Below, piece by piece: positions 1-64,000 of a stretch of 64,000 bases of DNA. The DNA is from Bradyrhizobium lablabi (lineage in GTDB: Bacteria > Pseudomonadota > Alphaproteobacteria > Rhizobiales > Xanthobacteraceae). Position 1 is the stretch's first letter. The number at the start of each line of letters is the position of its first letter. A program made the position numbers and the translations under genes. The notes beneath the pieces were generated by a model, which saw only the letters and a program-made list of their open reading frames with translations, was not told the origin of the DNA and searched no databases. The stretch covers positions 2,604,001-2,668,000 of the forward strand of contig NZ_LT670844.1 in the NCBI RefSeq assembly GCF_900141755.1. The letters are read 5' to 3'.

Positions 1-1211
1 CCTATGCCACGCCGCTGAAGGATTTCCATCCGGGCGCGCCGCGGCTGTTCCAGAACGACATGCTGTGGCCGTTTTTCGAGCGGCTGCGCAAGGAAGAGCC
101 GGTGCATTACTGCACCAACGCGCCGATCGAACCCTATTGGTCGGTGACCAAATATAACGACATCATGCATGTCGATACCAATCACGGCATCTTCTCCTCC
201 GACGTCTCGCTCGGCGGCATCTCGATCCGCGACGTGCCGCCGGGTTACGACTGGCCGAGTTTTATCGCGATGGACCAGCCGCTTCACTCGGCCCAGCGCA
301 AGACCGTGTCGCCGATGTTCACGCCGACGCATCTCGACGAACTCGCGATTTTGATCCGCGCCCGCACCGCCAAGGTGCTCGACAGCCTGCCCCGCAACGA
401 GACCTTCAACTTCGTCGACCTGGTGTCGATCGAACTGACCACCCAGATGCTGGCGACGCTGTTCGACTTCCCGTTCGACGAACGCCGCAAATTGACGCGC
501 TGGTCCGACGTCTCGACCGCGCTGCCGAAAGGCGGGATCGTCGAATCGGCCGAACAGCGCCGCGCCGAGATGGACGAGTGCGCGGCCTATTTCGCCAAGC
601 TCTGGAACGAGCGTGTCAATGCCGAGCCGCGCAACGACCTGGTCTCGATGATGGCGCACAGCGAAGCAACCCGCCACATGGACCCCGACAATCTGATGGG
701 CAACATCATCCTGTTGATCGTCGGCGGCAACGACACCACCCGCAACACCATGAGCGGCTCGGTGCTGGCGCTGAACGAAAACCCCGAGCAGTATCAAAAG
801 CTGCGCGACAATCCTGATCTGATCGACAGCATGGTGCCGGAAGTCATTCGCTGGCAGACCCCGCTCGCCCATATGCGGCGCACCGCGCTTGAAGACACCG
901 AGATCGGCGGCAAAACGATCCGCAAAGGCGACCGCGTCGTGATGTGGTACGTCTCGGGCAACCGCGACGAAGAGGCGATCGACAATCCGAACGAGTTCAT
1001 CATCGACCGTCCGCGTCCCCGCACCCATCTGTCGTTCGGTTTTGGGATTCACCGCTGCGTCGGGATGCGGCTTGCTGAATTGCAATTGAAGATCGTCTGG
1101 CAAGAAATCCTGAAGCGGTTCGACCGGATCGAGGTGGTCGGCGAACCGAAGCGGGTGTATTCGAGTTTTGTCCGCGGCATCGAAAGCTTGCCGGTGCGCA
1201 TAGCGTCGTGA
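1..1211 (+). CDS. Cytochrome P450, CYP153-like (5' end outside window)
   Basis: Heme-thiolate monooxygenase; CYP153 enzymes hydroxylate the terminal carbon of alkanes and fatty acids using ferredoxin and ferredoxin reductase. The frame is open from the first bases of the window (YATPLKDFHPGAPRLFQ precedes the first Met at base 60), so the gene starts upstream. Visible motifs are the I-helix oxygen-activation motif GGNDTTRN, the helix-K ExxR region, and the heme loop FGFGIHRCVG with the Cys ligand codon at 1056-1058. Stretches such as MWPFFERLRKEEPVHYC and IELTTQMLATLFDFPFDERR are what I recall from CYP153. No ferredoxin or reductase is visible downstream; these may lie upstream. Family certain, CYP153 assignment likely. 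Confidence 0.9.
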   Translation, partial: YATPLKDFHPGAPRLFQNDMLWPFFERLRKEEPVHYCTNAPIEPYWSVTKYNDIMHVDTNHGIFSSDVSLGGISIRDVPPGYDWPSFIAMDQPLHSAQRKTVSPMFTPTHLDELAILIRARTAKVLDSLPRNETFNFVDLVSIELTTQMLATLFDFPFDERRKLTRWSDVSTALPKGGIVESAEQRRAEMDECAAYFAKLWNERVNAEPRNDLVSMMAHSEATRHMDPDNLMGNIILLIVGGNDTTRNTMSGSVLALNENPEQYQKLRDNPDLIDSMVPEVIRWQTPLAHMRRTALEDTEIGGKTIRKGDRVVMWYVSGNRDEEAIDNPNEFIIDRPRPRTHLSFGFGIHRCVGMRLAELQLKIVWQEILKRFDRIEVVGEPKRVYSSFVRGIESLPVRIAS

Positions 1212-1233
1212 AGGCCGCCGTTCGACAATTCCC

Positions 1234-1364
1234 GTGGGGAGAGAGCCCCCACCCCGACCCTCTCCCGCAAGTGCGGGAGAGGGGGAAGAAACGTTGCCGC
1301 GTCGCGCGCTCGGCCCCCTCTCCCGCCCTTTGCGGGGGAGGGCTGGGGTGGGGGCTCTCTCCAC
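1234..1364. repeat. Dispersed palindromic intergenic repeat, 'GAGAGAGCCCCCACCCC' family
   Basis: The ends are inverted copies: the left arm begins GTGGGGAGAGAGCCCCCACC and the right arm, read in reverse complement, begins GTGGAGAGAGCCCCCACCCC. Inside are GC-rich hairpins of the CCCTCTCCCGC...GCGGGAGAGGG type. Related copies occur around 2028-2200 and 18088-18214. No coding potential; it fills most of the gap between the P450 and thioesterase genes. Confidence 0.8.
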
Positions 1365-1459
1365 GAATGCGGCTCGCGGAAATTGAGTCGTAGGACGGGC
1401 AACGGCGCACACTTGGCGCCGTGCCCGCCATTTGGATCAACAATGAATAGACAAGCCCC

Positions 1460-1909
1460 GTGAACATCGCCCTCAACCCGCCGAGCCTTGCGGAGACCAT
1501 CAACGCCAAGGGTTTTTCCGGCGCCGCGGGTTTTCGCATTGTCGCGGTCGAGCCGGGCCGCGCCGAGGTGGCGCTGCCGCGCCGGGACGATCTGGTGCAG
1601 TTCTTCGGTCATTTCCACGGCGGCGTCATCACCGCGTTGGCCGACCAGGCGGCCGGGATCGCGGTCACATCCAGCCTGCCGAAGGGCCGGATCGGGGTCA
1701 CCGTCGAGATCAAGGTCAATTTCCTCAGCCCCGCGGACGGCACCGAATTGGTCGCCCGCGCCAAGCTGTTAAAGATGTCGGGGTCGATCGGGGTTGCCAC
1801 GGTCGAAATCTTCAGCAAAAACGTTAGCAAGAACGGCGCCACCGAAACGCTGTGCGCCTTCTGCACCGCGACCATGCGCGCCCTCGATCTGCCAACCGAG
1901 TTCCGATGA
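1460..1909 (+). CDS. PaaI-family hotdog thioesterase
   Basis: Predicted acyl-CoA thioesterase of 149 residues, the usual length for a single hotdog fold of the PaaI/YdiI group. The central segment FFGHFHGGVITALADQAAG carries the HGG helix and the acidic residue (ADQA) placed like the catalytic Asp/Glu of the family, and the second half keeps the conserved VEIKVNFLSPA strand. The true substrate cannot be read from sequence. It stands alone after the P450, separated by a palindromic repeat, so co-transcription is uncertain. The GTG at 1460 follows about 100 bases of non-repeat leader. CoA-thioester genes about 1.2 kb downstream (acyl-CoA dehydrogenase, CoA-transferase) fit a fatty or aromatic acyl-CoA setting. 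Confidence 0.85.
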   Translation: MNIALNPPSLAETINAKGFSGAAGFRIVAVEPGRAEVALPRRDDLVQFFGHFHGGVITALADQAAGIAVTSSLPKGRIGVTVEIKVNFLSPADGTELVARAKLLKMSGSIGVATVEIFSKNVSKNGATETLCAFCTATMRALDLPTEFR

Positions 1910-1977
1910 CCGTGGACGTTCCACGCGCGTCGAAGTGACTGACGGCTTCGGGCAACGTCACCTTCCACGCCCGTCAG

Positions 1978-2228
1978 CTAGAGCATGATGATTTTGAGTT
2001 GAATCGTCGCCTGCGGAAGTTCGATGACCTCGCCCCGCTTGCGGGGAGAGGTCGGATCGCCTCGGCGATGCGAAGCATCGTCCGGTGCGATCCGGGTGAG
2101 GGGGATTCTCCGCATACGTTGTGCTTCAGCATTCGCGGAAACAGCCCCTCACCCCAACCCTCTCCCCGCAAGAGCGGGGCGAGGGAGAAGTCACCGCTGC
2201 GCCTCAACCTAAAGTCATCACGCTCTAG
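1978..2228. repeat. MITE-like element with terminal inverted repeats
   Basis: A 251-bp non-coding block bounded by imperfect terminal inverted repeats. The left end reads CTAGAGCATGATGATTTTGA; the right end in reverse complement reads CTAGAGCGTGATGACTTTAG. Inside is a second nested GC-rich inverted repeat (CTCGCCCCGCTTGCGGGGAG against CTCCCCGCAAGAGCGGGGCG). It fills most of the gap 1910-2272. I see no transposase; if mobile it would need one in trans. The left terminus shares its TAGAGCATGAT core with the repeat after the cyclase gene at 20051. Confidence 0.7.
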
Positions 2229-2272
2229 CTCCGGCATGTTGCAGACGCCCCTTCGACCCGCCTTGCGTCGAT

Positions 2273-2297
2273 GGTAGAAAATATATACATTTCTACC
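2273..2297. promoter_or_regulatory. Palindromic operator of vapBC
   Basis: A 25-bp inverted repeat with arms GGTAGAAA (2273-2280) and TTTCTACC (2290-2297) around an AT core, ATATATACA. It lies 12 bases upstream of the chosen vapB start and contains a TATATA -10-like sequence. VapB antitoxins usually repress their own operon by binding such palindromes, so this is the likely autoregulatory operator. It rules out the in-frame ATG at 2271 as a start, since that codon abuts the operator. Confidence 0.75.
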
Positions 2298-2309
2298 ATG
2301 AGAAAAGCC

Positions 2310-2561
2310 ATGCATCTCAACATCAAAAACGACGAGGCCCATAAGCTTGCGACCGAGCTCGCCGACCTTACCGGCGAAAGCTTGACCTCGGCCGTGACCC
2401 TGGCCTTGCGCGAGCGCCTGGCGCGAGAGCGTCGGCGCCGGCGCCCAGACCGCATTGCGGCGCAATTGATGAAGATCGGAAGCCGGTATGCCGCTCTGGC
2501 CGACACGGGGCGCAGCCCCGACGAAATCCTCGGGTACGACGAGCACGGACTGCCGAAATGA
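2310..2561 (+). CDS. vapB: VapB-type antitoxin (Rv0623-like)
   Basis: Short antitoxin of a type II toxin-antitoxin pair, 83 residues from the chosen ATG. The N-terminus MHLNIKNDEAHKLATELADL matches the pattern of Rv0623-like transcription-factor antitoxins, with a DNA-binding N-terminal half and a basic, toxin-wrapping C-terminal half (RERLARERRRRRPDR). In-frame ATGs also exist at 2298 and 2271; 2310 gives the family N-terminus and has a purine-rich GAGAAAAG just upstream. The stop overlaps the toxin start by ATGA. The operator at 2273-2297 implies autorepression. It sits immediately after a MITE-like repeat. Confidence 0.85.
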   Translation: MHLNIKNDEAHKLATELADLTGESLTSAVTLALRERLARERRRRRPDRIAAQLMKIGSRYAALADTGRSPDEILGYDEHGLPK

Positions 2562-2959
2562 TCGTGGTCGATAGCTCGGCGATCATCGCCATCTTTCGCC
2601 AGGAGCATGATGCCGAAGATTATGCCCGCCACATTGCAACCGACGATGATCCGGTAATGTCAGCCGCCAATCTGGTGGAGATCTCAATTGTCCTGCGCGG
2701 ATTGAAGGAGATCGCGCCAGAGAGAGCCGAGCGGTGGCTTGACGATTTCATCGAGGCGGCGGGAATTCGGATTGAACCGGTGACACCGGATCAGGCAAAC
2801 GGGGCACGCTCGGCGCATCTGCAATTCGGCAAGGGGACCGGGCATAGCGCTGCGCTAAATTACGGTGATTGCTTTGCCTACGCGCTGGCCAAGGCAATGG
2901 AGGCGCCGCTCCTATGCAAAGGCAACGATTTTCGATTGACTGACATCGGCATCGCTTAA
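2558..2959 (+). CDS. vapC: VapC-type PIN-domain ribonuclease toxin
   Basis: PIN-domain endoribonuclease of 133 residues. The acidic metal-binding set is intact: D5 in VVDSSAI, E41 in ANLVEIS, D104 in NYGDCFAYALA and D124 in CKGNDF. VapC toxins cleave tRNA or rRNA when freed from VapB; the specific target here is unknown. It is translationally coupled to vapB by a 4-base ATGA overlap, the arrangement expected for a toxin-antitoxin operon. Nothing looks truncated, so the pair is probably functional. Confidence 0.92.
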   Translation: MIVVDSSAIIAIFRQEHDAEDYARHIATDDDPVMSAANLVEISIVLRGLKEIAPERAERWLDDFIEAAGIRIEPVTPDQANGARSAHLQFGKGTGHSAALNYGDCFAYALAKAMEAPLLCKGNDFRLTDIGIA

Positions 2960-3108
2960 GCGGCCTTCGCCAAAGCCCGGAAATCCATGCTTGCCAATCT
3001 TGGAATGCCGGTTAATACGCTTATAACAATTAAGTATAGGGAGCTTGCGGTGGTTTCACAACTGCATGCAAATCAGCAATCGACGCACCGCCACCGCCAG
3101 TAATTCCA

Positions 3109-4275
3109 ATGACCGAACCAGAACAAGACGAATACGCCGACATCCGCGAAGCGGTCACAAAGCTCTGCGCGCAGTTCCCCGGCGAATATTGGCGCAAGCT
3201 CGATCGCGAGATGGCCTACCCAAAAGCCTTTGTCGATGCGCTGACGGAGGCCGGCTATCTCTCGGTGCTGATCCCGGAGGAATATGGCGGCGCTGGCCTA
3301 AAGCTGTCCGCGGCGGCCGCGATCCTGGAAGAGATCCAGCGCACCGGGTGCAATGGCGGCGGCTGTCATGCCCAGATGTACACCATGGGTACGCTGCTCC
3401 GGCACGGCAGCGACGAGCAAAAGGCAAAATGGCTGCCGAAGATCGCGAGCGGCGAATTGCGATTGCAGGCGTTCGGCGTCACTGAACCTTCCAGCGGCAC
3501 CGACACCTCCTCGCTGAAGACATTTGCAAAACGTCAGGGCGACGGCAGCTATATCGTCAATGGCCAGAAGATCTGGACCAGCCGCGCCGAATATTCCGAT
3601 CTGATGATTCTTTTGGCGCGGACCACGCCGAAGGAGCAGTCGCAGAAGCGCACCGACGGTCTCTCGGTCTTCATCGTCGACATGAAGGCCGCCAAGAATA
3701 ACGGGCTTTCGATCTCACCGATCCGCACCATGATGAACCACTCGACCACCGAAGTATTCTTCACCGATCTCAAGGTGCCGGCGGAAAATTTGATCGGCGA
3801 GGAAGGCAAAGGCTTCCGCTATATTTTGTCCGGCATGAATGCCGAGCGCATTCTGATCGCGGCCGAATGCGTCGGCGACGCCAAATGGTTCATCGCCAAG
3901 GCCTCGGCTTACGCAAAAGAGCGCGTCGTATTCGGCCGCCCGATCGGCCAGAATCAAGGCGTCCAGTTTCCGATCGCAAAAGCCTACGCTGCGATGCGCG
4001 CGGCCGAATTGATGGTGAAGGAAGCTACCCGCAAATACGAAGCCGGCCTCGATTGCGGCGCCGAGGCCAACATGGCCAAGATGCTGGCGGCGGATGCTTC
4101 CTGGGAAGCCGCGAACGCCTGCGTCCAGACCCATGGCGGTTTTGGTTTCGCCGAAGAATACGACGTCGAGCGCAAATTCCGCGAGACCCGGCTCTATCAG
4201 GTGGCGCCGATCTCGACCAATCTCATTCTGTCATTCCTCGCCGAGCACGTGCTGGGCATGCCCCGCTCCTACTGA
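3109..4275 (+). CDS. Acyl-CoA dehydrogenase family protein
   Basis: FAD flavoenzyme of 388 residues that should introduce an alpha,beta double bond into an acyl-CoA and pass electrons to ETF. The N-terminal helical domain, the middle beta domain (QAFGVTEPSSGTD, IVNGQKIWTSRA) and the C-terminal helical domain (QTHGGFGFAEEYDVER) are all present. At the end, where medium- and short-chain enzymes have the catalytic Glu in a YEGT segment, this protein reads YQVAPISTN. A Glu at residue 246 (MNAERI) aligns with the helix-G base of isovaleryl-CoA and long-chain dehydrogenases, so that is the likely catalytic base. The CoA-transferase gene follows after 10 bases. Substrate unknown. Confidence 0.9.
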   Translation: MTEPEQDEYADIREAVTKLCAQFPGEYWRKLDREMAYPKAFVDALTEAGYLSVLIPEEYGGAGLKLSAAAAILEEIQRTGCNGGGCHAQMYTMGTLLRHGSDEQKAKWLPKIASGELRLQAFGVTEPSSGTDTSSLKTFAKRQGDGSYIVNGQKIWTSRAEYSDLMILLARTTPKEQSQKRTDGLSVFIVDMKAAKNNGLSISPIRTMMNHSTTEVFFTDLKVPAENLIGEEGKGFRYILSGMNAERILIAAECVGDAKWFIAKASAYAKERVVFGRPIGQNQGVQFPIAKAYAAMRAAELMVKEATRKYEAGLDCGAEANMAKMLAADASWEAANACVQTHGGFGFAEEYDVERKFRETRLYQVAPISTNLILSFLAEHVLGMPRSY

Positions 4276-4285
4276 GAAAACAAAG

Positions 4286-5416
4286 ATGCTGCCGCTCGAG
4301 GGACTAACCGTCATCGCCGTCGAACAGGCGGTCGCCGCGCCCTTCTGCAGCTCGCGGCTGGCCGATGCCGGCGCCCATGTCATCAAGGTCGAGCGGCCCG
4401 AGGGCGACTTTGCACGCGGTTATGATGCCGCCGCTAAGGGACAGAGCAGCTATTTTGTCTGGCTCAACCGCGGCAAGGATTCGGTGGTCATCGACCTCGC
4501 CACCAAGGAAGGGCGGCAAGCCCTTGAAACATTGATCGCCGGCGCGGACGTGCTGCTGCAGAATCTAAAACCCGGCTCGATGGATAGGCTCGGCTTTTCG
4601 CTAGCGCGGTTGAAGAAAGATTATCCAAAGCTGATCTGCTGCACCATTTCTGGCTATGGCGATGACGGCCCCTACGCCGATCGCAAGGCCTATGACCTCC
4701 TGATCCAGGCCGAGAGCGGGCTCGCTTCCATCACCGGCGGGCCGGACGGTCCTTCCCGCGTCGGCCTTTCGATCGTCGATATCGCGACCGGCGCTACCGC
4801 CCATGCGGCGATCCTGGAAGCGCTGATCGCGCGCGGGCGCCACGGCATGGGCGCCGATATCCGGATTTCGATGTTCGACGTGATGGCCGACTGGCTGACG
4901 GTGCCGCTGCTCAATGCCGAAGCCGGCCATCCGCCAAAACGCATGGGCCTCGCCCATCCCTCGATCGCGCCTTACGGCGTGTTTCGTTCCAGGGACGGCC
5001 GGGACATCCTGATTTCGATCCAGAGCGAACGCGAGTGGAAGAAACTTTGCGCTGACGTGCTGGGTAAGCCTGAGCTGCCCAACGATGCAAGATTCGCCAA
5101 CAATGTCGAGCGCGTGCGCAACCGCGCGCTGACCGACAAGGCCGTCGGCGATATCTTTGCGACCATGACCCGCGATCAACTGGTAAAACGTTTGGCCGAC
5201 GCTGACATCGCCTTTGCCGAGGTCAACACCATGGCCGACCTCGCGCGACATCCGCATCTGCGCCGCATCGAGGTGGATACGCCAGCGGGCTCGGTCAGCT
5301 ATCCCGCGCCGGCCGCGATCGTCGTCGATGCGCCGCGTCAGTACGGCGCCGTGCCCGGCATCGGCGAGCGGAGCGATGTTGCAAAACCCTCTCATGTCCG
5401 GACCAAATCGTCATGA
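4286..5416 (+). CDS. CaiB/BaiF-family (class III) CoA-transferase
   Basis: Family III CoA-transferase of 376 residues, moving CoA between an acyl-CoA donor and a carboxylic acid. The N-terminus (MLPLEGLTVIAVEQAVAAPF, HVIKVERPEGD) is typical of the fold. The catalytic Asp, which forms the aspartyl-CoA intermediate, is D137 in KAYDLLIQAESG. An open frame extends upstream to 4094, but that part lies inside the dehydrogenase gene; the ATG at 4286, just after the dehydrogenase stop, is the sensible start. The stop overlaps the next gene by ATGA. With its neighbours it forms an activate/oxidise/hydrate module for an organic acid. Confidence 0.92.
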   Translation: MLPLEGLTVIAVEQAVAAPFCSSRLADAGAHVIKVERPEGDFARGYDAAAKGQSSYFVWLNRGKDSVVIDLATKEGRQALETLIAGADVLLQNLKPGSMDRLGFSLARLKKDYPKLICCTISGYGDDGPYADRKAYDLLIQAESGLASITGGPDGPSRVGLSIVDIATGATAHAAILEALIARGRHGMGADIRISMFDVMADWLTVPLLNAEAGHPPKRMGLAHPSIAPYGVFRSRDGRDILISIQSEREWKKLCADVLGKPELPNDARFANNVERVRNRALTDKAVGDIFATMTRDQLVKRLADADIAFAEVNTMADLARHPHLRRIEVDTPAGSVSYPAPAAIVVDAPRQYGAVPGIGERSDVAKPSHVRTKSS

Positions 5417-6267
5417 CAGACACGATAGACCTCGATCATTTGCGGCAATGGATCGGCCGCAGCAGCCAGGCTTCCGACATCGTCACCGCGCAGCCTGTAA
5501 AAGGCTTGCGCGCGACGCTGTTCCAGGAGATCGGCGAACCGAAGATGGGCGATGCCGCGCCGTGGACGGTGCATTGGTGCCTGGCGCAGCCGGTGTTCCC
5601 GATGTCGGCGCTGAGCCAGGACGGTCATCCGACGCGCGGCGGCTTTTTGCCGCCGGTGCCGCTGCCGCGCCGGATGTGGGCCGGCGGAGAGCTCGAATTT
5701 TTCGATTGCCTGCGGGTCGGCGATGAGATGACGCGGACTTCGCGCATCGCCGATGTGACGATGAAGACCGGCAGCACCGGTCCTCTGTGTTTTGTCTCGG
5801 TCGACCATCTCGTGACGACGCCGCGCGGCACCGCGCTGCGCGAGCGGCAGGACATTGTTTATCGGGACATGTCGACGTCGCAGGCAGCCGCGCCGGCCAA
5901 AACTCCGGCATCGCCGCCGTCGGCGCAGCATCGCGAGAGCCACATGGCCGATCCCGTGCTGCTGTTCCGCTATTCGGCGCTGACGTTTAACGGCCATCGC
6001 ATCCATTACGACCGCGACTATGTCACCAAGGTCGAAGGCTACCCCGGCCTGATTTTTCACGGGCCGCTGCAGGCAGCGTTTATCGTGGAACTCGCCGCAA
6101 AACTGCATGGCGGCGCGGCGCCGAAGAAATTTTCCTATCGCGGGCTGCAGCCGCTGTTCGAGGGCAGCGAGTTTTCCGTCAATGCCAACACGACCGATGA
6201 CGGCATGGAATTGTGGACCGCGAATTCGGCCGGCCAGCCGACCATGAAGGGCACCGCGACGTGGTGA
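5413..6267 (+). CDS. FAS1/MaoC-type hotdog hydratase (mesaconyl-C4-CoA hydratase-like)
   Basis: Protein of 284 residues with two hotdog halves. The N-terminal half has the FAS1-type dehydratase segment (GELEFFDCLRVGDEMTRTSR, RERQDIVYRD) and the C-terminal half the MaoC-like segment (LTFNGHRIHYDRDYVTKVEG, LIFHGPLQA). In the family the second half supplies the catalytic Asp-His; here FNGHRIHYDRDY contains candidate residues. Relatives include the mesaconyl-C4-CoA hydratase of the 3-hydroxypropionate cycle and itaconyl-CoA hydratases. It is coupled to the CoA-transferase by a 4-base overlap. The enoyl-CoA product of the upstream dehydrogenase is its natural substrate candidate. Confidence 0.85.
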   Translation: MTDTIDLDHLRQWIGRSSQASDIVTAQPVKGLRATLFQEIGEPKMGDAAPWTVHWCLAQPVFPMSALSQDGHPTRGGFLPPVPLPRRMWAGGELEFFDCLRVGDEMTRTSRIADVTMKTGSTGPLCFVSVDHLVTTPRGTALRERQDIVYRDMSTSQAAAPAKTPASPPSAQHRESHMADPVLLFRYSALTFNGHRIHYDRDYVTKVEGYPGLIFHGPLQAAFIVELAAKLHGGAAPKKFSYRGLQPLFEGSEFSVNANTTDDGMELWTANSAGQPTMKGTATW

Positions 6268-6271
6268 CACC

Positions 6272-6383
6272 GTCATTGCGAGCGAAGCGAAGCAATCCAC
6301 AGCCCCGGATACGGCAAGATGGATTGCTTCGCGGAGTTTATCATCGGGCGGCGCTTTGCGCCGACCCGTTGGCTCGCAATGAC
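6272..6383. repeat. Dispersed inverted repeat, 'GTCATTGCGAGC' family
   Basis: Bounded by GTCATTGCGAGC on the left and its exact complement GCTCGCAATGAC on the right, with inner arms GAAGCAATCCA and TGGATTGCTTCGC. Sister copies lie at 8062-8151, 27928-27996 and 31795-31914. Non-coding; it separates the hydratase from the decarboxylase gene. Confidence 0.85.
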
Positions 6384-6420
6384 GAGTATCCTATTCGAGT
6401 CTCGCGCTTGAGGTTGTACA

Positions 6421-8049
6421 TTGTCGTCCCGTAAACCCGCTAAAACTGCTGGTGCTGCCGTCACCGTCAAACAGGCGACGCTCGATTTGTTGCGCGCGTT
6501 CGGCGTGAAAAAAATGTTCGGCAATCCCGGCTCGACGGAATTGCCATTCCTCGCCGACTGGCCCGACGATATCGACTATGTGCTGGGCTTGCAGGAAGCC
6601 TCCGTGATCGGCATGGCCGACGGCTATGCCCAGGCCACCCGCAACGCGGGCTTTGTGAATTTGCATTCGGCCGCCGGCGTCGGCAACGCGCTTGGCAATA
6701 TCTACACCGCGCACCGCAACCAGACGCCGCTGGTGATCACCGCCGGCCAGCAGGCGCGCTCTATCCTGCCGCTGCAGGCGTTTCTGTATGCCGAGCGGGC
6801 GTCGGAATTTCCGCGGCCCTATGTCAAATATTCAGTCGAGCCCGCGCGCGCCGAAGACGTGCCGGCGGCGATCGCGCGTGCCTATTACGTGGCGATGCAG
6901 CCGCCGTGCGGCCCGACATTTGTGTCGGTGCCGATCGACGACTGGACCCATCAGACGCAGCCGGTCGAGGCCCGCCACGTCAGCCGCGAGCTCGGCCCTG
7001 ACGCAAGTGCGATAAAGGCGCTCGCCGCGGCGCTTGCCGCGAGCAAAAATCCGGCGCTCGTGGTCGGCCCCGGCATCGACCGCGCGCAAGCCGTTGATCT
7101 GATGGTGCGCGTGGCGGAAAAGGCAAAGGCGTCGGTGTGGGTCAGCCCGTTTTCGGCGCGCTGCAGCTTTCCGGAGCGGCATCCGCAATTTGCGGGTTTT
7201 CTCCACGCCTCGCCGGGGCAGCTCTCGGAGGCGTTGCGCGCGCACGATCTCGTGGTCGTGATCGGCGCGCCGGTATTCACGTTTCACGTCGAGGGCCATG
7301 CCTCGATCTTCGACGGTGCGACCACGATTTTTCAGATCACCGACGATCCGACCGCCGCCGCGGCGACGCCGGTCGGCACCAGCATCGTCGCAACGATGAA
7401 GCCGGCGCTGGCGATGCTGCTCGACCTGCTGCCCGCGACAAAACGCGCGATGCCGGAAGGCCGCGTCCTTCCGCCCGCGCCGCCGGCGGCCGATCCGATC
7501 CCGGTCAATTTCCTGTTGCACATGCTATCGGAAGCGATGCCCGCGGATGCGGCGGTGGTGGAGGAAGCGCCGTCGCATCGTCCAGTGATGCATGAATTCA
7601 TGCCGATGCGCGGCCAGGACAGTTTTTACACCATGGCAAGCGGCGGGCTTGGATATAGCCTTCCCGCCGCGGTCGGCATGGCGCTTGGCCGCCCCGACCG
7701 GCGGACGGTTTGCCTGATCGGCGATGGGTCGGCGATGTATTCGATCCAGGCGCTGTGGACCGCGGCGCAGCGCAAGCTGCCGCTCACGGTTGTCGTGATC
7801 AACAATGCAGGCTACGGCGCGATGCGCTCCTTCAGTCAGGTGATGCAGGTGCGCAACGTGCCGGGCCTCGAACTGCCCGGCATCGATTTTGTCAAGATCG
7901 CCCAAGGGATGGGCTGCGACGCGGTGCGTGTGGCGAAATCATCGGAGCTTGCGGCCGCGCTGAAGCGCGGCCTTGCGCATGACGGTGCGAGCCTGATCGA
8001 AGTGATGGTGGATTCGGCCGTGCCGGTGCTTTATGCGCCGAGGAGTTAA
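6421..8049 (+). CDS. mdlC: Benzoylformate decarboxylase (ThDP-dependent)
   Basis: Thiamine-diphosphate enzyme of 542 residues predicted to decarboxylate benzoylformate to benzaldehyde, the third step of mandelate breakdown. The active-site set of Pseudomonas BFD is preserved with a shift of about 12 residues: S38 (GNPGSTELPF), E59 (LQEA), H82 (NLHSAAG), and a His near residue 289 in GAPVFTFHVEG. The C-terminal ThDP/Mg motif starts GDGSAMYSIQ and ends INNAGYGA. The start is a TTG with a GAGG about 8 bases upstream. No mandelate racemase or dehydrogenase is visible, so the physiological 2-keto acid may differ. Confidence 0.88.
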   Translation: MSSRKPAKTAGAAVTVKQATLDLLRAFGVKKMFGNPGSTELPFLADWPDDIDYVLGLQEASVIGMADGYAQATRNAGFVNLHSAAGVGNALGNIYTAHRNQTPLVITAGQQARSILPLQAFLYAERASEFPRPYVKYSVEPARAEDVPAAIARAYYVAMQPPCGPTFVSVPIDDWTHQTQPVEARHVSRELGPDASAIKALAAALAASKNPALVVGPGIDRAQAVDLMVRVAEKAKASVWVSPFSARCSFPERHPQFAGFLHASPGQLSEALRAHDLVVVIGAPVFTFHVEGHASIFDGATTIFQITDDPTAAAATPVGTSIVATMKPALAMLLDLLPATKRAMPEGRVLPPAPPAADPIPVNFLLHMLSEAMPADAAVVEEAPSHRPVMHEFMPMRGQDSFYTMASGGLGYSLPAAVGMALGRPDRRTVCLIGDGSAMYSIQALWTAAQRKLPLTVVVINNAGYGAMRSFSQVMQVRNVPGLELPGIDFVKIAQGMGCDAVRVAKSSELAAALKRGLAHDGASLIEVMVDSAVPVLYAPRS

Positions 8050-8061
8050 GGCAGGACCTCA

Positions 8062-8151
8062 CCCCGTCATTGCGAGGAGCCCTTGCGACGAAGCAATCCA
8101 TACTTGTCTCGTGGCGCTATGGATTGCTTCGCTGCGCTCGCAATGACGGGG
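8062..8151. repeat. Dispersed inverted repeat, 'GTCATTGCGAGC' family
   Basis: Perfect terminal arms CCCCGTCATTGCGAG (8062-8076) and CTCGCAATGACGGGG (8137-8151). It lies between the convergent decarboxylase and SDR genes, where the RNA hairpin could act as a transcription end for both. Confidence 0.85.
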
Positions 8152-8183
8152 TGGGCGTGTTGCGCTCCTCACTTTGAGGCCCG

Positions 8184-8978
8184 CTACTTCCCATAAGCTT
8201 CCCGCATCTTGGCCTGGATCTTCGCCATGCCCGCGATCCAGCGGTCGTAATTTTCCGTCTTCCTGCGCATATAGCCCAGCACCTGCGGATGCGGCAAAAT
8301 GACAAATGTCTCCTGCTCGATCCCCGCGAGCGCGTCCCTCGCCACCTGTTCGGGGGTCAGATCGCCGTCGCCGGATTGCGGCCCCTTCGGGATCGAGCGC
8401 AGCATGTTGGTGTCGACGCCCTGCGGGCACAGGATCGAAACCTTGATGCCGTGGGCTTTGTGCGAGATCGCGAGATTTTCCGCAAATCCGACCGCGGCGT
8501 GTTTTGTCGTTGAATAAGCGGGGCTGCCGACCTGCGACAAAAGTCCGGCGGCGGAAATCGTGTTGAGAAAGTAGCCCCTGCCGCGCGCCTTCATGCGCGG
8601 GACCAGATGCCGCGCGGCATAGACATGGGCCATGACATGAACGGCCCAGCTTCGCGACCACGGTTCGTCGGAGTCGCCGCCGGCATTCTCCGACAGCGGA
8701 TCGAAACCGCCGCCGACGCCGGCGTTGGAGCAGAACAGCTCAATCGGGCCGAACTGACGTTCGGTTTCCTCGATGACGTGGCTGATGTCTTTCTCCTTGC
8801 CGACGTCGCATTTGAACGCCGCGCCGTCGACCGCGGCTGCGACAGCTCTCGCAGCCGTGCTATCGATATCGGCGACGATCACCCTGGCGGCGCCGGCGCG
8901 ATGGAAGGCCTCGCACAGCGCCCGCCCGATGCCGTTGGCGCCGCCGGTGACAACCACGATCTTGCCGGTCACCTGCAT
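8184..8978 (-). CDS. Short-chain dehydrogenase/reductase
   Basis: Classical SDR of 264 residues. The Rossmann cofactor motif TGGANGIG sits near residue 12, NAG (CSNAGVGG) near residue 90, and the catalytic Ser and YxxxK are in NTISAAGLLSQVGSPAYSTTK. The acidic residue ending the second strand (VADIDS) suggests NAD rather than NADP. The C-terminal tail beyond the fold (LGYMRRKTENYDRWIAGMAK) is helical and basic. Substrate unknown. It is convergent with the benzoylformate decarboxylase and 30 bases downstream of the HlyIII gene on the same strand, so it could be co-transcribed with the latter. Confidence 0.88.
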   Translation of the reverse strand: MQVTGKIVVVTGGANGIGRALCEAFHRAGAARVIVADIDSTAARAVAAAVDGAAFKCDVGKEKDISHVIEETERQFGPIELFCSNAGVGGGFDPLSENAGGDSDEPWSRSWAVHVMAHVYAARHLVPRMKARGRGYFLNTISAAGLLSQVGSPAYSTTKHAAVGFAENLAISHKAHGIKVSILCPQGVDTNMLRSIPKGPQSGDGDLTPEQVARDALAGIEQETFVILPHPQVLGYMRRKTENYDRWIAGMAKIQAKMREAYGK

Positions 8979-9008
8979 CGCTGCATCCGTCGTTTGAAAT
9001 CAAAACGC

Positions 9009-9716
9009 TTACGTCAATACCAGATCGAGCACCGCGGTGTAATGGCAGACCGCGCCCAGTAGCACAAAACAATGCCAGATCACATTCTGGAACCGCAGCC
9101 GCTGCCAGGCGTGAAAGATCACCCCGGTCGAGTACAGCACGCCGCCCGCGATCATGAAGCCGAGCGCCATGGTCGGCAACGCCGCCACCACGGCATCATA
9201 CAGCATCATGCCGCTCCAGCCCATCGCGAGATAAAGCCCGACCGACACCCGGTCGAACCGGCCGGGCCAGCCGAGCTTGAGCACGATGCCGACGATCGCC
9301 ACGCACCACACCCCGACCAACAGCGCAATCGCAAAAATGCTGTCCTTCAATTCCGTGATGAACGGCGTGTAGGTGGCCGCGATCAGCACATAGATCGCCG
9401 AATGGTCGAAGCGGCGCAGCACCCATTTGGCCCGCGACACCGGCCACAGATTGTAGGTCGCCGACAGCACCAGCATGCTCAATAGCCCGGCGACATAAAC
9501 CGAGACAACCGCTACTTCAAACGGCGTGGCGTAGATAGCCGTCAACACGATCAGCACGGTGGCTGCGATCAATCCCCAGAGCACCCCGATCCCGTGCACG
9601 ATGCCGTCGGCGATCAGTTCGGCCCGGTCGTAATTCCAGCGCACGGCGCCGGCCACCGCATGGGCGGATGTCGAGGCCAGCTGTTTCAGTCTGAAAATGG
9701 TCATGCGGCTCGGCAA
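9009..9716 (-). CDS. Hemolysin III / PAQR-family membrane protein
   Basis: Integral membrane protein of 235 residues with seven predicted membrane segments, the HlyIII/YqfA (TrhA) architecture. The family's metal-binding residues appear to be present: the first His in ADGIVHGIGV, the Ser/Asp-His region in LRRFDHSAIYVLIAATYTP, and the C-terminal HCFVLLGAVCHY. Despite the historic name, members act in membrane-energy or fluidity homeostasis rather than haemolysis. An internal ATG at 9704 is an equally good start. Divergent from ycjX across a 171-base promoter region that must serve both directions. Confidence 0.87.
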   Translation of the reverse strand: MPSRMTIFRLKQLASTSAHAVAGAVRWNYDRAELIADGIVHGIGVLWGLIAATVLIVLTAIYATPFEVAVVSVYVAGLLSMLVLSATYNLWPVSRAKWVLRRFDHSAIYVLIAATYTPFITELKDSIFAIALLVGVWCVAIVGIVLKLGWPGRFDRVSVGLYLAMGWSGMMLYDAVVAALPTMALGFMIAGGVLYSTGVIFHAWQRLRFQNVIWHCFVLLGAVCHYTAVLDLVLT

Positions 9717-9887
9717 GCTCCAAGGGTGCAGCGATAAAGGATACCGCCTGCATGGTCAACGAACCCTGAAATCTCCTCGCCTCAAATCGCGTCCTAAATA
9801 TGAAACTTGATTTTGCCTGTTTAATCGCCACTTTCCGGGTAGTTTGCCTATGTATTGCAACCACCATATCGAGCTCTCCCCACCCGC

Positions 9888-11357
9888 ATGGCCCTTAGGT
9901 TCTCCGAAATGATCGAGGAAGCGCGCCTGTCGGCGCGGGCGTTGCGGGACTATGGCGAGCATTTTTTCAACCCGACCGTCCGGCTTGGCGTCACCGGATT
10001 GTCACGCGCCGGCAAGACCGTCTTCATTACGGCGCTCGTTCACGGCCTCACGCGCGGCGGCCGCTTTCCGGTGTTCGAGCCGTTCGCGACGGGGCGGATC
10101 GCCCGCGCCCGGCTCGAGCCGCAGCCCGACGACGCGGTGCCGCGCTTCGACTACGAAAACCATGTCCGTACCCTGATCGAGGCGCGGCGCTGGCCGAACT
10201 CCACCGTCGACATCAGCGAATTGCGGCTCGTGATCGACTATCAGCGGCAAAATGGCGCGGACCGCACCCTGACGCTCGATATCGTCGACTATCCCGGCGA
10301 ATGGCTGCTCGACCTGCCGCTGCTCAACAAGAGTTTTGAGCAATGGTCACGAGAGAGCCTCGCTTTGTCCCGCGAGCGGCCGCGCGCGCCGCTGGCGGCC
10401 GAGTGGCATCAACATCTCGCGACCTTGAAGGCACAAGCGCCCGCAGACGAGCAGGCGGCGCTGACGGCTGCAAAACTGTTCACCGATTATCTGCGCGCCT
10501 GCCGCGACGAGCGTTTTGCGATGAGCCTGTTGCCGCCCGGCCGCTTCCTGATGCCGGGCAATCTCGCGGGCTCGCCGGCGCTGACATTTGCGCCGCTCGA
10601 TCTGCCGGCTGAGGGCACCGTGCCCGAAGGTTCGCTGTGGGCGATGATGGTGAGGCGTTACGAGGCCTATAAGGACGTCGTGGTCCGGCCGTTCTTTCGC
10701 GATCATTTTTCCCGGCTCGATCGCCAAATGGTGCTGGTCGACGCGCTTTCCGCATTCAATTCGGGACCGGAAGCGCTGGTTGATCTGGAAGCGGCGCTGG
10801 CGGGAATTCTGGATTGTTTCAGGATCGGCCGCAGTACGATTTTTTCCAGTCTGTTCCGGCCGCGCATCGACCGCATTCTGTTCGCGGCAACCAAGGCCGA
10901 TCATCTGCACCATTTAAGCCACGATCGCCTCGAGGCAGTGTTGCGGCGAACGGTGGCAAAAGCCGTCGCGCGTGCCGAGGATACCGGCGCGGAAATCGAC
11001 GTCGTGGCGCTGGCCGCCGTCCGCGCCACCCGCGAGGCGATGGTCGCGCGCGGCCGGGAAAAGCTGCCCTCGATCCTCGGCACCCCCGCCCCCGGCGAGC
11101 GGGCCAATGGCGAGGCGTTTGACGGTAACACCGAGGTCGCGACCTTTCCCGGTGACCTGCCCACCGACGCCGAAGAGCTGTTCGCCGGCGAAACCGCGTT
11201 CCGCGGCCTTTCCAGCGCATCAGCCGAAAAATCCGACTACCGCTTCCTGCGCTTCCGGCCGCCGCAACTCGACGGCAACGGGCCGGATGGGCCTGACCTG
11301 CCTCACATCCGCCTTGACCGCGCCCTCCAGTTCCTGATCGGAGACCGACTGCAATGA
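9888..11357 (+). CDS. ycjX: YcjX-family P-loop protein
   Basis: Predicted P-loop NTPase of about 489 residues of the YcjX/DUF463 family, associated in enterobacteria with the phage-shock (envelope stress) regulon. The Walker A motif is GLSRAGKT near residue 37; an Asp in DIVDYPGEWLLDL is a plausible switch/Walker B region, and a TKADHLHHLS segment is similar to a G4 specificity motif. A TTG at 9855 extends the frame, but the ATG at 9888 gives the N-terminus MALRFSEMIEEARLSARALR that I recall from alphaproteobacterial relatives. It overlaps ycjF by four bases (ATGA). No pspA homologue is visible nearby. Confidence 0.9.
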   Translation: MALRFSEMIEEARLSARALRDYGEHFFNPTVRLGVTGLSRAGKTVFITALVHGLTRGGRFPVFEPFATGRIARARLEPQPDDAVPRFDYENHVRTLIEARRWPNSTVDISELRLVIDYQRQNGADRTLTLDIVDYPGEWLLDLPLLNKSFEQWSRESLALSRERPRAPLAAEWHQHLATLKAQAPADEQAALTAAKLFTDYLRACRDERFAMSLLPPGRFLMPGNLAGSPALTFAPLDLPAEGTVPEGSLWAMMVRRYEAYKDVVVRPFFRDHFSRLDRQMVLVDALSAFNSGPEALVDLEAALAGILDCFRIGRSTIFSSLFRPRIDRILFAATKADHLHHLSHDRLEAVLRRTVAKAVARAEDTGAEIDVVALAAVRATREAMVARGREKLPSILGTPAPGERANGEAFDGNTEVATFPGDLPTDAEELFAGETAFRGLSSASAEKSDYRFLRFRPPQLDGNGPDGPDLPHIRLDRALQFLIGDRLQ

Positions 11358-12385
11358 GCGAGCGCACGCCGCACCGAAAGCCTGCGACCTTCAAGCTCGA
11401 CGATCCCGGCGTGGTCGTGATCGATCCGGATGATGCGAGCCGCCCCGCGCGCGGCACCATCCACGTCACGCCGGAAGCCGATCCCGCGCTGCTGCCGGTC
11501 CCGCTCGAGGCGCCGATGGTCCCGGCGCGGCGAGGCTTTCGCTGGGGCACGCTGTTCTGGGCCGCGACCGGCGGTCTCATTTTGCTCGGTCTCGGCCTCG
11601 GCGTCACCCGCCTGATCGAAGATCTGTTTGCGCGCAGCGAAGGCCTCGGATTTATCGGGTTGGGTTTTGCCGCTGCCGCCGCGCTGGCGTTTGTCGTTGT
11701 TGTCGCGCGCGAAGCGCTCGGGCTTGCACGGCTTGCCACCATCGAAAAACTGCATCTCCGCGCGAGCGCGGTGCTTGCAAATGACGATCGCGCGGAAAGC
11801 CGGGCCATCGTGGGGGATCTCATAAAACTCGCGCACCAAAACCCGCATCTGGCGCGGGCCCGCGCCACATTGCAAAACCACGCCGACGACATCATCGACG
11901 GCGCCGACATGATCCGGTTAGCGGAGCGCGAATTGATGACGCCGCTCGATCAGGAGGCGCGACGGCTGGTGTCTTCAGCAGCGCAACGCGTCTCGATCGT
12001 CACCGCCGTCAGTCCGCGCGCCCTGATCGACGTTCTCTTCGTGTTCGCCGCATCGTTACGCCTGATCCGCCAATTGGCGCGGCTCTACGGCGGACGGCCG
12101 GGCGCGCTCGGCATGATCGCCCTGATGCGTCACGTCATCGCCCATGTCGCAATCACCGGCGGCATGGCGGCGAGCGACAGCCTGGTGCAGCAGGTGCTCG
12201 GCCATGGGCTGGCGGCAAAACTGTCGCAGCGATTAGGCGAAGGCGTGCTCAACGGACTTTTGACCGCGCGGCTCGGGTTAGCCGCCATCGACGTCACGCG
12301 ACCGCTGCCGTTCACTGCACTGCCGCGGCCGGTGCTTACCGATCTCGCGAAGGACCTCTTGCGCAAGCGCGGCGGCGAGGAATAG
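11354..12385 (+). CDS. ycjF: YcjF-family (DUF697/TIGR01620) membrane protein
   Basis: Membrane protein of 343 residues coupled to ycjX by an ATGA overlap, the pairing seen across proteobacteria. After a polar N-terminal region of about 65 residues come two hydrophobic segments (FWAATGGLILLGLGLGVTRL and GLGFAAAAALAFVVVVAREA), then the conserved C-terminal DUF697 region rich in SPRALIDVLFVFAASLRLIR and ITGGMAASDSL. The exact function is unknown; the co-occurrence with YcjX suggests a membrane partner of the NTPase. A bidirectional terminator follows the stop. Confidence 0.9.
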   Translation: MSERTPHRKPATFKLDDPGVVVIDPDDASRPARGTIHVTPEADPALLPVPLEAPMVPARRGFRWGTLFWAATGGLILLGLGLGVTRLIEDLFARSEGLGFIGLGFAAAAALAFVVVVAREALGLARLATIEKLHLRASAVLANDDRAESRAIVGDLIKLAHQNPHLARARATLQNHADDIIDGADMIRLAERELMTPLDQEARRLVSSAAQRVSIVTAVSPRALIDVLFVFAASLRLIRQLARLYGGRPGALGMIALMRHVIAHVAITGGMAASDSLVQQVLGHGLAAKLSQRLGEGVLNGLLTARLGLAAIDVTRPLPFTALPRPVLTDLAKDLLRKRGGEE

Positions 12386-12405
12386 GTTTTCGGGCTAAAC
12401 AAAAA

Positions 12406-12435
12406 GGCCGCCCTGCGGCGGCCGAATTTTGATTC
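12406..12435. terminator. Bidirectional intrinsic terminator
   Basis: Perfect 7-bp stem GGCCGCC / GGCGGCC with a CTGC loop, preceded by a run of A (AAAAA) and followed by GAATTTTGATTCTTTT. It lies between the convergent ycjF and the small secreted-protein gene and could end both transcripts. Confidence 0.8.
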
Positions 12436-12477
12436 TTTTGGAATTTGGAAGCCGAGGGCGCAGAAGAAGGGCTGTGA

Positions 12478-12765
12478 TCAATCGCAAACCCGGATCCGGT
12501 GATACGCCCAGCCATATCCGTCCCAGTAGCGCTCGCCGACGACACGGCAGGCAGGCTCTTCGACGTAGACGGGCGCCGGCTCATAATAGACCGGCGGCGG
12601 CGGTGGCGGCCGCGACGCCAGAGCGCCGCCGATCAGCGCCCCGCCGATCAGTCCGCCGACGACGCCGGCGGCGATCTGGCCATTTTCCGCTGCTGCCGGC
12701 GCCGGCAACAGAAGCGGACCGGTAGCCAGCGTAACAGCCACGATCACTGAAGCGATTTTGCCCAT
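12478..12765 (-). CDS. Small exported proline/glycine-rich protein
   Basis: Unrecognised protein of 95 residues. A signal peptide (MGKIASVIVAVTLATGPLLL, cleavage near APAAA-EN) is followed by a glycine-rich hydrophobic segment (AAGVVGGLIGGALIGGALA), a proline-rich linker and a C-terminal motif RYWDGYGWAYHRIRVC with a conserved-looking Cys pair. The upstream Met at 12786 gives seven extra polar residues; the ATG at 12765 is preferred because GGGGA lies about 10 bases upstream and the protein then opens directly with the signal peptide. The layout recalls YMGG/glycine-zipper surface proteins common in rhizobia. Confidence 0.75.
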   Translation of the reverse strand: MGKIASVIVAVTLATGPLLLPAPAAAENGQIAAGVVGGLIGGALIGGALASRPPPPPPVYYEPAPVYVEEPACRVVGERYWDGYGWAYHRIRVCD

Positions 12766-13058
12766 CAGATTTTCCCCAAGTCCCAACCCACGACCGCCAT
12801 TGGCCTATCATACATTGCGCGATTAATGCTTTCTTTAAGTCTGCCTGCGCGCGGGCAGATTATTTTTGGAACCGCAGCAAAATTAATGCGATCCGACCGC
12901 TGTTTGCGGCCCTGTTTCGAACGGGCCAAGCGCGCGCGACGAACGCGCACGATCTGGCGCGCGCTCGCTGACTTCTTGAGCGCTGATGCCGTGCTCCGCG
13001 GCAGCCGATCCCAAGCGCGCGCCTGACCTGTTGCTTCTGCGATCCGGCGCCACCTGCC

Positions 13059-16000
13059 TCATTTCGGCGGAGGGCAAGGTTGACCGTTTGGAAGGGTGCA
13101 CGGCTTTGCTGCCGCCGGAGGCGGCGGAGCTGGGCGCGCAGCAGCGGGAGGCGGCGGTGGTGGGGGCGGCGGCGGAGCCGGACGCGCAGCCGGAGGCGGC
13201 GGTGGTGGCGGTGGCGGTGGTGCCGGACGCGCAGCCGGAGGCGGTGGTGGCGGTGGCGGTGGTGCCGGACGCGCAGCCGGAGGCGGCGGTGGTGGCGGTG
13301 GCGGTGCCGGACGCGCAGCCGGAGGCGGTGGTGGCGGCGGTGGCGGTGGTGCCGGACGCGCAGCCGGAGGCGGTGGTGGCGGTGGCGGTGGTGCCGGACG
13401 CGCAGCCGGAGGCGGCGGTGGTGGCGGTGGCGGTGGTGCCGGACGCGCAGCCGGAGGCGGCGGTGGTGGCGGTGGCGGCGCCGGATGTACAGCAGGAGGT
13501 GACGGCGGCGCCGTCGGAGGTGCGACCGCGGGAGCCTTCGGCTGAGTCACCGGAGGTAGCGGCTGTCCGCCTTTGGTTTCGGGGACGATCTGCTTCTGCG
13601 CAGGCGCAGGCGATGCTGTCGGCGTAGGTGTCGGCAGCGGCTGACCGGCTTTGGTTTCGGGCACGATCTGCTTCTGCGCAGGCGCAGGCGATGCTGTCGG
13701 CGTAGGCGTCGGCAGCGGCTGACCGGCTTTGGTTTCGGGCACGATCTGCTTCTGCGCAGGCGCAGGCGATGCTGTCGGCGTAGGCGTCGGCAGCGGCTGA
13801 CCGGCTTTGGTTTCGGGCACGATCTGCTTCTGCGCAGGCCCAGGCGATGCTGTCGGCGTAGGTGTCGGCAGCGGCTGACCGGCTTTGGTTTCGGGCACGA
13901 TCTGCTTCTGCGCAGGCGCAGGCGATGCTGTCGGCGTAGGTGTCGGCAGCGGCTGACCGGCTTTGGTTTCGGGGACGATCTGCTTCTGCGCGGGCGCAGG
14001 CGATGCTGTCGGCGTAGGTGTCGGCAGCGGCTGACCGGCTTTGGTTTCGGGCACGACCTGCTTCTGCCCGGGCGCTGGCGATGCTGTCGGCGTAGGCATC
14101 GGCAGCGGCTGACCGGCTTTGGTTTCGGGCACGACCTGCTTCTGCCCGGGCGCTGGCGATGCTGTCGGCGTAGGCGTCGGCAGCGGCTGACCGGCTTTGG
14201 TTTCGGGCACGATCTGCTTCTGCCCGGGCGCTGGCGATGCTGTCGGCGTAGGTGTCGGCAGCGGCTGACCGGCTTTGGTTTCGGGCACGACCTGCTTCTG
14301 CGCGGGCGCAGGCGATGCCGTTGGCGTAGGCGTCGGCAGAGGCTGACCCGCTTTGGTTTCGGGCACGATCTGCTTCTGCGCAGGCGCAGGCGATCCTGTC
14401 GGCGTAGGCATCGGCAGCGGCTGACCGGCTTTGGTTTCGGGCACGATCTGCTTCTGCGCAGGCGCAGGCGATGCTGTCGGCGTAGGCGTCGGCAGCGGCT
14501 GACCGGCTTTGGTATCGGGCACGACCTGCTTCTGCCCGGGCGCGGGCGATGCTGTCGGCGTAGGCGTGGGCGATGCTGTCGGCGTGGGAGAAGGCTGCGG
14601 CTGACCGGGAGTTGGAGTGCCTGTCGGACTCGTGTTCTGAACCGGAACCACTTTTTGAGCGAGCGACGGCGGAACCGAGGGCGCCAGCAAAGCAGCAGCC
14701 CCGACCCCGGCAATGCCGGCTCCGACAATACCGGCGTTGGAAGGCGATGACTTGGTTGCGGGGGCAGGCTGCGTCTGAGTTGCAGGGGACTGAGGTGAAG
14801 GGGAGAAAGTTTGGCTCTGCCCACTCGGATTGGTGATTACAACGGTATTGGTCGTGTTGTTGACGACAACCGTGTTGTGGATGTTGTTGTAGATGACATT
14901 GTTGGGCGGCGGCGCAACGTAGTCTGGCGTGTTTATATAGACCGGCACCGGCGCATAAGCCGGAACCGGAAGCACGTAGGCATAAATCGCCGGCGGTGGC
15001 GGAGCCAGATCGATGAAGTAGACCGGCCGCGGCGGCAGGAAAAATACCGGTGGCGGCGGCGGAGGTTCGAATCCAAAATCCGGGTCGTCGAAAATCAACA
15101 CCGGCCGCTCGACATAAATGACCTCTTCCGGCGGCGGCGGCGGAACATCGTAGGTGATGATTTCGAATCTCGGCGGCGGCTCGAAAGCAGCCGTCAAATA
15201 TGCCAGCCGACGCCGCGCGTCGTCGGCATGGAAGCCGCGGGGATAACGACGCAAATACGACCAGTAGGCGGGTGGCGTGTCGACGTTGCGGCTGCGCCGC
15301 CACGTGATGGCCTCGCGGCGGGCCGCAATAATGGCTCGCACGCGTCTCGCCATCGGATCACGGGGATAGGCGACGAGGAAGTTTTCATAGTCCTGCAGAT
15401 TGTCGCGATCGAGCGCTGCGAGATAGGCTTCGCGGGCGTCAAAATCACGGATCGGCTTCGATCGGATCGATGACGTCTGTTCGGCCGAAACCTGGGGCGG
15501 CGGCGCATCCGGTGCCCGCTCAAAAAAGTAGAACGGCGCTTGCAGGTTTGAAGCGTTCCATGGCACTTGCGCGCCTTTGGTGATCTCGTTCACCCGAAGA
15601 CGAACCCGGTTGAACAGGTCCGTCACCGGAAGGCCGCCCTCGCGCATCATCTCGGCAAGCGCCTGCGCATAAGATGAATACGGACCGGCCTCGTTCTGCG
15701 CCACCGTTCCTGGCGCAGCGTTGAAGGCGATCAAGGTCCCCTGCTCCGGCTCGACGATCGCCAAGCCGCCTGCAAGCGGGGGGCCGGACTTGGCAAACGG
15801 GCTGGCGCGAGCCCCGTCAAGAACGACAATGCTGGCTTTGATGCCGAGCGCTGCAAGCGGTCTGGTATAGTCCGAAAGGCGCAAGGCCTCGGACGAGACA
15901 TTCACATCGCGTGCGATGTTGGCGTCCGTCGGCACGAAATAGTTTTCGCCTTCCAGTTGCAATCCGTAACCGCTGAGGTAGATGAATGCCACCGTGTCGG

Positions 16001-16280
16001 GGCCGGCCGCAGATACCTTGGCGATGAAATCCCGGAACGTCTTCCGCAGCGAATCCTGATCAAGGTCGCGAACTCCGGTCACATCGAAACCGGCGGCCTG
16101 AAGCGTTTGCGCGATCAAACCGGCATCATTGGCAGGTGTCGGAAGGGCGCCGGACGGATAATTCGCGTTGCCGATGACCAGTGCGACACGCGTCTCCGCA
16201 GCCTGGGCGCTGGCAAAGGCCAAACTTGCGAAAACAAGCACCGAGAATAAGGCCAATACGAAATCGCGTTGATGCTTCAT
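13059..16280 (-). CDS. Exported pseudo-caspase (C14-like) with repeat and polyproline C-terminus
   Basis: Protein of 1073 residues from the ATG giving a clean signal peptide (MKHQRDFVLALFSVLVFASL, cleavage near QAAE). Residues about 30-230 are a caspase/peptidase C14 p20-like domain (RVALVIGNANYPSGALPTPA, TVAFIYLSGYGLQLEGENYF, ASIVVLDGARASPF). Both catalytic positions are lost: the dyad His is Tyr105 (SGYG for SGHG) and the Cys is Ala157 (DGAR for DACR). Next come a helical region (about 275-355), a proline-rich domain, thirteen 26-residue repeats (QKQIVPETKAGQPLP core) and a long polyproline tract with PAAR spacers. It probably acts as a binding or surface scaffold rather than a protease. 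The GT39 gene ends 36 bases upstream. Confidence 0.85.
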   Translation of the reverse strand: MKHQRDFVLALFSVLVFASLAFASAQAAETRVALVIGNANYPSGALPTPANDAGLIAQTLQAAGFDVTGVRDLDQDSLRKTFRDFIAKVSAAGPDTVAFIYLSGYGLQLEGENYFVPTDANIARDVNVSSEALRLSDYTRPLAALGIKASIVVLDGARASPFAKSGPPLAGGLAIVEPEQGTLIAFNAAPGTVAQNEAGPYSSYAQALAEMMREGGLPVTDLFNRVRLRVNEITKGAQVPWNASNLQAPFYFFERAPDAPPPQVSAEQTSSIRSKPIRDFDAREAYLAALDRDNLQDYENFLVAYPRDPMARRVRAIIAARREAITWRRSRNVDTPPAYWSYLRRYPRGFHADDARRRLAYLTAAFEPPPRFEIITYDVPPPPPEEVIYVERPVLIFDDPDFGFEPPPPPPVFFLPPRPVYFIDLAPPPPAIYAYVLPVPAYAPVPVYINTPDYVAPPPNNVIYNNIHNTVVVNNTTNTVVITNPSGQSQTFSPSPQSPATQTQPAPATKSSPSNAGIVGAGIAGVGAAALLAPSVPPSLAQKVVPVQNTSPTGTPTPGQPQPSPTPTASPTPTPTASPAPGQKQVVPDTKAGQPLPTPTPTASPAPAQKQIVPETKAGQPLPMPTPTGSPAPAQKQIVPETKAGQPLPTPTPTASPAPAQKQVVPETKAGQPLPTPTPTASPAPGQKQIVPETKAGQPLPTPTPTASPAPGQKQVVPETKAGQPLPMPTPTASPAPGQKQVVPETKAGQPLPTPTPTASPAPAQKQIVPETKAGQPLPTPTPTASPAPAQKQIVPETKAGQPLPTPTPTASPGPAQKQIVPETKAGQPLPTPTPTASPAPAQKQIVPETKAGQPLPTPTPTASPAPAQKQIVPETKAGQPLPTPTPTASPAPAQKQIVPETKGGQPLPPVTQPKAPAVAPPTAPPSPPAVHPAPPPPPPPPPAARPAPPPPPPPPPPAARPAPPPPPPPPPAARPAPPPPPPPPPPAARPAPPPPPPPPPAARPAPPPPPPPPPAARPAPPPPPPPPPPAARPAPPPPPPPPPPAAARPAPPPPAAAKPCTLPNGQPCPPPK
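13096..13495 (-). repeat. Polyproline tract with PAARPA spacers
   Basis: In the pseudo-caspase frame this region encodes runs of about nine or ten prolines separated by the spacer AARPA, at least seven times. In DNA it is a degenerate GGCGGTGGTGGC array; all frames stay open, which produces spurious poly-Gly and poly-Arg reading frames on the other strand. Confidence 0.8.
13561..14574 (-). repeat. 13 tandem copies of a 78-bp coding repeat
   Basis: Thirteen head-to-tail copies of a 78-base unit starting GGCTGACCGGCTTTGG on the + strand, each encoding 26 residues of the type QKQ(I/V)VPETKAGQPLP followed by TPTPTASPAPA. Copies differ by only a few substitutions (A/G, I/V, T/M, one P-G-P variant), pointing to recent expansion. 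The unit length is a multiple of three, so copy-number change keeps the frame. Confidence 0.92.
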
Positions 16281-16315
16281 GAAAAACCCGAAAATGAGGA
16301 AGCTGATGTACACCA

Positions 16316-18022
16316 TCAATGCTTGGCACTGAACGAGCTCTGAATGGAACGGGTCAAAAATAAGACGGAACGCTCATGTGCCATTTCGTCACAGCCGAAG
16401 TACGGCTGGGCAACCGCCTCCCTGGCACCGACGCGCAATGGCAGTCGAACCTCGCCCGCCAGCACGCGCGCGCGATAGAGCGGCGAGTTCTCTGGCGGCG
16501 CGAGCTCCGGCGTCCAGCCGGTCAGCTTTTCCAGCGCGTAGGTATCCATCACGATGCCGCGCCAGCTGCGGTCGACGCGTTCCAGCGGCTCCCGGACCGC
16601 GTTGATCGACGCCCATAAGGGGCTGGTATCATCGGGTTCGCGCCCGACATAGAGCCCGGTGTGGCCTGCGATCGACGTCATGCCGGGGTCGCGAAATCCG
16701 GAAAACCGCTCGCGCTCGTTGATCTGGATCACCGGCACGCGGCCACCAAAATACCAGCGCAGCATCGAATAGGTCCGGTAGTCCGTGGTCGCGATCCAGC
16801 TCGCGCCGGTCTTCTGCAGTTGGGCCTGCGCGCGCTCCGCGACTTGGCCAAAACCCGCCTCGCCGCCGGCCGGATCGGCCCTGCCAATGAAATTAAAGGG
16901 GCTGACGACGTAATAGAGAAAGACCAGAACGACGAAGGCAATACCGGAAACCACGGCCGTGTTGGCCCAGAAGATCGTCGATCTGATCATCCATTTCGGA
17001 AAACCTTCGCGCGGCAGCATCGCGATGTTGATGGCGGCGGCGGCAAATCCGATCGGCCACATGAACATCGGCCAGGTATCGCCGACCCGCAGCGTCAGCG
17101 ATTTCCAGAAGAAATAGGCAAAGGGAACAATCACGGCGGTCGATAGCAGGATGGCAACCGCATTGCCGCGGCGATAACCGCGCCACGCCGTCAATGCGAG
17201 GCCCGACAGCACGACCGGCAGCAGGACGAATCCGACCAGGCCGAATTGCAGGCCGATGAAATCGCCGAGTGTGCGCAGCGATAGCTCATGGTTCGCGGTT
17301 GCGCGCACCAACTGGAATCGGAACGAGGCCCAGTCGTGCCCGGCATTCCAGATCAGGACCGGCAGGAACAGCGCCAGAGCGATCAGCACCGCCGCCCATG
17401 GATAGGGACTGGCGAGCCAGCGCCGGCGCCAGTGCGGCACCAGCAGGAAGGCCGCGACCGCCGGAAGCAACATCGTCGCGGTGAGCTTTGACAACAGCGA
17501 AAGCCCGGCGAATACGCCGGCGGCGAGCCACCAGCGGCCGTCGCCGCTTTCGGCGAGCCGGACCAGCGCCCATACCATCGCCACCGCGAACGGGATCAGC
17601 GCCACGTCGGGCGAGACTTTTGCCATCAAGAGCCCGTAGTAAAGTGCTGCCTCCGGCATCAAGAGCGCGAGCACGATGGCGCGAAAATCATGCGTCACGC
17701 GCCGGACGATATCGGCAAGCAATAGTTGCGTGACCAGCATCGCAACGATGCCGGCAAATCGCACGCCGAAATTGGTGTCGCCGAAGATCGCGGTGCCGAA
17801 ACGGATGAACCAGGCGATCATCGGCGGATGATCGAGGAAGGAGAGCACGTTCTCCTTCGACCAGGTCCAGTAATACGCCTCGTCGGTGCGCAGATCGATC
17901 GCGCAGGCGTAGATCACCCGCATTACCGTCATTGCGGCGATCAGCACGGCTACGGCAAGCCATTGCCGGCGGGCAAGGCTGTCGGGTTTGGCGATGGTTC
18001 TATCGGGGGCGGCAATCGTCAC
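16316..18022 (-). CDS. GT39/ArnT-like polyprenyl-phosphate glycosyltransferase
   Basis: Integral membrane glycosyltransferase of 568 residues. The first periplasmic loop carries the GT39 (protein mannosyltransferase/ArnT) signature RTDEAYYWTWSK, with the catalytic Asp-Glu at 47-48, followed by the DHPP motif at 64-67. About eleven to twelve membrane segments follow and a soluble C-terminal domain of about 150 residues. Such enzymes transfer a sugar from a polyprenyl-phosphate donor to lipid A, lipid or protein acceptors in the periplasm; acceptor unknown. The exported, Thr/Ser/Pro-rich pseudo-caspase encoded 36 bases downstream is a possible acceptor. The far N-terminus is polar and cytoplasmic. 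Confidence 0.85.
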   Translation of the reverse strand: MTIAAPDRTIAKPDSLARRQWLAVAVLIAAMTVMRVIYACAIDLRTDEAYYWTWSKENVLSFLDHPPMIAWFIRFGTAIFGDTNFGVRFAGIVAMLVTQLLLADIVRRVTHDFRAIVLALLMPEAALYYGLLMAKVSPDVALIPFAVAMVWALVRLAESGDGRWWLAAGVFAGLSLLSKLTATMLLPAVAAFLLVPHWRRRWLASPYPWAAVLIALALFLPVLIWNAGHDWASFRFQLVRATANHELSLRTLGDFIGLQFGLVGFVLLPVVLSGLALTAWRGYRRGNAVAILLSTAVIVPFAYFFWKSLTLRVGDTWPMFMWPIGFAAAAINIAMLPREGFPKWMIRSTIFWANTAVVSGIAFVVLVFLYYVVSPFNFIGRADPAGGEAGFGQVAERAQAQLQKTGASWIATTDYRTYSMLRWYFGGRVPVIQINERERFSGFRDPGMTSIAGHTGLYVGREPDDTSPLWASINAVREPLERVDRSWRGIVMDTYALEKLTGWTPELAPPENSPLYRARVLAGEVRLPLRVGAREAVAQPYFGCDEMAHERSVLFLTRSIQSSFSAKH

Positions 18023-18087
18023 GCGGCTTTCTCCCCGACTCCTCGGGGGGTGTCAATGTCGAGAAATTGCGCGGGGCTTCTTCGGTG

Positions 18088-18214
18088 CACCCCCTCTCCC
18101 GCTTCTGCGGGGGAGGGTTGGGGTGGGGGCTCTCTCCGCAACGGGACTCGCGGAGAGAGCCCCCACCCGCCTCGCTTTGCTCGGCACCCTCCCCTGCAAG
18201 AGCGGGAGAGGGAA
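18088..18214. repeat. Dispersed palindromic repeat, 'GAGAGAGCCCCCACCC' family
   Basis: Central palindrome GGGTGGGGGCTCTCTCCGC against GCGGAGAGAGCCCCCACCC, flanked by CCCTCTCCCGC and GCGGGAGAGGG arms. Same family as 1234-1364 but with the order of inner and outer arms exchanged. It fills the divergent gap between the glycosyltransferase and the cyclase genes. Confidence 0.8.
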
Positions 18215-18318
18215 GGCCGTCTCGGCGTTCGCCAGGGACGACGCCGAGAAGGTGGCCACTGATGGAATTAAACTCTACTATCGTCGATCTATTGCAGATG
18301 GGCTTTTGATTGAGTCAC

Positions 18319-20052
18319 ATGACCGCGTTCAAGGAAAACATCAAAAAACTCACCCTCGGCATCGGTGTCCGGCAGGTCCGTTTGGCTTGCGGGCTCGTGC
18401 TGTTTGCCTATCTGGTCAGCCATTTCGTCAACCACGCGCTCGGCAATATCTCGATGGAGGCGCTGGCCACCGGCGTCTATTACCACGTCCTGTTCTGGCG
18501 GTTTCCTCCGGTGGCGATCATGTTCTACGGCGCGGCGCTGGTGCACACCGGCCTCGGGATCTGGGCGCTCTACCAGCGCCGGGAATTTCGCTGGAAGGCG
18601 ATGGAGCCGCTGCAGCTCGTGCTCGGCTTGAGCATCCCCATGCTGATCATCTCCCACATCGTCGGCGTGCGGCTCGGCCAGTCTCTGTTCGATCATGAAA
18701 AACTCTATCCGCAGGAGCTTTACGCGTTCTGGGTCGCGCGTACCTACCGGATCTGGCTGATGACCACGGTCCTCATCATCGCCTGGATACATGGCTGCAT
18801 CGGTCTTTATTTCTGGCTTCGCATGAAGGCGTTCTTCAAGCGCGCGGCGCCGTTTCTGCTGGCCGCCGCGGTGCTGATTCCGACACTTGCCTTATTGGGC
18901 TTTTATCAGGGCGGACGCAGCGTCGTTGCCGACAGCGACGATCCGGACTGGCGGATCATCAATCTTTCGCGGCAAAAGGTCGGGACCACAGCCCAGCAGG
19001 CCGTGCTCGATAAGATCACCGACAATCTGCTGATCGGGTACCTCGCTCTGGTGGGCTTTGTCCTGTTGGCAAGAGGCGTGCGTTCGCTGAACGAGCGCCG
19101 CGCCGGCATGATCAGCCTGTCATATGGCAATGGCCGGACGGTTCGGGTGCCCAAGGGGCTCAGCGTGCTCGAGGCAAGCCTGCGCTATCATGTGCCGCAT
19201 GCCAGCGTCTGCGGCGGCCGCGCCCGCTGCTCGACCTGCCGCATTCGCGTGATCGGCGATTCCAGCTCGCTGCCGCAGCCGTCGCCGCGCGAGGCGTTCG
19301 TGCTCAACCGCGTCGGCGCTACCGACCCGTCGGTGCGCCTCGCCTGCCAGCTCAGGCCGGAGGCCGATCTCTCCTTCTTCCAGCTCTTCATGCCGCAGGT
19401 AATATCGGCGAATTCGCCCGGCTCGCATCCACAGCGGATCGGCCAGGAGCGCTATCTGGTCAGCATGTTCGTGGACATGCGCGGCTCGACCCGGCTCGCC
19501 GAAAACCAATTGCCGTTCGATACCGTCTTCATCGTCAACCGCTTTCTCGGCGCAGTGTCGAAGGCTGTGATCGAATGCGGCGGCCAGCCGAACCAATTCG
19601 TTGGTGACGGGCTATTGGCGCTGTTCGGGCTTGTGGCCGACCCGCGCACCGCCTGTCGCCAGGCGCTGAAGGCGGCGGCGATGATTGCCGTCAATATCGA
19701 CGAGCTCAATCAATTCCTGAGCCACGACCTGCGCGAGCCGATCCGCTTCGGCATCGGCATTCACGGCGGCGAAGTGATCATCGGCGACATCGGCTACCGC
19801 GACCACATGGTGTTCACCGCGCTCGGCGACGCCGTCAATGTCGCAGCAAGGCTGCAGGACATGACCAAGAGTCTTTCCTGCGAAGCGATCGTCTCGGAAG
19901 AGATTTTTATCACTGCAGGTTTGTCGGCCGATTTGTTGCCGCAGCAGCAAGTCGAGATTCGCGGACGCAGCGAGCCGATGATCGTGCGCTCGATCGCCGA
20001 CACCAGGACATTGTCGGCGTTGGTTAACGATGTGGAAAGCGCCGCGGCCTAG
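18319..20052 (+). CDS. Membrane-anchored [2Fe-2S] class III adenylate cyclase
   Basis: Three-module protein of 577 residues. Residues 1-260 are a membrane region with about six segments and paired His residues (FAYLVSHFVNHALG, ALVHTG), similar to the cytochrome-b anchors of succinate dehydrogenase. Then comes a plant-type ferredoxin domain with C298, C304, C307 and C343. The cyclase domain has both metal Asp residues (D386 in FVDMRGST, D430 in VGDGLLALFG) and the transition-state Asn/Arg in GDAVNVAARLQD. The usual adenine-selecting Lys position is Gln426 (NQFVGD). It likely makes cAMP under redox control. A TTG at 18310 could extend it by three residues. Confidence 0.9.
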   Translation: MTAFKENIKKLTLGIGVRQVRLACGLVLFAYLVSHFVNHALGNISMEALATGVYYHVLFWRFPPVAIMFYGAALVHTGLGIWALYQRREFRWKAMEPLQLVLGLSIPMLIISHIVGVRLGQSLFDHEKLYPQELYAFWVARTYRIWLMTTVLIIAWIHGCIGLYFWLRMKAFFKRAAPFLLAAAVLIPTLALLGFYQGGRSVVADSDDPDWRIINLSRQKVGTTAQQAVLDKITDNLLIGYLALVGFVLLARGVRSLNERRAGMISLSYGNGRTVRVPKGLSVLEASLRYHVPHASVCGGRARCSTCRIRVIGDSSSLPQPSPREAFVLNRVGATDPSVRLACQLRPEADLSFFQLFMPQVISANSPGSHPQRIGQERYLVSMFVDMRGSTRLAENQLPFDTVFIVNRFLGAVSKAVIECGGQPNQFVGDGLLALFGLVADPRTACRQALKAAAMIAVNIDELNQFLSHDLREPIRFGIGIHGGEVIIGDIGYRDHMVFTALGDAVNVAARLQDMTKSLSCEAIVSEEIFITAGLSADLLPQQQVEIRGRSEPMIVRSIADTRTLSALVNDVESAAA

Positions 20053-20150
20053 AGCATGATCCGGAAAAGTGGGAACCGATTTTGCGAACAGATCATGCTC
20101 AAAAAAAGATGAGATCATGATCCGATTCAATTTAAGCGGATCATGATCTC
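20053..20150. repeat. Two tandem palindromes after the cyclase gene
   Basis: The first is GAGCATGATC (20053) paired with GATCATGCTC (ending about 20100), starting one base after the cyclase stop. The second has perfect 14-base arms GAGATCATGATCCG (20111-20124) and CGGATCATGATCTC (20137-20150). Both could form strong hairpins; the A-run between them suggests that at least the first may terminate transcription. The TAGAGCATGAT core also occurs at 1979. Confidence 0.75.
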
Positions 20151-20322
20151 GCGCAGCGTTGCTGCATCCGACACATTCCACACCTGAACAAGTATTCAGA
20201 AAATTGTCCTCGAACCGAATGCAATTTTCTCGAACCCCGTTCTGCGAGGGTGCGACTGATGGGCGATGGGTAACACTGAAACTGGCAACCCGCGCCAAGG
20301 CGCACATGAAAGGAAATCGACT

Positions 20323-20604
20323 ATGTTACGCAAGCTCACTCTTGGAATTGTTGCCGCAGCTACGCTTGGCGCGATGGCGCTGGCTCCCACTGCCGCTTCC
20401 GCAGGCGGCGGCGGAGGTGGCTTCAAAGGATGTTGCGGCGGATGGAACGGCGGCGGCTGGGGCTATCATCATCACCACTGGGGCCACGGCATCGGCATCG
20501 GCTTCGTCGGCGGCGGCTACGGCGACGACGATTGCTATGTGACGCGCCCGGTGCTGACGCAGTTCGGCTATCGCCTGCGCACCGTGAACGTCTGCGGTTA
20601 TTGA
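20323..20604 (+). CDS. Small exported Gly/His-rich protein
   Basis: Unrecognised 93-residue protein with a clean signal peptide (MLRKLTLGIVAAATLGAMAL, cleavage near ASA-GG). The mature part has GGGGGGFKGCCGGWNGGG, a His cluster (YHHHHWGH) that might bind metal, a glycine-rich stretch and a C-terminal CYVTRPVLTQFGYRLRTVN segment with two more Cys. The same C-terminal style (R-x-V-x-V-C) is seen in the small protein at 12478-12765. ATG at 20323 has GAAAGGA 8 bases upstream. An intrinsic terminator follows at 20635. Confidence 0.82.
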   Translation: MLRKLTLGIVAAATLGAMALAPTAASAGGGGGGFKGCCGGWNGGGWGYHHHHWGHGIGIGFVGGGYGDDDCYVTRPVLTQFGYRLRTVNVCGY

Positions 20605-20634
20605 TCGAACGTCGAGTTCTTTCAATTCGAGACG

Positions 20635-20660
20635 CCCCGGCCGTCAACGAGCGGCCGGGG
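20635..20660 (+). terminator. Intrinsic terminator
   Basis: Perfect 9-bp stem CCCCGGCCG / CGGCCGGGG with an 8-base loop (TCAACGAG), followed by TTTGCTGTGTT. It ends the small exported-protein transcript. Confidence 0.82.
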
Positions 20661-20689
20661 TTTGCTGTGTTCATCTGGAATGCCGGTGA

Positions 20690-20839
20690 CACCGAGCCGA
20701 TGGAATCTGGCCGGACACCTGCGAAATACAAGAAGGATTTTGGCAGGCCGAATTGACCAAGATGATAAAACTCTATGGCGCGCCGATCGACGAGATGGAT
20801 ATTCCAAAGATCGTCGAATATCTCGCCGCGACGTATTAA
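20690..20839 (+). pseudogene. Relic of a SorB-like c-type cytochrome C-terminus
   Basis: Between an in-frame TGA (20687-20689) and a TAA ending at 20839 the + strand reads HRADGIWPDTCEI and then GFWQAELTKMIKLYGAPIDE followed by MDIPKIVEYLAATY. That second half looks like the end of the cytochrome c subunit of sulfite dehydrogenases (SorB), where the same helix follows the heme domain. No start codon, signal peptide or CxxCH heme motif remains. I read it as the 3' remnant of a deleted gene. Family assignment is from memory and moderately sure. Confidence 0.55.
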
Positions 20840-21020
20840 GGCCGCGCGGCCATCGCGCAGACGATCACTGTTTCGTGCGCGTAACCAAGTGTTAGGTATC
20901 GCCGCGCATCCAAGTGTTCCATTCACGTAAAGTCGATTGGGATCGGGTGCGCGTCTGCGCTACGATTCCCGACCATACGAATCATCGATTTCGAAAAAGC
21001 TACGGCACCGGGCCGCATCC

Positions 21021-22274
21021 ATGGATATCAAAGCTATTCTCGCCGCGCGCGGTCGCGATCCGCGGCTCTATCTTTTTCTGGGGCTGGCGAACTGGTTCAT
21101 CTTCGTCGATCACATTCCCCACAATGTCGTGAACCTGTTCACGATCCGGAATTTTGGATTCAGCGGCGCCGCGGAGATCTTCATCTTCATCGCCGGCTAT
21201 GCGATGTCGATCGTCTACGCACGGATCATGATGGAACGCGGCTTCATTGTCGGTGGGACCCGGCTGTTCAAACGCGTCGGGCACCTCTATGCCGCCTACA
21301 TCGTGCTGTTCGTGATTTACGTCGTGACCATCACCCACGTCGCCGCACAATATGCCGCGCCCGACATCATCACCGAATTCAATGTCACCGGCCTGGTCGA
21401 TCATCCGGTCCGGACCTTGATCCACGGGTTGTTCCTGGAATCCAAGCCGCTCAACCTCGACGTCCTGCAGCTATATATCATCTTGATGGCGTGCCTCCCC
21501 CCGGTGCTTGGGATGATGCTGCTTTGGCCCGACCTGACGCTGGCCGCGTCGATAGCGCTCTATCTCGCCGCAAGGACGTTCGATTGGAATCTGCCGTCGT
21601 TTCCCGATGGCAACTGGTCCTTCAACCCGTTCTGCTGGCAATTGCTGTTCGTGCTGGGCAGCTGGCTCGCGCTCGGCGGGCTGGAAAAATGCCGCGCTAT
21701 TCTCAAGTGGCCGACCCTGCTTTATCTCGGGATTGCTTACCTCACCTTTGCCTTCGTGATGACAATGGCGGGGCGATTTCCGGAATTCGGCAGCATGTTG
21801 CCGGCGTGGCTCGTCGACGCGTTCAATCCCAGTGACAAGACCAATCTCGCCCCCTATCGGCTTTTGCATTTTATCGTGCTCGCGTTCATCGTGACGCGAT
21901 TGGTGGCGAAGGACTGGGTTGGGCTGCAATGGAAAATCCTCGCGCCCATCATCAAATGCGGCGAAGAGTCGCTCGCGGTATTTTGCGCCGGCGTGTTCCT
22001 GTCGTTTGTCGGCCATTTGGCGCTGACGATAAGTTCGGACTCCGTGCCGGCGCAGATTTTGGTCAGCGCGGCGGGCATCGCGATCATGACGCTGATCGCC
22101 TATTACATCTCATGGTCGAAGCGGCAGGACGAGCCGTCCGAAGTCCGGCGCCGCGTGGCATCAAACGATGCCGATGACGAAACCGCGACGACAAATTCGA
22201 TCGCAGGTCCGCCTCTCGCGGGCCCGCAATCGGAGCCCGGGACGGCCCGTGCTCGCGACCTGGTAAAATTGTAA
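21021..22274 (+). CDS. OpgC-like membrane protein (glucan-modifying acyltransferase family)
   Basis: Integral membrane protein of 417 residues of the OpgC family, with about ten membrane segments. The N-terminus ([40 protein letters not shown]) carries the conserved F(V)DH residues of the family. OpgC proteins add succinyl groups to periplasmic glucans; rhizobia have several paralogues of uncertain substrate. The frame extends upstream to 20937, but the ATG at 21021 gives the conserved start. The last 50 residues are hydrophilic. A hairpin follows the stop at 22286. Confidence 0.82.
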
Positions 22275-22285
22275 TTGGCCGGCTT

Positions 22286-22310
22286 GCCTTTGTTTCGCCG
22301 CAACAAAGGC
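22286..22310 (+). terminator. Possible terminator hairpin after the OpgC-like gene
   Basis: Perfect 9-bp arms GCCTTTGTT and AACAAAGGC with a 7-base loop, 12 bases after the stop codon. No T-run follows, so termination efficiency is uncertain. Confidence 0.5.
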
Positions 22311-22488
22311 GCGCGAAGGCGGCAAAAATGGCAAATGCCCCGCGAAAAGATGGTTTTCCCCTGAAATCGATGTGTCGTTTGCGCTATCATGCCCCGCACA
22401 TACCGCGTATCGTGCGCGCGTCGGGCATGGCCGGTTTGCGGGGACCAGCAGTTCGCTATTGTTTTTTTGCGCCCGCGGAGACGACGTG

Positions 22489-22689
22489 ATGGCTAAAGGT
22501 ACTGTGAAGTGGTTCAACGCGACCAAGGGTTTTGGATTCATCCAGCCCTCCACTGGCGGCAAGGACGTTTTTGTTCATATTTCTGCGGTTGAGAAGGCGG
22601 GTCTTTCCACGCTCAACGAAGGACAGACGGTCGAATACGAAGAAGTTGCCAATCGCGGCAAGACCTCGGCCGAAAACCTCAAGGTTTGA
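22489..22689 (+). CDS. cspA: Cold-shock protein (CspA family)
   Basis: Single cold-shock domain of 66 residues binding single-stranded RNA/DNA. Both RNP motifs are intact: RNP1 KGFGFI and RNP2 VFVHI, inside [18 protein letters not shown]. The frame is open further upstream, but ATG 22489 is the family start. About 180 bases of untranslated leader precede it, typical of cold-shock genes whose mRNA leader folds with temperature; just upstream is a T-run (GTTTTTTTGC). Monocistronic by position. Confidence 0.95.
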
Positions 22690-22817
22690 CGCCAGGCGCG
22701 CGGGCTGTGACAGCGCCCTCTCGGAGATAATCCGGGAGTGCGGCTTTCAGGAAATCTCAGACATTGCGAACGTTCGGCGGGGCGGGCACCGCTTCCGCGC
22801 GCGTTGCGTAAAGCCGA

Positions 22818-23489
22818 TCAGTCTTCCGTGACCCATCGTTCGACGGTCATGACATCGGGCGGCTCCGAATAGCCGCGCGGCCACATGTCGACGACCCACT
22901 CGACCTTGGTGGCGCGGTCGACCAGCACCGCGGTGTTGTGTGGCGTCTGGAACACCAGCGCGTTGCCGCGATAATGCGGGTCGCCCACCACATGATATTT
23001 GAAGAGACCCCATTCCTGCAGCACCAACAGCAGGCTGGTGGTGTTGCGGGTGGTGTCCCAGCAATCGTAATTGTGCTTGTCGTCGAAGGCGCGGATGTCC
23101 GCCTTGGCGACGCGCTTCTCGGTTCCGATCACCGGCCCCATGCGGCGATCGAACCAGATCACGGCTTTTTGCACCGCCGCGCGCTCCGCCGCCGCCGATG
23201 CTTTGCCGGCGGCGAGGATTTTTGTCAGGGCCGCGCGGTCGCCGGGCTTGAAATCGAGGATCTCGCGGCGCCGGCAGACGAAGCCGTAGCAGACCGTCAT
23301 GCGCTGCGCCGAGGGCGGGAAAATCGACACCGTCGAGTACAGCGCCGCCTGCGGCGCGCTCAATTCGGCCGCGAGAGCCGGCACGGCCCCTCCGATCGAG
23401 GCTAGTCCGATCAAGCTCACGGCAGACGCGCAAACCGTCAGGGCACTCGCTCTGCCAGATCGTTCCCGCCTGCCCTTAAGCCGCATCCG
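22818..23489 (-). CDS. Exported protein, possible cysteine-protease/transglutaminase-like
   Basis: Not firmly recognised; 223 residues from the ATG at 23489 (a TTG at 23522 would add 11). The N-terminus is a basic region and signal peptide (TVCASAVSLIGLASIGGAVP, cleavage near ALA-AE). A Cys pair follows (TVCYGFVCRRRE). The C-terminal part reads NYDCWDTTRNTTSLLLVLQE, then TPHNTAVLVDR, then EWVVDMWPRG. The order Cys143, His184, Asp201, with the Cys starting a helix and the His on a strand, matches the spacing idea of bacterial transglutaminase-like cysteine proteinases; this is inference only. Divergent from putA. Confidence 0.7.
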   Translation of the reverse strand, partial: RMRLKGRRERSGRASALTVCASAVSLIGLASIGGAVPALAAELSAPQAALYSTVSIFPPSAQRMTVCYGFVCRRREILDFKPGDRAALTKILAAGKASAAAERAAVQKAVIWFDRRMGPVIGTEKRVAKADIRAFDDKHNYDCWDTTRNTTSLLLVLQEWGLFKYHVVGDPHYRGNALVFQTPHNTAVLVDRATKVEWVVDMWPRGYSEPPDVMTVERWVTED

Positions 23490-23593
23490 TCGTCGCACTT
23501 CCCAGCCAAAAAAACCCGGCAAAAGCTATCGCAGCGGTTTCGCGATGCCAAGACCGGTTGCATGATAGGCTCGCGGAAAACCTGAAGTGTGTC

Positions 23594-26500
23594 ATGAATG
23601 CCGATTCCTCAACCTATCCGCCATTTGCGGCGCCTTACGCGCCGGACGACGGCGTCATCGCGGCCCGGCTGCTTGCCGCAGCGCGGCTAACGGCGGAACA
23701 GGACGGGCGGATCGACCGCACCGCGACCCGCCTGATCGAGGCGATCCGCGCCAATGACGACCGCCTCGGCGGCGTCGAGGACATGCTGCGCGAATTCGCG
23801 CTCTCGACCAAAGAGGGCCTGGCGCTGATGGTGCTCGCCGAAGCCCTGTTGCGGGTGCCGGATGCGCGCACCGCCGACCAGTTCATCGAGGACAGGCTCG
23901 GCCAAGGCGATTTCGTGCACCACGAAACCAAGTCCAGCGCCTTCCTGGTCAATGCGTCTGCCTGGGCGCTCGGCATGTCGGCGCGGGTCATTCAACCCGG
24001 CGAGACGCCGGAAGGAACCATCGGGCGGCTGGCAAAACGGCTCGGCGTTCCCGCCGTGCGCGCCGCGACGCGGCAGGCGATGCGGCTGATGGGCAGCCAT
24101 TTTGTGCTGGGCGAGACGATCGAGGCGGCGCTGGCGCGCGCCGAACCGGATTCGGAGGGTCACGCGCGCTATTCCTTCGACATGCTCGGCGAAGGCGCGC
24201 GCACTGCGGCGGACGCGGAACGCTATTTCGATTCCTACGCCCGTGCGATCGAAGCCATCGGCCGCACCGCCGACGACCGGCCGTTGCCCGATCGTCCCGG
24301 CATCTCGGTAAAACTCTCGGCGCTCCATCCGCGCTTCGAACCATCAAGCCGCGGGCGGGTGATGCGTGAGCTGGTGCCGCGGCTGATCGAGCTGGCGCAG
24401 CGCGCCAAAGTTTTCGATTTAAATTTCACGGTTGATGCCGAGGAAGCCGACCGGCTCGAACTATCGCTTGCGGTGATCACGGCGGCGTTCAGCGACGCAT
24501 CTCTTGCGGGCTGGGACGGCTTTGGGCTTGCGATCCAGGCCTACCAGAAACGCGCGAATGACGTGATCGGCACCATCGACGAACTGGCGCGGGCGCACAA
24601 CCGGCGGATGATGGTACGGCTCGTCAAGGGCGCCTATTGGGACACCGAGATCAAGCGCGCGCAGGAGCGCGGGCTCGACGACTATCCCGTCTTCACCCGC
24701 AAGGCGATGACGGATTTGAACTATGTCGCCAGCGCACAGCGTATGCTGGCGCTGCGGCCGCGGATTTTCCCGCAATTCGCAACCCACAACGCGCTGACAG
24801 TCGCGACCGTGCTCGAACTTGTCGATGACAAAGGCGGTTTCGAGTTTCAGCGCCTGCACGGCATGGGCGAAGCGCTGTACGCGCAACTGAGCGATGATTT
24901 TCCGGCGCTGGCGTACCGGACCTATGCGCCGGTCGGCAGCCACCGTGATCTGTTGGCCTATCTGGTGCGGCGTCTGCTGGAAAACGGCGCCAACTCGTCA
25001 TTCGTGGCGATCGCCGCCGACGATACGGTTCCCGTCGCGACGCTGCTGCGGCGCCCGACCGATATCGTCTGTACGCCCGACAACGCGCGGCATCCCAACA
25101 TCCGACTTCCCCGCGATCTCTATCAGCCGCAGCGCCAGAACTCGCGCGGCATCGAATTCGGCGAGCGCGCCGCGCTGGATGGATTGATCTCGGCGGTCGC
25201 GGCGCAAACCGGGTCCGTTATGGCTGCGCCTCTCATCGACGGCAAAACTGGAACCGGCGCGCCGCGGCCGGTCGCGAGCCCGATCGATCCGGCAATTTCG
25301 GTCGGGACCGTCGTCGATGCGACACCGGAGCAAGCGAATGACGCCGTCGCCGCCGCGCGCAAGGGATTTGCATCCTGGAGCCGAACGCCCGCCGAGACGC
25401 GCGCAAGAATCCTGGAGCGAACCGCGGAACTATTGGAGGAGAACGCAGCGCATTTCATCGCGCTGTTGCAACGCGAGGGCGGAAAGACACTCGACGACGC
25501 GCTGTCCGAAGTCCGCGAGGCGGCCGATTTCTGCCGTTACTACGCCGCTGAGGGCAAAAGATTGTTCGGCGCGGGCGACGCCATGCCGGGGCCGACCGGC
25601 GAGAGCAATGTCTTATTGCTGCGCGGCCGTGGCGCCTTCGTCGCTATCTCGCCGTGGAATTTTCCACTGGCGATTTTTACCGGGCAAATCACCGCAGCAC
25701 TGATGGCCGGCAATACGGTGGTCGCAAAACCCGCCGAACAGACGCCGCTGATCGCGGCCGAGGCGATACGGTTGCTGCACGAAGCCGGCGTGCCCACTTC
25801 AGTGCTGCATCTTGTGCCCGGCGACGGCACGATCGGCGCGGCGCTGACGGCGCATCCCGATATCGCCGGTGTCGTCTTCACCGGTTCGACCGAGGTGGCG
25901 CGGTCGATCAATCGCACGCTCGCCGCCAAGGACGGCCCGATCGTGCCGCTGATCGCGGAAACCGGCGGCATCAATGCCATGATCGTGGATGCGACCGCGC
26001 TGCCCGAGCAGGTCGCCGACGACGTCGTGACGTCGGCGTTTCGCTCCGCCGGCCAGCGCTGCTCGGCCTTGCGGTTATTGTTCGTCCAGGACGACGTCGC
26101 CGACCGCATGATCGAAATGATCGCGGGCGCAGCTAGCGAACTTGCGCTCGGCGATCCGCGCGAACTCGCCACGCATATCGGGCCGGTGATCGACACCGAG
26201 GCAAAACAGCGACTGGAAAGCCATATCGCGCGCATGAAACGCGAGGCCCGCGTGCATTTCGAAGGGATCGCGCCGCCGGGCCATTACGTCGCGCCGCACA
26301 TCTTCGAATTGGCCGACGCGGGGCAACTGACCGAGGAAGTGTTTGGGCCGATCCTGCATGTGGTGCGCTACCGCGCCGAAAATCTCGACCGCGTGCTGCA
26401 ATCCATCGAGCGCACCGGCTACGGGCTGACGCTCGGCATTCACTCCCGCATCGACGACACCATCGAGGGCGTGATCGATCACCTCTCGGTCGGCAACGTC

Positions 26501-26686
26501 TATGTCAACCGCAACATGATTGGGGCGGTGGTCGGGGTACAGCCGTTCGGCGGCCACGGGCTGTCGGGCACCGGCCCGAAGGCCGGCGGCCCGCATTATC
26601 TGACGCGTTTTGCGACCGAACAGACCGTGACCATCAACACGGCCGCCGCCGGCGGCAACGCCGCGCTGATGACCGACAGGGAATAG
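23594..26686 (+). CDS. putA: Bifunctional proline dehydrogenase / P5C dehydrogenase PutA
   Basis: Oxidises proline to glutamate in two steps within one protein. Length from ATG 23594 is 1030 residues, the minimal PutA size, with no N-terminal ribbon-helix-helix DNA-binding domain. The proline dehydrogenase barrel covers roughly 60-480 (KLSALHPRFE, VRLVKGAYWDTEIKRAQERG, FATHNALT). The aldehyde dehydrogenase part follows (AISPWNFPLAIFTGQITAAL), with the catalytic Cys823 in SAGQRCSALR and Glu in PLIAETGG. The end GPHYLTRFATEQTVTINTAA is very like the Bradyrhizobium enzyme. Divergent from the exported protein at 22818; no Lrp-type putR is visible. Confidence 0.97.
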   Translation: MNADSSTYPPFAAPYAPDDGVIAARLLAAARLTAEQDGRIDRTATRLIEAIRANDDRLGGVEDMLREFALSTKEGLALMVLAEALLRVPDARTADQFIEDRLGQGDFVHHETKSSAFLVNASAWALGMSARVIQPGETPEGTIGRLAKRLGVPAVRAATRQAMRLMGSHFVLGETIEAALARAEPDSEGHARYSFDMLGEGARTAADAERYFDSYARAIEAIGRTADDRPLPDRPGISVKLSALHPRFEPSSRGRVMRELVPRLIELAQRAKVFDLNFTVDAEEADRLELSLAVITAAFSDASLAGWDGFGLAIQAYQKRANDVIGTIDELARAHNRRMMVRLVKGAYWDTEIKRAQERGLDDYPVFTRKAMTDLNYVASAQRMLALRPRIFPQFATHNALTVATVLELVDDKGGFEFQRLHGMGEALYAQLSDDFPALAYRTYAPVGSHRDLLAYLVRRLLENGANSSFVAIAADDTVPVATLLRRPTDIVCTPDNARHPNIRLPRDLYQPQRQNSRGIEFGERAALDGLISAVAAQTGSVMAAPLIDGKTGTGAPRPVASPIDPAISVGTVVDATPEQANDAVAAARKGFASWSRTPAETRARILERTAELLEENAAHFIALLQREGGKTLDDALSEVREAADFCRYYAAEGKRLFGAGDAMPGPTGESNVLLLRGRGAFVAISPWNFPLAIFTGQITAALMAGNTVVAKPAEQTPLIAAEAIRLLHEAGVPTSVLHLVPGDGTIGAALTAHPDIAGVVFTGSTEVARSINRTLAAKDGPIVPLIAETGGINAMIVDATALPEQVADDVVTSAFRSAGQRCSALRLLFVQDDVADRMIEMIAGAASELALGDPRELATHIGPVIDTEAKQRLESHIARMKREARVHFEGIAPPGHYVAPHIFELADAGQLTEEVFGPILHVVRYRAENLDRVLQSIERTGYGLTLGIHSRIDDTIEGVIDHLSVGNVYVNRNMIGAVVGVQPFGGHGLSGTGPKAGGPHYLTRFATEQTVTINTAAAGGNAALMTDRE

Positions 26687-26793
26687 CTGGCTGCCCTGCT
26701 GCCGGGAACCGTGATCGACATCACGAACCAAATCGCCGGATCTTGCGACCATCCTTCGAAAACCGCTCGCGCGGTAGCGCGAGGGAGGAAGCA

Positions 26794-27918
26794 ATGGCCG
26801 ACAATCGCGAAGCGATCATGTTCAAGAAGGTGCCGGACGGCTATGTTTTCCGGGCGCCGAACCCATGGGTGCTCGGCCGCGCCAGATTCTATCTGGTCGA
26901 CGAGGCGCAAAAGACAAAACTGCTCGCGATCATCACGGCGCGAAGCCAGGCCGTGTTTTGGGTGATATTTGCGGGTTTGATCGGCATCAGTACGGCAGCG
27001 CTCGCTCACTTCTCCGGCCATCACAATCCGACGCCAAGGGATTTTGTCGTCATGCTGGCGCTGGTCCCGATCTGGCTTTATGCCGCCGCGTTGGTTTCCG
27101 TCCGCCCGACCGCGCGCCGGTTGCAACCATTGCTGGCCGGCCTGCCGCGCACGGATCAGCGGATCACGGCGGCTGAGATGCGCCAGGCCGTGCGCAAGAC
27201 CGTCTCCTTCCGCCACTATCTGTTGCTTGGCGTCAGCCAGGCGATCCTGTCCGTGGCCCTCATCATGCTGGCGCTGCAAAAAACCGATGGCGGCCGCGTC
27301 TCGGTGTTTGCAGACGGCGGCGCGTTCATCTTGGTGTTCTGCGCCGTTGTCGTCGTGGTTTCCTCGCTCTCCTTTCTGGCCGCGGCGCTGGACAAGGCCC
27401 GGCGCAAGCAATATCAGGCCGCGCCTGCGGACAGGTCTTTCAAAACTCTGCTGCTGCCGATTTTCTGCCTCGTCGTTTCGATCGGGCTGCTCGGTGTCGT
27501 GGTGACGACTGCATTGCGGACCAATGAGCGGCAGCATCAGGTGGCGCTGATCCAGGGCCGGCTGGACAATTTGAAGGCCCGCATGAACGGGTCACAAATC
27601 CGCAGCCGGCAGGAGAGCCTGAAATTCCGGACGGTGGCCAACCGCGCCCGCATCGGCGAACTGCTCGCCAAGCAGAACAACCCAACCGTCCGTTGCGAAC
27701 CGACAACGCCTACCGACGATCCGGCCCGGCTTGAAGGCATCCAGGCCTGCCACGAGTTCGCCCGCAGGGAGCAGGAAGACATTCAAGGCGAGCTTGCTGC
27801 GGCGAGAGCGGAAAGCGAGGCCATCCAGCAGGACAATTCGGTGCTTCAAAAGGAAGTCGACGCGATCCGCACCCAGGTCGACGCCCTGCAGACGGAAATC
27901 AAGGCGATCGGAAAATAG
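26794..27918 (+). CDS. Membrane protein with C-terminal coiled coil
   Basis: Unrecognised protein of 374 residues. After a short N-terminal domain (AIMFKKVPDGYVFRAPNPWV) come about five hydrophobic segments, e.g. AVFWVIFAGLIGISTAALAH, FVVMLALVPIWLYAAALV and LLLPIFCLVVSIGLLGVVVT. Residues 245-374 are hydrophilic and heptad-like (LAAARAESEAIQQDNSVLQK, VDAIRTQVDALQTEIKAI), a clear coiled coil, with one Cys pair (VRCEP, QACHEF). ATG 26794 is preceded by GGGAGGAAG. It follows putA by about 100 bases on the same strand. Topology suggests a membrane anchor with a periplasmic or cytoplasmic rod; function unknown. Confidence 0.8.
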   Translation: MADNREAIMFKKVPDGYVFRAPNPWVLGRARFYLVDEAQKTKLLAIITARSQAVFWVIFAGLIGISTAALAHFSGHHNPTPRDFVVMLALVPIWLYAAALVSVRPTARRLQPLLAGLPRTDQRITAAEMRQAVRKTVSFRHYLLLGVSQAILSVALIMLALQKTDGGRVSVFADGGAFILVFCAVVVVVSSLSFLAAALDKARRKQYQAAPADRSFKTLLLPIFCLVVSIGLLGVVVTTALRTNERQHQVALIQGRLDNLKARMNGSQIRSRQESLKFRTVANRARIGELLAKQNNPTVRCEPTTPTDDPARLEGIQACHEFARREQEDIQGELAAARAESEAIQQDNSVLQKEVDAIRTQVDALQTEIKAIGK

Positions 27919-27927
27919 GGTTTCTCC

Positions 27928-27996
27928 GTCATTGCGAGCGTAAGCGAAGCAATCCAGCTTTTGGAGCGAGAAGCTGGATTGCTTCCTCGCAATGAC
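27928..27996. repeat. Dispersed inverted repeat, 'GTCATTGCGAG' family (short copy)
   Basis: GTCATTGCGAG at the left and CTCGCAATGAC at the right, with inner arms AAGCAATCCAGCTT and AAGCTGGATTGCTT. About 70 bases long, shorter than the copies at 6272 and 31795. Lies between the coiled-coil membrane protein and the CoA-transferase gene. Confidence 0.85.
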
Positions 27997-28120
27997 GGGG
28001 AAAAACTGCCGTTGCATCGCGCGACCAACATGGTCAAATGGCGCCCGACATTGATTGTTACCGCGCAAAATTCCAGCACACGGAACAACACGAGCAAAAC
28101 GTCACGGGAGCGAGCTGACC

Positions 28121-29326
28121 ATGGAAGACGGCATTTTCGAAGGCCTCAAGGTTCTGGACTGCGCGAGTTTTATCGCAGCGCCCGCGGCCGCGACGGTGTT
28201 GTCGGATTTTGGTGCCCAGGTGATCAAGATCGAGCCACCCGGTACGGGCGATCCCTATCGCAACCTGCCGAACCTGCCGGGATATCCGCACTCTCCGCAC
28301 AATTTCGCCTGGATGCTGGAATCCCGCAACAAGCGAAGCCTTGCGCTCGACCTTTCCAAGCCGGAGGGACAGGCGGTCCTGCACCGCCTCGCCGGCGAGG
28401 CGGATGTCTTCATCACCAATTTTCCGCCCGCGGTGCGCGAGCGGCTCGGGCTGACCTACGCAAAACTGGCGCCGCTCAATGAGCGCCTGATCTATGCCTC
28501 GTTCACCGGCTATGGCGAGAAGGGCGAGGAGGCCAACAAACCCGGCTTCGACAGCAACGCCTATTGGGCGCGCTCCGGCCTGATGGATCTGGTGCGCGCG
28601 GATACCACCACGACGCCTGCGCGCTCGGTCGCCGGCATGGGCGACCACCCCTGCGCGATGGCGCTGTACGGCGCGATCGTGACTGCGCTCTACAAGCGCG
28701 AGCGCACCGGCAAGGGGTCGCATGTCAGTTCGAACCTGATGGCCAACGGCATCTGGGCCAACGGCATTCTGGCGCAAGCCAAACTGGTGGGCGCGAAATT
28801 CGGCGAGCGCCGCCCGCGCGAGCACGCGCTGAACGCGGTGACCAATCACTACCGATGCAAGGACGGCCGCTGGCTGATCCTGTCGCTGCTCAACGAGGAC
28901 CGGCAATGGCCGACGCTGGCGCGCTGCCTGGAGCGCGAGGATCTCGTCAGCGATCCCAGATTCGCCACCAAGCCGGACCGCCATAAGCGGTCGCTGGAAC
29001 TCATAAAGCTGTTCGACGAGATTTTTGCCACAAAAGACCTCGCCGAATGGCGCAAGATACTCGACGGCAACGGGCTGGTGTTCGGCGTGGTCGGTATCCT
29101 CGACGATATTCCCCATGATCAGCAGATGATCGACAACGAGGTGCTGGTGCCACGCGAGGGCGACGGCATGCTCACCATCAACAGCCCGATCTTTATCGAC
29201 GGCAGCAAGAAGGTGCAGCCGCGGCGGGCGCCCGACATCGGCGAGCACAGCGATGAGGTGCTGCGCGAGGCCGGATACGACGAGGCGGCGATCCAGCAGT
29301 TGCGGGCCTCGGGCGCGGTGGCTTGA
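28121..29326 (+). CDS. CaiB/BaiF-family (class III) CoA-transferase
   Basis: Second family III CoA-transferase of the window, 401 residues. N-terminal fold motifs are GLKVLDCASFIAAPAAATVL and QVIKIEPPGTGDP. The segment ERLIYASFTGYGEKGEEANK is followed by PGFDSNAYWARSG, whose Asp is the likely catalytic residue. The AMALYGAIVTALYKRERTGKG helix is typical. It differs from the 4286 enzyme, with a shorter Q/AESG-type motif and a longer C-terminus. The GST gene starts 14 bases after the stop, so the two are probably co-transcribed. Substrate unknown. Confidence 0.9.
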   Translation: MEDGIFEGLKVLDCASFIAAPAAATVLSDFGAQVIKIEPPGTGDPYRNLPNLPGYPHSPHNFAWMLESRNKRSLALDLSKPEGQAVLHRLAGEADVFITNFPPAVRERLGLTYAKLAPLNERLIYASFTGYGEKGEEANKPGFDSNAYWARSGLMDLVRADTTTTPARSVAGMGDHPCAMALYGAIVTALYKRERTGKGSHVSSNLMANGIWANGILAQAKLVGAKFGERRPREHALNAVTNHYRCKDGRWLILSLLNEDRQWPTLARCLEREDLVSDPRFATKPDRHKRSLELIKLFDEIFATKDLAEWRKILDGNGLVFGVVGILDDIPHDQQMIDNEVLVPREGDGMLTINSPIFIDGSKKVQPRRAPDIGEHSDEVLREAGYDEAAIQQLRASGAVA

Positions 29327-29339
29327 GAGGGGCGTAAAC

Positions 29340-29984
29340 ATGCCGACCTACCGGCTGCATTATTTCCCCGAATCGGGAAACAGCTACAAGCTGGCGCTGA
29401 TGCTCACGCTCTGCGGCCATAGCTTTGAGCCGGTGTGGACCGATTTCGCCGGCGGCGCGACGCGGACGAAAGAGTGGCGGCAGACGGTCAACGAGATGGG
29501 GGAAATTCCGGTGCTGGAAGAGGATGGCGTGCGCCTGACCCAGACCGCGCCGATCCTCCTAAAACTCGCCGAACAATATGGCCGGTTTGGCGGCGAGACT
29601 CCTGCCGAGAATTTCGAGGTGCTGCGCTGGCTGTTCTGGGATAACCACAAGCTGACCGGCTACATGGCGACCTATCGCTACCACCGGACGTTCACGCCGT
29701 CTCCCGATCAGCAAGTGCTGGCGTACTTCCGAAAGCGCCTCGACGACTTCCTCGGCATCCTCGAGCAACATCTGCGGCGAAGCGCGTTCGCCATCGGCGA
29801 CCGGCCGACGGTGGCGGACATTTCCATGATCGCTTACCTGCACTATCCGAGCGACGAGACCGGATACGATCTTGCGGCCACGCATCCGGCGGTGAGCGCC
29901 TGGCTGCGGCGCGTCGCCGGCCTGCCGGGTTGGCGGTCGGCTTACGATCTGCTACCGGGCAAGCGGCTCACGCATCATGCGTAG
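29340..29984 (+). CDS. Glutathione S-transferase family protein
   Basis: GST of 214 residues. The N-terminal thioredoxin-like domain (about 1-80) begins MPTYRLHYFPESGNSYKLAL and contains the GEIPVLEEDGVRLTQTAPIL segment with the cis-Pro and the glutathione gamma-Glu contact. The C-terminal helical domain has the conserved RPTVADISMIAYLHYP helix-capping motif. Ser near residue 12-15 (ESGNSYK) is the candidate catalytic residue. ATG at 29340 follows GAGAGGGG and lies 14 bases after the CoA-transferase stop. A role with the CoA-transferase product is possible but unproven. Confidence 0.9.
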   Translation: MPTYRLHYFPESGNSYKLALMLTLCGHSFEPVWTDFAGGATRTKEWRQTVNEMGEIPVLEEDGVRLTQTAPILLKLAEQYGRFGGETPAENFEVLRWLFWDNHKLTGYMATYRYHRTFTPSPDQQVLAYFRKRLDDFLGILEQHLRRSAFAIGDRPTVADISMIAYLHYPSDETGYDLAATHPAVSAWLRRVAGLPGWRSAYDLLPGKRLTHHA

Positions 29985-30028
29985 GGATCTATTCGGGTTC
30001 GCGCCAGCCGTACATCGAGGCCACATGG

Positions 30029-30115
30029 TTCGAGACGCGCGGCGTTGCCGCGCTCCTCACCATGAGGGTTTAGGACCTCATCCTGAGGAGCCGCGCGTTT
30101 GCGCGGCGTCTCGAA
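30029..30115. repeat. Dispersed inverted repeat, 'TTCGAGACGCGCGGC' family
   Basis: Left arm TTCGAGACGCGCGGC..CCTCACCATGAGG and right arm, in reverse complement, TTCGAGACGCCGCGC..CCTCAGGATGAGG. A different repeat family from the GTCATTGCGAG elements. Non-coding. Confidence 0.75.
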
Positions 30116-30142
30116 GGATGAAGCCACGGAATGAGAACTGCC

Positions 30143-30301
30143 TTAGCTATTGCGGATCAGGATCACCCAGCCGATCGCGGCAAGGGCGATGATCACGGCG
30201 ACCGCGATCGCCCATACGCTCACTCTGATGTCGCTGACGGTCTGGCGTTCGGCTTCGTTCTGGGCGATTTCACGATTGCGCTCTTTGCTGTCGTCGTTCA
30301 T
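30143..30301 (-). CDS. Small single-span membrane protein (52 aa)
   Basis: Read on the minus strand from ATG (30299-30301) to TAA (30143-30145). The first 25 residues are highly charged (MNDDSKERNREIAQNEAERQ), followed by a single hydrophobic helix (WAIAVAVIIALAAIGWVILI) and a short RNS tail, a typical small bitopic membrane protein. A GAGAGCGGGCG stretch just upstream of the start can serve as the ribosome site. It lies downstream of the MFS transporter gene on the same strand, 62 bases after its stop. Unknown function. Confidence 0.7.
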   Translation of the reverse strand: MNDDSKERNREIAQNEAERQTVSDIRVSVWAIAVAVIIALAAIGWVILIRNS

Positions 30302-30363
30302 CGCCCGCTCTCCGCCTCGCACCCGTCAGCCTGGTCCGGTCAGCTCCCGCATCGCAGACTAAC

Positions 30364-31767
30364 CTACGCCCCCACCGTCGTCGATGGACGCAAGGGTGCC
30401 TCGAACGCGGCCGGCGCGTCCGCGGTCTCCCGGCTGCTTCCTCCCATGCCGGCAAGCCGGCTCAGGAAAAACGCCGCCAGCGCCGCGCAAAGGGCCGCGC
30501 TAGCTGCCGCCATGAACACCGCCGCCGGGCTCCATTTCATGGTCAGAAGCCAGCCGCCGACCAGCGGCCCGACGATCGAGCCGGCCCGGCCGATCCCGAG
30601 CGCCCAGCCGACGCCGGTCGCCCTGACCGCGGTCGGATAAAACCCGGCCGCCAGCGCGTTGGCGGCGATCTGACCGCCGACTGTGCAAAACCCGGTGACG
30701 AAGATTGCCATGGTAACAAAGACAACCGAATGACCGAGCTGCCCGATCGCGCCGATCGAAAAAACGGCAATGAAATATACCAGCGCCAGCGCGCGAAACG
30801 AGAAACGATCGATGACGCTGCCGAGCGCGAGGGCGCCGACCACGCCACCGACCTGCAACATCGACCCGATCACCGCCGCCCCGGATTCCGAGGCGCCGAG
30901 ATCGTTGAGCACGGTCGGCAGCCAGTTGGTCAGGAAATAAAGATCGAGCAGGCTCATGAAGAACACCACCCACAGCAACAGCGTCACCAGAGTTCGTCCG
31001 TCCTTGAACAGATGCAGCACCGGCATGCCGGCGAGCCCGGGTTCGTGCACGACGAACGTGGTCGCCGGGGCGAACGCAACTTTCGGGCTGACCAACCTAA
31101 GCAATTCCGCGACCCGCTCGTTGGCGCGCCCGGTGAGCGCGAGGAACCGCACGGATTCCGGCAGCCAAAACGCCAGGATCGGCACCAGCAGAAGCGGCGC
31201 GAGCCCGCCGACGACAAACACCGCGCGCCAGCCGAACGGCTCGATCAGCGCCGCCGCGAGCAGCCCGCCCAGCGCGGCGCCCAGCGAGAAGCCGCAGAAC
31301 ATGATCATCACCATGGTGGCGCGGCGGCGGCGCGGGCTGAATTCGGAGGTCATCGCGATCGTATTCGGCATCGCGCCGCCGAGACCGAGCCCGGTCAGGA
31401 AACGGATCGCGAGCAGCGTGTTGACGTCGCGGGCGAAGGCGGTGGCGAGCGCGCCGAGGCCGAAGGCAAGCGTGCTCAGGATGATGATCCGCTTGCGTCC
31501 GATGCGGTCGGCGAGTGGTCCGAACACCAGCGCGCCGATCATCAGCCCGAACAGGCCGGCCGAAAATACCGGGCCGAGCGCGCCCTTGGTCAGGCTCCAT
31601 TCCCTGGCGAGCCGCGGCGCCACAAAGCCGATCGCCGTGGTATCAAAACCGTCGAGGATCAAGACCGCCGCGCAGGTCGCGAGCAGGCCGATCTGAAATC
31701 CGCCGACCGGCTGGTTGTCGATGAAGTCAGCGACGTCGATCGGGCCACCATCTTGAGAAATCGCCAT
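30364..31767 (-). CDS. MFS transporter, aromatic acid:H+ symporter (AAHS/PcaK-like)
   Basis: Major facilitator of 467 residues with twelve predicted membrane segments. The N-terminus (ILDGFDTTAIGFVAPRLARE) carries the DGxD motif in helix 1 that marks the aromatic acid:H+ symporter family, and the loop 2-3 motif is GPLADRIGRKR. Substrates in this family are benzoate-type acids such as 4-hydroxybenzoate. The frame is open upstream through a dispersed repeat, but ATG 31767 has GGGAGGGA in front and gives the family start. The flavin monooxygenase gene lies upstream on the same strand, so uptake and hydroxylation of an aromatic acid may be linked. Confidence 0.9.
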   Translation of the reverse strand: MAISQDGGPIDVADFIDNQPVGGFQIGLLATCAAVLILDGFDTTAIGFVAPRLAREWSLTKGALGPVFSAGLFGLMIGALVFGPLADRIGRKRIIILSTLAFGLGALATAFARDVNTLLAIRFLTGLGLGGAMPNTIAMTSEFSPRRRRATMVMIMFCGFSLGAALGGLLAAALIEPFGWRAVFVVGGLAPLLLVPILAFWLPESVRFLALTGRANERVAELLRLVSPKVAFAPATTFVVHEPGLAGMPVLHLFKDGRTLVTLLLWVVFFMSLLDLYFLTNWLPTVLNDLGASESGAAVIGSMLQVGGVVGALALGSVIDRFSFRALALVYFIAVFSIGAIGQLGHSVVFVTMAIFVTGFCTVGGQIAANALAAGFYPTAVRATGVGWALGIGRAGSIVGPLVGGWLLTMKWSPAAVFMAAASAALCAALAAFFLSRLAGMGGSSRETADAPAAFEAPLRPSTTVGA

Positions 31768-31794
31768 TGTTCCCTCCCCTGGAAAAACTCTATC

Positions 31795-31914
31795 GTCATT
31801 GCGAGGAGCCAACGGGTCGCGCGAAATGCGCGCCCGATGACAGGCTCCGCGACGAAGCAATCCACCCTTCTCTTTCTGCTGCGAAATGGATTGCTTCGCT
31901 TCGCTCGCAATGAC
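31795..31914. repeat. Dispersed inverted repeat, 'GTCATTGCGAG' family
   Basis: GTCATTGCGAG at the left and GCTCGCAATGAC at the right; the inside has AAGCAATCCA and TGGATTGCTTCGC arms. An inner segment reads AACGGGTCGCGCG..GCGCCCGATGACAGGC, which recurs at 38650-38685. It sits between the monooxygenase and MFS genes. Confidence 0.85.
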
Positions 31915-31936
31915 GGCGGCGCGACTTGTTGGTTCT

Positions 31937-33172
31937 TCACCCGCGCAATGCCTCTTTCGAATAACCCGCAATCCGCTTGTAGCCTTCGGACAGCGCGACC
32001 AGCTCGTCGCGGCTGATGACCTCGTCGATATCGGCAAAAGGCCGGTCGCTTGTGCGCTGAAATACTTCGCGCAGGATGGCGTCGGGCGGATTGGTGCGGT
32101 TGGTCAGAACGATCCGCGTGGTGGCTTCCAGCCGCTGCTTCTCGTAAGCCGAAAGCGCTGCGACCGGATCGTTGTTCACAGATAGCGCCGTGGTCAGCGC
32201 GCGGGCATCGAGGATCGCTTGTCCAGCGCCGTTGGAGCCGCGCGGCACCATCGGATGGGCCGCGTCGCCAAGCAACGTCACCCGTCCAAAACTCCAGCGA
32301 GGCAGCGGGTCCTGATCGACCATCGGAAATTCCAGCACGCTATCGGCCGCGCGAATGAACGCCGGCACATCGAGCCAGTCAAAATGCCAGTCGGCAAAGG
32401 CGCCGATGAAATCATCGAGCGCGCCTTGCCGGTTCCAGTCGCGCTTTCGATAGGTTGGCGTTTCGATTTCAGCGACCCAGTTGACGAGCTGCAAGCCGTC
32501 GGCGCCGATGGGGCGGATCGGATAGATCACCATCTTGCCGTGCGACAGCCATCCCGCCCGCACCATGCTGGCGCCCGACAGGATCGGCTTCCAGCGCGTC
32601 ACGCCGCGCCACATGTTGACGCCGGAATAGCGCGGCTCGCCTTCCTCCGGGAAAAACTGCTTTCTGATCGCCGAGTTGATGCCGTCGCAGGCGATCGCGA
32701 CGCGGCCGCGTACGGTCGTGCGGCTGGCGCCCCCCGGTCCGTCGGAAAAATGCATGCTGACACCGGTCGCGTCCTGCTCGACGGCTGTGCAATGATGGCT
32801 GGTGTTCAGCCGATCTGCGCCCGCGCGAGCGTGAAACGCGTCGAGCAGCACCATCTGCAGATCGCCGCGATGGATCGAGAATTGCGGATGCTCATAGCCC
32901 GCCGCGCACCCCAGCGGCTCCTGATAGATCAGTTGCCCGAAGCGATTGAAGAAGGTCGCATCACCAGTTGCGATCGCGACTTTTGCCAGATCGGCTTCCA
33001 GGCCGAGGGCCGCGAGCTCCCTGGTCGCATGCGGCAATAGATTGATGCCGACGCCAACCGGCCTGATCTCGGCGGCCGATTCGAAAATCCGGCAGGGAAT
33101 TTTGGCCGCGTGCAGCGCAAGGCCGAGCGTGAGCCCACCGATGCCGGCTCCGACGATGATGACGTCGTCCAT
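31937..33172 (-). CDS. FAD-dependent monooxygenase (PhzS-like)
   Basis: Class A flavoprotein hydroxylase of 411 residues. The N-terminal dinucleotide motif is VIIVGAGIGGLTLGLALHAA, the middle motif is ACDGINSAIRK, and the second FAD motif is VTLLGDAAHPMVPRGSNGAG. Sequence layout (EIRPVGVGINLLPHA, HPQFSIHRGDLQMVLL, MWRGVTRW, NWVAEIE) closely recalls PhzS, the 5-methylphenazine-1-carboxylate monooxygenase, but no phenazine genes are present. An aromatic carboxylate is the more likely substrate, given the AAHS transporter downstream. ATG 33172 has GGGAGGAAAC upstream; the longer frame to 33208 adds 12 residues. Confidence 0.88.
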   Translation of the reverse strand: MDDVIIVGAGIGGLTLGLALHAAKIPCRIFESAAEIRPVGVGINLLPHATRELAALGLEADLAKVAIATGDATFFNRFGQLIYQEPLGCAAGYEHPQFSIHRGDLQMVLLDAFHARAGADRLNTSHHCTAVEQDATGVSMHFSDGPGGASRTTVRGRVAIACDGINSAIRKQFFPEEGEPRYSGVNMWRGVTRWKPILSGASMVRAGWLSHGKMVIYPIRPIGADGLQLVNWVAEIETPTYRKRDWNRQGALDDFIGAFADWHFDWLDVPAFIRAADSVLEFPMVDQDPLPRWSFGRVTLLGDAAHPMVPRGSNGAGQAILDARALTTALSVNNDPVAALSAYEKQRLEATTRIVLTNRTNPPDAILREVFQRTSDRPFADIDEVISRDELVALSEGYKRIAGYSKEALRG

Positions 33173-33259
33173 GTTTCCTCCCGGCAGGCTTATTGTTACC
33201 GGGATCAAACACGATTAGTGAGACCACTGTCAATCTAGCTCATCGCAGCGTTGGACGCG

Positions 33260-34840
33260 CTATTTGACGAAACACATCCCCATTCGCGATGTCTGGCCGG
33301 CAACCTGACACGCCAGCCCCGCGGCGCAGGTCCACGACCTGAAGCTTTTGTCGTTGTCGGCGGCGTTGGGGCGCGGGAGATAGCAATGCGCGCCCCAGCC
33401 GTCTTGATATTCGGTGCCGGCGAGTTCGGTATTGCCGCGCGTTTGCGGCCGGCTGGAGAAGCCGCGTGAAAAATCCGGCTGCTTGCCGTCGCGGAATGCG
33501 GTCAAGATATCGCGGCGGCGGATCTGGTCGCCGAAGAAATGCGGCGAGGCCGGCACCACAATTGAATTGTCGGGTTTTACGGCCATCCAGTCGACGCCGG
33601 GGAAATGGAAGCCGCCGATGCCGCGGGTCTGGTGGCAGCCGGCGCAGGTGACGTCGTTGAGCCGACGCTCAAAGCCCGCGACCGAGCGGATATTTTGCGG
33701 CGTGATGCCGCGCTCGGCGGCCTTTTTCAGCGCCGCTACGACATCGCTTTCGGCAAATACAGGATTGGCCGCCCCTTCGTCGCCCTGCACGAGGCCGAAG
33801 GCCGGCTGCAGGTTCGAATTCATAAATCCGACCGGGGTTGGGGCGATCGCGCCGGTGGCGAGAAATTTCTCGGGGATCAAAATCGTGCCGCGGTCGAGCT
33901 CGACGAAGTGCGCGGGGTCGAGCAGCCACGCCTTGAACTCGCGCTTGAGATTTTCATCCGCCAAGATCCGTTCGCGGTCGATCTGGTTCTCGAGCGGAGA
34001 TTGCTCGAACTCCTTCGAGTGCGCATTGTAATCAAACACTTTCAATAGATAGTCGGTGCGGAAATCGCGGACGTCGGATTTCGGCGCATGGGCGATCTGG
34101 AGATTAGTTTCGATGCGGTCGATATTTTCGGGCCGAACCAGTTCCAGCGGCCCGTCTTTCGCCGTCAGTTTTTCCGCGAGCGCAGCACCTGTCAGCGTCA
34201 AGTCGCCGGCGGCAAGCCAGCGGCGGGCGATGTCGGCACAGGTGATCGCCGTACCCTTGCCGTCGATGGCAAGATCGCCTTTGGCTTTCAGCACGACGTT
34301 GAGCGTCATCGGCAGCCGTGGCGAAGCCGCGCCCTCGCCCGGCGCCTCCGGCATGTCATTGCGCGTCAGTCGGTAGATCAGCCGGATTTCACCGCAGGTA
34401 TCGGGCGCGACAAACGCGCGGTCCATCCGGTTGACGATGCCGGCCAACACGAAGCGGGAGCGATCGGAATAAAGCTGCGCGCGATCGAACAATTGAAAGG
34501 CGAATGAATCTCCAACGCTGATGCTCTCGTTGGGAAGATCAGCCTTGTGCCTTGAAGTGTATCGATCGAATTCCTCGTCGAGCGCCTTGCGGACGGGCGC
34601 CATCGGCGGCAGCGCGAACAACTGGCTACCCGTGAGCGGAGTGTCAGCCGACCGCATCGGCAGCATGACGCGGTTAAGGCCAAACAACCCGCGATCGAGC
34701 TCGCGCAAAGCCGCGGGGTCGGTGATCGCGGCGCCGCGTTCCAGCGCCGGCGCGCTTTGCGCATTGCGCGGAGGCAGAACGCCGCAGAGTAGAATGCAGA
34801 GTAGAATGAAGGCAACGAGAAATCTCAAGGTCCGGCCCAT
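33260..34840 (-). CDS. Exported monoheme-c protein of unknown function
   Basis: Protein of 526 residues with a signal peptide (FLVAFILLCILLCGVLPPRN, cleavage near AQS). A single c-type heme motif CAGCH sits at residues 399-403 (VTCAGCHQTRGIGGFHFPGV). The N-terminal 380 residues are not heme-related; they include ETNLQIAHAPKSDVRDFRTD and an ADxxLKREFKAWLLDP segment. Four Cys in the last 35 residues (GAHCYLPRP, WTCAAGLACQVAG, MCFVK) look like a disulfide-stabilised tail. A periplasmic redox or binding role is plausible. I do not recognise the family. Alone between the monooxygenase and a small protein. Confidence 0.78.
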   Translation of the reverse strand: MGRTLRFLVAFILLCILLCGVLPPRNAQSAPALERGAAITDPAALRELDRGLFGLNRVMLPMRSADTPLTGSQLFALPPMAPVRKALDEEFDRYTSRHKADLPNESISVGDSFAFQLFDRAQLYSDRSRFVLAGIVNRMDRAFVAPDTCGEIRLIYRLTRNDMPEAPGEGAASPRLPMTLNVVLKAKGDLAIDGKGTAITCADIARRWLAAGDLTLTGAALAEKLTAKDGPLELVRPENIDRIETNLQIAHAPKSDVRDFRTDYLLKVFDYNAHSKEFEQSPLENQIDRERILADENLKREFKAWLLDPAHFVELDRGTILIPEKFLATGAIAPTPVGFMNSNLQPAFGLVQGDEGAANPVFAESDVVAALKKAAERGITPQNIRSVAGFERRLNDVTCAGCHQTRGIGGFHFPGVDWMAVKPDNSIVVPASPHFFGDQIRRRDILTAFRDGKQPDFSRGFSSRPQTRGNTELAGTEYQDGWGAHCYLPRPNAADNDKSFRSWTCAAGLACQVAGQTSRMGMCFVK

Positions 34841-34890
34841 GTCCTGACAAACACCGCGCGACGAGGCTTATTCAAGGCGCTCGCGGCCAA

Positions 34891-35283
34891 TCATCGTTTC
34901 AGATCGGGGTTCTTCGCGTGCGGGACGGGTTTCGGATTTGCCAAGCACCAGCGTACCGCCATTTCGCTGAGCAGATAGAGGGCGCTGCCGTGGCCTGACA
35001 GGTCAGGCCCGTCAATGCTCTCTCGTATCGATCGAACAGCTTCCCGAACCTTCGCTTTCTGCGTTTCGTCGAACGTATTTGCCTGGTTCAAGGTCCGCTC
35101 GACGAAATCGAGCATCTGTTCGTGACCTGCATCCCAGTTCACATTTCCGTTCCGGTATGCCTCGTCCGAGAACCTGCCAGTACAGCGAATGAGTTCGCCC
35201 TGCACGGTGTCCGCTTGGCCGGACTTTGGAACCAACTGGTTCCAAAGTCGCTGGTGCTCCTTCCACCATTCCAATTCGCTCAC
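34891..35283 (-). CDS. Conserved-looking small cytoplasmic protein
   Basis: Unrecognised protein of 130 residues. The start is probably the GTG at 35283, with GAGG upstream, giving (M)SELEWWKEHQRLWNQLVPKS; the longer frame to 35352 adds 23 residues of less protein-like sequence. Notable features are QGELIRCTGRFSDEAYRNGN, a helical middle, and a short basic tail ending PVPHAKNPDLKR. No signal peptide or membrane segment. The sense of the sequence (W-rich N-terminus, conserved GELIR) is typical of a genuine small protein. Function unknown. Confidence 0.65.
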   Translation of the reverse strand: MSELEWWKEHQRLWNQLVPKSGQADTVQGELIRCTGRFSDEAYRNGNVNWDAGHEQMLDFVERTLNQANTFDETQKAKVREAVRSIRESIDGPDLSGHGSALYLLSEMAVRWCLANPKPVPHAKNPDLKR

Positions 35284-35395
35284 CTGTTGGCCCTCACGCG
35301 ATTGAGGATTGGTCGCGCCACGCTTGACAAAGTTCAGCTTACCGGTGGCCACACCCGGATCACCTCCGAAGGCATGTCTTTCGGGATCGCCATGG

Positions 35396-36373
35396 CTAGC
35401 GTGCGACCACGAGGCCCTTGGTGGTCACGACCACCCAGCGGCCGTCCTGACGGCGGATGGCGTCGACCCGGCCGAGGCCCGGGACGGGGTCGCCCGCATA
35501 GACTTCGTAGATGCCCTGCCTTCCCTCGATCAGCGCACCGCCATGGGAGACGTCGCGCAGCACCCACCCCTCCACCGTCGGCAATCTTCCGACTTCGGTC
35601 TTGGCCGCAGAGGCCGCGCCCGGCAATGCGTTTGCAGGCGGCGCGATCGAGCCGGTGACTTCCTTTGCCGGGGCCGGCGCGGCGGCGGCGACGGTCGCAG
35701 CCTGTGACGCGGCGCGCAGTTTGTCGACGGCTTCGCTGAGCCTGGCGAGCTTCGCGGCCGGCTCGACCTGCGCTTTCTCGACCCGGTCGAGGCGGTCGCT
35801 GGTCTTGTTGTACTGGCTCATGCCGAGTTTTGCGGTATTTTCGACGCTGGCCTTCAGCGCCAGAATATCGGCATCGATCCGCGCCACGGTCGCTTCCAGT
35901 GCGCCGTTGTTATTGGATGCCTGCTCGACGCCGCCGACGAAACGCGCATAGCCTGCAGTCGCCAGCGCGCCGCCCAACGCCCCCATAATTGTCGCAAGCG
36001 CCGCCACAGCCGCAAGCGCGGCGAACCGGCGCTTGCCGAACATGCCGGAGGCCGGCTCGGTTTCCGCCTTCGTGCCCGATTTGTCACCGTCCCAGGAACG
36101 ATCGCCGGGTGACATGATCATGAGCTTGCCAGGCATATGCGGCGCGGCCGGTTCGGATGCCTCGACCTTTGGTGCCTCGGCTTTTGGCGCGTCTGTCTTA
36201 GGAGCCTCGTGATCCGGCGCGATCTGGGGGGAATCGACGCTCTCCGGGCTCTCCGGTTCCTGCACCGAGGCCGCCACCGGCGCGCCCTGGGCGCCTTGCG
36301 AATGGGGAACGTCCGGCCCGGCATGGAGGGAACCGGGTTCACCGCTGCTCTGCTCGGCCAGTTGTTCGCTCAC
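35396..36373 (-). CDS. Single-span membrane protein with acidic N-terminus and coiled coil
   Basis: Protein of 325 residues. Residues 1-110 are acidic, Pro/Glu/Ala-rich and probably disordered cytoplasmic (PKTDAPKAEAPKVEASEP). A single membrane helix covers about 115-140 (FAALAAVAALATIMGALGGA). A coiled coil follows (TVARIDADILALKASVENTA, KLARLSEAVDKLRAA), then a linker and a small C-terminal beta-rich domain (WVLRDVSHGGALIEGRQGIY, RQDGRWVVVTTKGLVVAR). The layout fits an envelope-organising or polar-localised protein. Divergent from the cyclic-nucleotide-binding gene across 268 bases with no other feature that I can see. Confidence 0.8.
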   Translation of the reverse strand: MSEQLAEQSSGEPGSLHAGPDVPHSQGAQGAPVAASVQEPESPESVDSPQIAPDHEAPKTDAPKAEAPKVEASEPAAPHMPGKLMIMSPGDRSWDGDKSGTKAETEPASGMFGKRRFAALAAVAALATIMGALGGALATAGYARFVGGVEQASNNNGALEATVARIDADILALKASVENTAKLGMSQYNKTSDRLDRVEKAQVEPAAKLARLSEAVDKLRAASQAATVAAAAPAPAKEVTGSIAPPANALPGAASAAKTEVGRLPTVEGWVLRDVSHGGALIEGRQGIYEVYAGDPVPGLGRVDAIRRQDGRWVVVTTKGLVVAR

Positions 36374-36641
36374 GTCAAAATCTCCATGAAAGATTGACTA
36401 TTTGGTAACTTTCATTGCTTGCGAAATCGTTACCGGCATCGCTTGGTCACCCCGGCTTACCGAAATTTTAGGAGATATTCCGGGGCGGATTTGGGCCTGG
36501 ACCATGGAGCGGGCATGGCGGCGCGTGTCCGGTTGTTGCCATATTGCCCTGCGGCAAAGGCCTGACGGGCCCGCCTGCCTCGTTTGCGCCGCCGGATTTC
36601 CCGACTAACATGGGCCACCAGCCAGAACGGCGGGGGACAGG

Positions 36642-37013
36642 ATGGCCATTGAAAGATGCATCAACGAATTTGATGTAGGCGACGTCATTTTCGAGGAAGG
36701 CTCGACCGGGCGCGAATTGTTCGTGGTGCTCGACGGCCAGGTCGAGATCGCCAAGATCAATGGCGGCAGCAAGACCGTGATCGTAACGCTGGGCAAGGGC
36801 GAATTTTTTGGCGAGATGGCGGTGATCGACGGCTCGTCGCGTTCGGCGACCGCGATCGCGGCATCGCCGCACACACGCGTGATGCGGATCAATCACGCCC
36901 GCTTCGTCTATCTCGTCAGCCAGCAGCCGGCGTTTGCGCTGATGATCATGGATGCGCTCTCCAAGCGGTTGAGGGCGTCCAACGCCGTCACCTTCCGGGC
37001 CGCCAATCCATGA
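36642..37013 (+). CDS. Stand-alone cyclic nucleotide-binding domain protein
   Basis: Single CNB (Crp-like) sensory domain of 123 residues with no DNA-binding or output domain. The phosphate-binding cassette reads FFGEMAVIDGSSRSATAIAA: Glu58 and Arg67 are placed as the ribose and phosphate contacts of cAMP/cGMP-binding proteins. The stop overlaps the metallo-beta-lactamase gene (ATGA), so the two are made together; the domain may regulate that hydrolase in trans. The adenylate cyclase at 18319 could be a source of ligand. Confidence 0.88.
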   Translation: MAIERCINEFDVGDVIFEEGSTGRELFVVLDGQVEIAKINGGSKTVIVTLGKGEFFGEMAVIDGSSRSATAIAASPHTRVMRINHARFVYLVSQQPAFALMIMDALSKRLRASNAVTFRAANP

Positions 37014-37825
37014 GCGACCGCAAGCCAAGTCCGTTTCCGACGCTCTTGAACAACGACGTCTGCTCGCTGATCCAAGCGGCTGATGACGTCTACCAGATCC
37101 GCTTCAAGAACCGCGCGGCGAATGCTTATCTGGTGCGCGGCAAATCCCGAACCATCATGATCGACGTCGGGCTGTCGTCAAATTTTCCGGCCCTGCTCGA
37201 ATGCCTGCATCACCTCGACTGTCCGCCGGAAAAAATCGACATGGTGATCCTCAGCCATGAACATCTCGACCATATCGGCGCCGCCTATCATTTCGCCGGT
37301 CACCGCACCATCATTGCCGCGCACCGGCTTGCCGCCAACAAGATCATGCTGCGCGACGATTTTTCGATGCTGCGCAAGATGTTCAACGAGCCGAATGTGC
37401 CGATCAATGTCGATATCTGGCTTGAAGAGGGCAATCTGATCGACCTCGGTAATTTCCGTCTCAATGTGATGTATACGCCGGGCCATACCTCGGCCTGCAT
37501 CAGCCTGTTCGATCCGGAAAAGGGATTGCTGTTCGCCGCCGACACGCTGATGCCGGGCGGCGTGATGGGCGGGGTGTTCGGCTCGGGCTCTATCGCCGAT
37601 TACATCCAGTCGCTGGAGCGGCTGAAGGGATTGAATTCCAAGATATTGTTATCGGGCCACGGCCGGCTGTCCGATACGCCGCAGGACGATGTCCGGATCG
37701 CGATCCAGCGCTCGCACACGCTGTTGTCGGACACCGCGCAATTGTTCGACGCGCTCGATGCGCGCTCGAATTTCGAGCCGATCATGCAGTCGGTGCGCGA
37801 CCTCAACAAGCTCGACGACACGTGA
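37010..37825 (+). CDS. Metallo-beta-lactamase-fold hydrolase
   Basis: MBL-fold protein of 271 residues. The dinuclear metal site is complete: SHEHLDHIG (His83, His85, Asp87, His88), His159 (TPGHTSACI), Asp178 (FAADTLMPGG) and His217 (LSGHGRLSD). The fold is used for thioester, lactone, phosphodiester and RNA hydrolysis; the substrate is not readable. It is coupled to a cyclic-nucleotide-binding domain by a 4-base overlap, which raises the possibility of cAMP control or of a cyclic-nucleotide-related substrate. A GST gene follows after 85 bases. Confidence 0.9.
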   Translation: MSDRKPSPFPTLLNNDVCSLIQAADDVYQIRFKNRAANAYLVRGKSRTIMIDVGLSSNFPALLECLHHLDCPPEKIDMVILSHEHLDHIGAAYHFAGHRTIIAAHRLAANKIMLRDDFSMLRKMFNEPNVPINVDIWLEEGNLIDLGNFRLNVMYTPGHTSACISLFDPEKGLLFAADTLMPGGVMGGVFGSGSIADYIQSLERLKGLNSKILLSGHGRLSDTPQDDVRIAIQRSHTLLSDTAQLFDALDARSNFEPIMQSVRDLNKLDDT

Positions 37826-37910
37826 GGCGCGTCTCATCGATTTGACGACGGGGCGTGCGGTCTGCACAAAGCAGCCAACGGCAGGGCTGAAGAACAACAA
37901 GGGGGAAACA

Positions 37911-38522
37911 ATGAAACTTTATGACTCGATCGGACCCAACCCGCGGATTGTCCGCATGTTCATGGCGGAGAAGGGCATCGAGATGCCCAAGCAGACCGTC
38001 GACCTGCGCGGCGGCGAAAACCGTCAAGCCGAGCATCTCAAGCGCAACCCGCACGGCCAGATGCCGACGCTCGAACTCGACGACGGCAGCTATCTGTCGG
38101 AGATTATCGCGATCTGCGAATATCTCGAGGAGAAGGACCCCTCACCCGCGATGATCGGCGCGACGCCGGAACAGCGCGCGGAATGCCGGATGTGGACCCG
38201 GCGCGTCGACCTCAACATCGCCGAGCCCCTGGCCAACGGTTACCGCTTTGGCGAGGCGCTGAAATTCTTCGAAAAGCGGATCCCCTGCGCACCCGACGCC
38301 TCCCCCGGTCTCAAGATGATTGCGGCCAACCGGCTGCAATGGCTCAACGGCCAGATCGCGGGCAAGGAATATCTGTGCGGCAACCGCTTCACGCTCGCCG
38401 ACATCCTGCTCTATTGCTGGATCGATTTCGGCAACCAGGTCGGCCAGCCGCTCGATCCCGCCAACACCAACATCGCGGCCTGGTTCGCGCGCGTCGGACA
38501 ACGGCCCTCGGTGAAGGCGTAA
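37911..38522 (+). CDS. Glutathione S-transferase family protein
   Basis: GST of 203 residues. Thioredoxin-like N-terminal domain (MKLYDSIGPNPRIVRMFMAE, NPHGQMPTLELDDGSYLSEI) with the cis-Pro/SE glutathione-binding elements, then the helical domain with the capping motif RFTLADILLYCWIDF. ATG 37911 is preceded by GGGGGAAAC. It differs clearly from the 29340 GST (different active-site loop, SIGPNPR). Co-transcription with the CNB/MBL pair is possible. Substrate unknown. Confidence 0.9.
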   Translation: MKLYDSIGPNPRIVRMFMAEKGIEMPKQTVDLRGGENRQAEHLKRNPHGQMPTLELDDGSYLSEIIAICEYLEEKDPSPAMIGATPEQRAECRMWTRRVDLNIAEPLANGYRFGEALKFFEKRIPCAPDASPGLKMIAANRLQWLNGQIAGKEYLCGNRFTLADILLYCWIDFGNQVGQPLDPANTNIAAWFARVGQRPSVKA

Positions 38523-38525
38523 CTT

Positions 38526-38700
38526 GTCGTCCCGGCGAACGCCGGGACCCATAGCCACAAATGTTTGTTGTCGTGCAAAGCTGGGGCTCCAGCCTGCACA
38601 ATACCGCGCATCGGTGGTTATGGGTCCCGGATCAGCGCTCGCGGAGCCTGTCATCGGGCGCGCGTTCGCGCGACCCGTTGGCTCGCTTGTCCGGGACGAC
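38526..38700. repeat. Dispersed inverted repeat, 'GTCGTCCCGG' family
   Basis: GTCGTCCCGGCGAACGCCGGGACCCATA at the left is mirrored by GGGTCCCGGATC and CCGGGACGAC at the right; the middle contains GAGCCTGTCATCGGGCGCGC, also seen inverted near 31850. The right part overlaps the 3' end of the GGDEF/EAL gene (stop 38632), so the last residues of that protein are repeat-derived. Confidence 0.75.
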
Positions 38701-41292
38701 GGATAGAGTTGTGTCACCGGCCGGCGGCTCGGCCAGGGATCGGCCGACGCGGGCGAGCATCACCCGCGCCCGCTCGGCGCTATGGTCCAATAGCCAACGC
38801 CCGAACGCCTGCGGTGACAGCGCCGGGGCATAGAGAAATCCCTGAACGACGTCGCATCCCAGTATCGCCAGCAGATTTCGCTGTCCGTCGGTTTCGACGC
38901 CCTCGGCGACGACGGTGAGCTGCAGGCTCTGGCCGACGCGAACCACTGATGTCACGATCGCCCGCGCGCTGGGATCCTTCTCGACGTCGCGCATAAAACT
39001 GCGGTCGATCTTCAATTCGCGTATAGGCAAATGCGCCAGCCGGCTGAGGCTCGAATAGCCGGTTCCGAAATCGTCGAGCGACAACCCCACGCCCAATTCG
39101 CGAAGGGCATTCATGGTCTCGATCGCGACCGAGCGCTCGTTCATGATCACGCCTTCGGTAATCTCGAGCATCAGCACGTCCGGCGGCAGGCCATGATCCG
39201 CCAGCATTTCGGCGACCGCGGAAGCGAGATTGACGTTCTGGAAATTGATCGGAGACAGATTGACCGACACGCAGGGGATATCCAGCCCGCCCTTGCGCCA
39301 CTCCGCCATTTGCCGGCAGGCCTCGCGTATCGACCACAGACCGATCTGCTCGATCAGTCCGCACTCCTCTGCCAGCGGGATGAACTTTGCCGGCGAAACC
39401 TCGCCGAGCAGGGGATCATGCCAGCGCGCCAGCGCTTCGACGCCGTGGATGGCGCCGTCGATGGTGCGGATCTGCGGCTGATAGTGCAATTTGAGCCCAT
39501 CATTTGCGATCGCGCTGCGCAGCGCCGCGCTGTGCAGGAGCCGCTGCTCGGCGAGCCGGTTCATGTCGGCACTGAAGAAGCGATAGGTGGAACGGCCGGC
39601 CTGCTTCGCCTGGTACATCGCCGCATCGGCCTGTTGTATCAAGGCATCGATGTCGATCGCGTTATCCGGATAGATGCTGATGCCGATGCTGGCGGACATC
39701 GGCACCTGTCTGCTTCCGATCGACAGCGGTGCGACCAAAGCCTCGGTGATCCGCGAGGCGACCACCGAGGCTGCCGCGGCGTCACGGTTCGGCATTACGA
39801 TGACGAATTCGTCGCCGCCGAGCCGCCCCAGCAAGTCACCCGGCTGAATCTGCGCACGCAGGCATTGCGCAAACTGGACCAGCAATTCGTCGCCGGCGGA
39901 GTGGCCGAGCGTATCGTTGACGTCCTTGAAATTGTCGACATCGAGAAACGCCAGCGCGACCTGTTTTCCCGCGGGACAGGCCTTGATCGCTTCGGCAATC
40001 AGGTTCCGCAAATGGGTGCGGTTCGGCAAGCCGGTCAGCATGTCGTAGTAAGCGAGCCGCGCGATCTGCGCGCGGGCTTCCTTGCGCTCGATCGCGAGCG
40101 CGCCGAGATGGACGCAGGCGTCGACGATCCGCTGATGCCAGCGGCTCGGCGCACGGCATTCCCGGAAATAGAAGGCGAAAGTTCCGATCACACGGCCGTC
40201 CTTGGACTTGATCGGCGTCGACCAGCAGGCGCGTAGACCTACCTCAAGCGGGCGGGTCTTGTAGGGTTGCCAGCGCGGGTCGGTGTCGAGATCCATCGCC
40301 AGCACCGCCTTGCCGTAAAATGCCGCGGATCCGCAGGAGCCGACATCGGGACCAATCGCGATGCCGTCGAGCGCGCGGGAATAGTCGTCGGGAAGACTGG
40401 GACCGCCCAGCGGATGAACCAATCCACCGGCGTCGATGTGGAGCAGCGAAGAAACCACGTCGGGCGCGATTTCCTCGACACGCCGGCACAGCCGGTCGGC
40501 GATATCGGCGATCGGGATTTCATCGGCCAGCGCGGTCATGATCAACTGCTGCAGCGAACGCAACTGCTTGGTCTCGGTGATATCGGTCAGAAGCGCGAAG
40601 ATGTATTTGAGCCGCCCGCGCCGGTTGCGGAAGGTCTGGACGTTGGCCGATAGCCAGATTTCGTCGCCGCTCCTGTCGTAAGAGAGGATTTCTTCCTCGC
40701 CGCCATTTTCGTCGCCGATCCGGCGGCGCAGCCTCGCCAGCGTCCTGCGGTCGGTATCGCGGCCGATAAGCAGCTCGCTCGCCTGGCGTCCCTTCGCTTC
40801 CTCGGGCGAATATCCGAACATCCCTGTGAACGCGGCGTTGGTGTAGACGATGTTCAGATCGTGATCGGTGACAACGACGGCGCGGTTGGTGGTGTCGGCG
40901 ACCAGTGTGAGCAGCGCCAACCTTTGTCGTTGGTCGACCTCTGAAGCAATGTCGCGAACGAGTGCGATCATGCGACGTTGACCGCCGAGCTCGACATGCG
41001 AAAGCGACAGCGCAGCAAGGATCCGGCTGCCGTCTTTGCGGTGGATCGCGATCTCGGAGCCGCGTCCCTGATCCGAGGCCGGCGTCGCGACAGCCAGGTC
41101 CTTCAGTCCGAGATAGCTTACATGCCGACCGAGCACTTCGGCGCGGTCCAGTTGCCAGATCAGCTCCGCTGCCGCGTTAAAATGGGTGACGCGAAGGTCG
41201 TGATCGACGATCACCACGGCCTCATTCGCCCGCTCGAGCGCTGCCAGCAGGAAATCCGGGGTTTCAGCCACAGGGCCGTCGTATGCGCGCAT
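38632..41292 (-). CDS. PAS-PAS-GAF-GGDEF-EAL protein (DosP-like)
   Basis: Cyclic-di-GMP enzyme of 886 residues. Two PAS domains (about 10-125 and 130-245), a GAF region (about 255-400), GGDEF (about 420-580, motif LGGDEFVIV intact) and EAL (about 600-850, GVEALARWHDP intact, with NLSPINF and DDFGTGYSSL). Architecture and sequence follow E. coli DosP. The first PAS lacks the DosP heme ligand: the HPEYIRHN segment is replaced by KDLAVATPASDQGRGS with no His, so it may not sense oxygen by heme. Synthesis or hydrolysis could dominate. The C-terminal residues come from a dispersed repeat, suggesting that the original stop was lost. Confidence 0.9.
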   Translation of the reverse strand: MRAYDGPVAETPDFLLAALERANEAVVIVDHDLRVTHFNAAAELIWQLDRAEVLGRHVSYLGLKDLAVATPASDQGRGSEIAIHRKDGSRILAALSLSHVELGGQRRMIALVRDIASEVDQRQRLALLTLVADTTNRAVVVTDHDLNIVYTNAAFTGMFGYSPEEAKGRQASELLIGRDTDRRTLARLRRRIGDENGGEEEILSYDRSGDEIWLSANVQTFRNRRGRLKYIFALLTDITETKQLRSLQQLIMTALADEIPIADIADRLCRRVEEIAPDVVSSLLHIDAGGLVHPLGGPSLPDDYSRALDGIAIGPDVGSCGSAAFYGKAVLAMDLDTDPRWQPYKTRPLEVGLRACWSTPIKSKDGRVIGTFAFYFRECRAPSRWHQRIVDACVHLGALAIERKEARAQIARLAYYDMLTGLPNRTHLRNLIAEAIKACPAGKQVALAFLDVDNFKDVNDTLGHSAGDELLVQFAQCLRAQIQPGDLLGRLGGDEFVIVMPNRDAAAASVVASRITEALVAPLSIGSRQVPMSASIGISIYPDNAIDIDALIQQADAAMYQAKQAGRSTYRFFSADMNRLAEQRLLHSAALRSAIANDGLKLHYQPQIRTIDGAIHGVEALARWHDPLLGEVSPAKFIPLAEECGLIEQIGLWSIREACRQMAEWRKGGLDIPCVSVNLSPINFQNVNLASAVAEMLADHGLPPDVLMLEITEGVIMNERSVAIETMNALRELGVGLSLDDFGTGYSSLSRLAHLPIRELKIDRSFMRDVEKDPSARAIVTSVVRVGQSLQLTVVAEGVETDGQRNLLAILGCDVVQGFLYAPALSPQAFGRWLLDHSAERARVMLARVGRSLAEPPAGDTTLSVVPDKRANGSRERAPDDRLRER

Positions 41293-41442
41293 CGTCCCAT
41301 CCTGGTGCCGGTTTGGAGATCATCGAGGATCCCGGTGGAGAGGCACCATGCTGGCGGAAACCCTATCGGCCCGAGGGTGATAAAAAGGTTGTTCGCAACC
41401 ATCGCGGCCGGCTGAAAAGCATTATCGTTAAGAGTTCGCTAA

Positions 41443-41940
41443 CTAGATCACCACCGGCGCGTCGGGCAGTTCGTTCGGCCCCACGCCCTGTTTCGGAAAA
41501 TGCGCGGCGAGCTCGCGCGATACCGCCTCGATGCCCTTGATGACGCCTGATTCAAAATGCCCAAACCTGAAATCGGTCTCCATCGCCTTGCAGATTTTCT
41601 CCCAGCCCGCAGCGCCCACTTTCGAATCGATGCCGCGATCGGCGATGATCTCGACCCTGCGGTCGGCCAGCAAGAGATAGATCAGCACGCCATTGTTATG
41701 GGCGGTGTCCCAGATCCGCAAATGCGAGAAAATATCCAGCGCGCGCTCCCGCGCGGGTTGATCCTTAAACAGCGGCTTGCCATCCAGCGCGCCTTCGACG
41801 ACAAAACGGACCTGGCCGGAGTGGGTGGCCTCGCCCGTCTTGATCGCCTGTTCGATCGCGGTCAGTACCTTCCGCGGAAAGACCCGCCGGGCCCGCCAGT
41901 GGTGCTCGAGTAGATGCTTGCCGATGCGCTTGATGCCCAT
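41443..41940 (-). CDS. TPM-domain protein
   Basis: Protein of 165 residues with a TPM (YgcG-type) domain: KVLTAIEQAIKTGEATHSGQ at the N-terminal side, then HNNGVLIYLLLADRRVEIIA with the conserved DRR and ADRGID segment. No signal peptide, so likely cytoplasmic or membrane-peripheral, unlike the exported TPM protein encoded 13 bases upstream. The ATG at 41940 follows the upstream stop closely. It is the last gene of the lemA operon. TPM domains in plants act in photosystem repair; the bacterial role is unclear. Confidence 0.88.
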   Translation of the reverse strand: MGIKRIGKHLLEHHWRARRVFPRKVLTAIEQAIKTGEATHSGQVRFVVEGALDGKPLFKDQPARERALDIFSHLRIWDTAHNNGVLIYLLLADRRVEIIADRGIDSKVGAAGWEKICKAMETDFRFGHFESGVIKGIEAVSRELAAHFPKQGVGPNELPDAPVVI

Positions 41941-41953
41941 GTCAGTTGGCTCT

Positions 41954-42859
41954 CTACCAGCTCCCCGACGCGCCGCCGCCGCCAAAACTGCCGCCACCGC
42001 CGCTGAAGGAACCGCTGTCGCTACTGCTTGAACCGCCACCGGACCACGAGCCGCCACCGCCACCGACCCAACCGCCACCCCCGCCGCGGCCAGCCGGCGC
42101 CGGCGTGGTGATGCTGTCGCTGAACATCGTGAAGACCGACGCGACGATGCCGGCGAGCGCCGAGACGATGAGCGATCCGAAAACGAACCACGCCAGAAGC
42201 CCGATCATGCCGCCGGTTGTCAGCGAGCCGAGCAAGCGCCCGAAAATGCCGCGCATGACCCCGCCGAGCACCAGGATGGCGATGATGGTAAAGGGATTGA
42301 GCGGATTGAGCAGCCAGGTCAGGTCGGAACTTTGCTGCTGCTGTTGCCGCTGCGGCGGCGCGGGCAAGGGCTCGCCGTCGATCACGCCGATGATCCGTTC
42401 CACGCCCGCGGAAACGCCGCCGGCAAAGTCGCCGCTCCGGAATTTCGGCGTGATGATCTCGTCGATGATGCGTTTGGTGGTGACGTCGGGCAGCGCGCCT
42501 TCAAGGCCGTAGCCGACTTCGATGCGAAGCCTGCGGTCGTCCTTGGCGACCACGAGCAGCGCGCCGTCGTCGATCTTCTTGCGCCCGATCTTCCAGGCAT
42601 CCGCAACCCGGATCGAGAATTGCTCAATGGTTTCCGGCTGAGTCGTCGGCACAATCAGCACCGCGACCTGGCTGCCTTTCCTTAGTTCCAGATTCTTCGA
42701 TAGCTGTGTCAGCGAGGCAATATCGCCGCTGGACAGCGTTCCGGTCTGATCGACCACGCGGCCGGTGAGCGGCGGCACCGCGACATCGGCGAAGGCCGCG
42801 ACAGCCCAGCACAGCAGCAGCGCAAGAAGGGGAAATCTTGCAGCGGTCATCGCGGTCAA
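41954..42859 (-). CDS. Exported TPM-domain membrane protein (YgcG-like)
   Basis: Protein of 301 residues. Signal peptide (FPLLALLLCWAVAAFADVAV), then a periplasmic TPM domain (RVVDQTGTLSSGDIASLTQL, DDGALLVVAKDDRRLRIEVG, ALPDVTTKRIIDEIITPKFR), two membrane segments (FTIIAILVLGGVMRGIFG and MIGLLAWFVFGSLIVSALAG), and a C-terminal Gly/Ser tail. It is 12 bases downstream of lemA, the usual pairing in which LemA and YgcG-like proteins occur together. An internal ATG three codons in is an equal start. Exact function unknown. Confidence 0.9.
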   Translation of the reverse strand: MTAMTAARFPLLALLLCWAVAAFADVAVPPLTGRVVDQTGTLSSGDIASLTQLSKNLELRKGSQVAVLIVPTTQPETIEQFSIRVADAWKIGRKKIDDGALLVVAKDDRRLRIEVGYGLEGALPDVTTKRIIDEIITPKFRSGDFAGGVSAGVERIIGVIDGEPLPAPPQRQQQQQSSDLTWLLNPLNPFTIIAILVLGGVMRGIFGRLLGSLTTGGMIGLLAWFVFGSLIVSALAGIVASVFTMFSDSITTPAPAGRGGGGGWVGGGGGSWSGGGSSSSDSGSFSGGGGSFGGGGASGSW

Positions 42860-42871
42860 TCTGTTGGCCGG

Positions 42872-43474
42872 CTACTTGGCCGGTGCCGGATTGAAATCCA
42901 CCTTCGGGGCGGTCGAAATTTCCTTTTCGTTCTCGACCGAGAAGTTCGGCTTCTCTTTGTATCCGAACGCCATCGCCGTCAGGTTGGTCGGGAAGGTGCG
43001 GATGCCGACATTATAATCCTGCACCGCCTTGATATAACGGTTGCGCGCCACCGTGATGCGGTTTTCGGTGCCTTCCAGTTGCGCCATCAGGTCGTGAAAC
43101 AACGCATCCGATTTAAGCTGCGGATAGTTTTCGGTCACCACCAGAAGTCTTGAGAGCGCGCCGGTCAGTTCGCCCTGGGCCGCCTGGAATTTCTGGAACG
43201 CGGCGGGATCGTTCAAGACCTCAGGCGTCGCCTGGATGCTGCCGACCTTGGCCCGCGCATTGGTCACGCCGAGCAGCACATCCTTTTCCTGCTGCGCAAA
43301 ACCTTTCACTGAATTGACGAGATTCGGCACCAGATCGGCGCGGCGCTGATACTGGTTGACGACCTCGGACCAGGCCGACTTGACCTGCTCGTCATTGCTC
43401 TGGATCGCGTTGTAGCCGCAATTGGTCAGGCTCAAACTCGCCAGCGCCGCCAGCACGGTCCATAATCTGCGCAT
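42872..43474 (-). CDS. lemA: LemA-family lipoprotein
   Basis: LemA-family protein of 200 residues. The N-terminus has a lipobox, with Cys19 in LSLTNCGYN, so here the protein is probably a lipoprotein instead of having the single membrane anchor of some LemA proteins. The family core follows: YNAIQSNDEQVKSAWSEVVN, QYQRRADLVPNLVNSVKGFA and RNRYIKAVQDYNVGIRTFPT. First gene of a three-gene unit with two TPM-domain genes. Promoter not identified; a dispersed repeat lies upstream at 43590-43677. Confidence 0.92.
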   Translation of the reverse strand: MRRLWTVLAALASLSLTNCGYNAIQSNDEQVKSAWSEVVNQYQRRADLVPNLVNSVKGFAQQEKDVLLGVTNARAKVGSIQATPEVLNDPAAFQKFQAAQGELTGALSRLLVVTENYPQLKSDALFHDLMAQLEGTENRITVARNRYIKAVQDYNVGIRTFPTNLTAMAFGYKEKPNFSVENEKEISTAPKVDFNPAPAK

Positions 43475-43589
43475 TGAATGCTCCCCGGTTGGAATCGCTG
43501 CGCAACGTATCAGAACGATTGCGTCGGGTAAGCAGGCGAAAAGACGCTTGCACGGCTTATTTGCCGCGAACGCAGTAATTCATTTTTCC

Positions 43590-43677
43590 GTCATGGCCGG
43601 GCTTGTCCCGGCCATCCACGTCTTTCTTGCTGCTAGGCCGTCAAGACGTGGATGCCCGGGACAAGCCCGGGCATGAC
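43590..43677. repeat. Dispersed inverted repeat, 'GTCATGGCCGGGCTTG' family
   Basis: Left part GTCATGGCCGGGCTTGTCCC and right part, in reverse complement, GTCATGCCCGGGCTTGTCCC; inner arms CATCCACGTCTT and AAGACGTGGATG. Non-coding; between lemA and the molybdenum-enzyme gene. Confidence 0.85.
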
Positions 43678-43694
43678 GAGGGAGTCTCTTTGTC

Positions 43695-46022
43695 TCACGC
43701 CCCCACAGCCTTCGCGTCCCGGATCGCCTGCCAGACTTTCATCGGTGTCAGCGGCGTCGAGAGCGTCTTGATGCCGAGTTCGCTCAACGCATCCATCACG
43801 CCGTTGGCGATGCAGGGCGGCCCGCCGATCGCGCCCGATTCGCCACAGCCCTTGGCGCCCAGCGGATTGGTGCGGCACGGCGCGGAACCATCGAGCGTCA
43901 CCTCGATCGGCGGAATGTCGTCGGCACGCGGCAGGCAGTAATCCTGATAACTCGCGGTCAGCAATTGGCCTTCGGCGTCGTAGGACACGCCCTCGTACAG
44001 CGCCTGACCGATACCTTGCGCGACGCCGCCGTGAACCTGCCCCGTCACCAGCATCGGATTGACGGCGACGCCGACGTCATCGACCGTGGTGTAGCGCACG
44101 ACCCGCGTGATGCCGGTTTCCGGGTCGACCTCGACCTCGCAAATATGCGTGCCGTTCGGCCAGCTCGGCCCGTCGACCTCGCCCTCGCTGTCGACGCTCA
44201 GCCGGGAGCCTGCTTCCTTCTTCGCAATTTCGAACAGGCCGATGCGCTTGTCGGTACCGACCACCGTAAGCATGCCGTCGCGGTACTCGATATCCTCGAC
44301 GGACGCTTCCAGCATCTGTGAAGCCTTCTCGCGCGCCTTCGCGATCAGGTCGATGGCGGATACCACCGCCGCCGTGCCGCCGACGAACAACGAGCGCGAG
44401 CCGACGCTGCCGAATCCTGTCGCCAAATCCGTATCGCCCTGCACGACGTCGATCTTGTCCAGGGGAACGCCGAGCGCGTCCGACACCATCTGGGTGTAGG
44501 TGGTCTGCAACCCCTGCCCCATCGCCATGGTGCCGGAATGCAGGATGACGCGGCCCTCCGCGGTCGCATGCAGGCTGACCTTTTCGGTATGCGCGCGCCC
44601 GCCGGTCCATTCGATGTAGCTGGTGAGCCCCCTGCCATAGAGCAGGCCTTTTTTCTTGGCGGCTCGCTTGCGTGCGGCAAAGCCGTCCCAGTCCGCGAGC
44701 TTTGACGCGCGGTCCAGCATGTGCGCAAACGCGCCTGAGTCATAGACCTGGCCGACCGCGTTGGTGTAGGGCAGTTGCGCCGGCTTGATATAGTTCACTT
44801 TCCGGATGGCGCGCGGGTCCATGCCGATCTGGCGCGCGGCTGCGTCCATCAAGCGCTCAACGATGAACACACCTTCGGGTCGTCCCGCGCCGCGATAGGC
44901 GCCGACCGGCGCAGTGTTGGTCATGACCGCCTTGATCTCGTAATGCACCAGCGGCAGGTCGTAGACGCCGCTTTGCACGAATGGCCCGAGCACCAGCGGG
45001 ATGATCGCGCCGGTGCCGGAAAGATAGGCGCCGGTGCCGCCGACCGAGCGCACCCGGTAAGCCAGCACGCGGCCTTTCTCGTCGAGCGCGAATTCGCCGG
45101 TCGATGTCAGGTCGCGCCCGTGGGTGCCGCCGACGAAGTCGTCGGTGCGCTCCCCGCGCCAGCGTATCTTGCGCGCGAGTTTGGTCGCGGCGTAGGCCAC
45201 GATGCCGTCTTCGGGATAGAGACTGGTCTTCTGGCCAAAGCCGCCGCCGATATCGCCGACCAGCACGCGGATGCTTTCCTTCGGCCGCTTCAGCACCGCC
45301 TCCGCCAGCAGATCACGGGTCGAGCCCGGCGTCTGCGACTGCACATGCAGGATCAGCCGGCCGGATTTTTTCTCGATTTCCGCGATGGTCGAGCGCGGCT
45401 CCATGGCGGAGGGAACGAGCCGTTGGCTGACTAGATCGAGCGAGATTTTGTGCGCAGCTTTGGCGAAGGCGGCTTCGACGGCGGCCGCGTCGCCATAGCT
45501 CATGGCTGCGACGATGTTGTCGGGCGCTTCCGCCCACACCGCGGGCGCGCCGGGTTTTGTCGCCAGAACCGGATCGACCACCGAGGGCAGCACTTCATAG
45601 TCAACCGCGACCGCTTCCGCCGCGGTTTGAGCTGCGACGCGCGATGTCGCGACCACGGCGGCGACCGGCTCGCCGGCAAAGCGCACGATCTCATGAGCGA
45701 GCAGCCGGCGCGGCGGCACCGTCATCGGCGAGCCGTCGGGCCGCTTGAACACCAATAGCGTCGGGAGGGTGCCGATATCATCGGCGATCAGGTCGGCGCC
45801 CGTATAAACGGCTTCGACACCGGGCATGTCGGCGGCGGCCCTGGTGTCAATCGAGGCGATTTTCGCATGCGCATGCGGCGAGCGCAGCACATAGAGCCAC
45901 AGCGCGCCTTCTTCCGGCCGGTCGTCGATGAACTGTCCCTTCCCGGTGAGTAACCTTCGATCCTCGAGCCGCTTGACGGGCTGACCCGCCCCGAAACGCA
46001 TATTGCCGGGAAAAATATTCAT
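43695..46022 (-). CDS. Xanthine-dehydrogenase-family Mo-binding subunit (form II CoxL-like), orphan
   Basis: Large molybdopterin-binding subunit, 775 residues, of the xanthine dehydrogenase/CO dehydrogenase family. The active-site loop reads VGAYRGAGRPEG, the form II (BMS) signature instead of the CSFR of true CO dehydrogenase, so CO oxidation is not supported. Cofactor-binding GGGFGQK and the catalytic Glu728 in GAKGCGESGAIG are present. Such enzymes also need an FeS subunit and an FAD subunit; neither is encoded next to it, so it is an orphan or uses distant partners. Substrate unknown; an aldehyde or N-heterocycle is possible. The TetR gene follows upstream on the same strand. Confidence 0.92.
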   Translation of the reverse strand: MNIFPGNMRFGAGQPVKRLEDRRLLTGKGQFIDDRPEEGALWLYVLRSPHAHAKIASIDTRAAADMPGVEAVYTGADLIADDIGTLPTLLVFKRPDGSPMTVPPRRLLAHEIVRFAGEPVAAVVATSRVAAQTAAEAVAVDYEVLPSVVDPVLATKPGAPAVWAEAPDNIVAAMSYGDAAAVEAAFAKAAHKISLDLVSQRLVPSAMEPRSTIAEIEKKSGRLILHVQSQTPGSTRDLLAEAVLKRPKESIRVLVGDIGGGFGQKTSLYPEDGIVAYAATKLARKIRWRGERTDDFVGGTHGRDLTSTGEFALDEKGRVLAYRVRSVGGTGAYLSGTGAIIPLVLGPFVQSGVYDLPLVHYEIKAVMTNTAPVGAYRGAGRPEGVFIVERLMDAAARQIGMDPRAIRKVNYIKPAQLPYTNAVGQVYDSGAFAHMLDRASKLADWDGFAARKRAAKKKGLLYGRGLTSYIEWTGGRAHTEKVSLHATAEGRVILHSGTMAMGQGLQTTYTQMVSDALGVPLDKIDVVQGDTDLATGFGSVGSRSLFVGGTAAVVSAIDLIAKAREKASQMLEASVEDIEYRDGMLTVVGTDKRIGLFEIAKKEAGSRLSVDSEGEVDGPSWPNGTHICEVEVDPETGITRVVRYTTVDDVGVAVNPMLVTGQVHGGVAQGIGQALYEGVSYDAEGQLLTASYQDYCLPRADDIPPIEVTLDGSAPCRTNPLGAKGCGESGAIGGPPCIANGVMDALSELGIKTLSTPLTPMKVWQAIRDAKAVGA

Positions 46023-46174
46023 CAGTTTATCCTTCGAGTCTTTTGGATTGGTTTGGTTTTAGTCGATCTGCTTCTTATTGATGTGCAAGGGATGGGCCAA
46101 CTCACGATTTTAGCGTCGCGCCCTCTTGCCGCCGTCATTCCGGGATGCGCCGCAAGGCGCGGGCCCGATGACGG

Positions 46175-46846
46175 TCAGAGGCGAGCTTTCATCTTTGCCA
46201 TGCCATTGATCATGACGTCTTCGAGGGCCGCGATCAGTTTTTCCTTGTCGGCCCATGGAAAGTGCGAGCGGGTGGTGAGCAGCGAGACCGCGCCGTGGCC
46301 GACCAACCAAAGCATCTGGGTCGCGAACATCGGATCGAGGTCTCCCATCAAACCCGCCGGCGCGAGCTTCGTGAGGTGATCGCGAAACCGCATAAAACTG
46401 CGGGCGCCCGCCTCCTGCAGTTCAAGCGGCCGCGAGAAATCCTTGGCCATCGGCGTCAGCGCGTCAGGTCCGACAGTGAAGGTCAAATGATATTCAGCAG
46501 GATGCGACAGCCCGTAATCGATATAGGCATGAATCAACCGTCGAAAAATTTCGCGCGGGGTGCCGGGTTTGGCCGCAGCGCGATCGAAGGCGGCACTGAT
46601 CGCATCATGCGTCTCATCGCCGATCGCTTTGAGGATGTCTTCCTTCGCCGGAAAATAGAGATAGACCCCAGTTTGCGAGAGCCCCGCCTTCTCCGCGATC
46701 GCGCGCGTTGTCACCTTGGCAAAGCCCTCGGTCATGAACAGCTCTTTGGCCGCCGCGATGATCTCCTCACGGCGCTCCTGACCGGACCCTTTCGGCTTTC
46801 GCTGAGACCTGACCGCGAGCGGTCGGCGCATTTTTTTCTGCTCCAT
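46175..46846 (-). CDS. TetR-family transcriptional regulator
   Basis: TetR repressor of 223 residues. The N-terminal helix-turn-helix is VTTRAIAEKAGLSQTGVYLY followed by FPAKEDILKAIGDE; the C-terminal ligand domain is less conserved (DPMFATQMLWLVGHGAVSLL). A basic N-terminal extension (MEQKKMRRPLAVRSQRKPKG) precedes the domain. It is divergent from the Tat-signal SDR gene with a perfect palindrome between, so it probably represses itself and that gene. Ligand unknown. Confidence 0.93.
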   Translation of the reverse strand: MEQKKMRRPLAVRSQRKPKGSGQERREEIIAAAKELFMTEGFAKVTTRAIAEKAGLSQTGVYLYFPAKEDILKAIGDETHDAISAAFDRAAAKPGTPREIFRRLIHAYIDYGLSHPAEYHLTFTVGPDALTPMAKDFSRPLELQEAGARSFMRFRDHLTKLAPAGLMGDLDPMFATQMLWLVGHGAVSLLTTRSHFPWADKEKLIAALEDVMINGMAKMKARL

Positions 46847-46890
46847 GGGCTCTCGTAACCTCTGCAGGTCTTGAAAGCCACTTTTCCCGC

Positions 46891-46915
46891 TGAACAGGAC
46901 TTGTCGTCCTGTTCA
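46891..46915. promoter_or_regulatory. Likely TetR operator
   Basis: Perfect 10-bp arms TGAACAGGAC (46891-46900) and GTCCTGTTCA (46906-46915) around TTGTC, 45 bases upstream of the TetR gene and 48 upstream of the SDR gene. Size and symmetry fit a TetR dimer site. Confidence 0.8.
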
Positions 46916-46925
46916 AATTCGTATA

Positions 46926-46938
46926 TGTTCAAAGAACA
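46926..46938. promoter_or_regulatory. Second short palindrome in the TetR-SDR promoter
   Basis: TGTTC-AAA-GAACA, sharing the TGTTCA/TGAACA half-site with the larger palindrome 11 bases upstream. May be a second, weaker regulator site overlapping the SDR promoter. Confidence 0.55.
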
Positions 46939-46962
46939 CTTATGTAGCCGCAGGAGAGCCCC

Positions 46963-47886
46963 ATGGCCAGTGAATCCGCCGCCAGCCGCCGCAGTCTGCT
47001 CACCGGTGCCGTCGCGGGCGTCGCCGGATTCGCGGCCGGCGCCGTAAGCGCCGGCGCGATCGTCGGCTCGAAAAAGGGCCCGCAAGTCTTTGTTGAAGGC
47101 CGCGCTCGTTTCAAGAACAAGGTCATCCTGATCACCGGCGCCACCTCCGGCATCGGCGCGGTAGCGGCAAAGATGTTCGCGGCCGAAGGCGGCAAGGTCG
47201 CATTCTGCGGCCGCCGCACCGATCGCGGCGCTGAGGTCGAAAGCGAGATCAAGTCCGAGGGCGGCGAAGCAAAATACATCCGCGCCGACGTGCGCATCGA
47301 GGACGATGTGCGGCGCTTCGTCGACACCGCCGCCGAACTCTATGGCGGCCTTGACGTCTGCTTCAACAACGCCGGCATCACCATCGAAAAGCCGCTGCAC
47401 GAATATACAGCAGTGGAATGGGACGACGTCGTCAACACCGATCTGCGCGGAAATTTTCTCGCGCTCAAATACGAGATCCCACATCTGATCAAGCGCGGCG
47501 GAGGAGTCGTCGTGGTGACGGCGTCCTCCAACGCCATCGCGACTAATCCAAAGCGGAGCGCCTATAGCGCGGCGAAGCGCGGTCTGGTCGGGATGGTGCA
47601 GGCGGCGGCGCAGGACTATGCCGACAACAACATCCGCATCAACACGCTGATTCCCGGCACCACCGACACCGAATTCGTCCGCCGGGCGGCCGGCATGATG
47701 AGCGCACCCGATCCGGTGTGGGAAGCGGCGGTCTCGGTGTGGGCGAAGTCGAACGTTGCGGTCGCGCACCGGCTCGCGCGTCCTGAGGAGATCGCGGCCG
47801 CGGCCTTGATGATGGCGTCCGACGAATTCACGTTCATGAATGGCGCGCAGATCGTGGTCGACGGCGGCAAGACCGCGCATGCGTGA
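46963..47886 (+). CDS. Short-chain dehydrogenase with Tat-like signal
   Basis: SDR of 307 residues with a full catalytic set (LITGATSGIG, NNAGITIEK, SSN and SAYSAAKRG) preceded by about 45 extra N-terminal residues. These contain twin arginines and a hydrophobic stretch (SRRSLLTGAVAGVAGFAAGA), resembling a Tat signal, which is odd for an NAD(P)-dependent enzyme. The second strand ends in GRRTDRG, suggesting NADP. It is divergent from a TetR gene and probably under its control. The end is convergent with the DapA-family gene, leaving only 9 bases. Confidence 0.88.
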   Translation: MASESAASRRSLLTGAVAGVAGFAAGAVSAGAIVGSKKGPQVFVEGRARFKNKVILITGATSGIGAVAAKMFAAEGGKVAFCGRRTDRGAEVESEIKSEGGEAKYIRADVRIEDDVRRFVDTAAELYGGLDVCFNNAGITIEKPLHEYTAVEWDDVVNTDLRGNFLALKYEIPHLIKRGGGVVVVTASSNAIATNPKRSAYSAAKRGLVGMVQAAAQDYADNNIRINTLIPGTTDTEFVRRAAGMMSAPDPVWEAAVSVWAKSNVAVAHRLARPEEIAAAALMMASDEFTFMNGAQIVVDGGKTAHA

Positions 47887-47895
47887 GACGCCGGC

Positions 47896-48771
47896 TCAGC
47901 CAACCTCCCGCAGCACCGCCTCGACCGCCTTGCGCTCGTCGGCCGTGAGCGCGGCTTGCGGCGGGATGGGATCGCCGACCTCGTAGCCCTGGATCGCGAG
48001 GCCTGCCTTGATGCAGGCGGCGAGATTGTAGCGCGCGAAGGTTTCGTTGATGCGCCACAGTTTCCGTTGCAGCGTCAGCGCCTCGTCCCAGCGCTTTCTC
48101 TTGCAGAGATTGTAGAGCTCGACGCTCTGGCGCGGAATGATGCAGGCTGGTCCCGCCATCCATCCGACCCCGCCGATCAGCATCACCGCGGCAGGAATAT
48201 GCGCCGATGCCGAGAACACTTTAATGCTGTCGCCGCAGCGGTTCATGATCGACAACAGCCGCCCGGTATTGGTGGAAGCGTCCTTGATGTATCCGATCCG
48301 CGGATGCGCCGCGAGCCGCGCGATGACGTCGAGCGTCAAATCCGAGCGCTGGAATTGCGGGTTGGTGTAGATCACGACGGGAATGTCGACCGCGTCGGCA
48401 ATGGCGCGGAAATAGGATTCGATCTGCGCATCCTGCAACGGAAAATACGCCTCCAGGATCGCAAGGATGCCGTCGGCGCCGAGCTTTTGATACGACTTCG
48501 CCTGCGCGACCGCGTCCGCCGTCGAGGTCGAGACCACGCCGGCGACCACGGGCACGCGGCCTTTTGCCACCTCGATCGTCGTCTGCACCACCGAAGCACG
48601 CTGGGTGTTATTCAGATAGGCGAACTCGCCGGTCGAGCCGAGCGGCGTCAATCCGTGCACCCCGGATTTGATGAGATCGTCGCACAGACGGCCGAGCACG
48701 CCGTCGCGGACCTTTCCGTCCGCATCGACCGGGGAGACCAGATAGGGGAAGACGCCGTGGAAATCAGACAT
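47896..48771 (-). CDS. Dihydrodipicolinate synthase / N-acetylneuraminate lyase family aldolase
   Basis: Class I aldolase or lyase of 291 residues with the DapA-type TIM barrel. Schiff-base Lys163 (GYIKDAS) and Tyr135 (IYTNPQF) are present, as is the pyruvate-carboxylate-binding LGSTGEF loop near 44-50. DapA itself is not suggested because the remaining active-site residues differ and no lysine genes lie nearby; a pyruvate-releasing lyase or dehydratase role is likelier. The frame is open upstream to 48915, but ATG 48771 gives the family start. Convergent with the SDR gene. Confidence 0.88.
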
Positions 48772-48981
48772 GTTAGGCACCGATATAGCGTCGATCTGTT
48801 CGCAGGCCCACCCCAACGTGGCACATGCGATCAGATCTTTTGGACAAAATAAATCTCCTTCTTGGTTGTGATTGCAGCATACAAACACGAAACCTTGAGG
48901 TGTGAAGCGCTTCACATCGCTCCGCTCGGGTCCGACCTACCGTGGTCTGCGGGTGGATGTTTTCAAATCGAGGGCTCAGCC

Positions 48982-49260
48982 ATGGAAATCTGTATCAACT
49001 ACGGTGGCATGCGACATTGCTTCTTGGTGCCGATCGTCGAACTCCCGGTCAGCTGGGGTCGTCCCGGACCTGGCCCGATCAACTACCCGGCTTTTATGCA
49101 GGATGTCATTATCCTCGCATCGGTATCGAACACCGCAAAGCACATCGGCGACGAAAACGTGCGCAACCTGGTGCATGAGGGCGTATCGGCCGCCCTCAGG
49201 GCTGTGCAAGAACACGCCGGAGCCGATGTTACCATTCGTGCCAAGGCGGAACACCGCTGA
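48982..49260 (+). CDS. Small protein of unknown function
   Basis: Unrecognised 92-residue protein starting MEICINYGGMRHCFLVPIVE. No signal peptide or membrane segment. Good amphipathic content (VRNLVHEGVSAALRAVQEHA) and an ATG with GAGGGC upstream argue that it is real. Divergent from the DapA-family gene. The upstream in-frame extension to 48862 lacks protein character and is left out. Confidence 0.6.
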   Translation: MEICINYGGMRHCFLVPIVELPVSWGRPGPGPINYPAFMQDVIILASVSNTAKHIGDENVRNLVHEGVSAALRAVQEHAGADVTIRAKAEHR

Positions 49261-49324
49261 TCGCAACGAAACATCGGCGCGGTGCGGACGGCGTTTTGTC
49301 TTCGCCCGCACCGCGCTGGTCGCC

Positions 49325-49936
49325 TTATTTCATGGGCTCCGTCGTCGACCAGAGCACTGACTTCGCGTCCTTCTCATACGCCATTCCCTTCGGGTAGCTG
49401 ATCAGCTCCATCTGCAGGCCCCAGGGCGCAAAGAAATACAGGATCGACTGCCCGGCCGCGGGCCCCTCCTTGATCGGGATCGGCCCTTGCATCGTCTTGA
49501 CGTTCTTTTCCTTCAGGTACGCTGCGGCCTTGTCGATGTCATCGACGTAGAGCGCGATGTGATGGCCGCCGATGTCGCTGTTCTTCGGCAGCGTCTTGGC
49601 CTGGTCGGGCGATTGATACTGGAACAGCTCGATGTTGGAACCATAGCCACAGCGGACCATGCTGATCTCGTCGATCACCGCGCGCGGATTGACGTTGACG
49701 ACGTCCTGCATGAACGTTCCCTTGTCGTCAGAGAACGGCCCGAACGACATCGCGTGCGAACACCCGATCACGTCGGTGAAGAAGGCGGTCGCCGCCTTCA
49801 CATCCGGCACGGTGATGCCGGTGTGATCATGGCCGCGCATACCGGGAATGGAGTCGGCCGCTGCCGGCAGCGACGAGATGGCCATCGCCAGCGCGGCGGC
49901 GAAGCTCAGGATTGCGGATTTTGTCATGACGCTCAT
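49325..49936 (-). CDS. Exported VOC-family (glyoxalase-like) protein
   Basis: Vicinal-oxygen-chelate protein of 203 residues behind a signal peptide (KSAILSFAAALAMAISSLPA, cleavage near AAA-DS). The metal-binding set of paired VOC modules is visible: HDHTGITV, the Glu in NIELFQY, the His in GHHIALYV and the Glu in LQMELISYP. Glyoxalase-type enzymes are normally cytoplasmic, so export is unusual. It is 49 bases downstream of the SDR and likely the last gene of the MarR-linked operon (49325-57198). Confidence 0.88.
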   Translation of the reverse strand: MSVMTKSAILSFAAALAMAISSLPAAADSIPGMRGHDHTGITVPDVKAATAFFTDVIGCSHAMSFGPFSDDKGTFMQDVVNVNPRAVIDEISMVRCGYGSNIELFQYQSPDQAKTLPKNSDIGGHHIALYVDDIDKAAAYLKEKNVKTMQGPIPIKEGPAAGQSILYFFAPWGLQMELISYPKGMAYEKDAKSVLWSTTEPMK

Positions 49937-49985
49937 GGTTACTCCCTTCGGTTCGATATCGCGGTTTGCAAAACTTTTCGGAGGC

Positions 49986-50705
49986 TCAGCCCGGCGACGC
50001 CAATTGACGCTCGACGGCCTTCGGGTCATGGGCGAGACCCTGGGCCAGGCCGCGCGCCATTTCGCCGACATAGATTTCTTCCTCGCCGGCCTCGAACCCG
50101 TCGAGGATTTCCGCCGCCGCATCAGCCGTCGTCATCTTCGGTATCGGCAGCATCGCGGTCATCCTTGTGTCGACCGCGCCGGGCATTGCGGCTGCGATCC
50201 GGACGCCCTGCGGTGCCAGTTCGCCGCGCAGCCCTTGCGTCAGGCTCAGCCCCGCCGCCTTGGACGCACAATAGGAACCCATGAACGGCAAATTGACCCG
50301 CGCCAGGATGGTCAGAATATTGAGCACGGCGCCGCGATTTTTGGTCAGCGCCGGCGCGAACGCCCGCGTCACCCGCAGCGGCGCCAGATAATTGGCCTCG
50401 ATCTCCTCCTTGGCCATCGCGAGGCTGGGTGCGGTCATGAAGCTGGTGTTGTGGTTGACGCCGGCATTGTTGATCAACAGCGTGACGTCGGTCGCAGCCG
50501 CGGCGGCCTTGGCGACGTCGTCGTCGCTGGTGACGTCCATCTTGATCGGCACCAGATGGGGCGATGCGGCGAGCCCTGAAATATCCCGTGCGGCGGCGTA
50601 GATCTTGGCGGCGCCGCGGGCGGTGAGCGCTGCGATCAGCGCCTGCGCGATCGCGCCGCTGGCCCCGGTGATGAGAACGACAGAACCCTTGATGGTCTCG
50701 GTCAT
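49986..50705 (-). CDS. Short-chain dehydrogenase/reductase coupled to ABC operon
   Basis: SDR of 239 residues. The cofactor loop TGASGAIAQA deviates from TGxxxGxG: the last Gly is Ala. The catalytic Tyr and Lys are in SYCASKAAG, but the residue 13 before the Tyr, normally Ser, is Thr in NILTILARV. It may still be active. The start overlaps the upstream ATPase gene stop (ATGA), so the reductase is translated with the ABC importer. Probably converts the imported substrate. Confidence 0.87.
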   Translation of the reverse strand: MTETIKGSVVLITGASGAIAQALIAALTARGAAKIYAAARDISGLAASPHLVPIKMDVTSDDDVAKAAAAATDVTLLINNAGVNHNTSFMTAPSLAMAKEEIEANYLAPLRVTRAFAPALTKNRGAVLNILTILARVNLPFMGSYCASKAAGLSLTQGLRGELAPQGVRIAAAMPGAVDTRMTAMLPIPKMTTADAAAEILDGFEAGEEEIYVGEMARGLAQGLAHDPKAVERQLASPG

Positions 50706-51559
50706 GCGGCTGATCCTTGCTGTTGGGGAGGAACAAAAGGGCTGGAATCGTCCAACCAGCCCGGCTCGACGTCGGGTAATGGGATCGCGGAGAGCAGCTG
50801 CCGCGTGTAGTCGTCGCGCGGGGCTGAGAAGATCCGGGCGACCGGCCCGTATTCGACGACCTCGCCATGGTGCAGGATCGCGACGTCGTCGCAGAGCACG
50901 CGGACCACCGACAGATCGTGGCTGATGAACACCAGCGTCAGGCCCAGCCGCGCGCGCAGCTCTCTCAGGAGCAGCAGGATATGCGCCTGCGTCGAGACGT
51001 CGAGGCCGGATACGATCTCGTCGGCGACGATGAAATCGGGCTCGAGCGCCAGCGCCCGGGCGATCCCGGCGCGCTGGCGCTGGCCGCCCGACAATTCATG
51101 CGGATAGCGGTCGATGAAGGCGGTCGGCAGTCCGACCAGATCGAGCAGCGCCGCCGCGCGATCGCGCTGATCCCGCCGCCCTTTTATCCGCCCGTACACT
51201 TTTAAGGGACGCGTCAGCGTGACACCGAGCCGCAGCCGGGGATTCAGCGATGATTGCGGGTCCTGGAAAATCATCTGGATGCGCGCGCGGAGCGGCCGCA
51301 TCTCGGCCTCGCTGATGCCGCCGATTTCGAGACCATCGAACTGGATGCCGCCGGAGGTCGGCTTCAACAGCCGCACCAAAAGCCGGCCGAGCGTGGTCTT
51401 GCCTGACCCGGATTCGCCGACCAACCCGAGCACCGAGCCGCGCGGCACCGCGAGGTCGACCTGCTTGACCACCTCGCGCGAGGCCGCCCGACGGAATAAT
51501 CCCGCGCGCTCCGGATAAGCGAAGGACAAGCTGCCGGTGCGGAGCAGGACATCGCTCAT
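50702..51559 (-). CDS. Oligopeptide-type ABC importer, ATPase (DppF/OppF-like)
   Basis: ABC ATPase of 285 residues: Walker A GESGSGKT at 48-55, Q-loop FQDPQSSLNPR, signature LSGGQRQR, Walker B FIVADEIVSGLD (Ile replaces the usual Pro of DEP) and the switch His in SHDLSVV. N-terminal ATG at 51559 overlaps the upstream ATPase stop by four bases. Together with the 51556 ATPase it powers one importer. Substrate unknown. Confidence 0.93.
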   Translation of the reverse strand: MSDVLLRTGSLSFAYPERAGLFRRAASREVVKQVDLAVPRGSVLGLVGESGSGKTTLGRLLVRLLKPTSGGIQFDGLEIGGISEAEMRPLRARIQMIFQDPQSSLNPRLRLGVTLTRPLKVYGRIKGRRDQRDRAAALLDLVGLPTAFIDRYPHELSGGQRQRAGIARALALEPDFIVADEIVSGLDVSTQAHILLLLRELRARLGLTLVFISHDLSVVRVLCDDVAILHHGEVVEYGPVARIFSAPRDDYTRQLLSAIPLPDVEPGWLDDSSPFVPPQQQGSAA

Positions 51560-52443
51560 GACATTGCCACCGCCGACTGCCGGTCGAGCCGATGCGCCTC
51601 GGCCCACAGGCTTTCGATCAAAGCCGGCGGCACCGGCCGCAGCGCCTCGGCCGGCCGGTCGGCACGCGGCGTCGCCGCCAACAGCGCGCGCGTATAGGGA
51701 TGACGCGGCTTCGCCAATACATCCGCGGTTTCGCCCTCCTCGAGCACGCGCCCGGCATGCAGCACGGTCATGGTGCGGCAGATTTTTGCCACCACGCCAA
51801 GGTCGTGCGTCACGAACAGGATGGCCGCGCCATGGCGCAGACGCAATCGCTCGACCAGTTGCAGCACCTGGCGCTGCACGGTGACATCGAGCGCCGTGGT
51901 CGGCTCGTCCGCGATCACCAGGCTCGGATCGCAGGCGAACGCCATCGCGATCAAGACGCGCTGCCGCATCCCGCCGGAGATTTCGTGCGGATAAAGCTCC
52001 AGCACCCGCCGCGGCTCGCGGATCGCGACTTCGGCGAGCAATTCCTCCGCACGCGCCAACGCATCGCGCCTCGACAGCGCAAGGTGATGCCGCAATAGCG
52101 TCGCGATCTGCCCGCCGACGCGTTTTACAGGATTGAGCGAGGTCATCGGATCCTGCGGGATCAATGCGATGCGGCGGCCAAGCAGGCTGCGCCGCTCCGG
52201 CTCCGGCATCGCGACGAGATCGCGTCCCTCGAACAAAATGGTGCCAGCGGTGATGACGGCGTTCGCCGGTAATAGACCGAGCACGGCGCGCCCGAGCATC
52301 GACTTGCCGGCGCCGGATTCGCCAACCAGTCCCCTCACCTCGCCGGCGCCGACGTCCAGGCTGGCGCCACGCAAAACATTCGCAGCATTTTCGCGATGGC
52401 CGATCGCGACGTGGAGGTCGTGGACAGAGAGGACGGCGGTCAT
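51556..52443 (-). CDS. Oligopeptide-type ABC importer, ATPase (DppD/OppD-like)
   Basis: ABC ATPase of 295 residues: Walker A GESGAGKS, Q-loop PQDPMTSLNP, signature ISGGMRQR, Walker [12 protein letters not shown] and the switch His in THDLGVV. The protein start is the ATG at 52443, overlapping the permease stop by four bases; the longer open frame to 52545 belongs to the permease strand. The FeS-type C-terminal extension of some DppD proteins (Cys-rich) is lacking. Partner of the DppF-like ATPase immediately downstream. Confidence 0.93.
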   Translation of the reverse strand: MTAVLSVHDLHVAIGHRENAANVLRGASLDVGAGEVRGLVGESGAGKSMLGRAVLGLLPANAVITAGTILFEGRDLVAMPEPERRSLLGRRIALIPQDPMTSLNPVKRVGGQIATLLRHHLALSRRDALARAEELLAEVAIREPRRVLELYPHEISGGMRQRVLIAMAFACDPSLVIADEPTTALDVTVQRQVLQLVERLRLRHGAAILFVTHDLGVVAKICRTMTVLHAGRVLEEGETADVLAKPRHPYTRALLAATPRADRPAEALRPVPPALIESLWAEAHRLDRQSAVAMS

Positions 52444-53327
52444 CGTCGCTGCACCGGGTCGAGCAGCGCGCGCAGACCGTCGCCAAGCAGGTTGAAGCCG
52501 ATTACGCTTGCGATAATGCAGCCGATCGGCAGCGCCATGATCCACGGCGCCTGATAGACGATCTGGCGTCCCTCGGCGATCATGCCGCCCCAGGTCGGCG
52601 TGTCGCCGGCCACCGAAATGCCGACGAACGACAAAATCACTTCCACCAGGATCGCAATCCCCATTTCGACCGCCAGCAATGTGACCACCAGCGGAACGAG
52701 GTTGGGCAGGATTTCGAGTCGCAGGATACCGCCGCGGCCAAGCCCGATGACGCGCGCGGCGGCGGCATAATCGCGCTTGAGCTGCACCATGGTTTCGGCG
52801 CGAACCACGCGGGCAAAGCGGGTCCAGTCGACGACAACGATGGCCGCGATCACCGAGGTCAATCCCGCGCCGATCACCGCCGCCAGCACGATCGACAATA
52901 GCACCGGTGGAAACGCCATCCAGACATCGATCAGTCGCGAGGTCAGTTGATCGACCCAGCCGCCAAAGCTGCCGGCGATCAGCCCAAGCGCGATGCCGAT
53001 CAGCGCCGCCAGCGTTGCCGCGATCAGCGCGACGGCGACCGCGGTCTGTGCCGAGTAGATCAACCGCGACAACACGCAGCGGCCGAGGCTGTCGGTGCCG
53101 AGGAAATAAGCGGGGTCACCGCCATTGGCCCAGGCCGGCGGCAATTGCGCCGACAGCAAATCCTGCTCGAGCGGATCGTGCGGCGCGAGCAGCGGCGCCA
53201 GCAAGGCGACCAGCACGAGAATAGAGACGAGCGCCGCGCCGATCCAGAGCCGCGGCCCGCCCCGCCGAAATCCGGCGATCCATCGCGACGGCGGCGCGGC
53301 CGCATGATCGAGGGCAAGGTCAGCCAT
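52440..53327 (-). CDS. Oligopeptide-type ABC importer, permease (DppC-like)
   Basis: Inner-membrane permease of 295 residues with the DppC layout: N-terminal segment (LWIGAALVSILVLVALLAPL), the HDPLEQDLL and FLGTDSLGRCVLSRLI motif, and the EAA loop (RAARVIGLGRGGILRLEILPN-type region), then WGGMIAEGRQI and a final helix before LGDGLRALLDP. Overlaps the DppB-like gene by eight bases at its start, so both are translated together. About six membrane segments. Confidence 0.93.
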   Translation of the reverse strand: MADLALDHAAAPPSRWIAGFRRGGPRLWIGAALVSILVLVALLAPLLAPHDPLEQDLLSAQLPPAWANGGDPAYFLGTDSLGRCVLSRLIYSAQTAVAVALIAATLAALIGIALGLIAGSFGGWVDQLTSRLIDVWMAFPPVLLSIVLAAVIGAGLTSVIAAIVVVDWTRFARVVRAETMVQLKRDYAAAARVIGLGRGGILRLEILPNLVPLVVTLLAVEMGIAILVEVILSFVGISVAGDTPTWGGMIAEGRQIVYQAPWIMALPIGCIIASVIGFNLLGDGLRALLDPVQRR

Positions 53328-54327
53328 GGCGCAGCCTCGGATCCAGCAGCGTCACCAACAGGTCCACGGCGAAATTCAGCGCGATGAACAGCACCGCGAA
53401 GGTCAGAATGAGACCCTGGATCAGCGGAAAGTCGCGGTTGATCACCGCGTCGATCGCCATGTTGCCGATCCCCTCATAGGAGAAGATGCGCTCGACCAGC
53501 ACGGTGCCGCCGAGCAGCAGCGTGACCTGAACGCCGCCGAGCGCGACCGTCGGGATCAACGCATTGGGAAATACCTCGCGCAGCAGGATTTTTGGGCGCG
53601 AAAAGCCGCGGGCACGCGCAATCTGCGCATAATCCTGATCTTCCGCCTCCGCCAGCGAGGCTTTTAGAATCCGCGCCACCAATGCAGCGAAGGGCAGCGC
53701 CAGCGCTACCGCCGGCAGGATCATGTGCGGCAGCAGCGCACCCGCAATGTCGAACCGCCCTGTCAGCAGGCTTTCGACGAGATAAAAGTTGCTGCGGAGG
53801 TTGACGTCGATCTCTGGGTCGATGCGGCCCGAAATCGGCAGCAGAGGGATCAACACGCCGAACACCAACAACAGGATCAACGCCCAGAGAAAATCCGGAA
53901 TGGCAAGGAAGACGCCGACGCCGCCGTCGACCACCCATTCCGCCCGCTTGCCGCGAAGCTGGATGCCGATCAGCGCGGCGATCGTCCCTAACATCACCGC
54001 GATCAGGCTCGCCAGCAGTGCCAGTTCCAGCGTCGCCGGCAATCGCGCCCGCACCAACTCGAACACGCTCTGGTGCACGCTGATCGAGCGGCCGAAATCG
54101 CCGCTCAATGCCTGACCGAACCAGGTGAAAAATTGCTGCAGGATCGGCTGATCGAGCCCATAAAACGCCCGCAGCCGCTCGATGTCGGCTGGCGTCGCGC
54201 CCGGCGGAATCATCATGGCGATGGGATCGCCGGGCACCACGCGCAGCAGCACGAAGACGATCACCGCGACGCCAACAAGCGTCGGCGGGATAAGGACGAG
54301 TCGCCTGATGATCTCGCCCCAGCGCAT
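53320..54327 (-). CDS. Oligopeptide-type ABC importer, permease (DppB-like)
   Basis: Inner-membrane permease of 335 residues of the DppB type: N-terminal helix RLVLIPPTLVGVAVIVFVLL followed by RVVPGDPIAMM, then GLDQPILQQFFTWFGQALSGDFGRS, and the EAA loop ARARGFSRPKILLREVFPNA. It is 24 bases downstream of the binding-protein gene and overlaps the DppC-like gene. Nothing unusual in length or motifs. Confidence 0.93.
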   Translation of the reverse strand: MRWGEIIRRLVLIPPTLVGVAVIVFVLLRVVPGDPIAMMIPPGATPADIERLRAFYGLDQPILQQFFTWFGQALSGDFGRSISVHQSVFELVRARLPATLELALLASLIAVMLGTIAALIGIQLRGKRAEWVVDGGVGVFLAIPDFLWALILLLVFGVLIPLLPISGRIDPEIDVNLRSNFYLVESLLTGRFDIAGALLPHMILPAVALALPFAALVARILKASLAEAEDQDYAQIARARGFSRPKILLREVFPNALIPTVALGGVQVTLLLGGTVLVERIFSYEGIGNMAIDAVINRDFPLIQGLILTFAVLFIALNFAVDLLVTLLDPRLRHG

Positions 54328-54351
54328 CGTCGTGCCGCCTTGTCTGTCGCC

Positions 54352-55896
54352 CTAGGCCTGCGTGATCAGTTGCGGAAGTATCATGCCGTTGGCCTGCGCC
54401 ACGACTTTCAGGCCCTTTTTGTGGATGATCGGCTGCACATATTGGAACAGCGGGATCACCTCGCCTTCCTCGGCGATATATTTGTCGACCGCCTTGTAGC
54501 CGGCGATCCGCTTGGCTTCATCCTTTTCGCCCCACAGCGGACCGATGCGCTCGACCAGATCCTTGCCCTTCCAGGCGCAATGCGGCGAGGGGCCGAACAT
54601 CGCAAAGCCTGTGGAGGTCGAGGGATCGCCGATCGCGTTGCCCCAATTGTAGAACGCGGCCGGCGCCAGCGCGTGGCGCGCGCGCAATTCGAAATGCTGT
54701 GCGATCTCGTAGACCTCGATATTGGCCTCGATCCCGACTTTGCGCCACATCCCGACGATCGCCTGGATCATCTCGTAATCCTTCGGCTTGAAGCCGCGGG
54801 TGGTCTGGATCGTGAATTTGACCGGCTTCTCCGGCGAGAAGCCGCTCTTGGCGAGCAGGCTCTTTGCGAGTTCCGGATCGTAGGCGACCTTGATCGAGGG
54901 ATCGAACGCGGCATATCCCGGCGCTTCCAGGGTTGCGATCGGAACTCCGTAGCCCTTCAAGAGCCGGTCGACGATCGCCTTCTTGTCGATGGCGTGATTG
55001 GCGGCAAGACGGACATTGCGGTCGAGCATCGGGTCGATGTCGGTGATGAAGATCATCGCGATGTCGGACACCGGTTTTGTCTGCCCGGCCAGTCCCGGCT
55101 TGTTCTTCAGGCGGTCGAACTCCTCGTAGGGAATCTCGAACGTCACGTCCGATCCGCCGGATTCCATCTCGGCGACGCGGCTGGTTGGATCGGTGACGAA
55201 TTTGAACACCACGGTCTCGAACGCTGGCTTCGGACCCCAATAGCCCGGATGCGCCTTGAGCCGGAGGAATGCGTTGCGCTCGAAGGCATCGACCTTGTAC
55301 GGGCCGGAACCGATCGGCGCCTTCTCGAAACCGTCCGCGCCGACCTTCTCATAATAGGCCTTGGGCAGGACGTAAGCGGTCAGGAACGCCATCCATTTGA
55401 ACAAGGTCGGCTCGAACTCCTTGACGTCGCCGGTGATGGTGTTGCCGTCGATCTTGTAGTTGCCGACCTTGGACCAGACGAACTGGATCGGATTTCCACT
55501 TTTCGTATCGGCGGCGCGCTGCAGCGACCACACCACGTCTTCCGGCGTCACCGGCGAGCCGTCATGCCAGGTCGCGCCCTTGCGCAGCTCCAGCGTGATC
55601 TTGGTGCGGTCGGCGTTCCAGCCCCATTTTGTCAGCAGGCCCGGCTTGAAGGATAGATCAGGCGCCTGACCGACATAGGGATCGAACACCGACTGATAGA
55701 TCGACTGGATGGTCGGATTGACCGCGGACAATCCGACAGTCGGATCGAACGACGGCAGATTGACATTGTAGGCGATTGTCAGCGTTCCCGGTGCCGCGGC
55801 CTGCGCGCCGCCGCTGAGCAAACCCGAAGAGAGCGGAAGGGCGGCAGCGCCCGCCAGCTGAAGGACGTGACGGCGAGACAGCACTGACGACACCAT
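54352..55896 (-). CDS. ABC importer periplasmic binding protein (SBP family 5)
   Basis: Solute-binding protein of 514 residues, family 5 (peptide/nickel/opine type). Tat signal SRRHVLQLAGAAALPLSSGL with twin arginine; the mature protein starts near AAAPGTLTIAYN. Family motifs: LELRKGATWHDGSPVTPEDV and IGSGPYKVDAF. It is 60 bases downstream of the DLH/SnoaL fusion gene with a hairpin between. A hairpin there may lower or protect the downstream message, as is common for abundant binding proteins. Ligand unknown; the operon context suggests a non-peptide molecule. Confidence 0.93.
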   Translation of the reverse strand: MVSSVLSRRHVLQLAGAAALPLSSGLLSGGAQAAAPGTLTIAYNVNLPSFDPTVGLSAVNPTIQSIYQSVFDPYVGQAPDLSFKPGLLTKWGWNADRTKITLELRKGATWHDGSPVTPEDVVWSLQRAADTKSGNPIQFVWSKVGNYKIDGNTITGDVKEFEPTLFKWMAFLTAYVLPKAYYEKVGADGFEKAPIGSGPYKVDAFERNAFLRLKAHPGYWGPKPAFETVVFKFVTDPTSRVAEMESGGSDVTFEIPYEEFDRLKNKPGLAGQTKPVSDIAMIFITDIDPMLDRNVRLAANHAIDKKAIVDRLLKGYGVPIATLEAPGYAAFDPSIKVAYDPELAKSLLAKSGFSPEKPVKFTIQTTRGFKPKDYEMIQAIVGMWRKVGIEANIEVYEIAQHFELRARHALAPAAFYNWGNAIGDPSTSTGFAMFGPSPHCAWKGKDLVERIGPLWGEKDEAKRIAGYKAVDKYIAEEGEVIPLFQYVQPIIHKKGLKVVAQANGMILPQLITQA

Positions 55897-55920
55897 GACA
55901 ACTACTCCCCCTATGCGAGA

Positions 55921-55943
55921 ACGGCGCCCGGAGCGGGCGCCGT
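55921..55943 (-). terminator. Hairpin between the fusion hydrolase and binding-protein genes
   Basis: Perfect 9-bp arms ACGGCGCCC / GGGCGCCGT with a 5-base loop, between the stop at 55957 and the start at 55896. No strong T-run follows on the minus strand, so it may attenuate transcription or stabilise mRNA instead of fully stopping it. Confidence 0.6.
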
Positions 55944-55956
55944 CAACTGAATTCGA

Positions 55957-57198
55957 CTATTCGGCGGCCTGCGGCGCACTCTCCGCCCAGCGCGCCATCA
56001 GCGTGTTCGACGGCAGCGTCTCGTCGACGAGCTTTTTTGCCGTCGCGACGCCTGCGACCGGGAGCAAAGCGGGATCGAGCAATCCGATCTGCACCAGCAC
56101 CGAAGCCTGATCCCAGTAGATGTGCTCGTTGTAGAGCTTGTCGCCGCGGAAGCGGACGATCGCGACCAGCGGGATCTCCACATATTTGCCGGTCGGCGCC
56201 ACGCCGGGCAGCATCCAGTCGATCTCGATGTCGTGGGTAAAGCAAAACAGCATCTCGTCGACGACGCGGTCGGCGCCGATGGTGCGCGAGATCGGGATCA
56301 GCTTTGTGTCCTTCGGCGTCTTCGGGATGAAATGATTGGCGTAGAAGCGCAGCAGATCGCGATAGCCGACGCCGCCGGTCATGGTCGGGATGTGGTTGAC
56401 ATAGGGCTCTGCCACCATCGTTCCCATGGTCGCCTCAGCCGAGCGGATGCCGAATTCCAGTTCGGTGTGGCGATCCCACAAGGTCGAGAGATCGTAATGC
56501 GGGCCCAGAACTTTCCGGAACAGCGCGATCGAGCGCGAATGCGCCATCAGGGTCGCAGGCTTGTTGAAGCTGGTCCGCTCCGGTGCTGCGAAGGCATGGT
56601 CGCAGCCGGGATAGAGATAACATTCGACGTCGGGACGTTTGGCGAAGGCGGCCTTCACCTGCTCGCGCGCTTCGGCGGGCGCGAACTTGTCGAGCTCGGC
56701 GAAATGAAACACCATCGGACCCTTGATCTTTGCGGCCTCGCCGATGTCGGCCTCGATGCCGACGCCGTAATAGCTGACGGCGCAATCGACGTCGGTGCGG
56801 GCGGCGGTGAGGTAAGCGAGCTTGCCGCCCAAGCAAAACCCGAGCGCGCCGACCTTGCCGGTGCATTCGGGACGCCCGCGCAGCACCTTCAGTGCGTCGG
56901 CGGAGTCCTTGATCGACTGATTGGCATCGAAGCGCTGATAGTAGCCAAACGCCTTGTTGAAGTCGGCCTCGGAATAGCCGAGCTCAATGCCAGGCTCCAT
57001 GCGCCAGAACAGGTCCGGCGCGAGAACGACATACCCCTCCTCGGCATAATAATCGGCGACCTCGCGCATTGACGAATTGACGCCGAAAATCTCCTGCAGC
57101 AGCAGGATGCCGGGCCCCGATCCCGATGCCGGAATAGTCAGATATCCCTTGAAGGTGCCGCCATCGGCGGCCGCGATATCAATCCATTTGCCTGCCAT
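55957..57198 (-). CDS. Dienelactone hydrolase fused to a SnoaL-like domain
   Basis: Two-domain protein of 413 residues. Residues 1-225 are a dienelactone hydrolase-type alpha/beta hydrolase: Glu36 (LLQEIFGVN), Cys122 (ALGFCLGGK), Asp170 (AELDKF) and His201 (GCDHAF), all at DLH spacing. Residues about 232-400 form an NTF2/SnoaL-like (polyketide-cyclase type) domain (WDRHTELEFGIRSAEATMGT, YANHFIPKT, THDIEIDWMLPGV). Such fusions are uncommon to my knowledge. The start ATG 57198 is followed by MAGKWIDIAAADGGTFKGYL. First gene of the MarR-linked operon. Likely opens a lactone or ester of an aromatic or cyclic compound. Confidence 0.88.
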   Translation of the reverse strand: MAGKWIDIAAADGGTFKGYLTIPASGSGPGILLLQEIFGVNSSMREVADYYAEEGYVVLAPDLFWRMEPGIELGYSEADFNKAFGYYQRFDANQSIKDSADALKVLRGRPECTGKVGALGFCLGGKLAYLTAARTDVDCAVSYYGVGIEADIGEAAKIKGPMVFHFAELDKFAPAEAREQVKAAFAKRPDVECYLYPGCDHAFAAPERTSFNKPATLMAHSRSIALFRKVLGPHYDLSTLWDRHTELEFGIRSAEATMGTMVAEPYVNHIPTMTGGVGYRDLLRFYANHFIPKTPKDTKLIPISRTIGADRVVDEMLFCFTHDIEIDWMLPGVAPTGKYVEIPLVAIVRFRGDKLYNEHIYWDQASVLVQIGLLDPALLPVAGVATAKKLVDETLPSNTLMARWAESAPQAAE

Positions 57199-57276
57199 CG
57201 ATACTGCTCCCGTTCGAAAGGCGCACGTTATGGTGTGCGCTGCCACTTCATCGTGCTTTCTTAATTGAATTTTTAA

Positions 57277-57296
57277 TGTAAGAATTACAATTGTAA
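57277..57296. promoter_or_regulatory. Overlapping palindromes, likely MarR operator
   Basis: Within a markedly AT-rich spot, TGTAA-GAA-TTACA (57277-57289) overlaps the perfect palindrome TTACAATTGTAA (57285-57296). It lies in the divergent region between the hydrolase and MarR genes, 79 bases from the hydrolase start. Typical size and symmetry for a MarR dimer. Confidence 0.7.
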
Positions 57297-57387
57297 ATAG
57301 CATAGATTGAGCAGGGCTTGCCTACGCCTTGAGCGCGCGGCGCCTTGAACGAACGACATCTTGAGCGAAAGACACCGGGAGACCGTT

Positions 57388-57975
57388 TTGAAGAGGACCA
57401 AGATCGCGGTGAAGAAAATCGCCGAGACAGCGAAGCCGAAGAAGCAAGCTGCCGTCACCGAACGGCCGGGGGCCTGGCATCTCGCGCGCACCGAAACCGA
57501 GCGGCGGCTGACCGATTTCGAGTTCGGCCTGGAGCGATTGGCGCAAGCCTATTATCGCTGGAAGGCGGCGTGCCTTGCCGCGGTCTGCGACGTGCCGCTG
57601 ACCGGCGACGATGTCGCCGTGCTCAATGTCGTGCGGATGGGCGATGAACCAAAACGGCTTTCCGAGATCGGGCAGTTGCTCAACCGTGTCGACGTGCCCA
57701 ATCTGCAATACGCCACGCGCAAGCTCGTCCGCGCCGGCCTGATCGAAACCGAGGGCAGTTCATCGCGCAAGGAAACCCGCTATCGCGCCACCTCGACCGG
57801 GCATTCGGTGACCGAAGCCTACGCCGCCTTGCGCGCGGCAACCTTGCCGCCGATGCTGGAGGGGCTCGACGGCTGGGCCGCGAAATCCGAGATGACCAGC
57901 AGCCATCTGGATTTGATCTCGAGCCTCTACGCCCAGGCCGCGCAGGTCGCGATCACGAGGCGGCACCAGCCCTGA
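57388..57975 (+). CDS. MarR-family-like winged-helix regulator
   Basis: Predicted winged-helix regulator of 195 residues. The DNA-binding part is RLSEIGQLLNRVDVPNLQYA followed by TRKLVRAGLIETEGSSSRKE, the MarR pattern with a wing (KETRYRATSTG). A basic N-terminal extension precedes it (KRTKIAVKKIAETAKPKKQ). No ATG fits; the TTG at 57388 has GGGAG six bases upstream, and the TTG at 57361 is the alternative. Divergent from the operon 49325-57198, which it probably controls through the palindromes at 57277. Confidence 0.8.
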   Translation: MKRTKIAVKKIAETAKPKKQAAVTERPGAWHLARTETERRLTDFEFGLERLAQAYYRWKAACLAAVCDVPLTGDDVAVLNVVRMGDEPKRLSEIGQLLNRVDVPNLQYATRKLVRAGLIETEGSSSRKETRYRATSTGHSVTEAYAALRAATLPPMLEGLDGWAAKSEMTSSHLDLISSLYAQAAQVAITRRHQP

Positions 57976-58027
57976 CGGCGCCGCTGCACTCGCATTGCGC
58001 AACCAGCGGGCGCGGCGAGAGGTCGGA

Positions 58028-58061
58028 CAACGGAAATTGACATCCAGCAACGGACATTGAC
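58028..58061. promoter_or_regulatory. Direct repeat with 20-bp period upstream of mipZ
   Basis: CAACGGAAATTGAC (58028-58041) and CAACGGACATTGAC (58048-58061), one mismatch, exactly 20 bases start to start, about two helical turns. Each contains TTGAC(A/G), like a -35 hexamer. It could be a regulator site. The rest of the 242-base gap shows nothing else I can name. Confidence 0.5.
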
Positions 58062-58217
58062 GACGCGTAGCGACCTTTGTCGCATTCGATCTGCGGAACA
58101 AATGTCGTCCCAGCGACGTTCTTCCATGAACTGCCGATCGCGTCCTTCCTCGAACAGAATGTCGAGTGGTGGCGTTAGCGGTTGCCTTCATCAAACCGGT
58201 TGTTTCGAGCCGCAGCC

Positions 58218-59141
58218 ATGCTGAACGTCGCGGTAAATTCGCGCGGGTCACCCCACGTCATCGTGGTCGGAAACGAGAAGGGGGGTTCCGGAAAGACCAC
58301 GATTGCAATGCACATCGCCGTGGCGCTGATGAAGAGCGGCCAGCGGCTGGCCACCATCGATCTCGACAGCCGGCAGCGGACCCTCACTCATTATATCGAG
58401 AACCGGCGCGCCTGGGCCCGCAGATGCCATGTCGATCTCGAGTTGCCGACGCACCTCGCCATTGCGCGCGCCGAAGGTTCCGCCGTGAGCGAGAACGAGG
58501 CTGCCGAGTTCGCCGACTTCGACCAGGCTGTCTCGGCCATCGAGCGTCATCACGACTTCGTGGTGATCGATACGCCCCCGCACGACAGCTATTTGATGCG
58601 GCTTGCGCATTCGGTCACGGATACCCTGGTGACGCCGCTCAACGACAGCTTTCTCGATCTTGACGTGCTCGCGAAGATCGATCCCATGACATCCACCGTA
58701 ACTGGGGTCAGCCACTATGCCGAGTTGGTGCGCGAGATGCGCCGCCACCGTCGATCGGTCGACGGCGATCCCACCGATTGGGTGGTGGTGCGCAACCGCG
58801 TTTCGCCATTCGGATCACCGATCGAGGCGGTTTTCTGCAATGGCTTGCAGGAACTGGCGCTCGCGTTGGGGTTTCGGGCCGCAACCGGCCTCTGTGAACG
58901 CCCGGTATACCGCGATCTTTTCCCGCGCGGGCTCACGGCGCTGGATGTCTGCGACCGCGCGCCGGCGGGCGACCTGGATCCGTCCCATTCGGTAGCGCGA
59001 CGCGAGATCCAGGCGTTGCTGGACGTCTTGAAACTGCCGCTCGACGATCGCGGACGGCGCCGCGCGGCGGCCCGTGCCGAGTGGCTCGCAGCGCGAACCC
59101 ATCCGTTGGATACAGGCGATGTCGTCCTGACCGACGCTTAG
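58218..59141 (+). CDS. mipZ: Division-plane positioning ATPase MipZ
   Basis: ParA/MinD-type ATPase of 307 residues. The deviant Walker A KGGSGKT is in HVIVVGNEKGGSGKTTIAMH. The MipZ-specific IDLDSRQRTLTHYIENRRAW segment and the VIDTPPHDSYLMRLAHS switch/Walker B region are present. MipZ forms bipolar gradients via ParB and inhibits FtsZ polymerisation, placing the division septum at mid-cell in alphaproteobacteria. ATG 58218 is preferred over a TTG at 58182. It ends convergent with, and four bases overlapping, the 59138 gene. Some substitutions (e.g. STVTGVSHYAELV) resemble those in Rhodopseudomonas MipZ, so I consider the call sound. Confidence 0.93.
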   Translation: MLNVAVNSRGSPHVIVVGNEKGGSGKTTIAMHIAVALMKSGQRLATIDLDSRQRTLTHYIENRRAWARRCHVDLELPTHLAIARAEGSAVSENEAAEFADFDQAVSAIERHHDFVVIDTPPHDSYLMRLAHSVTDTLVTPLNDSFLDLDVLAKIDPMTSTVTGVSHYAELVREMRRHRRSVDGDPTDWVVVRNRVSPFGSPIEAVFCNGLQELALALGFRAATGLCERPVYRDLFPRGLTALDVCDRAPAGDLDPSHSVARREIQALLDVLKLPLDDRGRRRAAARAEWLAARTHPLDTGDVVLTDA

Positions 59142-59761
59142 ACTTGTGGACGCGCCAGCGCCAGAAATCCCCGTTGCAGCTCTGCAGCGCGGGTCAAGCC
59201 ATCGGGCAGAAAATCGATGACGTCGCGCAAGGTTTCGTCAGATACGCTCCAGCCACAATAGCGCCTTGCCGCGTCGAGCAGTTCTTGCGGTGAGGTCGCC
59301 GCATAGGCGCGGCGCGTTTTCTCGTTTGCAGCCTCGATCTCACGGGGATGCAGGAGCAGGTTGCCCATCCGGCCGGGTAGCAGGCTGCCGCGCTCGTAGC
59401 CGATTGCATGCCAGAGGATACTGACCGGGGTGTGCCGCGCGCATATCGCCATTCGGAAGACATGCGCTTCGACCAGATAGTCAGCGAACTTGCCGCCTTG
59501 CACGAAAAACTGCTTGGCGAGTTCGTCGAACCCGGGAAGATTGAACGCCCAAATGAAGGCGTTCGCCTCGCCCTCTATCTCCGGGCCCACAGGCGCGGCA
59601 CCCTGCTCGAAATCGGACGGGCGACTTCGCCAGGCCGTGACCGCCTGTTGCGATTGCGAGGAGAGCACGGCTTTCTCAGTCGCGGCGTCAAAATCCGGCT
59701 TGAAGCGTTGGTAGGCGGCCTCATCGACAAATAGGCCGATCCACCAGTGATCAAAGCTCAC
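59138..59761 (-). CDS. Protein of unknown function
   Basis: Unrecognised protein of 207 residues starting at a GTG with GGAGG 4-5 bases upstream. It has no signal peptide or membrane segment; the interior is well-packed globular sequence (DHWWIGLFVDEAAYQRFKPD, ANAFIWAFNLPGFDELAKQF, LLHPREIEAANEKTRRAYA). Its 3' end overlaps the mipZ stop by four bases, in convergent orientation. No functional inference is possible from sequence alone. Confidence 0.7.
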   Translation of the reverse strand: MSFDHWWIGLFVDEAAYQRFKPDFDAATEKAVLSSQSQQAVTAWRSRPSDFEQGAAPVGPEIEGEANAFIWAFNLPGFDELAKQFFVQGGKFADYLVEAHVFRMAICARHTPVSILWHAIGYERGSLLPGRMGNLLLHPREIEAANEKTRRAYAATSPQELLDAARRYCGWSVSDETLRDVIDFLPDGLTRAAELQRGFLALARPQV

Positions 59762-59898
59762 CTGACCTCCTCGCCGTCATGGCGCAGCCGACAAAGCGCG
59801 CGCGCCGGCGGGCGTCGCCTCGTCTTAGGATTTTCTATAGTCGACGGTTCGCTCGCGAGAAAGCCCCTGTTCTCGCGCTTGGGCGACGGCCCAAAAAC

Positions 59899-61599
59899 CT
59901 ACTTCAATCCCTCGAACTTGTAGGAAGCCTGCACGAAGGCGCCGAAGCGTTCGGTTCGAACCGGCAGGGTCTGGCAGGGACACTGTGAACCGAAAATATT
60001 CGTGGACGCATTATTCGACCACATTGCCCAGTAGCGGCCGCCGGCACCGATGCTGAAGGAATTACCCAGCGCATAGGCCAGGATGGCCTCGAGCTGCACG
60101 CCCCTGCCATTGCCGCTTTCCGGGGAGACGGTGTCGGTCACGTCGGTTCGCAGCAAATGATTGTCCTTGGCGGTAAACGACACCAGCGGCAGATAGGCGG
60201 CATCGGCGGTCAAGGTCAATCGATCCATCAGCTTCACCTCACCATTCACACCGAGCCGCATGGAATGCCAGGTGTCATTCTCGGTGATGCCGAGCGTGGA
60301 ATTCGCAATCGAGGGGACGCAGTCGGAATTTGCGTTGGCGATCTGGACGCAGCCATAGGCCGACTTGTTCTCCCTGAAATAATTGTAGCCGATGAAGCCG
60401 CCGACCTTGGAGCTGTGCCCGTGAAACAGCGCGTAGCCGACATCGAAGGTGCCGTAAGCCAGATCGCCGTTCACCGGATCGGAAAGCGTGTTGGAGTAGG
60501 GAACAATTGCGGTTGGAGTTAAGATGCCCCAGTCTTCGTCATGCATCTTGCCCGACAGATGGCTGCCGCCGCCGATAAAACCCTTGAGGAAGAAATTTGT
60601 ACTGGTGTCGATGCGGCCGAACAACTCGCCGGTCGCCGACGTCGTGTCGTAGGTCAGGCGCGAAACCAGGAGGTCCTGCTGCGGCGTATTCGGGGTTGCG
60701 CCCAGATCCTTCTGGAACCTGCCGGAGGAGTACCAGGTACGTCCGCCGATCTCGATTTCGGCATCCGGGACGTAGGCCGCCTCGGACGTCCCTCGCAGGC
60801 GATAGTCCGACGCCGGCGGCTCCCACTGGGCATGGAGATCTTCGCCGAGCTTCAGGTTGAGGCCCAGTTTGAAGATATGCATGTCCTGACTGACGCTGCT
60901 GGTAGTGCCTGTCGTCTGAAGAAACCTAGCCGGCAGGCCAATCTGTAACAGGCTCGCCGGTGTGGCGATGCCGAGACCGCCGAAATTCGCATAGTCGTAT
61001 TCCAGCCTGAGCGACCACGCCGGTGTCAGCGCTTTCTCGACGCCGGCGCCGATCGTCCATCCCCATCGCACACCGTCGAAGCCGGTCGATGTCAAGGGAA
61101 CCAGACCATTGGTCGTGAGGTCGACCTGCTCGCGGAGCGCGGCGAGCCCGCCCTTGGCATAGATCAGCGTGCGTCCCCCGGTGCCGGCTGCGTAACCGAC
61201 GCGACCGGTCAGGCTGCCGGTTGCCGTCTGGCGCACATGACAATTGGCCGAGAAGAAAAAGCCGGACGAAGCAAGGCATGTCGCGGTACCGTCGGCACTC
61301 ACCGCACTGGCCTCCGCCTCCGCGCCAAGCACCCAATTCGAGTTGGGAGTTTGCCAGTTATAGCCGATCTGCCCGCCGCCCAGCACGGCGGGACTTCGGA
61401 CATTGCCGCCATAAATCCCGGGCCCTGCGGGATCGGAAACTTGCGACGTTCCAAAACCGCCGCCGACCTGCCCGCCCATGTAAAGACCGGTCCAGGACCA
61501 CAGCACCCTTGGCGCAACCACCACATCCGGCAGGTCCGCCGCTCTTGCGAGACCGGACCCCAACAGCAGGCCGCAGACCGCAACTGAGATCTTTTTCAT
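59899..61599 (-). CDS. Outer-membrane fusion: Omp25/31-like barrel + omptin-like protease
   Basis: Protein of 566 residues. Signal peptide (KKISVAVCGLLLGSGLARAA), then an OmpA-type barrel of the Omp25/Omp31 group (about 25-260: WTGLYMGGQVGGGFG, LGGGQIGYNWQ, GGRTLIYAKGGLAALREQ, LEYDYANFG). Residues about 280-566 resemble omptins: LLVSRLTYDTTSATGELFGR is like the omptin VSQLDW strand. The HDEDWG motif (Asp354, Asp356) and a D-N-H (Asp479, His481) match OmpT Asp83/Asp85 and Asp210/His212. Spacing 354 to 479 is 125 residues against 127 in OmpT. A C-terminal aromatic YKF-type strand ends it. Alternative: a barrel protein without protease activity. Confidence 0.75.
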   Translation of the reverse strand: MKKISVAVCGLLLGSGLARAADLPDVVVAPRVLWSWTGLYMGGQVGGGFGTSQVSDPAGPGIYGGNVRSPAVLGGGQIGYNWQTPNSNWVLGAEAEASAVSADGTATCLASSGFFFSANCHVRQTATGSLTGRVGYAAGTGGRTLIYAKGGLAALREQVDLTTNGLVPLTSTGFDGVRWGWTIGAGVEKALTPAWSLRLEYDYANFGGLGIATPASLLQIGLPARFLQTTGTTSSVSQDMHIFKLGLNLKLGEDLHAQWEPPASDYRLRGTSEAAYVPDAEIEIGGRTWYSSGRFQKDLGATPNTPQQDLLVSRLTYDTTSATGELFGRIDTSTNFFLKGFIGGGSHLSGKMHDEDWGILTPTAIVPYSNTLSDPVNGDLAYGTFDVGYALFHGHSSKVGGFIGYNYFRENKSAYGCVQIANANSDCVPSIANSTLGITENDTWHSMRLGVNGEVKLMDRLTLTADAAYLPLVSFTAKDNHLLRTDVTDTVSPESGNGRGVQLEAILAYALGNSFSIGAGGRYWAMWSNNASTNIFGSQCPCQTLPVRTERFGAFVQASYKFEGLK

Positions 61600-61749
61600 G
61601 ACAACGACCCACACTTGCTACCGACACGCGACGCGCCGTTAACTACAGTGGGTGGGAATGCTTAAGAAAAACTGAGCGTTGACGAACGGGTAACCCTAAT
61701 TTTCGATAATTTTGCGTTCGAACAAGTCGCGGAGATTATGAAGCGTTTC

Positions 61750-62721
61750 TTAACGAGCCGCTTCGAACAAATGGCAGGCGACCTGCCGGTCCTTTCCGGA
61801 CGACAGCAGCTTCGGCGCCTCGGCGCGACAGCGATCCATGACCAGCGGGCAGCGCGGATGGAATCGGCAACCCGGCGGCGGATCAAGCAAGCTCGGGACT
61901 TCGCCGGAAATCGCCCGCGCGCGGACAAATGCCGGATCCGGACGCGGCACCGCGTCCAATAGCGCCTTGGTATAGGGGTGCTGCGGCCGTGCGTAGATAT
62001 CGTGCTTCGGCGCGGTCTCGACGATCGAGCCGGCATACAACACCGCGACCCGGGTCGAGATGATCCGGACCACCGCGAGGTCATGGGCAATGAAGAGATA
62101 GGTCAGGCCCAACCGCTGCTGCAGGTCCATCAGCAGATTGACGATCTGCGCCTGCATCGAGACGTCGAGGGCCGATACCGGCTCGTCGCAAACGATGAAA
62201 TCCGGATTGAGCGCGAGCGAGCGGGCGATGACGATGCGTTGCCGCTGGCCACCGGAAAACTCGTGCGGGTAGCGATCGGTGCTGCCCTTCGGCAGTCCGA
62301 CGAGTTCGAACAATTCGGCGACACGATCGTTGCGGTCGCGGCGCGACAGTTTTCCGGCAATCTCCAGCGGCTCCGCGACCGAGCGGCCGACCCGCATCCG
62401 CGGATTGAGCGCCGCAAACGGATCCTGAAACACGAATTGCAGGCGGGAGCGCACCGCGCGAAGCGCCGCGGACCCGTCGCGGCCGGTGATGCAATGTCCA
62501 AACAACGAGACGCTGCCCGCCGTCGCCGGGATCAGCCCGACCAGAATGCGGCCCGCGGTGGATTTGCCCGAACCGGATTCGCCGACCAGCCCCAGCGTCT
62601 CACCGGCCATGACGTCGAAATCGACATCGTCCAACGCGTGCAGCGGTGAAACCCCGCCGGCGTGGCCGACCATGAATGTCTTGGTGAGGCCGCGCGCCTC
62701 CACGATCGGCGCGTCAGCCAT
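61750..62721 (-). CDS. Oligopeptide-type ABC importer, ATPase (DppF-like), second system
   Basis: ABC ATPase of 323 residues: Walker [10 protein letters not shown]-loop [10 protein letters not shown], signature FSGGQRQR, Walker [10 protein letters not shown], switch His in AHDLAVV. The C-terminus has the oligopeptide-type zone [14 protein letters not shown], with Cys residues typical of the OppF group. The start at 62721 overlaps the upstream ATPase stop by eight bases. Its operon is distinct from the one at 50-56 kb and runs out of the window. An intergenic AT-rich stretch follows the stop. Confidence 0.92.
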
Positions 62722-63709
62722 CGGCATTGCCGAAAAGAACCACGCGCGGCGGACAGCGGACGCTGTGCAACGCGCCTGCCAGCTGCAGCGGCGGCGGCGC
62801 CTGCCGGCAGGCCTCCTGCACAAAGTCGCAACGCGGCGCGAAGCGGCAGCCCCGGATATTTTCCTGCGGCCCTGGGATCCGGCCGGGGATGGTCCGCAAG
62901 CGTGCGGCATCGCCGTCGAGTTTCGGCACCGCCGCCATCAGTCCGGCGGTATAAGGATGAACCGGCCGGCGGAACAGCGTTGCGACCGGCGCCTGCTCGA
63001 CCACGCGCCCGGCATACATCACGACGACGCTCTGCGCGAACTCGGCGATGACGCCGAGATCGTGCGAGATCAGCATCACCGACATGCCTAGCTCGTGACG
63101 CAAATCCCGCAACAGTTCGAGGATCTGGGCCTGGATCGTGACATCGAGCGCGGTGGTCGGTTCATCCGCGATCAACAGGCGCGGCCGGCAGGCGATCGCC
63201 ATCGCAATCATTACCCTCTGGCGCATGCCGCCGGAGAGACGATGCGGGTAATCGTCGGCGCGGCGGCGCGCATCGGGAATCCGAACCAGATCGAGCAACT
63301 CGACGGCACGTCGGCGCGCGGCGGCCTCCGGCATGTCCTGATGCTGTCGAAGCGTCTCGGAAATCTGCTCGGATATCGTCAGCACCGGATTGAGCGACGA
63401 CATCGGATCCTGGAAAATCATCGCGATCTCGCGGCCACGAATGCGGCGCAGCGCACGATCCGAAGATTTCAACAAGTCCACTCCCTGAAAGCTGATCGAA
63501 CCCTGGGGAATACGGGTCGCGGCGCGGTCATGCAGCCGCAGGATGGAAAGCGCGGTGACGCTTTTGCCGCTGCCGGATTCGCCGACCACGCCGACGCAAT
63601 CGCCTTCGGCGATGTCGATCGATACGCCCTCGATCGCCGTCAGCCACCCGGCGTCGACGCGGAACTGCACCGTCAGGTCACGGATCGCGAGCAGTGGGAG
63701 TGCGGCCAC
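62714..63709 (-). CDS. Oligopeptide-type ABC importer, ATPase (DppD-like), second system
   Basis: ABC ATPase of 331 residues: Walker [10 protein letters not shown]-loop [10 protein letters not shown], signature LSGGMRQR, Walker [11 protein letters not shown], switch His in SHDLGVI. The C-terminal Cys cluster ([20 protein letters not shown]) is the OppD-type FeS/zinc extension missing from the 51556 ATPase. Neighbour of the permease gene at the window end. Substrate unknown; the binding-protein gene must lie beyond the window. Confidence 0.92.
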
Positions 63710-63710
63710 G

Positions 63711-64000
63711 CTAATCGCCTCCCTTCAACCGTGGGTCCAGAATATCGCGCAGCGCGTCGCCGAGCAGGTTCATGCCGAGCGCCGCAAGGCTGATCGCGAT
63801 CCCCGGGAACAGCATCACCCACCACGCCTCCGTGGCATAGTCGCGCCCCTCCGCGATGATGTTGCCCCAGCTTGCGAGCGGCGGCTGCACGCCGACACCG
63901 AGGAAGCTGAGCGCCGCCTCGGCCAGGATGGCGTAAGCGAAGATAAAGGTCAGGTGGACAAGCAGCGGGCTGAAGCAATTCGGCAGAATGTGCCGCACGA
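63711..64000 (-). CDS. Oligopeptide-type ABC permease, DppC-like (5' end outside window)
   Basis: The last 96 or so residues of a DppC-type permease. Visible are [20 protein letters not shown], the [20 protein letters not shown] motif, [10 protein letters not shown], and the closing [16 protein letters not shown]. The stop lies one base before the ATPase start. The gene continues upstream past base 64000, so its N-terminus and the TDxxGRD motif are not seen. Confidence 0.9.

Follow-up and report, generated by a model that had tools for sequence, protein, structure and literature searches.

The minus-strand gene described here lies in the window, that is, the whole 64,000-nucleotide stretch of Bradyrhizobium lablabi DNA that was analysed, and encodes a two-barrel outer membrane protein. 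Its second barrel is an omptin-fold domain whose catalytic residues are intact, and the two-barrel protein is both real and widespread. The protein most likely is active as a surface protease whose specificity has changed; cleavage is predicted from fold and residues, and a porin is the main rival. The features on which this rests are collected in Table 1.

Table 1. Features of the two-barrel gene and of the reverse-order fusions (window positions unless a locus is named).
Feature	Position	Strand	Basis
Two-barrel outer membrane protein gene, 566 aa, ATG start	59899..61599	(-)	ORF and translation
Signal peptide, residues 1-20	61540..61599	(-)	Putative cleavage after ARA, by eye
First barrel, residues 38-250, OMP_b-brl (PF13505) type, 8 long strands plus a short hairpin, with Cys108 and Cys120	60850..61488	(-)	Pfam, AlphaFold2
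Linker, residues 251-279	60763..60849	(-)	pLDDT <50 at residues 265-276 (AlphaFold2)
Second barrel, residues 280-563, 10 strands, omptin fold	59911..60762	(-)	Pfam PF01278, AlphaFold2, Foldseek
D354-E355-D356, counterpart of OmpT Asp83/Asp85, near end of strand 3	60532..60540	(-)	hhalign
Cys417 to Cys427 stretch	60319..60351	(-)	Cys in 47/49 at each position
D479-N480-H481, counterpart of OmpT Asp210/His212, end of strand 7	60157..60165	(-)	hhalign
Upstream region with AGGGTTACCC, CAACGCT and CTTAAGCATT elements	61600..61760	(-)	Alignment; similar in closest relatives L031 and L032
Reverse-order fusions	L118:1210-3033, L170:1348-3042, L171:1309-3036	(+)	Omptin E 5.6e-38, 1.1e-45, 3.2e-40

Two predicted barrels in one chain

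The initial annotation had read this stretch as an Omp25/31-type barrel fused to an omptin-like barrel in which all four catalytic residues are present, and our analysis bears it out. The GTG/ATG frame on the minus strand contains the codons giving both catalytic triplets, the N-terminal half matches PF13505, and the second barrel has an omptin fold with the four positions occupied. A longer form of the frame starts at a GTG (59899-61614), and the ATG form yields a normal-looking signal peptide. Pfam and AlphaFold2 give the same domain order, an N-terminal eight-stranded OMP_b-brl barrel followed by a short linker and a C-terminal ten-stranded barrel. The AlphaFold2 model of the full protein, built from an alignment of 37 full-length rows, contains the two separate barrels that had been proposed (mean pLDDT 84.7, pTM 0.81), and each half has a Pfam family match of its own. 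Full-length relatives are 39-67% identical to the window protein.

As for the first barrel, its best PF13505 stretch covers residues 35-208 (E 1.9e-16), and this match and the eight strands together identify it as an OMP_b-brl barrel, a group to which we take Omp25/31 to belong. Cys108 and Cys120 are conserved in all 49 family sequences. In NCBIfam, an autotransporter-barrel domain model matches residues 63-207 (19.4 bits, cut-off 16); no omptin model is listed for the window protein, and two other models fall far under their cut-offs. The linker is thought to be periplasmic because the first barrel has an even number of strands. Known omptins are stand-alone barrels.

The second barrel is predicted to adopt an omptin fold

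PF01278 (Omptin) matches residues 337-535 of the window protein and passes narrowly, with 23.6 bits against a cut-off of 22.6. Among ten relatives scanned, seven pass the curated Omptin score and three have no Omptin match at all. At E<=0.01, OMP_b-brl is found in all 37 full-length family rows, Omptin in 26 (best 1.6e-10), leaving 11 members without it, and Pom in 23. The structural evidence points the same way. Modeled alone from 47 rows, the C-terminal domain reaches a pLDDT of 91.8 and a pTM of 0.88, with ten strands if strand 4, which DSSP splits in two, is counted as one. In both Foldseek runs against the PDB the top 11 entries are omptins, a computed OmpT model included; with the C-terminal domain model as query, omptins score TMq 0.69-0.81 (E 2.5e-15 to 2.5e-10), and the next barrel TMq 0.57 (E 7.7e-8). 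The predicted strands and the 11 top entries thus describe a ten-stranded barrel of omptin topology, and a non-omptin barrel is not what structure prediction returns.

Profile-profile alignment reproduces the pairings that had been made by eye between the C-terminal half and omptins, namely VSRLTY with VSQLDW, HDEDWG with VDQDWM, GYNYF with GYQES and DNH with DEH. When family alignments of 37, 47 and 10 rows were compared by hhalign with eight omptins (OmpT and seven others, all from the order to which the window organism belongs), the probabilities were 97.7, 98.2 and 97.4 and the E-values 1.4e-12, 3.3e-14 and 1e-11, over 216-221 columns. At the level of sequence the kinship is remote, since a phmmer search of PDB sequences with the whole protein found no omptin at E<=10 and a profile search with the C-terminal domain found none at E<=1. 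These blank searches, and an identity to omptins of 13-17% in the Foldseek structural alignments, are what one would expect if unrelated β-barrels resembled each other by chance through convergent short motifs. However, the long profile alignment, the Pfam cut-off, the conservation of the catalytic quartet and the fold match all agree, which strongly disfavors that explanation and makes it extremely improbable.

The catalytic quartet is conserved beyond chance

In OmpT, Asp-Asp and Asp-His pairs activate the water that cuts peptides. Both hhalign and a three-family alignment align D354, D356, D479 and H481 with Asp83, Asp85, Asp210 and His212, and the spacing pointed out in the initial annotation is correct: 125 residues separate D354 from D479, against 127 in OmpT as its residues are numbered. 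In the AlphaFold2 model, the catalytic pairs are among the final residues of strands 3 and 7 and, because of strand parity, should face the same, outer, side of the barrel.

We assessed conservation in 77 distinct rows, obtained from 116 matches at E<=1e-20 in stop-free frames of the loci and made distinct over 230 aa, with the window included. Position 354 is Asp in 67 rows and Asn in 10, position 356 is always Asp, position 479 is Asp in 76 and Glu in one, and position 481 is His in all 77; the quartet therefore reads DDDH in 66 rows, NDDH in 10 and DDEH in one. The 49 distinct full-length sequences, again including the window, show the same pattern (D 44/N 5, D 49, D 48/E 1 and H 49, respectively). 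Over 47 family rows, only 18 of 301 C-terminal domain positions are invariant, and they include D356, D479 and H481. The probability that at least three of four random positions in the domain would be invariant is 7e-4, a figure calculated on related rows, and the conservation of the quartet exceeds chance. Among all Asp, Glu and His positions of the window domain, E325, D356, D386, D479 and H481 are the only invariant ones in these 47 rows, so that the sole invariant His is H481 and the three invariant Asp include D356 and D479.

The specificity pocket seems altered

Glu27 is an S1-pocket residue of omptins. In the three-family MAFFT alignment its column holds Glu in 8/8 omptins, Lys in the window protein and Trp (29), Lys (14), Tyr (3) or Phe (1) in the 47 family rows; it is also Trp in 5/5 Pom porins, and the column is less sure than others since strand 1 lies outside the hhalign match. 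From this alignment, the second barrel seems to lack the pocket Glu. The Ser of the VSxL motif is present in 8/8 omptins and 47/47 family rows. Ser99, present in 8/8 omptins, is paired by hhalign with S373 (Ser in 43 of 49) and by MAFFT with a column of 38 Asn and 5 Ser among 47. The Asp208 column is Asp in only 4/8 omptins and Gly or Ala in 46/47 family rows, and the OmpT LPS-site residues are undiagnostic, R138 being found in 1/8 omptins. Cys417 and Cys427 may form a disulfide loop. We read this residue pattern as an active site that has been kept and a specificity pocket that has changed.

The apparently altered pocket, together with R287, E325, D386 and R448, which are invariant charged residues outside the omptin catalytic set, would also fit a barrel for binding or sensing in which the quartet serves another reaction or ligand. 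We consider this improbable, because the spacing and the position of the pairs are omptin-like in the profile alignment.

Relation to Pom porins

By profile, the C-terminal domain is nearer to Pom porins (hhalign E 4e-17) than to omptins (E 3e-14), the Pom alignment consisting of five sequences (L160-L164) from which the weaker matches L165 and L167 were left out. All five keep both Asp of the DxD, and Ala or Gly and Trp replace Asp210 and His212; each of the eight omptins in the three-family alignment has the complete quartet. That the DxD is kept in 5/5 suggests that Pom porins and omptins share ancestry. For the window protein itself, no PF17251 match was listed up to E 10, although 23/37 members match at E<=0.01.

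It follows that the C-terminal domain could be a Pom-like porin that retains the omptin fold and some ancestral residues and cuts nothing, the whole protein being a two-channel porin. The profile distances, the Pom matches in those 23 members and the apparent absence of Glu27, as in Pom, all favor this reading. In addition, PomS forms an anion-selective pore (available text of PMC3561449), and TCDB files a like fusion under PomS/T (section in PMC4827864). Nevertheless, the Asp-His dyad that is absent in 5/5 Pom is kept in the family (Asp 76/77, His 77/77), and Foldseek places omptins well above other barrels. The lack of a DxH in Pom, set beside the full quartet of the two-barrel family, therefore argues for a protease, and we regard the porin as unlikely, yet as an explanation to be taken seriously.

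In a tree of 76 domains, omptins, Pom porins and the two-barrel family fall on separate branches, with SH-aLRT values of 100 for omptins against the rest, 93 for Pom and 99 for the family; the tree was built by a quick method, its long branches are flagged and its midpoint root serves for drawing only. The omptin identity that was originally assigned stands for the fold and the quartet, with the refinement that the family forms a branch of its own, lies nearer to Pom by profile and apparently lacks Glu27.

Distribution of the family and related fusions

At E<=0.001, the C-terminal domain profile finds the family in at least 134 of 265 genomes of the genus, with up to six matches in one genome; the tally includes single-barrel and broken copies and, with eight candidates scored per genome among the matches listed, may be too low. 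Per-genome Pfam tallies undercount the family, since they contain nothing for the window's own genome although the window protein passes the Omptin cut-off. Relatives also occur on seven plasmid records, where six are annotated as outer membrane beta-barrel protein and one as hypothetical protein. Fusion is not universal in the family, because single-barrel members exist in one other genus (L120, L122, L123, L124 and L126) and in a Bradyrhizobium (L013).

The reverse order, a canonical omptin followed by an OMP_b-brl barrel, is found in three of 12 genomes from another family of the order (Table 1). These three form one clade (SH-aLRT 100) within the canonical omptin branch, and a fourth genome of the same bacterial family has a fusion in the window order (L172). 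Fusion of an omptin with an OMP_b-brl-type barrel has probably happened at least twice, giving opposite orders, and this recurrence hints at a useful pairing.

Larger frames were also seen. L173:890-4306 (+), the same gene as L012, is a frame of 1139 aa with TPR repeats, a long middle without Pfam match and a C-terminal family domain that keeps D356, D479 and H481; it resembles TCDB 1.B.72.2.4 as described in the section available in PMC4827864. L041:2528-5644 (+), a frame of 1039 aa, has about 450 extra N-terminal residues without Pfam match before the usual two barrels; this part looks barrel-like by eye and the chain possibly contains three barrels. Extra copies with an internal stop codon occur at G242:C1:2254495-2255385 (inside L159) and in other genomes. 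These copies, and the up to six matches in one genome, are why the family seems to multiply and decay.

A branch with NifA/sigma-54-type promoters

We surveyed up to 500 bases upstream of 49 related genes in a descriptive manner, using what we take to be the NifA and sigma-54 consensus sequences. A sigma-54-like [CT]GGC-N8-TGC was found for 38/49 genes, and for 22/49 a NifA-type TGT-N10-ACA lies 40-200 bases ahead of it; of 1653 control stretches, each 500 bases long and taken from these loci, 320 have the first and 31 the pair. The looser sigma-54 pattern was chosen after 16 upstream stretches had been read, much of the branch having C for the first T, and the strict core pattern occurs in 1/39 family upstream regions. 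The counts are partly circular because the pattern was picked after the sequences had been seen; partial protection comes from the control and from the NifA regulation published for bll1872. A search upstream of 39 family genes with a type III (tts) box pattern of our own gave no match.

All 22 pairs lie, by our reading, within a single clade (39 rows, SH-aLRT 100). Of the 38 genes from this clade that were scanned, 37 have the sigma-54 pattern, the exception being L004. Of 11 genes outside the clade, only the window gene has the pattern, at -189, unpaired and within the upstream coding gene.

One genome (G242) carries a member of 564 aa (L157:9058-10749, minus strand) that is identical to the window protein at 228 of 548 aligned positions (42%). 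By eye, CGGCACGCGGCTTGC lies upstream of it, and a sigma-54 factor gene lies about 10.6 kb away on the plus strand. This member is very probably bll1872 of Bradyrhizobium diazoefficiens, because the layout is that expected of bll1872 and rpoN1 (blr1883), both in the available table of PMC6515984. There, bll1872 (Bdiaspc4_09500) is named an "omptin family outer membrane protease", is assigned to the NifA+RpoN regulon and shows a 115.4-fold increase in soybean bacteroids. The available text of PMC8125078 describes it as a NifA-regulon outer membrane protein whose transcript level ranks in the top 10 for nodules of Aeschynomene afraspera, and PMC4926349 enters it as a hypothetical protein with a value of -5.5. 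Our literature search, mostly of papers outside subscription, found no functional study of bll1872.

The window copy and its surroundings

The window genome, a single contig of 7.9 Mb, has no nifH over the cut-off (best 24.7 bits against 394), and the window member therefore most likely acts outside nitrogen-fixing symbiosis. No paired NifA/sigma-54 pattern was found in the region upstream of the gene (61600..61760). Its AGGGTTACCC, CAACGCT and CTTAAGCATT elements, which recur only partly in more distant relatives, may be a regulatory site.

The gene is flanked upstream by two peptide-type ABC ATPase genes and downstream by an ORF for which Pfam gave no match, by MipZ and by a winged-helix gene. 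Genes for peptide-type ABC transporters form two groups in a span of about 13 kb (window 50702-55896 and 61750-63709). A coupling to such genes was rejected: beside relatives at loci L002-L110, whose flanks mostly span up to about 4 kb, only weak generic ABC matches were found (27-33% identity).

Proposed function

We think it probable that the window protein acts as an omptin-superfamily protease at the cell surface, joined by a short periplasmic linker to an eight-stranded OMP_b-brl barrel. The two barrels would lie next to each other in the outer membrane. On the outer rim of the second barrel, the Asp-Asp and Asp-His pairs would activate water and cut surface peptides as in OmpT. The small barrel might serve as an anchor or as a module for partner binding or adhesion. 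The cleavage preference probably differs from the basic pairs of OmpT. In the window organism the protein may act in free life, for example on antimicrobial or other peptides at the surface, and members of the NifA-controlled branch would act in the nodule.

More tentatively, and with more doubt than conviction, we propose the following history. An omptin branch so far not recognized as protease, its catalytic residues intact, would have changed its pocket and become fused to a barrel, and NifA/sigma-54 would then have recruited it as a bacteroid surface protease for cleaving plant peptides (nodule antimicrobial ones, for example) at the symbiosome interface; the window copy would come from outside that recruited branch. 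The family may thus be an unstudied protein-cutting tool of plant symbiosis, relatives in nodule bacteria carrying nitrogen-fixation promoters. If it is a protease, the targets of a strongly expressed bacteroid surface enzyme become testable. A covalent partner barrel suggests a way of holding a surface protease beside an anchor, channel or adhesin, and the two-barrel family connects omptin proteases with Pom porins, making visible the residues that set the two apart.

Comparison with known systems

Omptins (PF01278; OmpT, Pla), which we take to be MEROPS A26, likewise have a ten-stranded barrel, the DxD and DxH pairs and the VSxL Ser. The two-barrel family differs from them in being fused behind a second barrel, in apparently not keeping Glu27, in its low identity and in its separate tree branch. 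Pom porins (PF17251; PomS/PomT of Protochlamydia, TCDB 1.B.72) are the best profile match and have in common the DxD and the Trp seen at the Glu27 column in many family rows, but the five sequences examined lack the Asp-His dyad, and PomS functions as a porin (PMC3561449, available text).

The closest precedent is TCDB 1.B.72.2.3, a 577-aa BRP + PomS/T fusion from an alphaproteobacterium whose PomS/T domain is said to have limited similarity to omptins (Reddy and Saier 2016, section in PMC4827864). Its domain order and size match those of the window protein and, comparing by description, this fusion very probably has the same architecture and would belong to the same family. It is viewed as pore-forming, and the section on it in PMC4827864 does not deal with catalytic residues, structure or regulation. 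Our literature search, which largely covered papers outside subscription, found none that treats the fusion's catalytic residues, its structure or a protease function. The architecture is hence not wholly new, having been in print since 2016 as a porin fusion (PMC4827864, same section); the conserved catalytic set, the fold evidence, the promoter split and the reverse-order fusions are new here.

Compared with bll1872, the window protein is very probably a member of the same two-barrel family, but the presumed bll1872 belongs to the sigma-54-promoter branch and the window copy lies outside it. A rhizobial omptin is also known from Mesorhizobium symbiosis islands, where ompT1 is among the genes with a preceding nod box (available text of PMC7643969). 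Finally, multi-barrel outer membrane proteins with at least two barrels per chain, as predicted here, have been described (Solan et al. 2021, as cited in the available text of PMC8592465).
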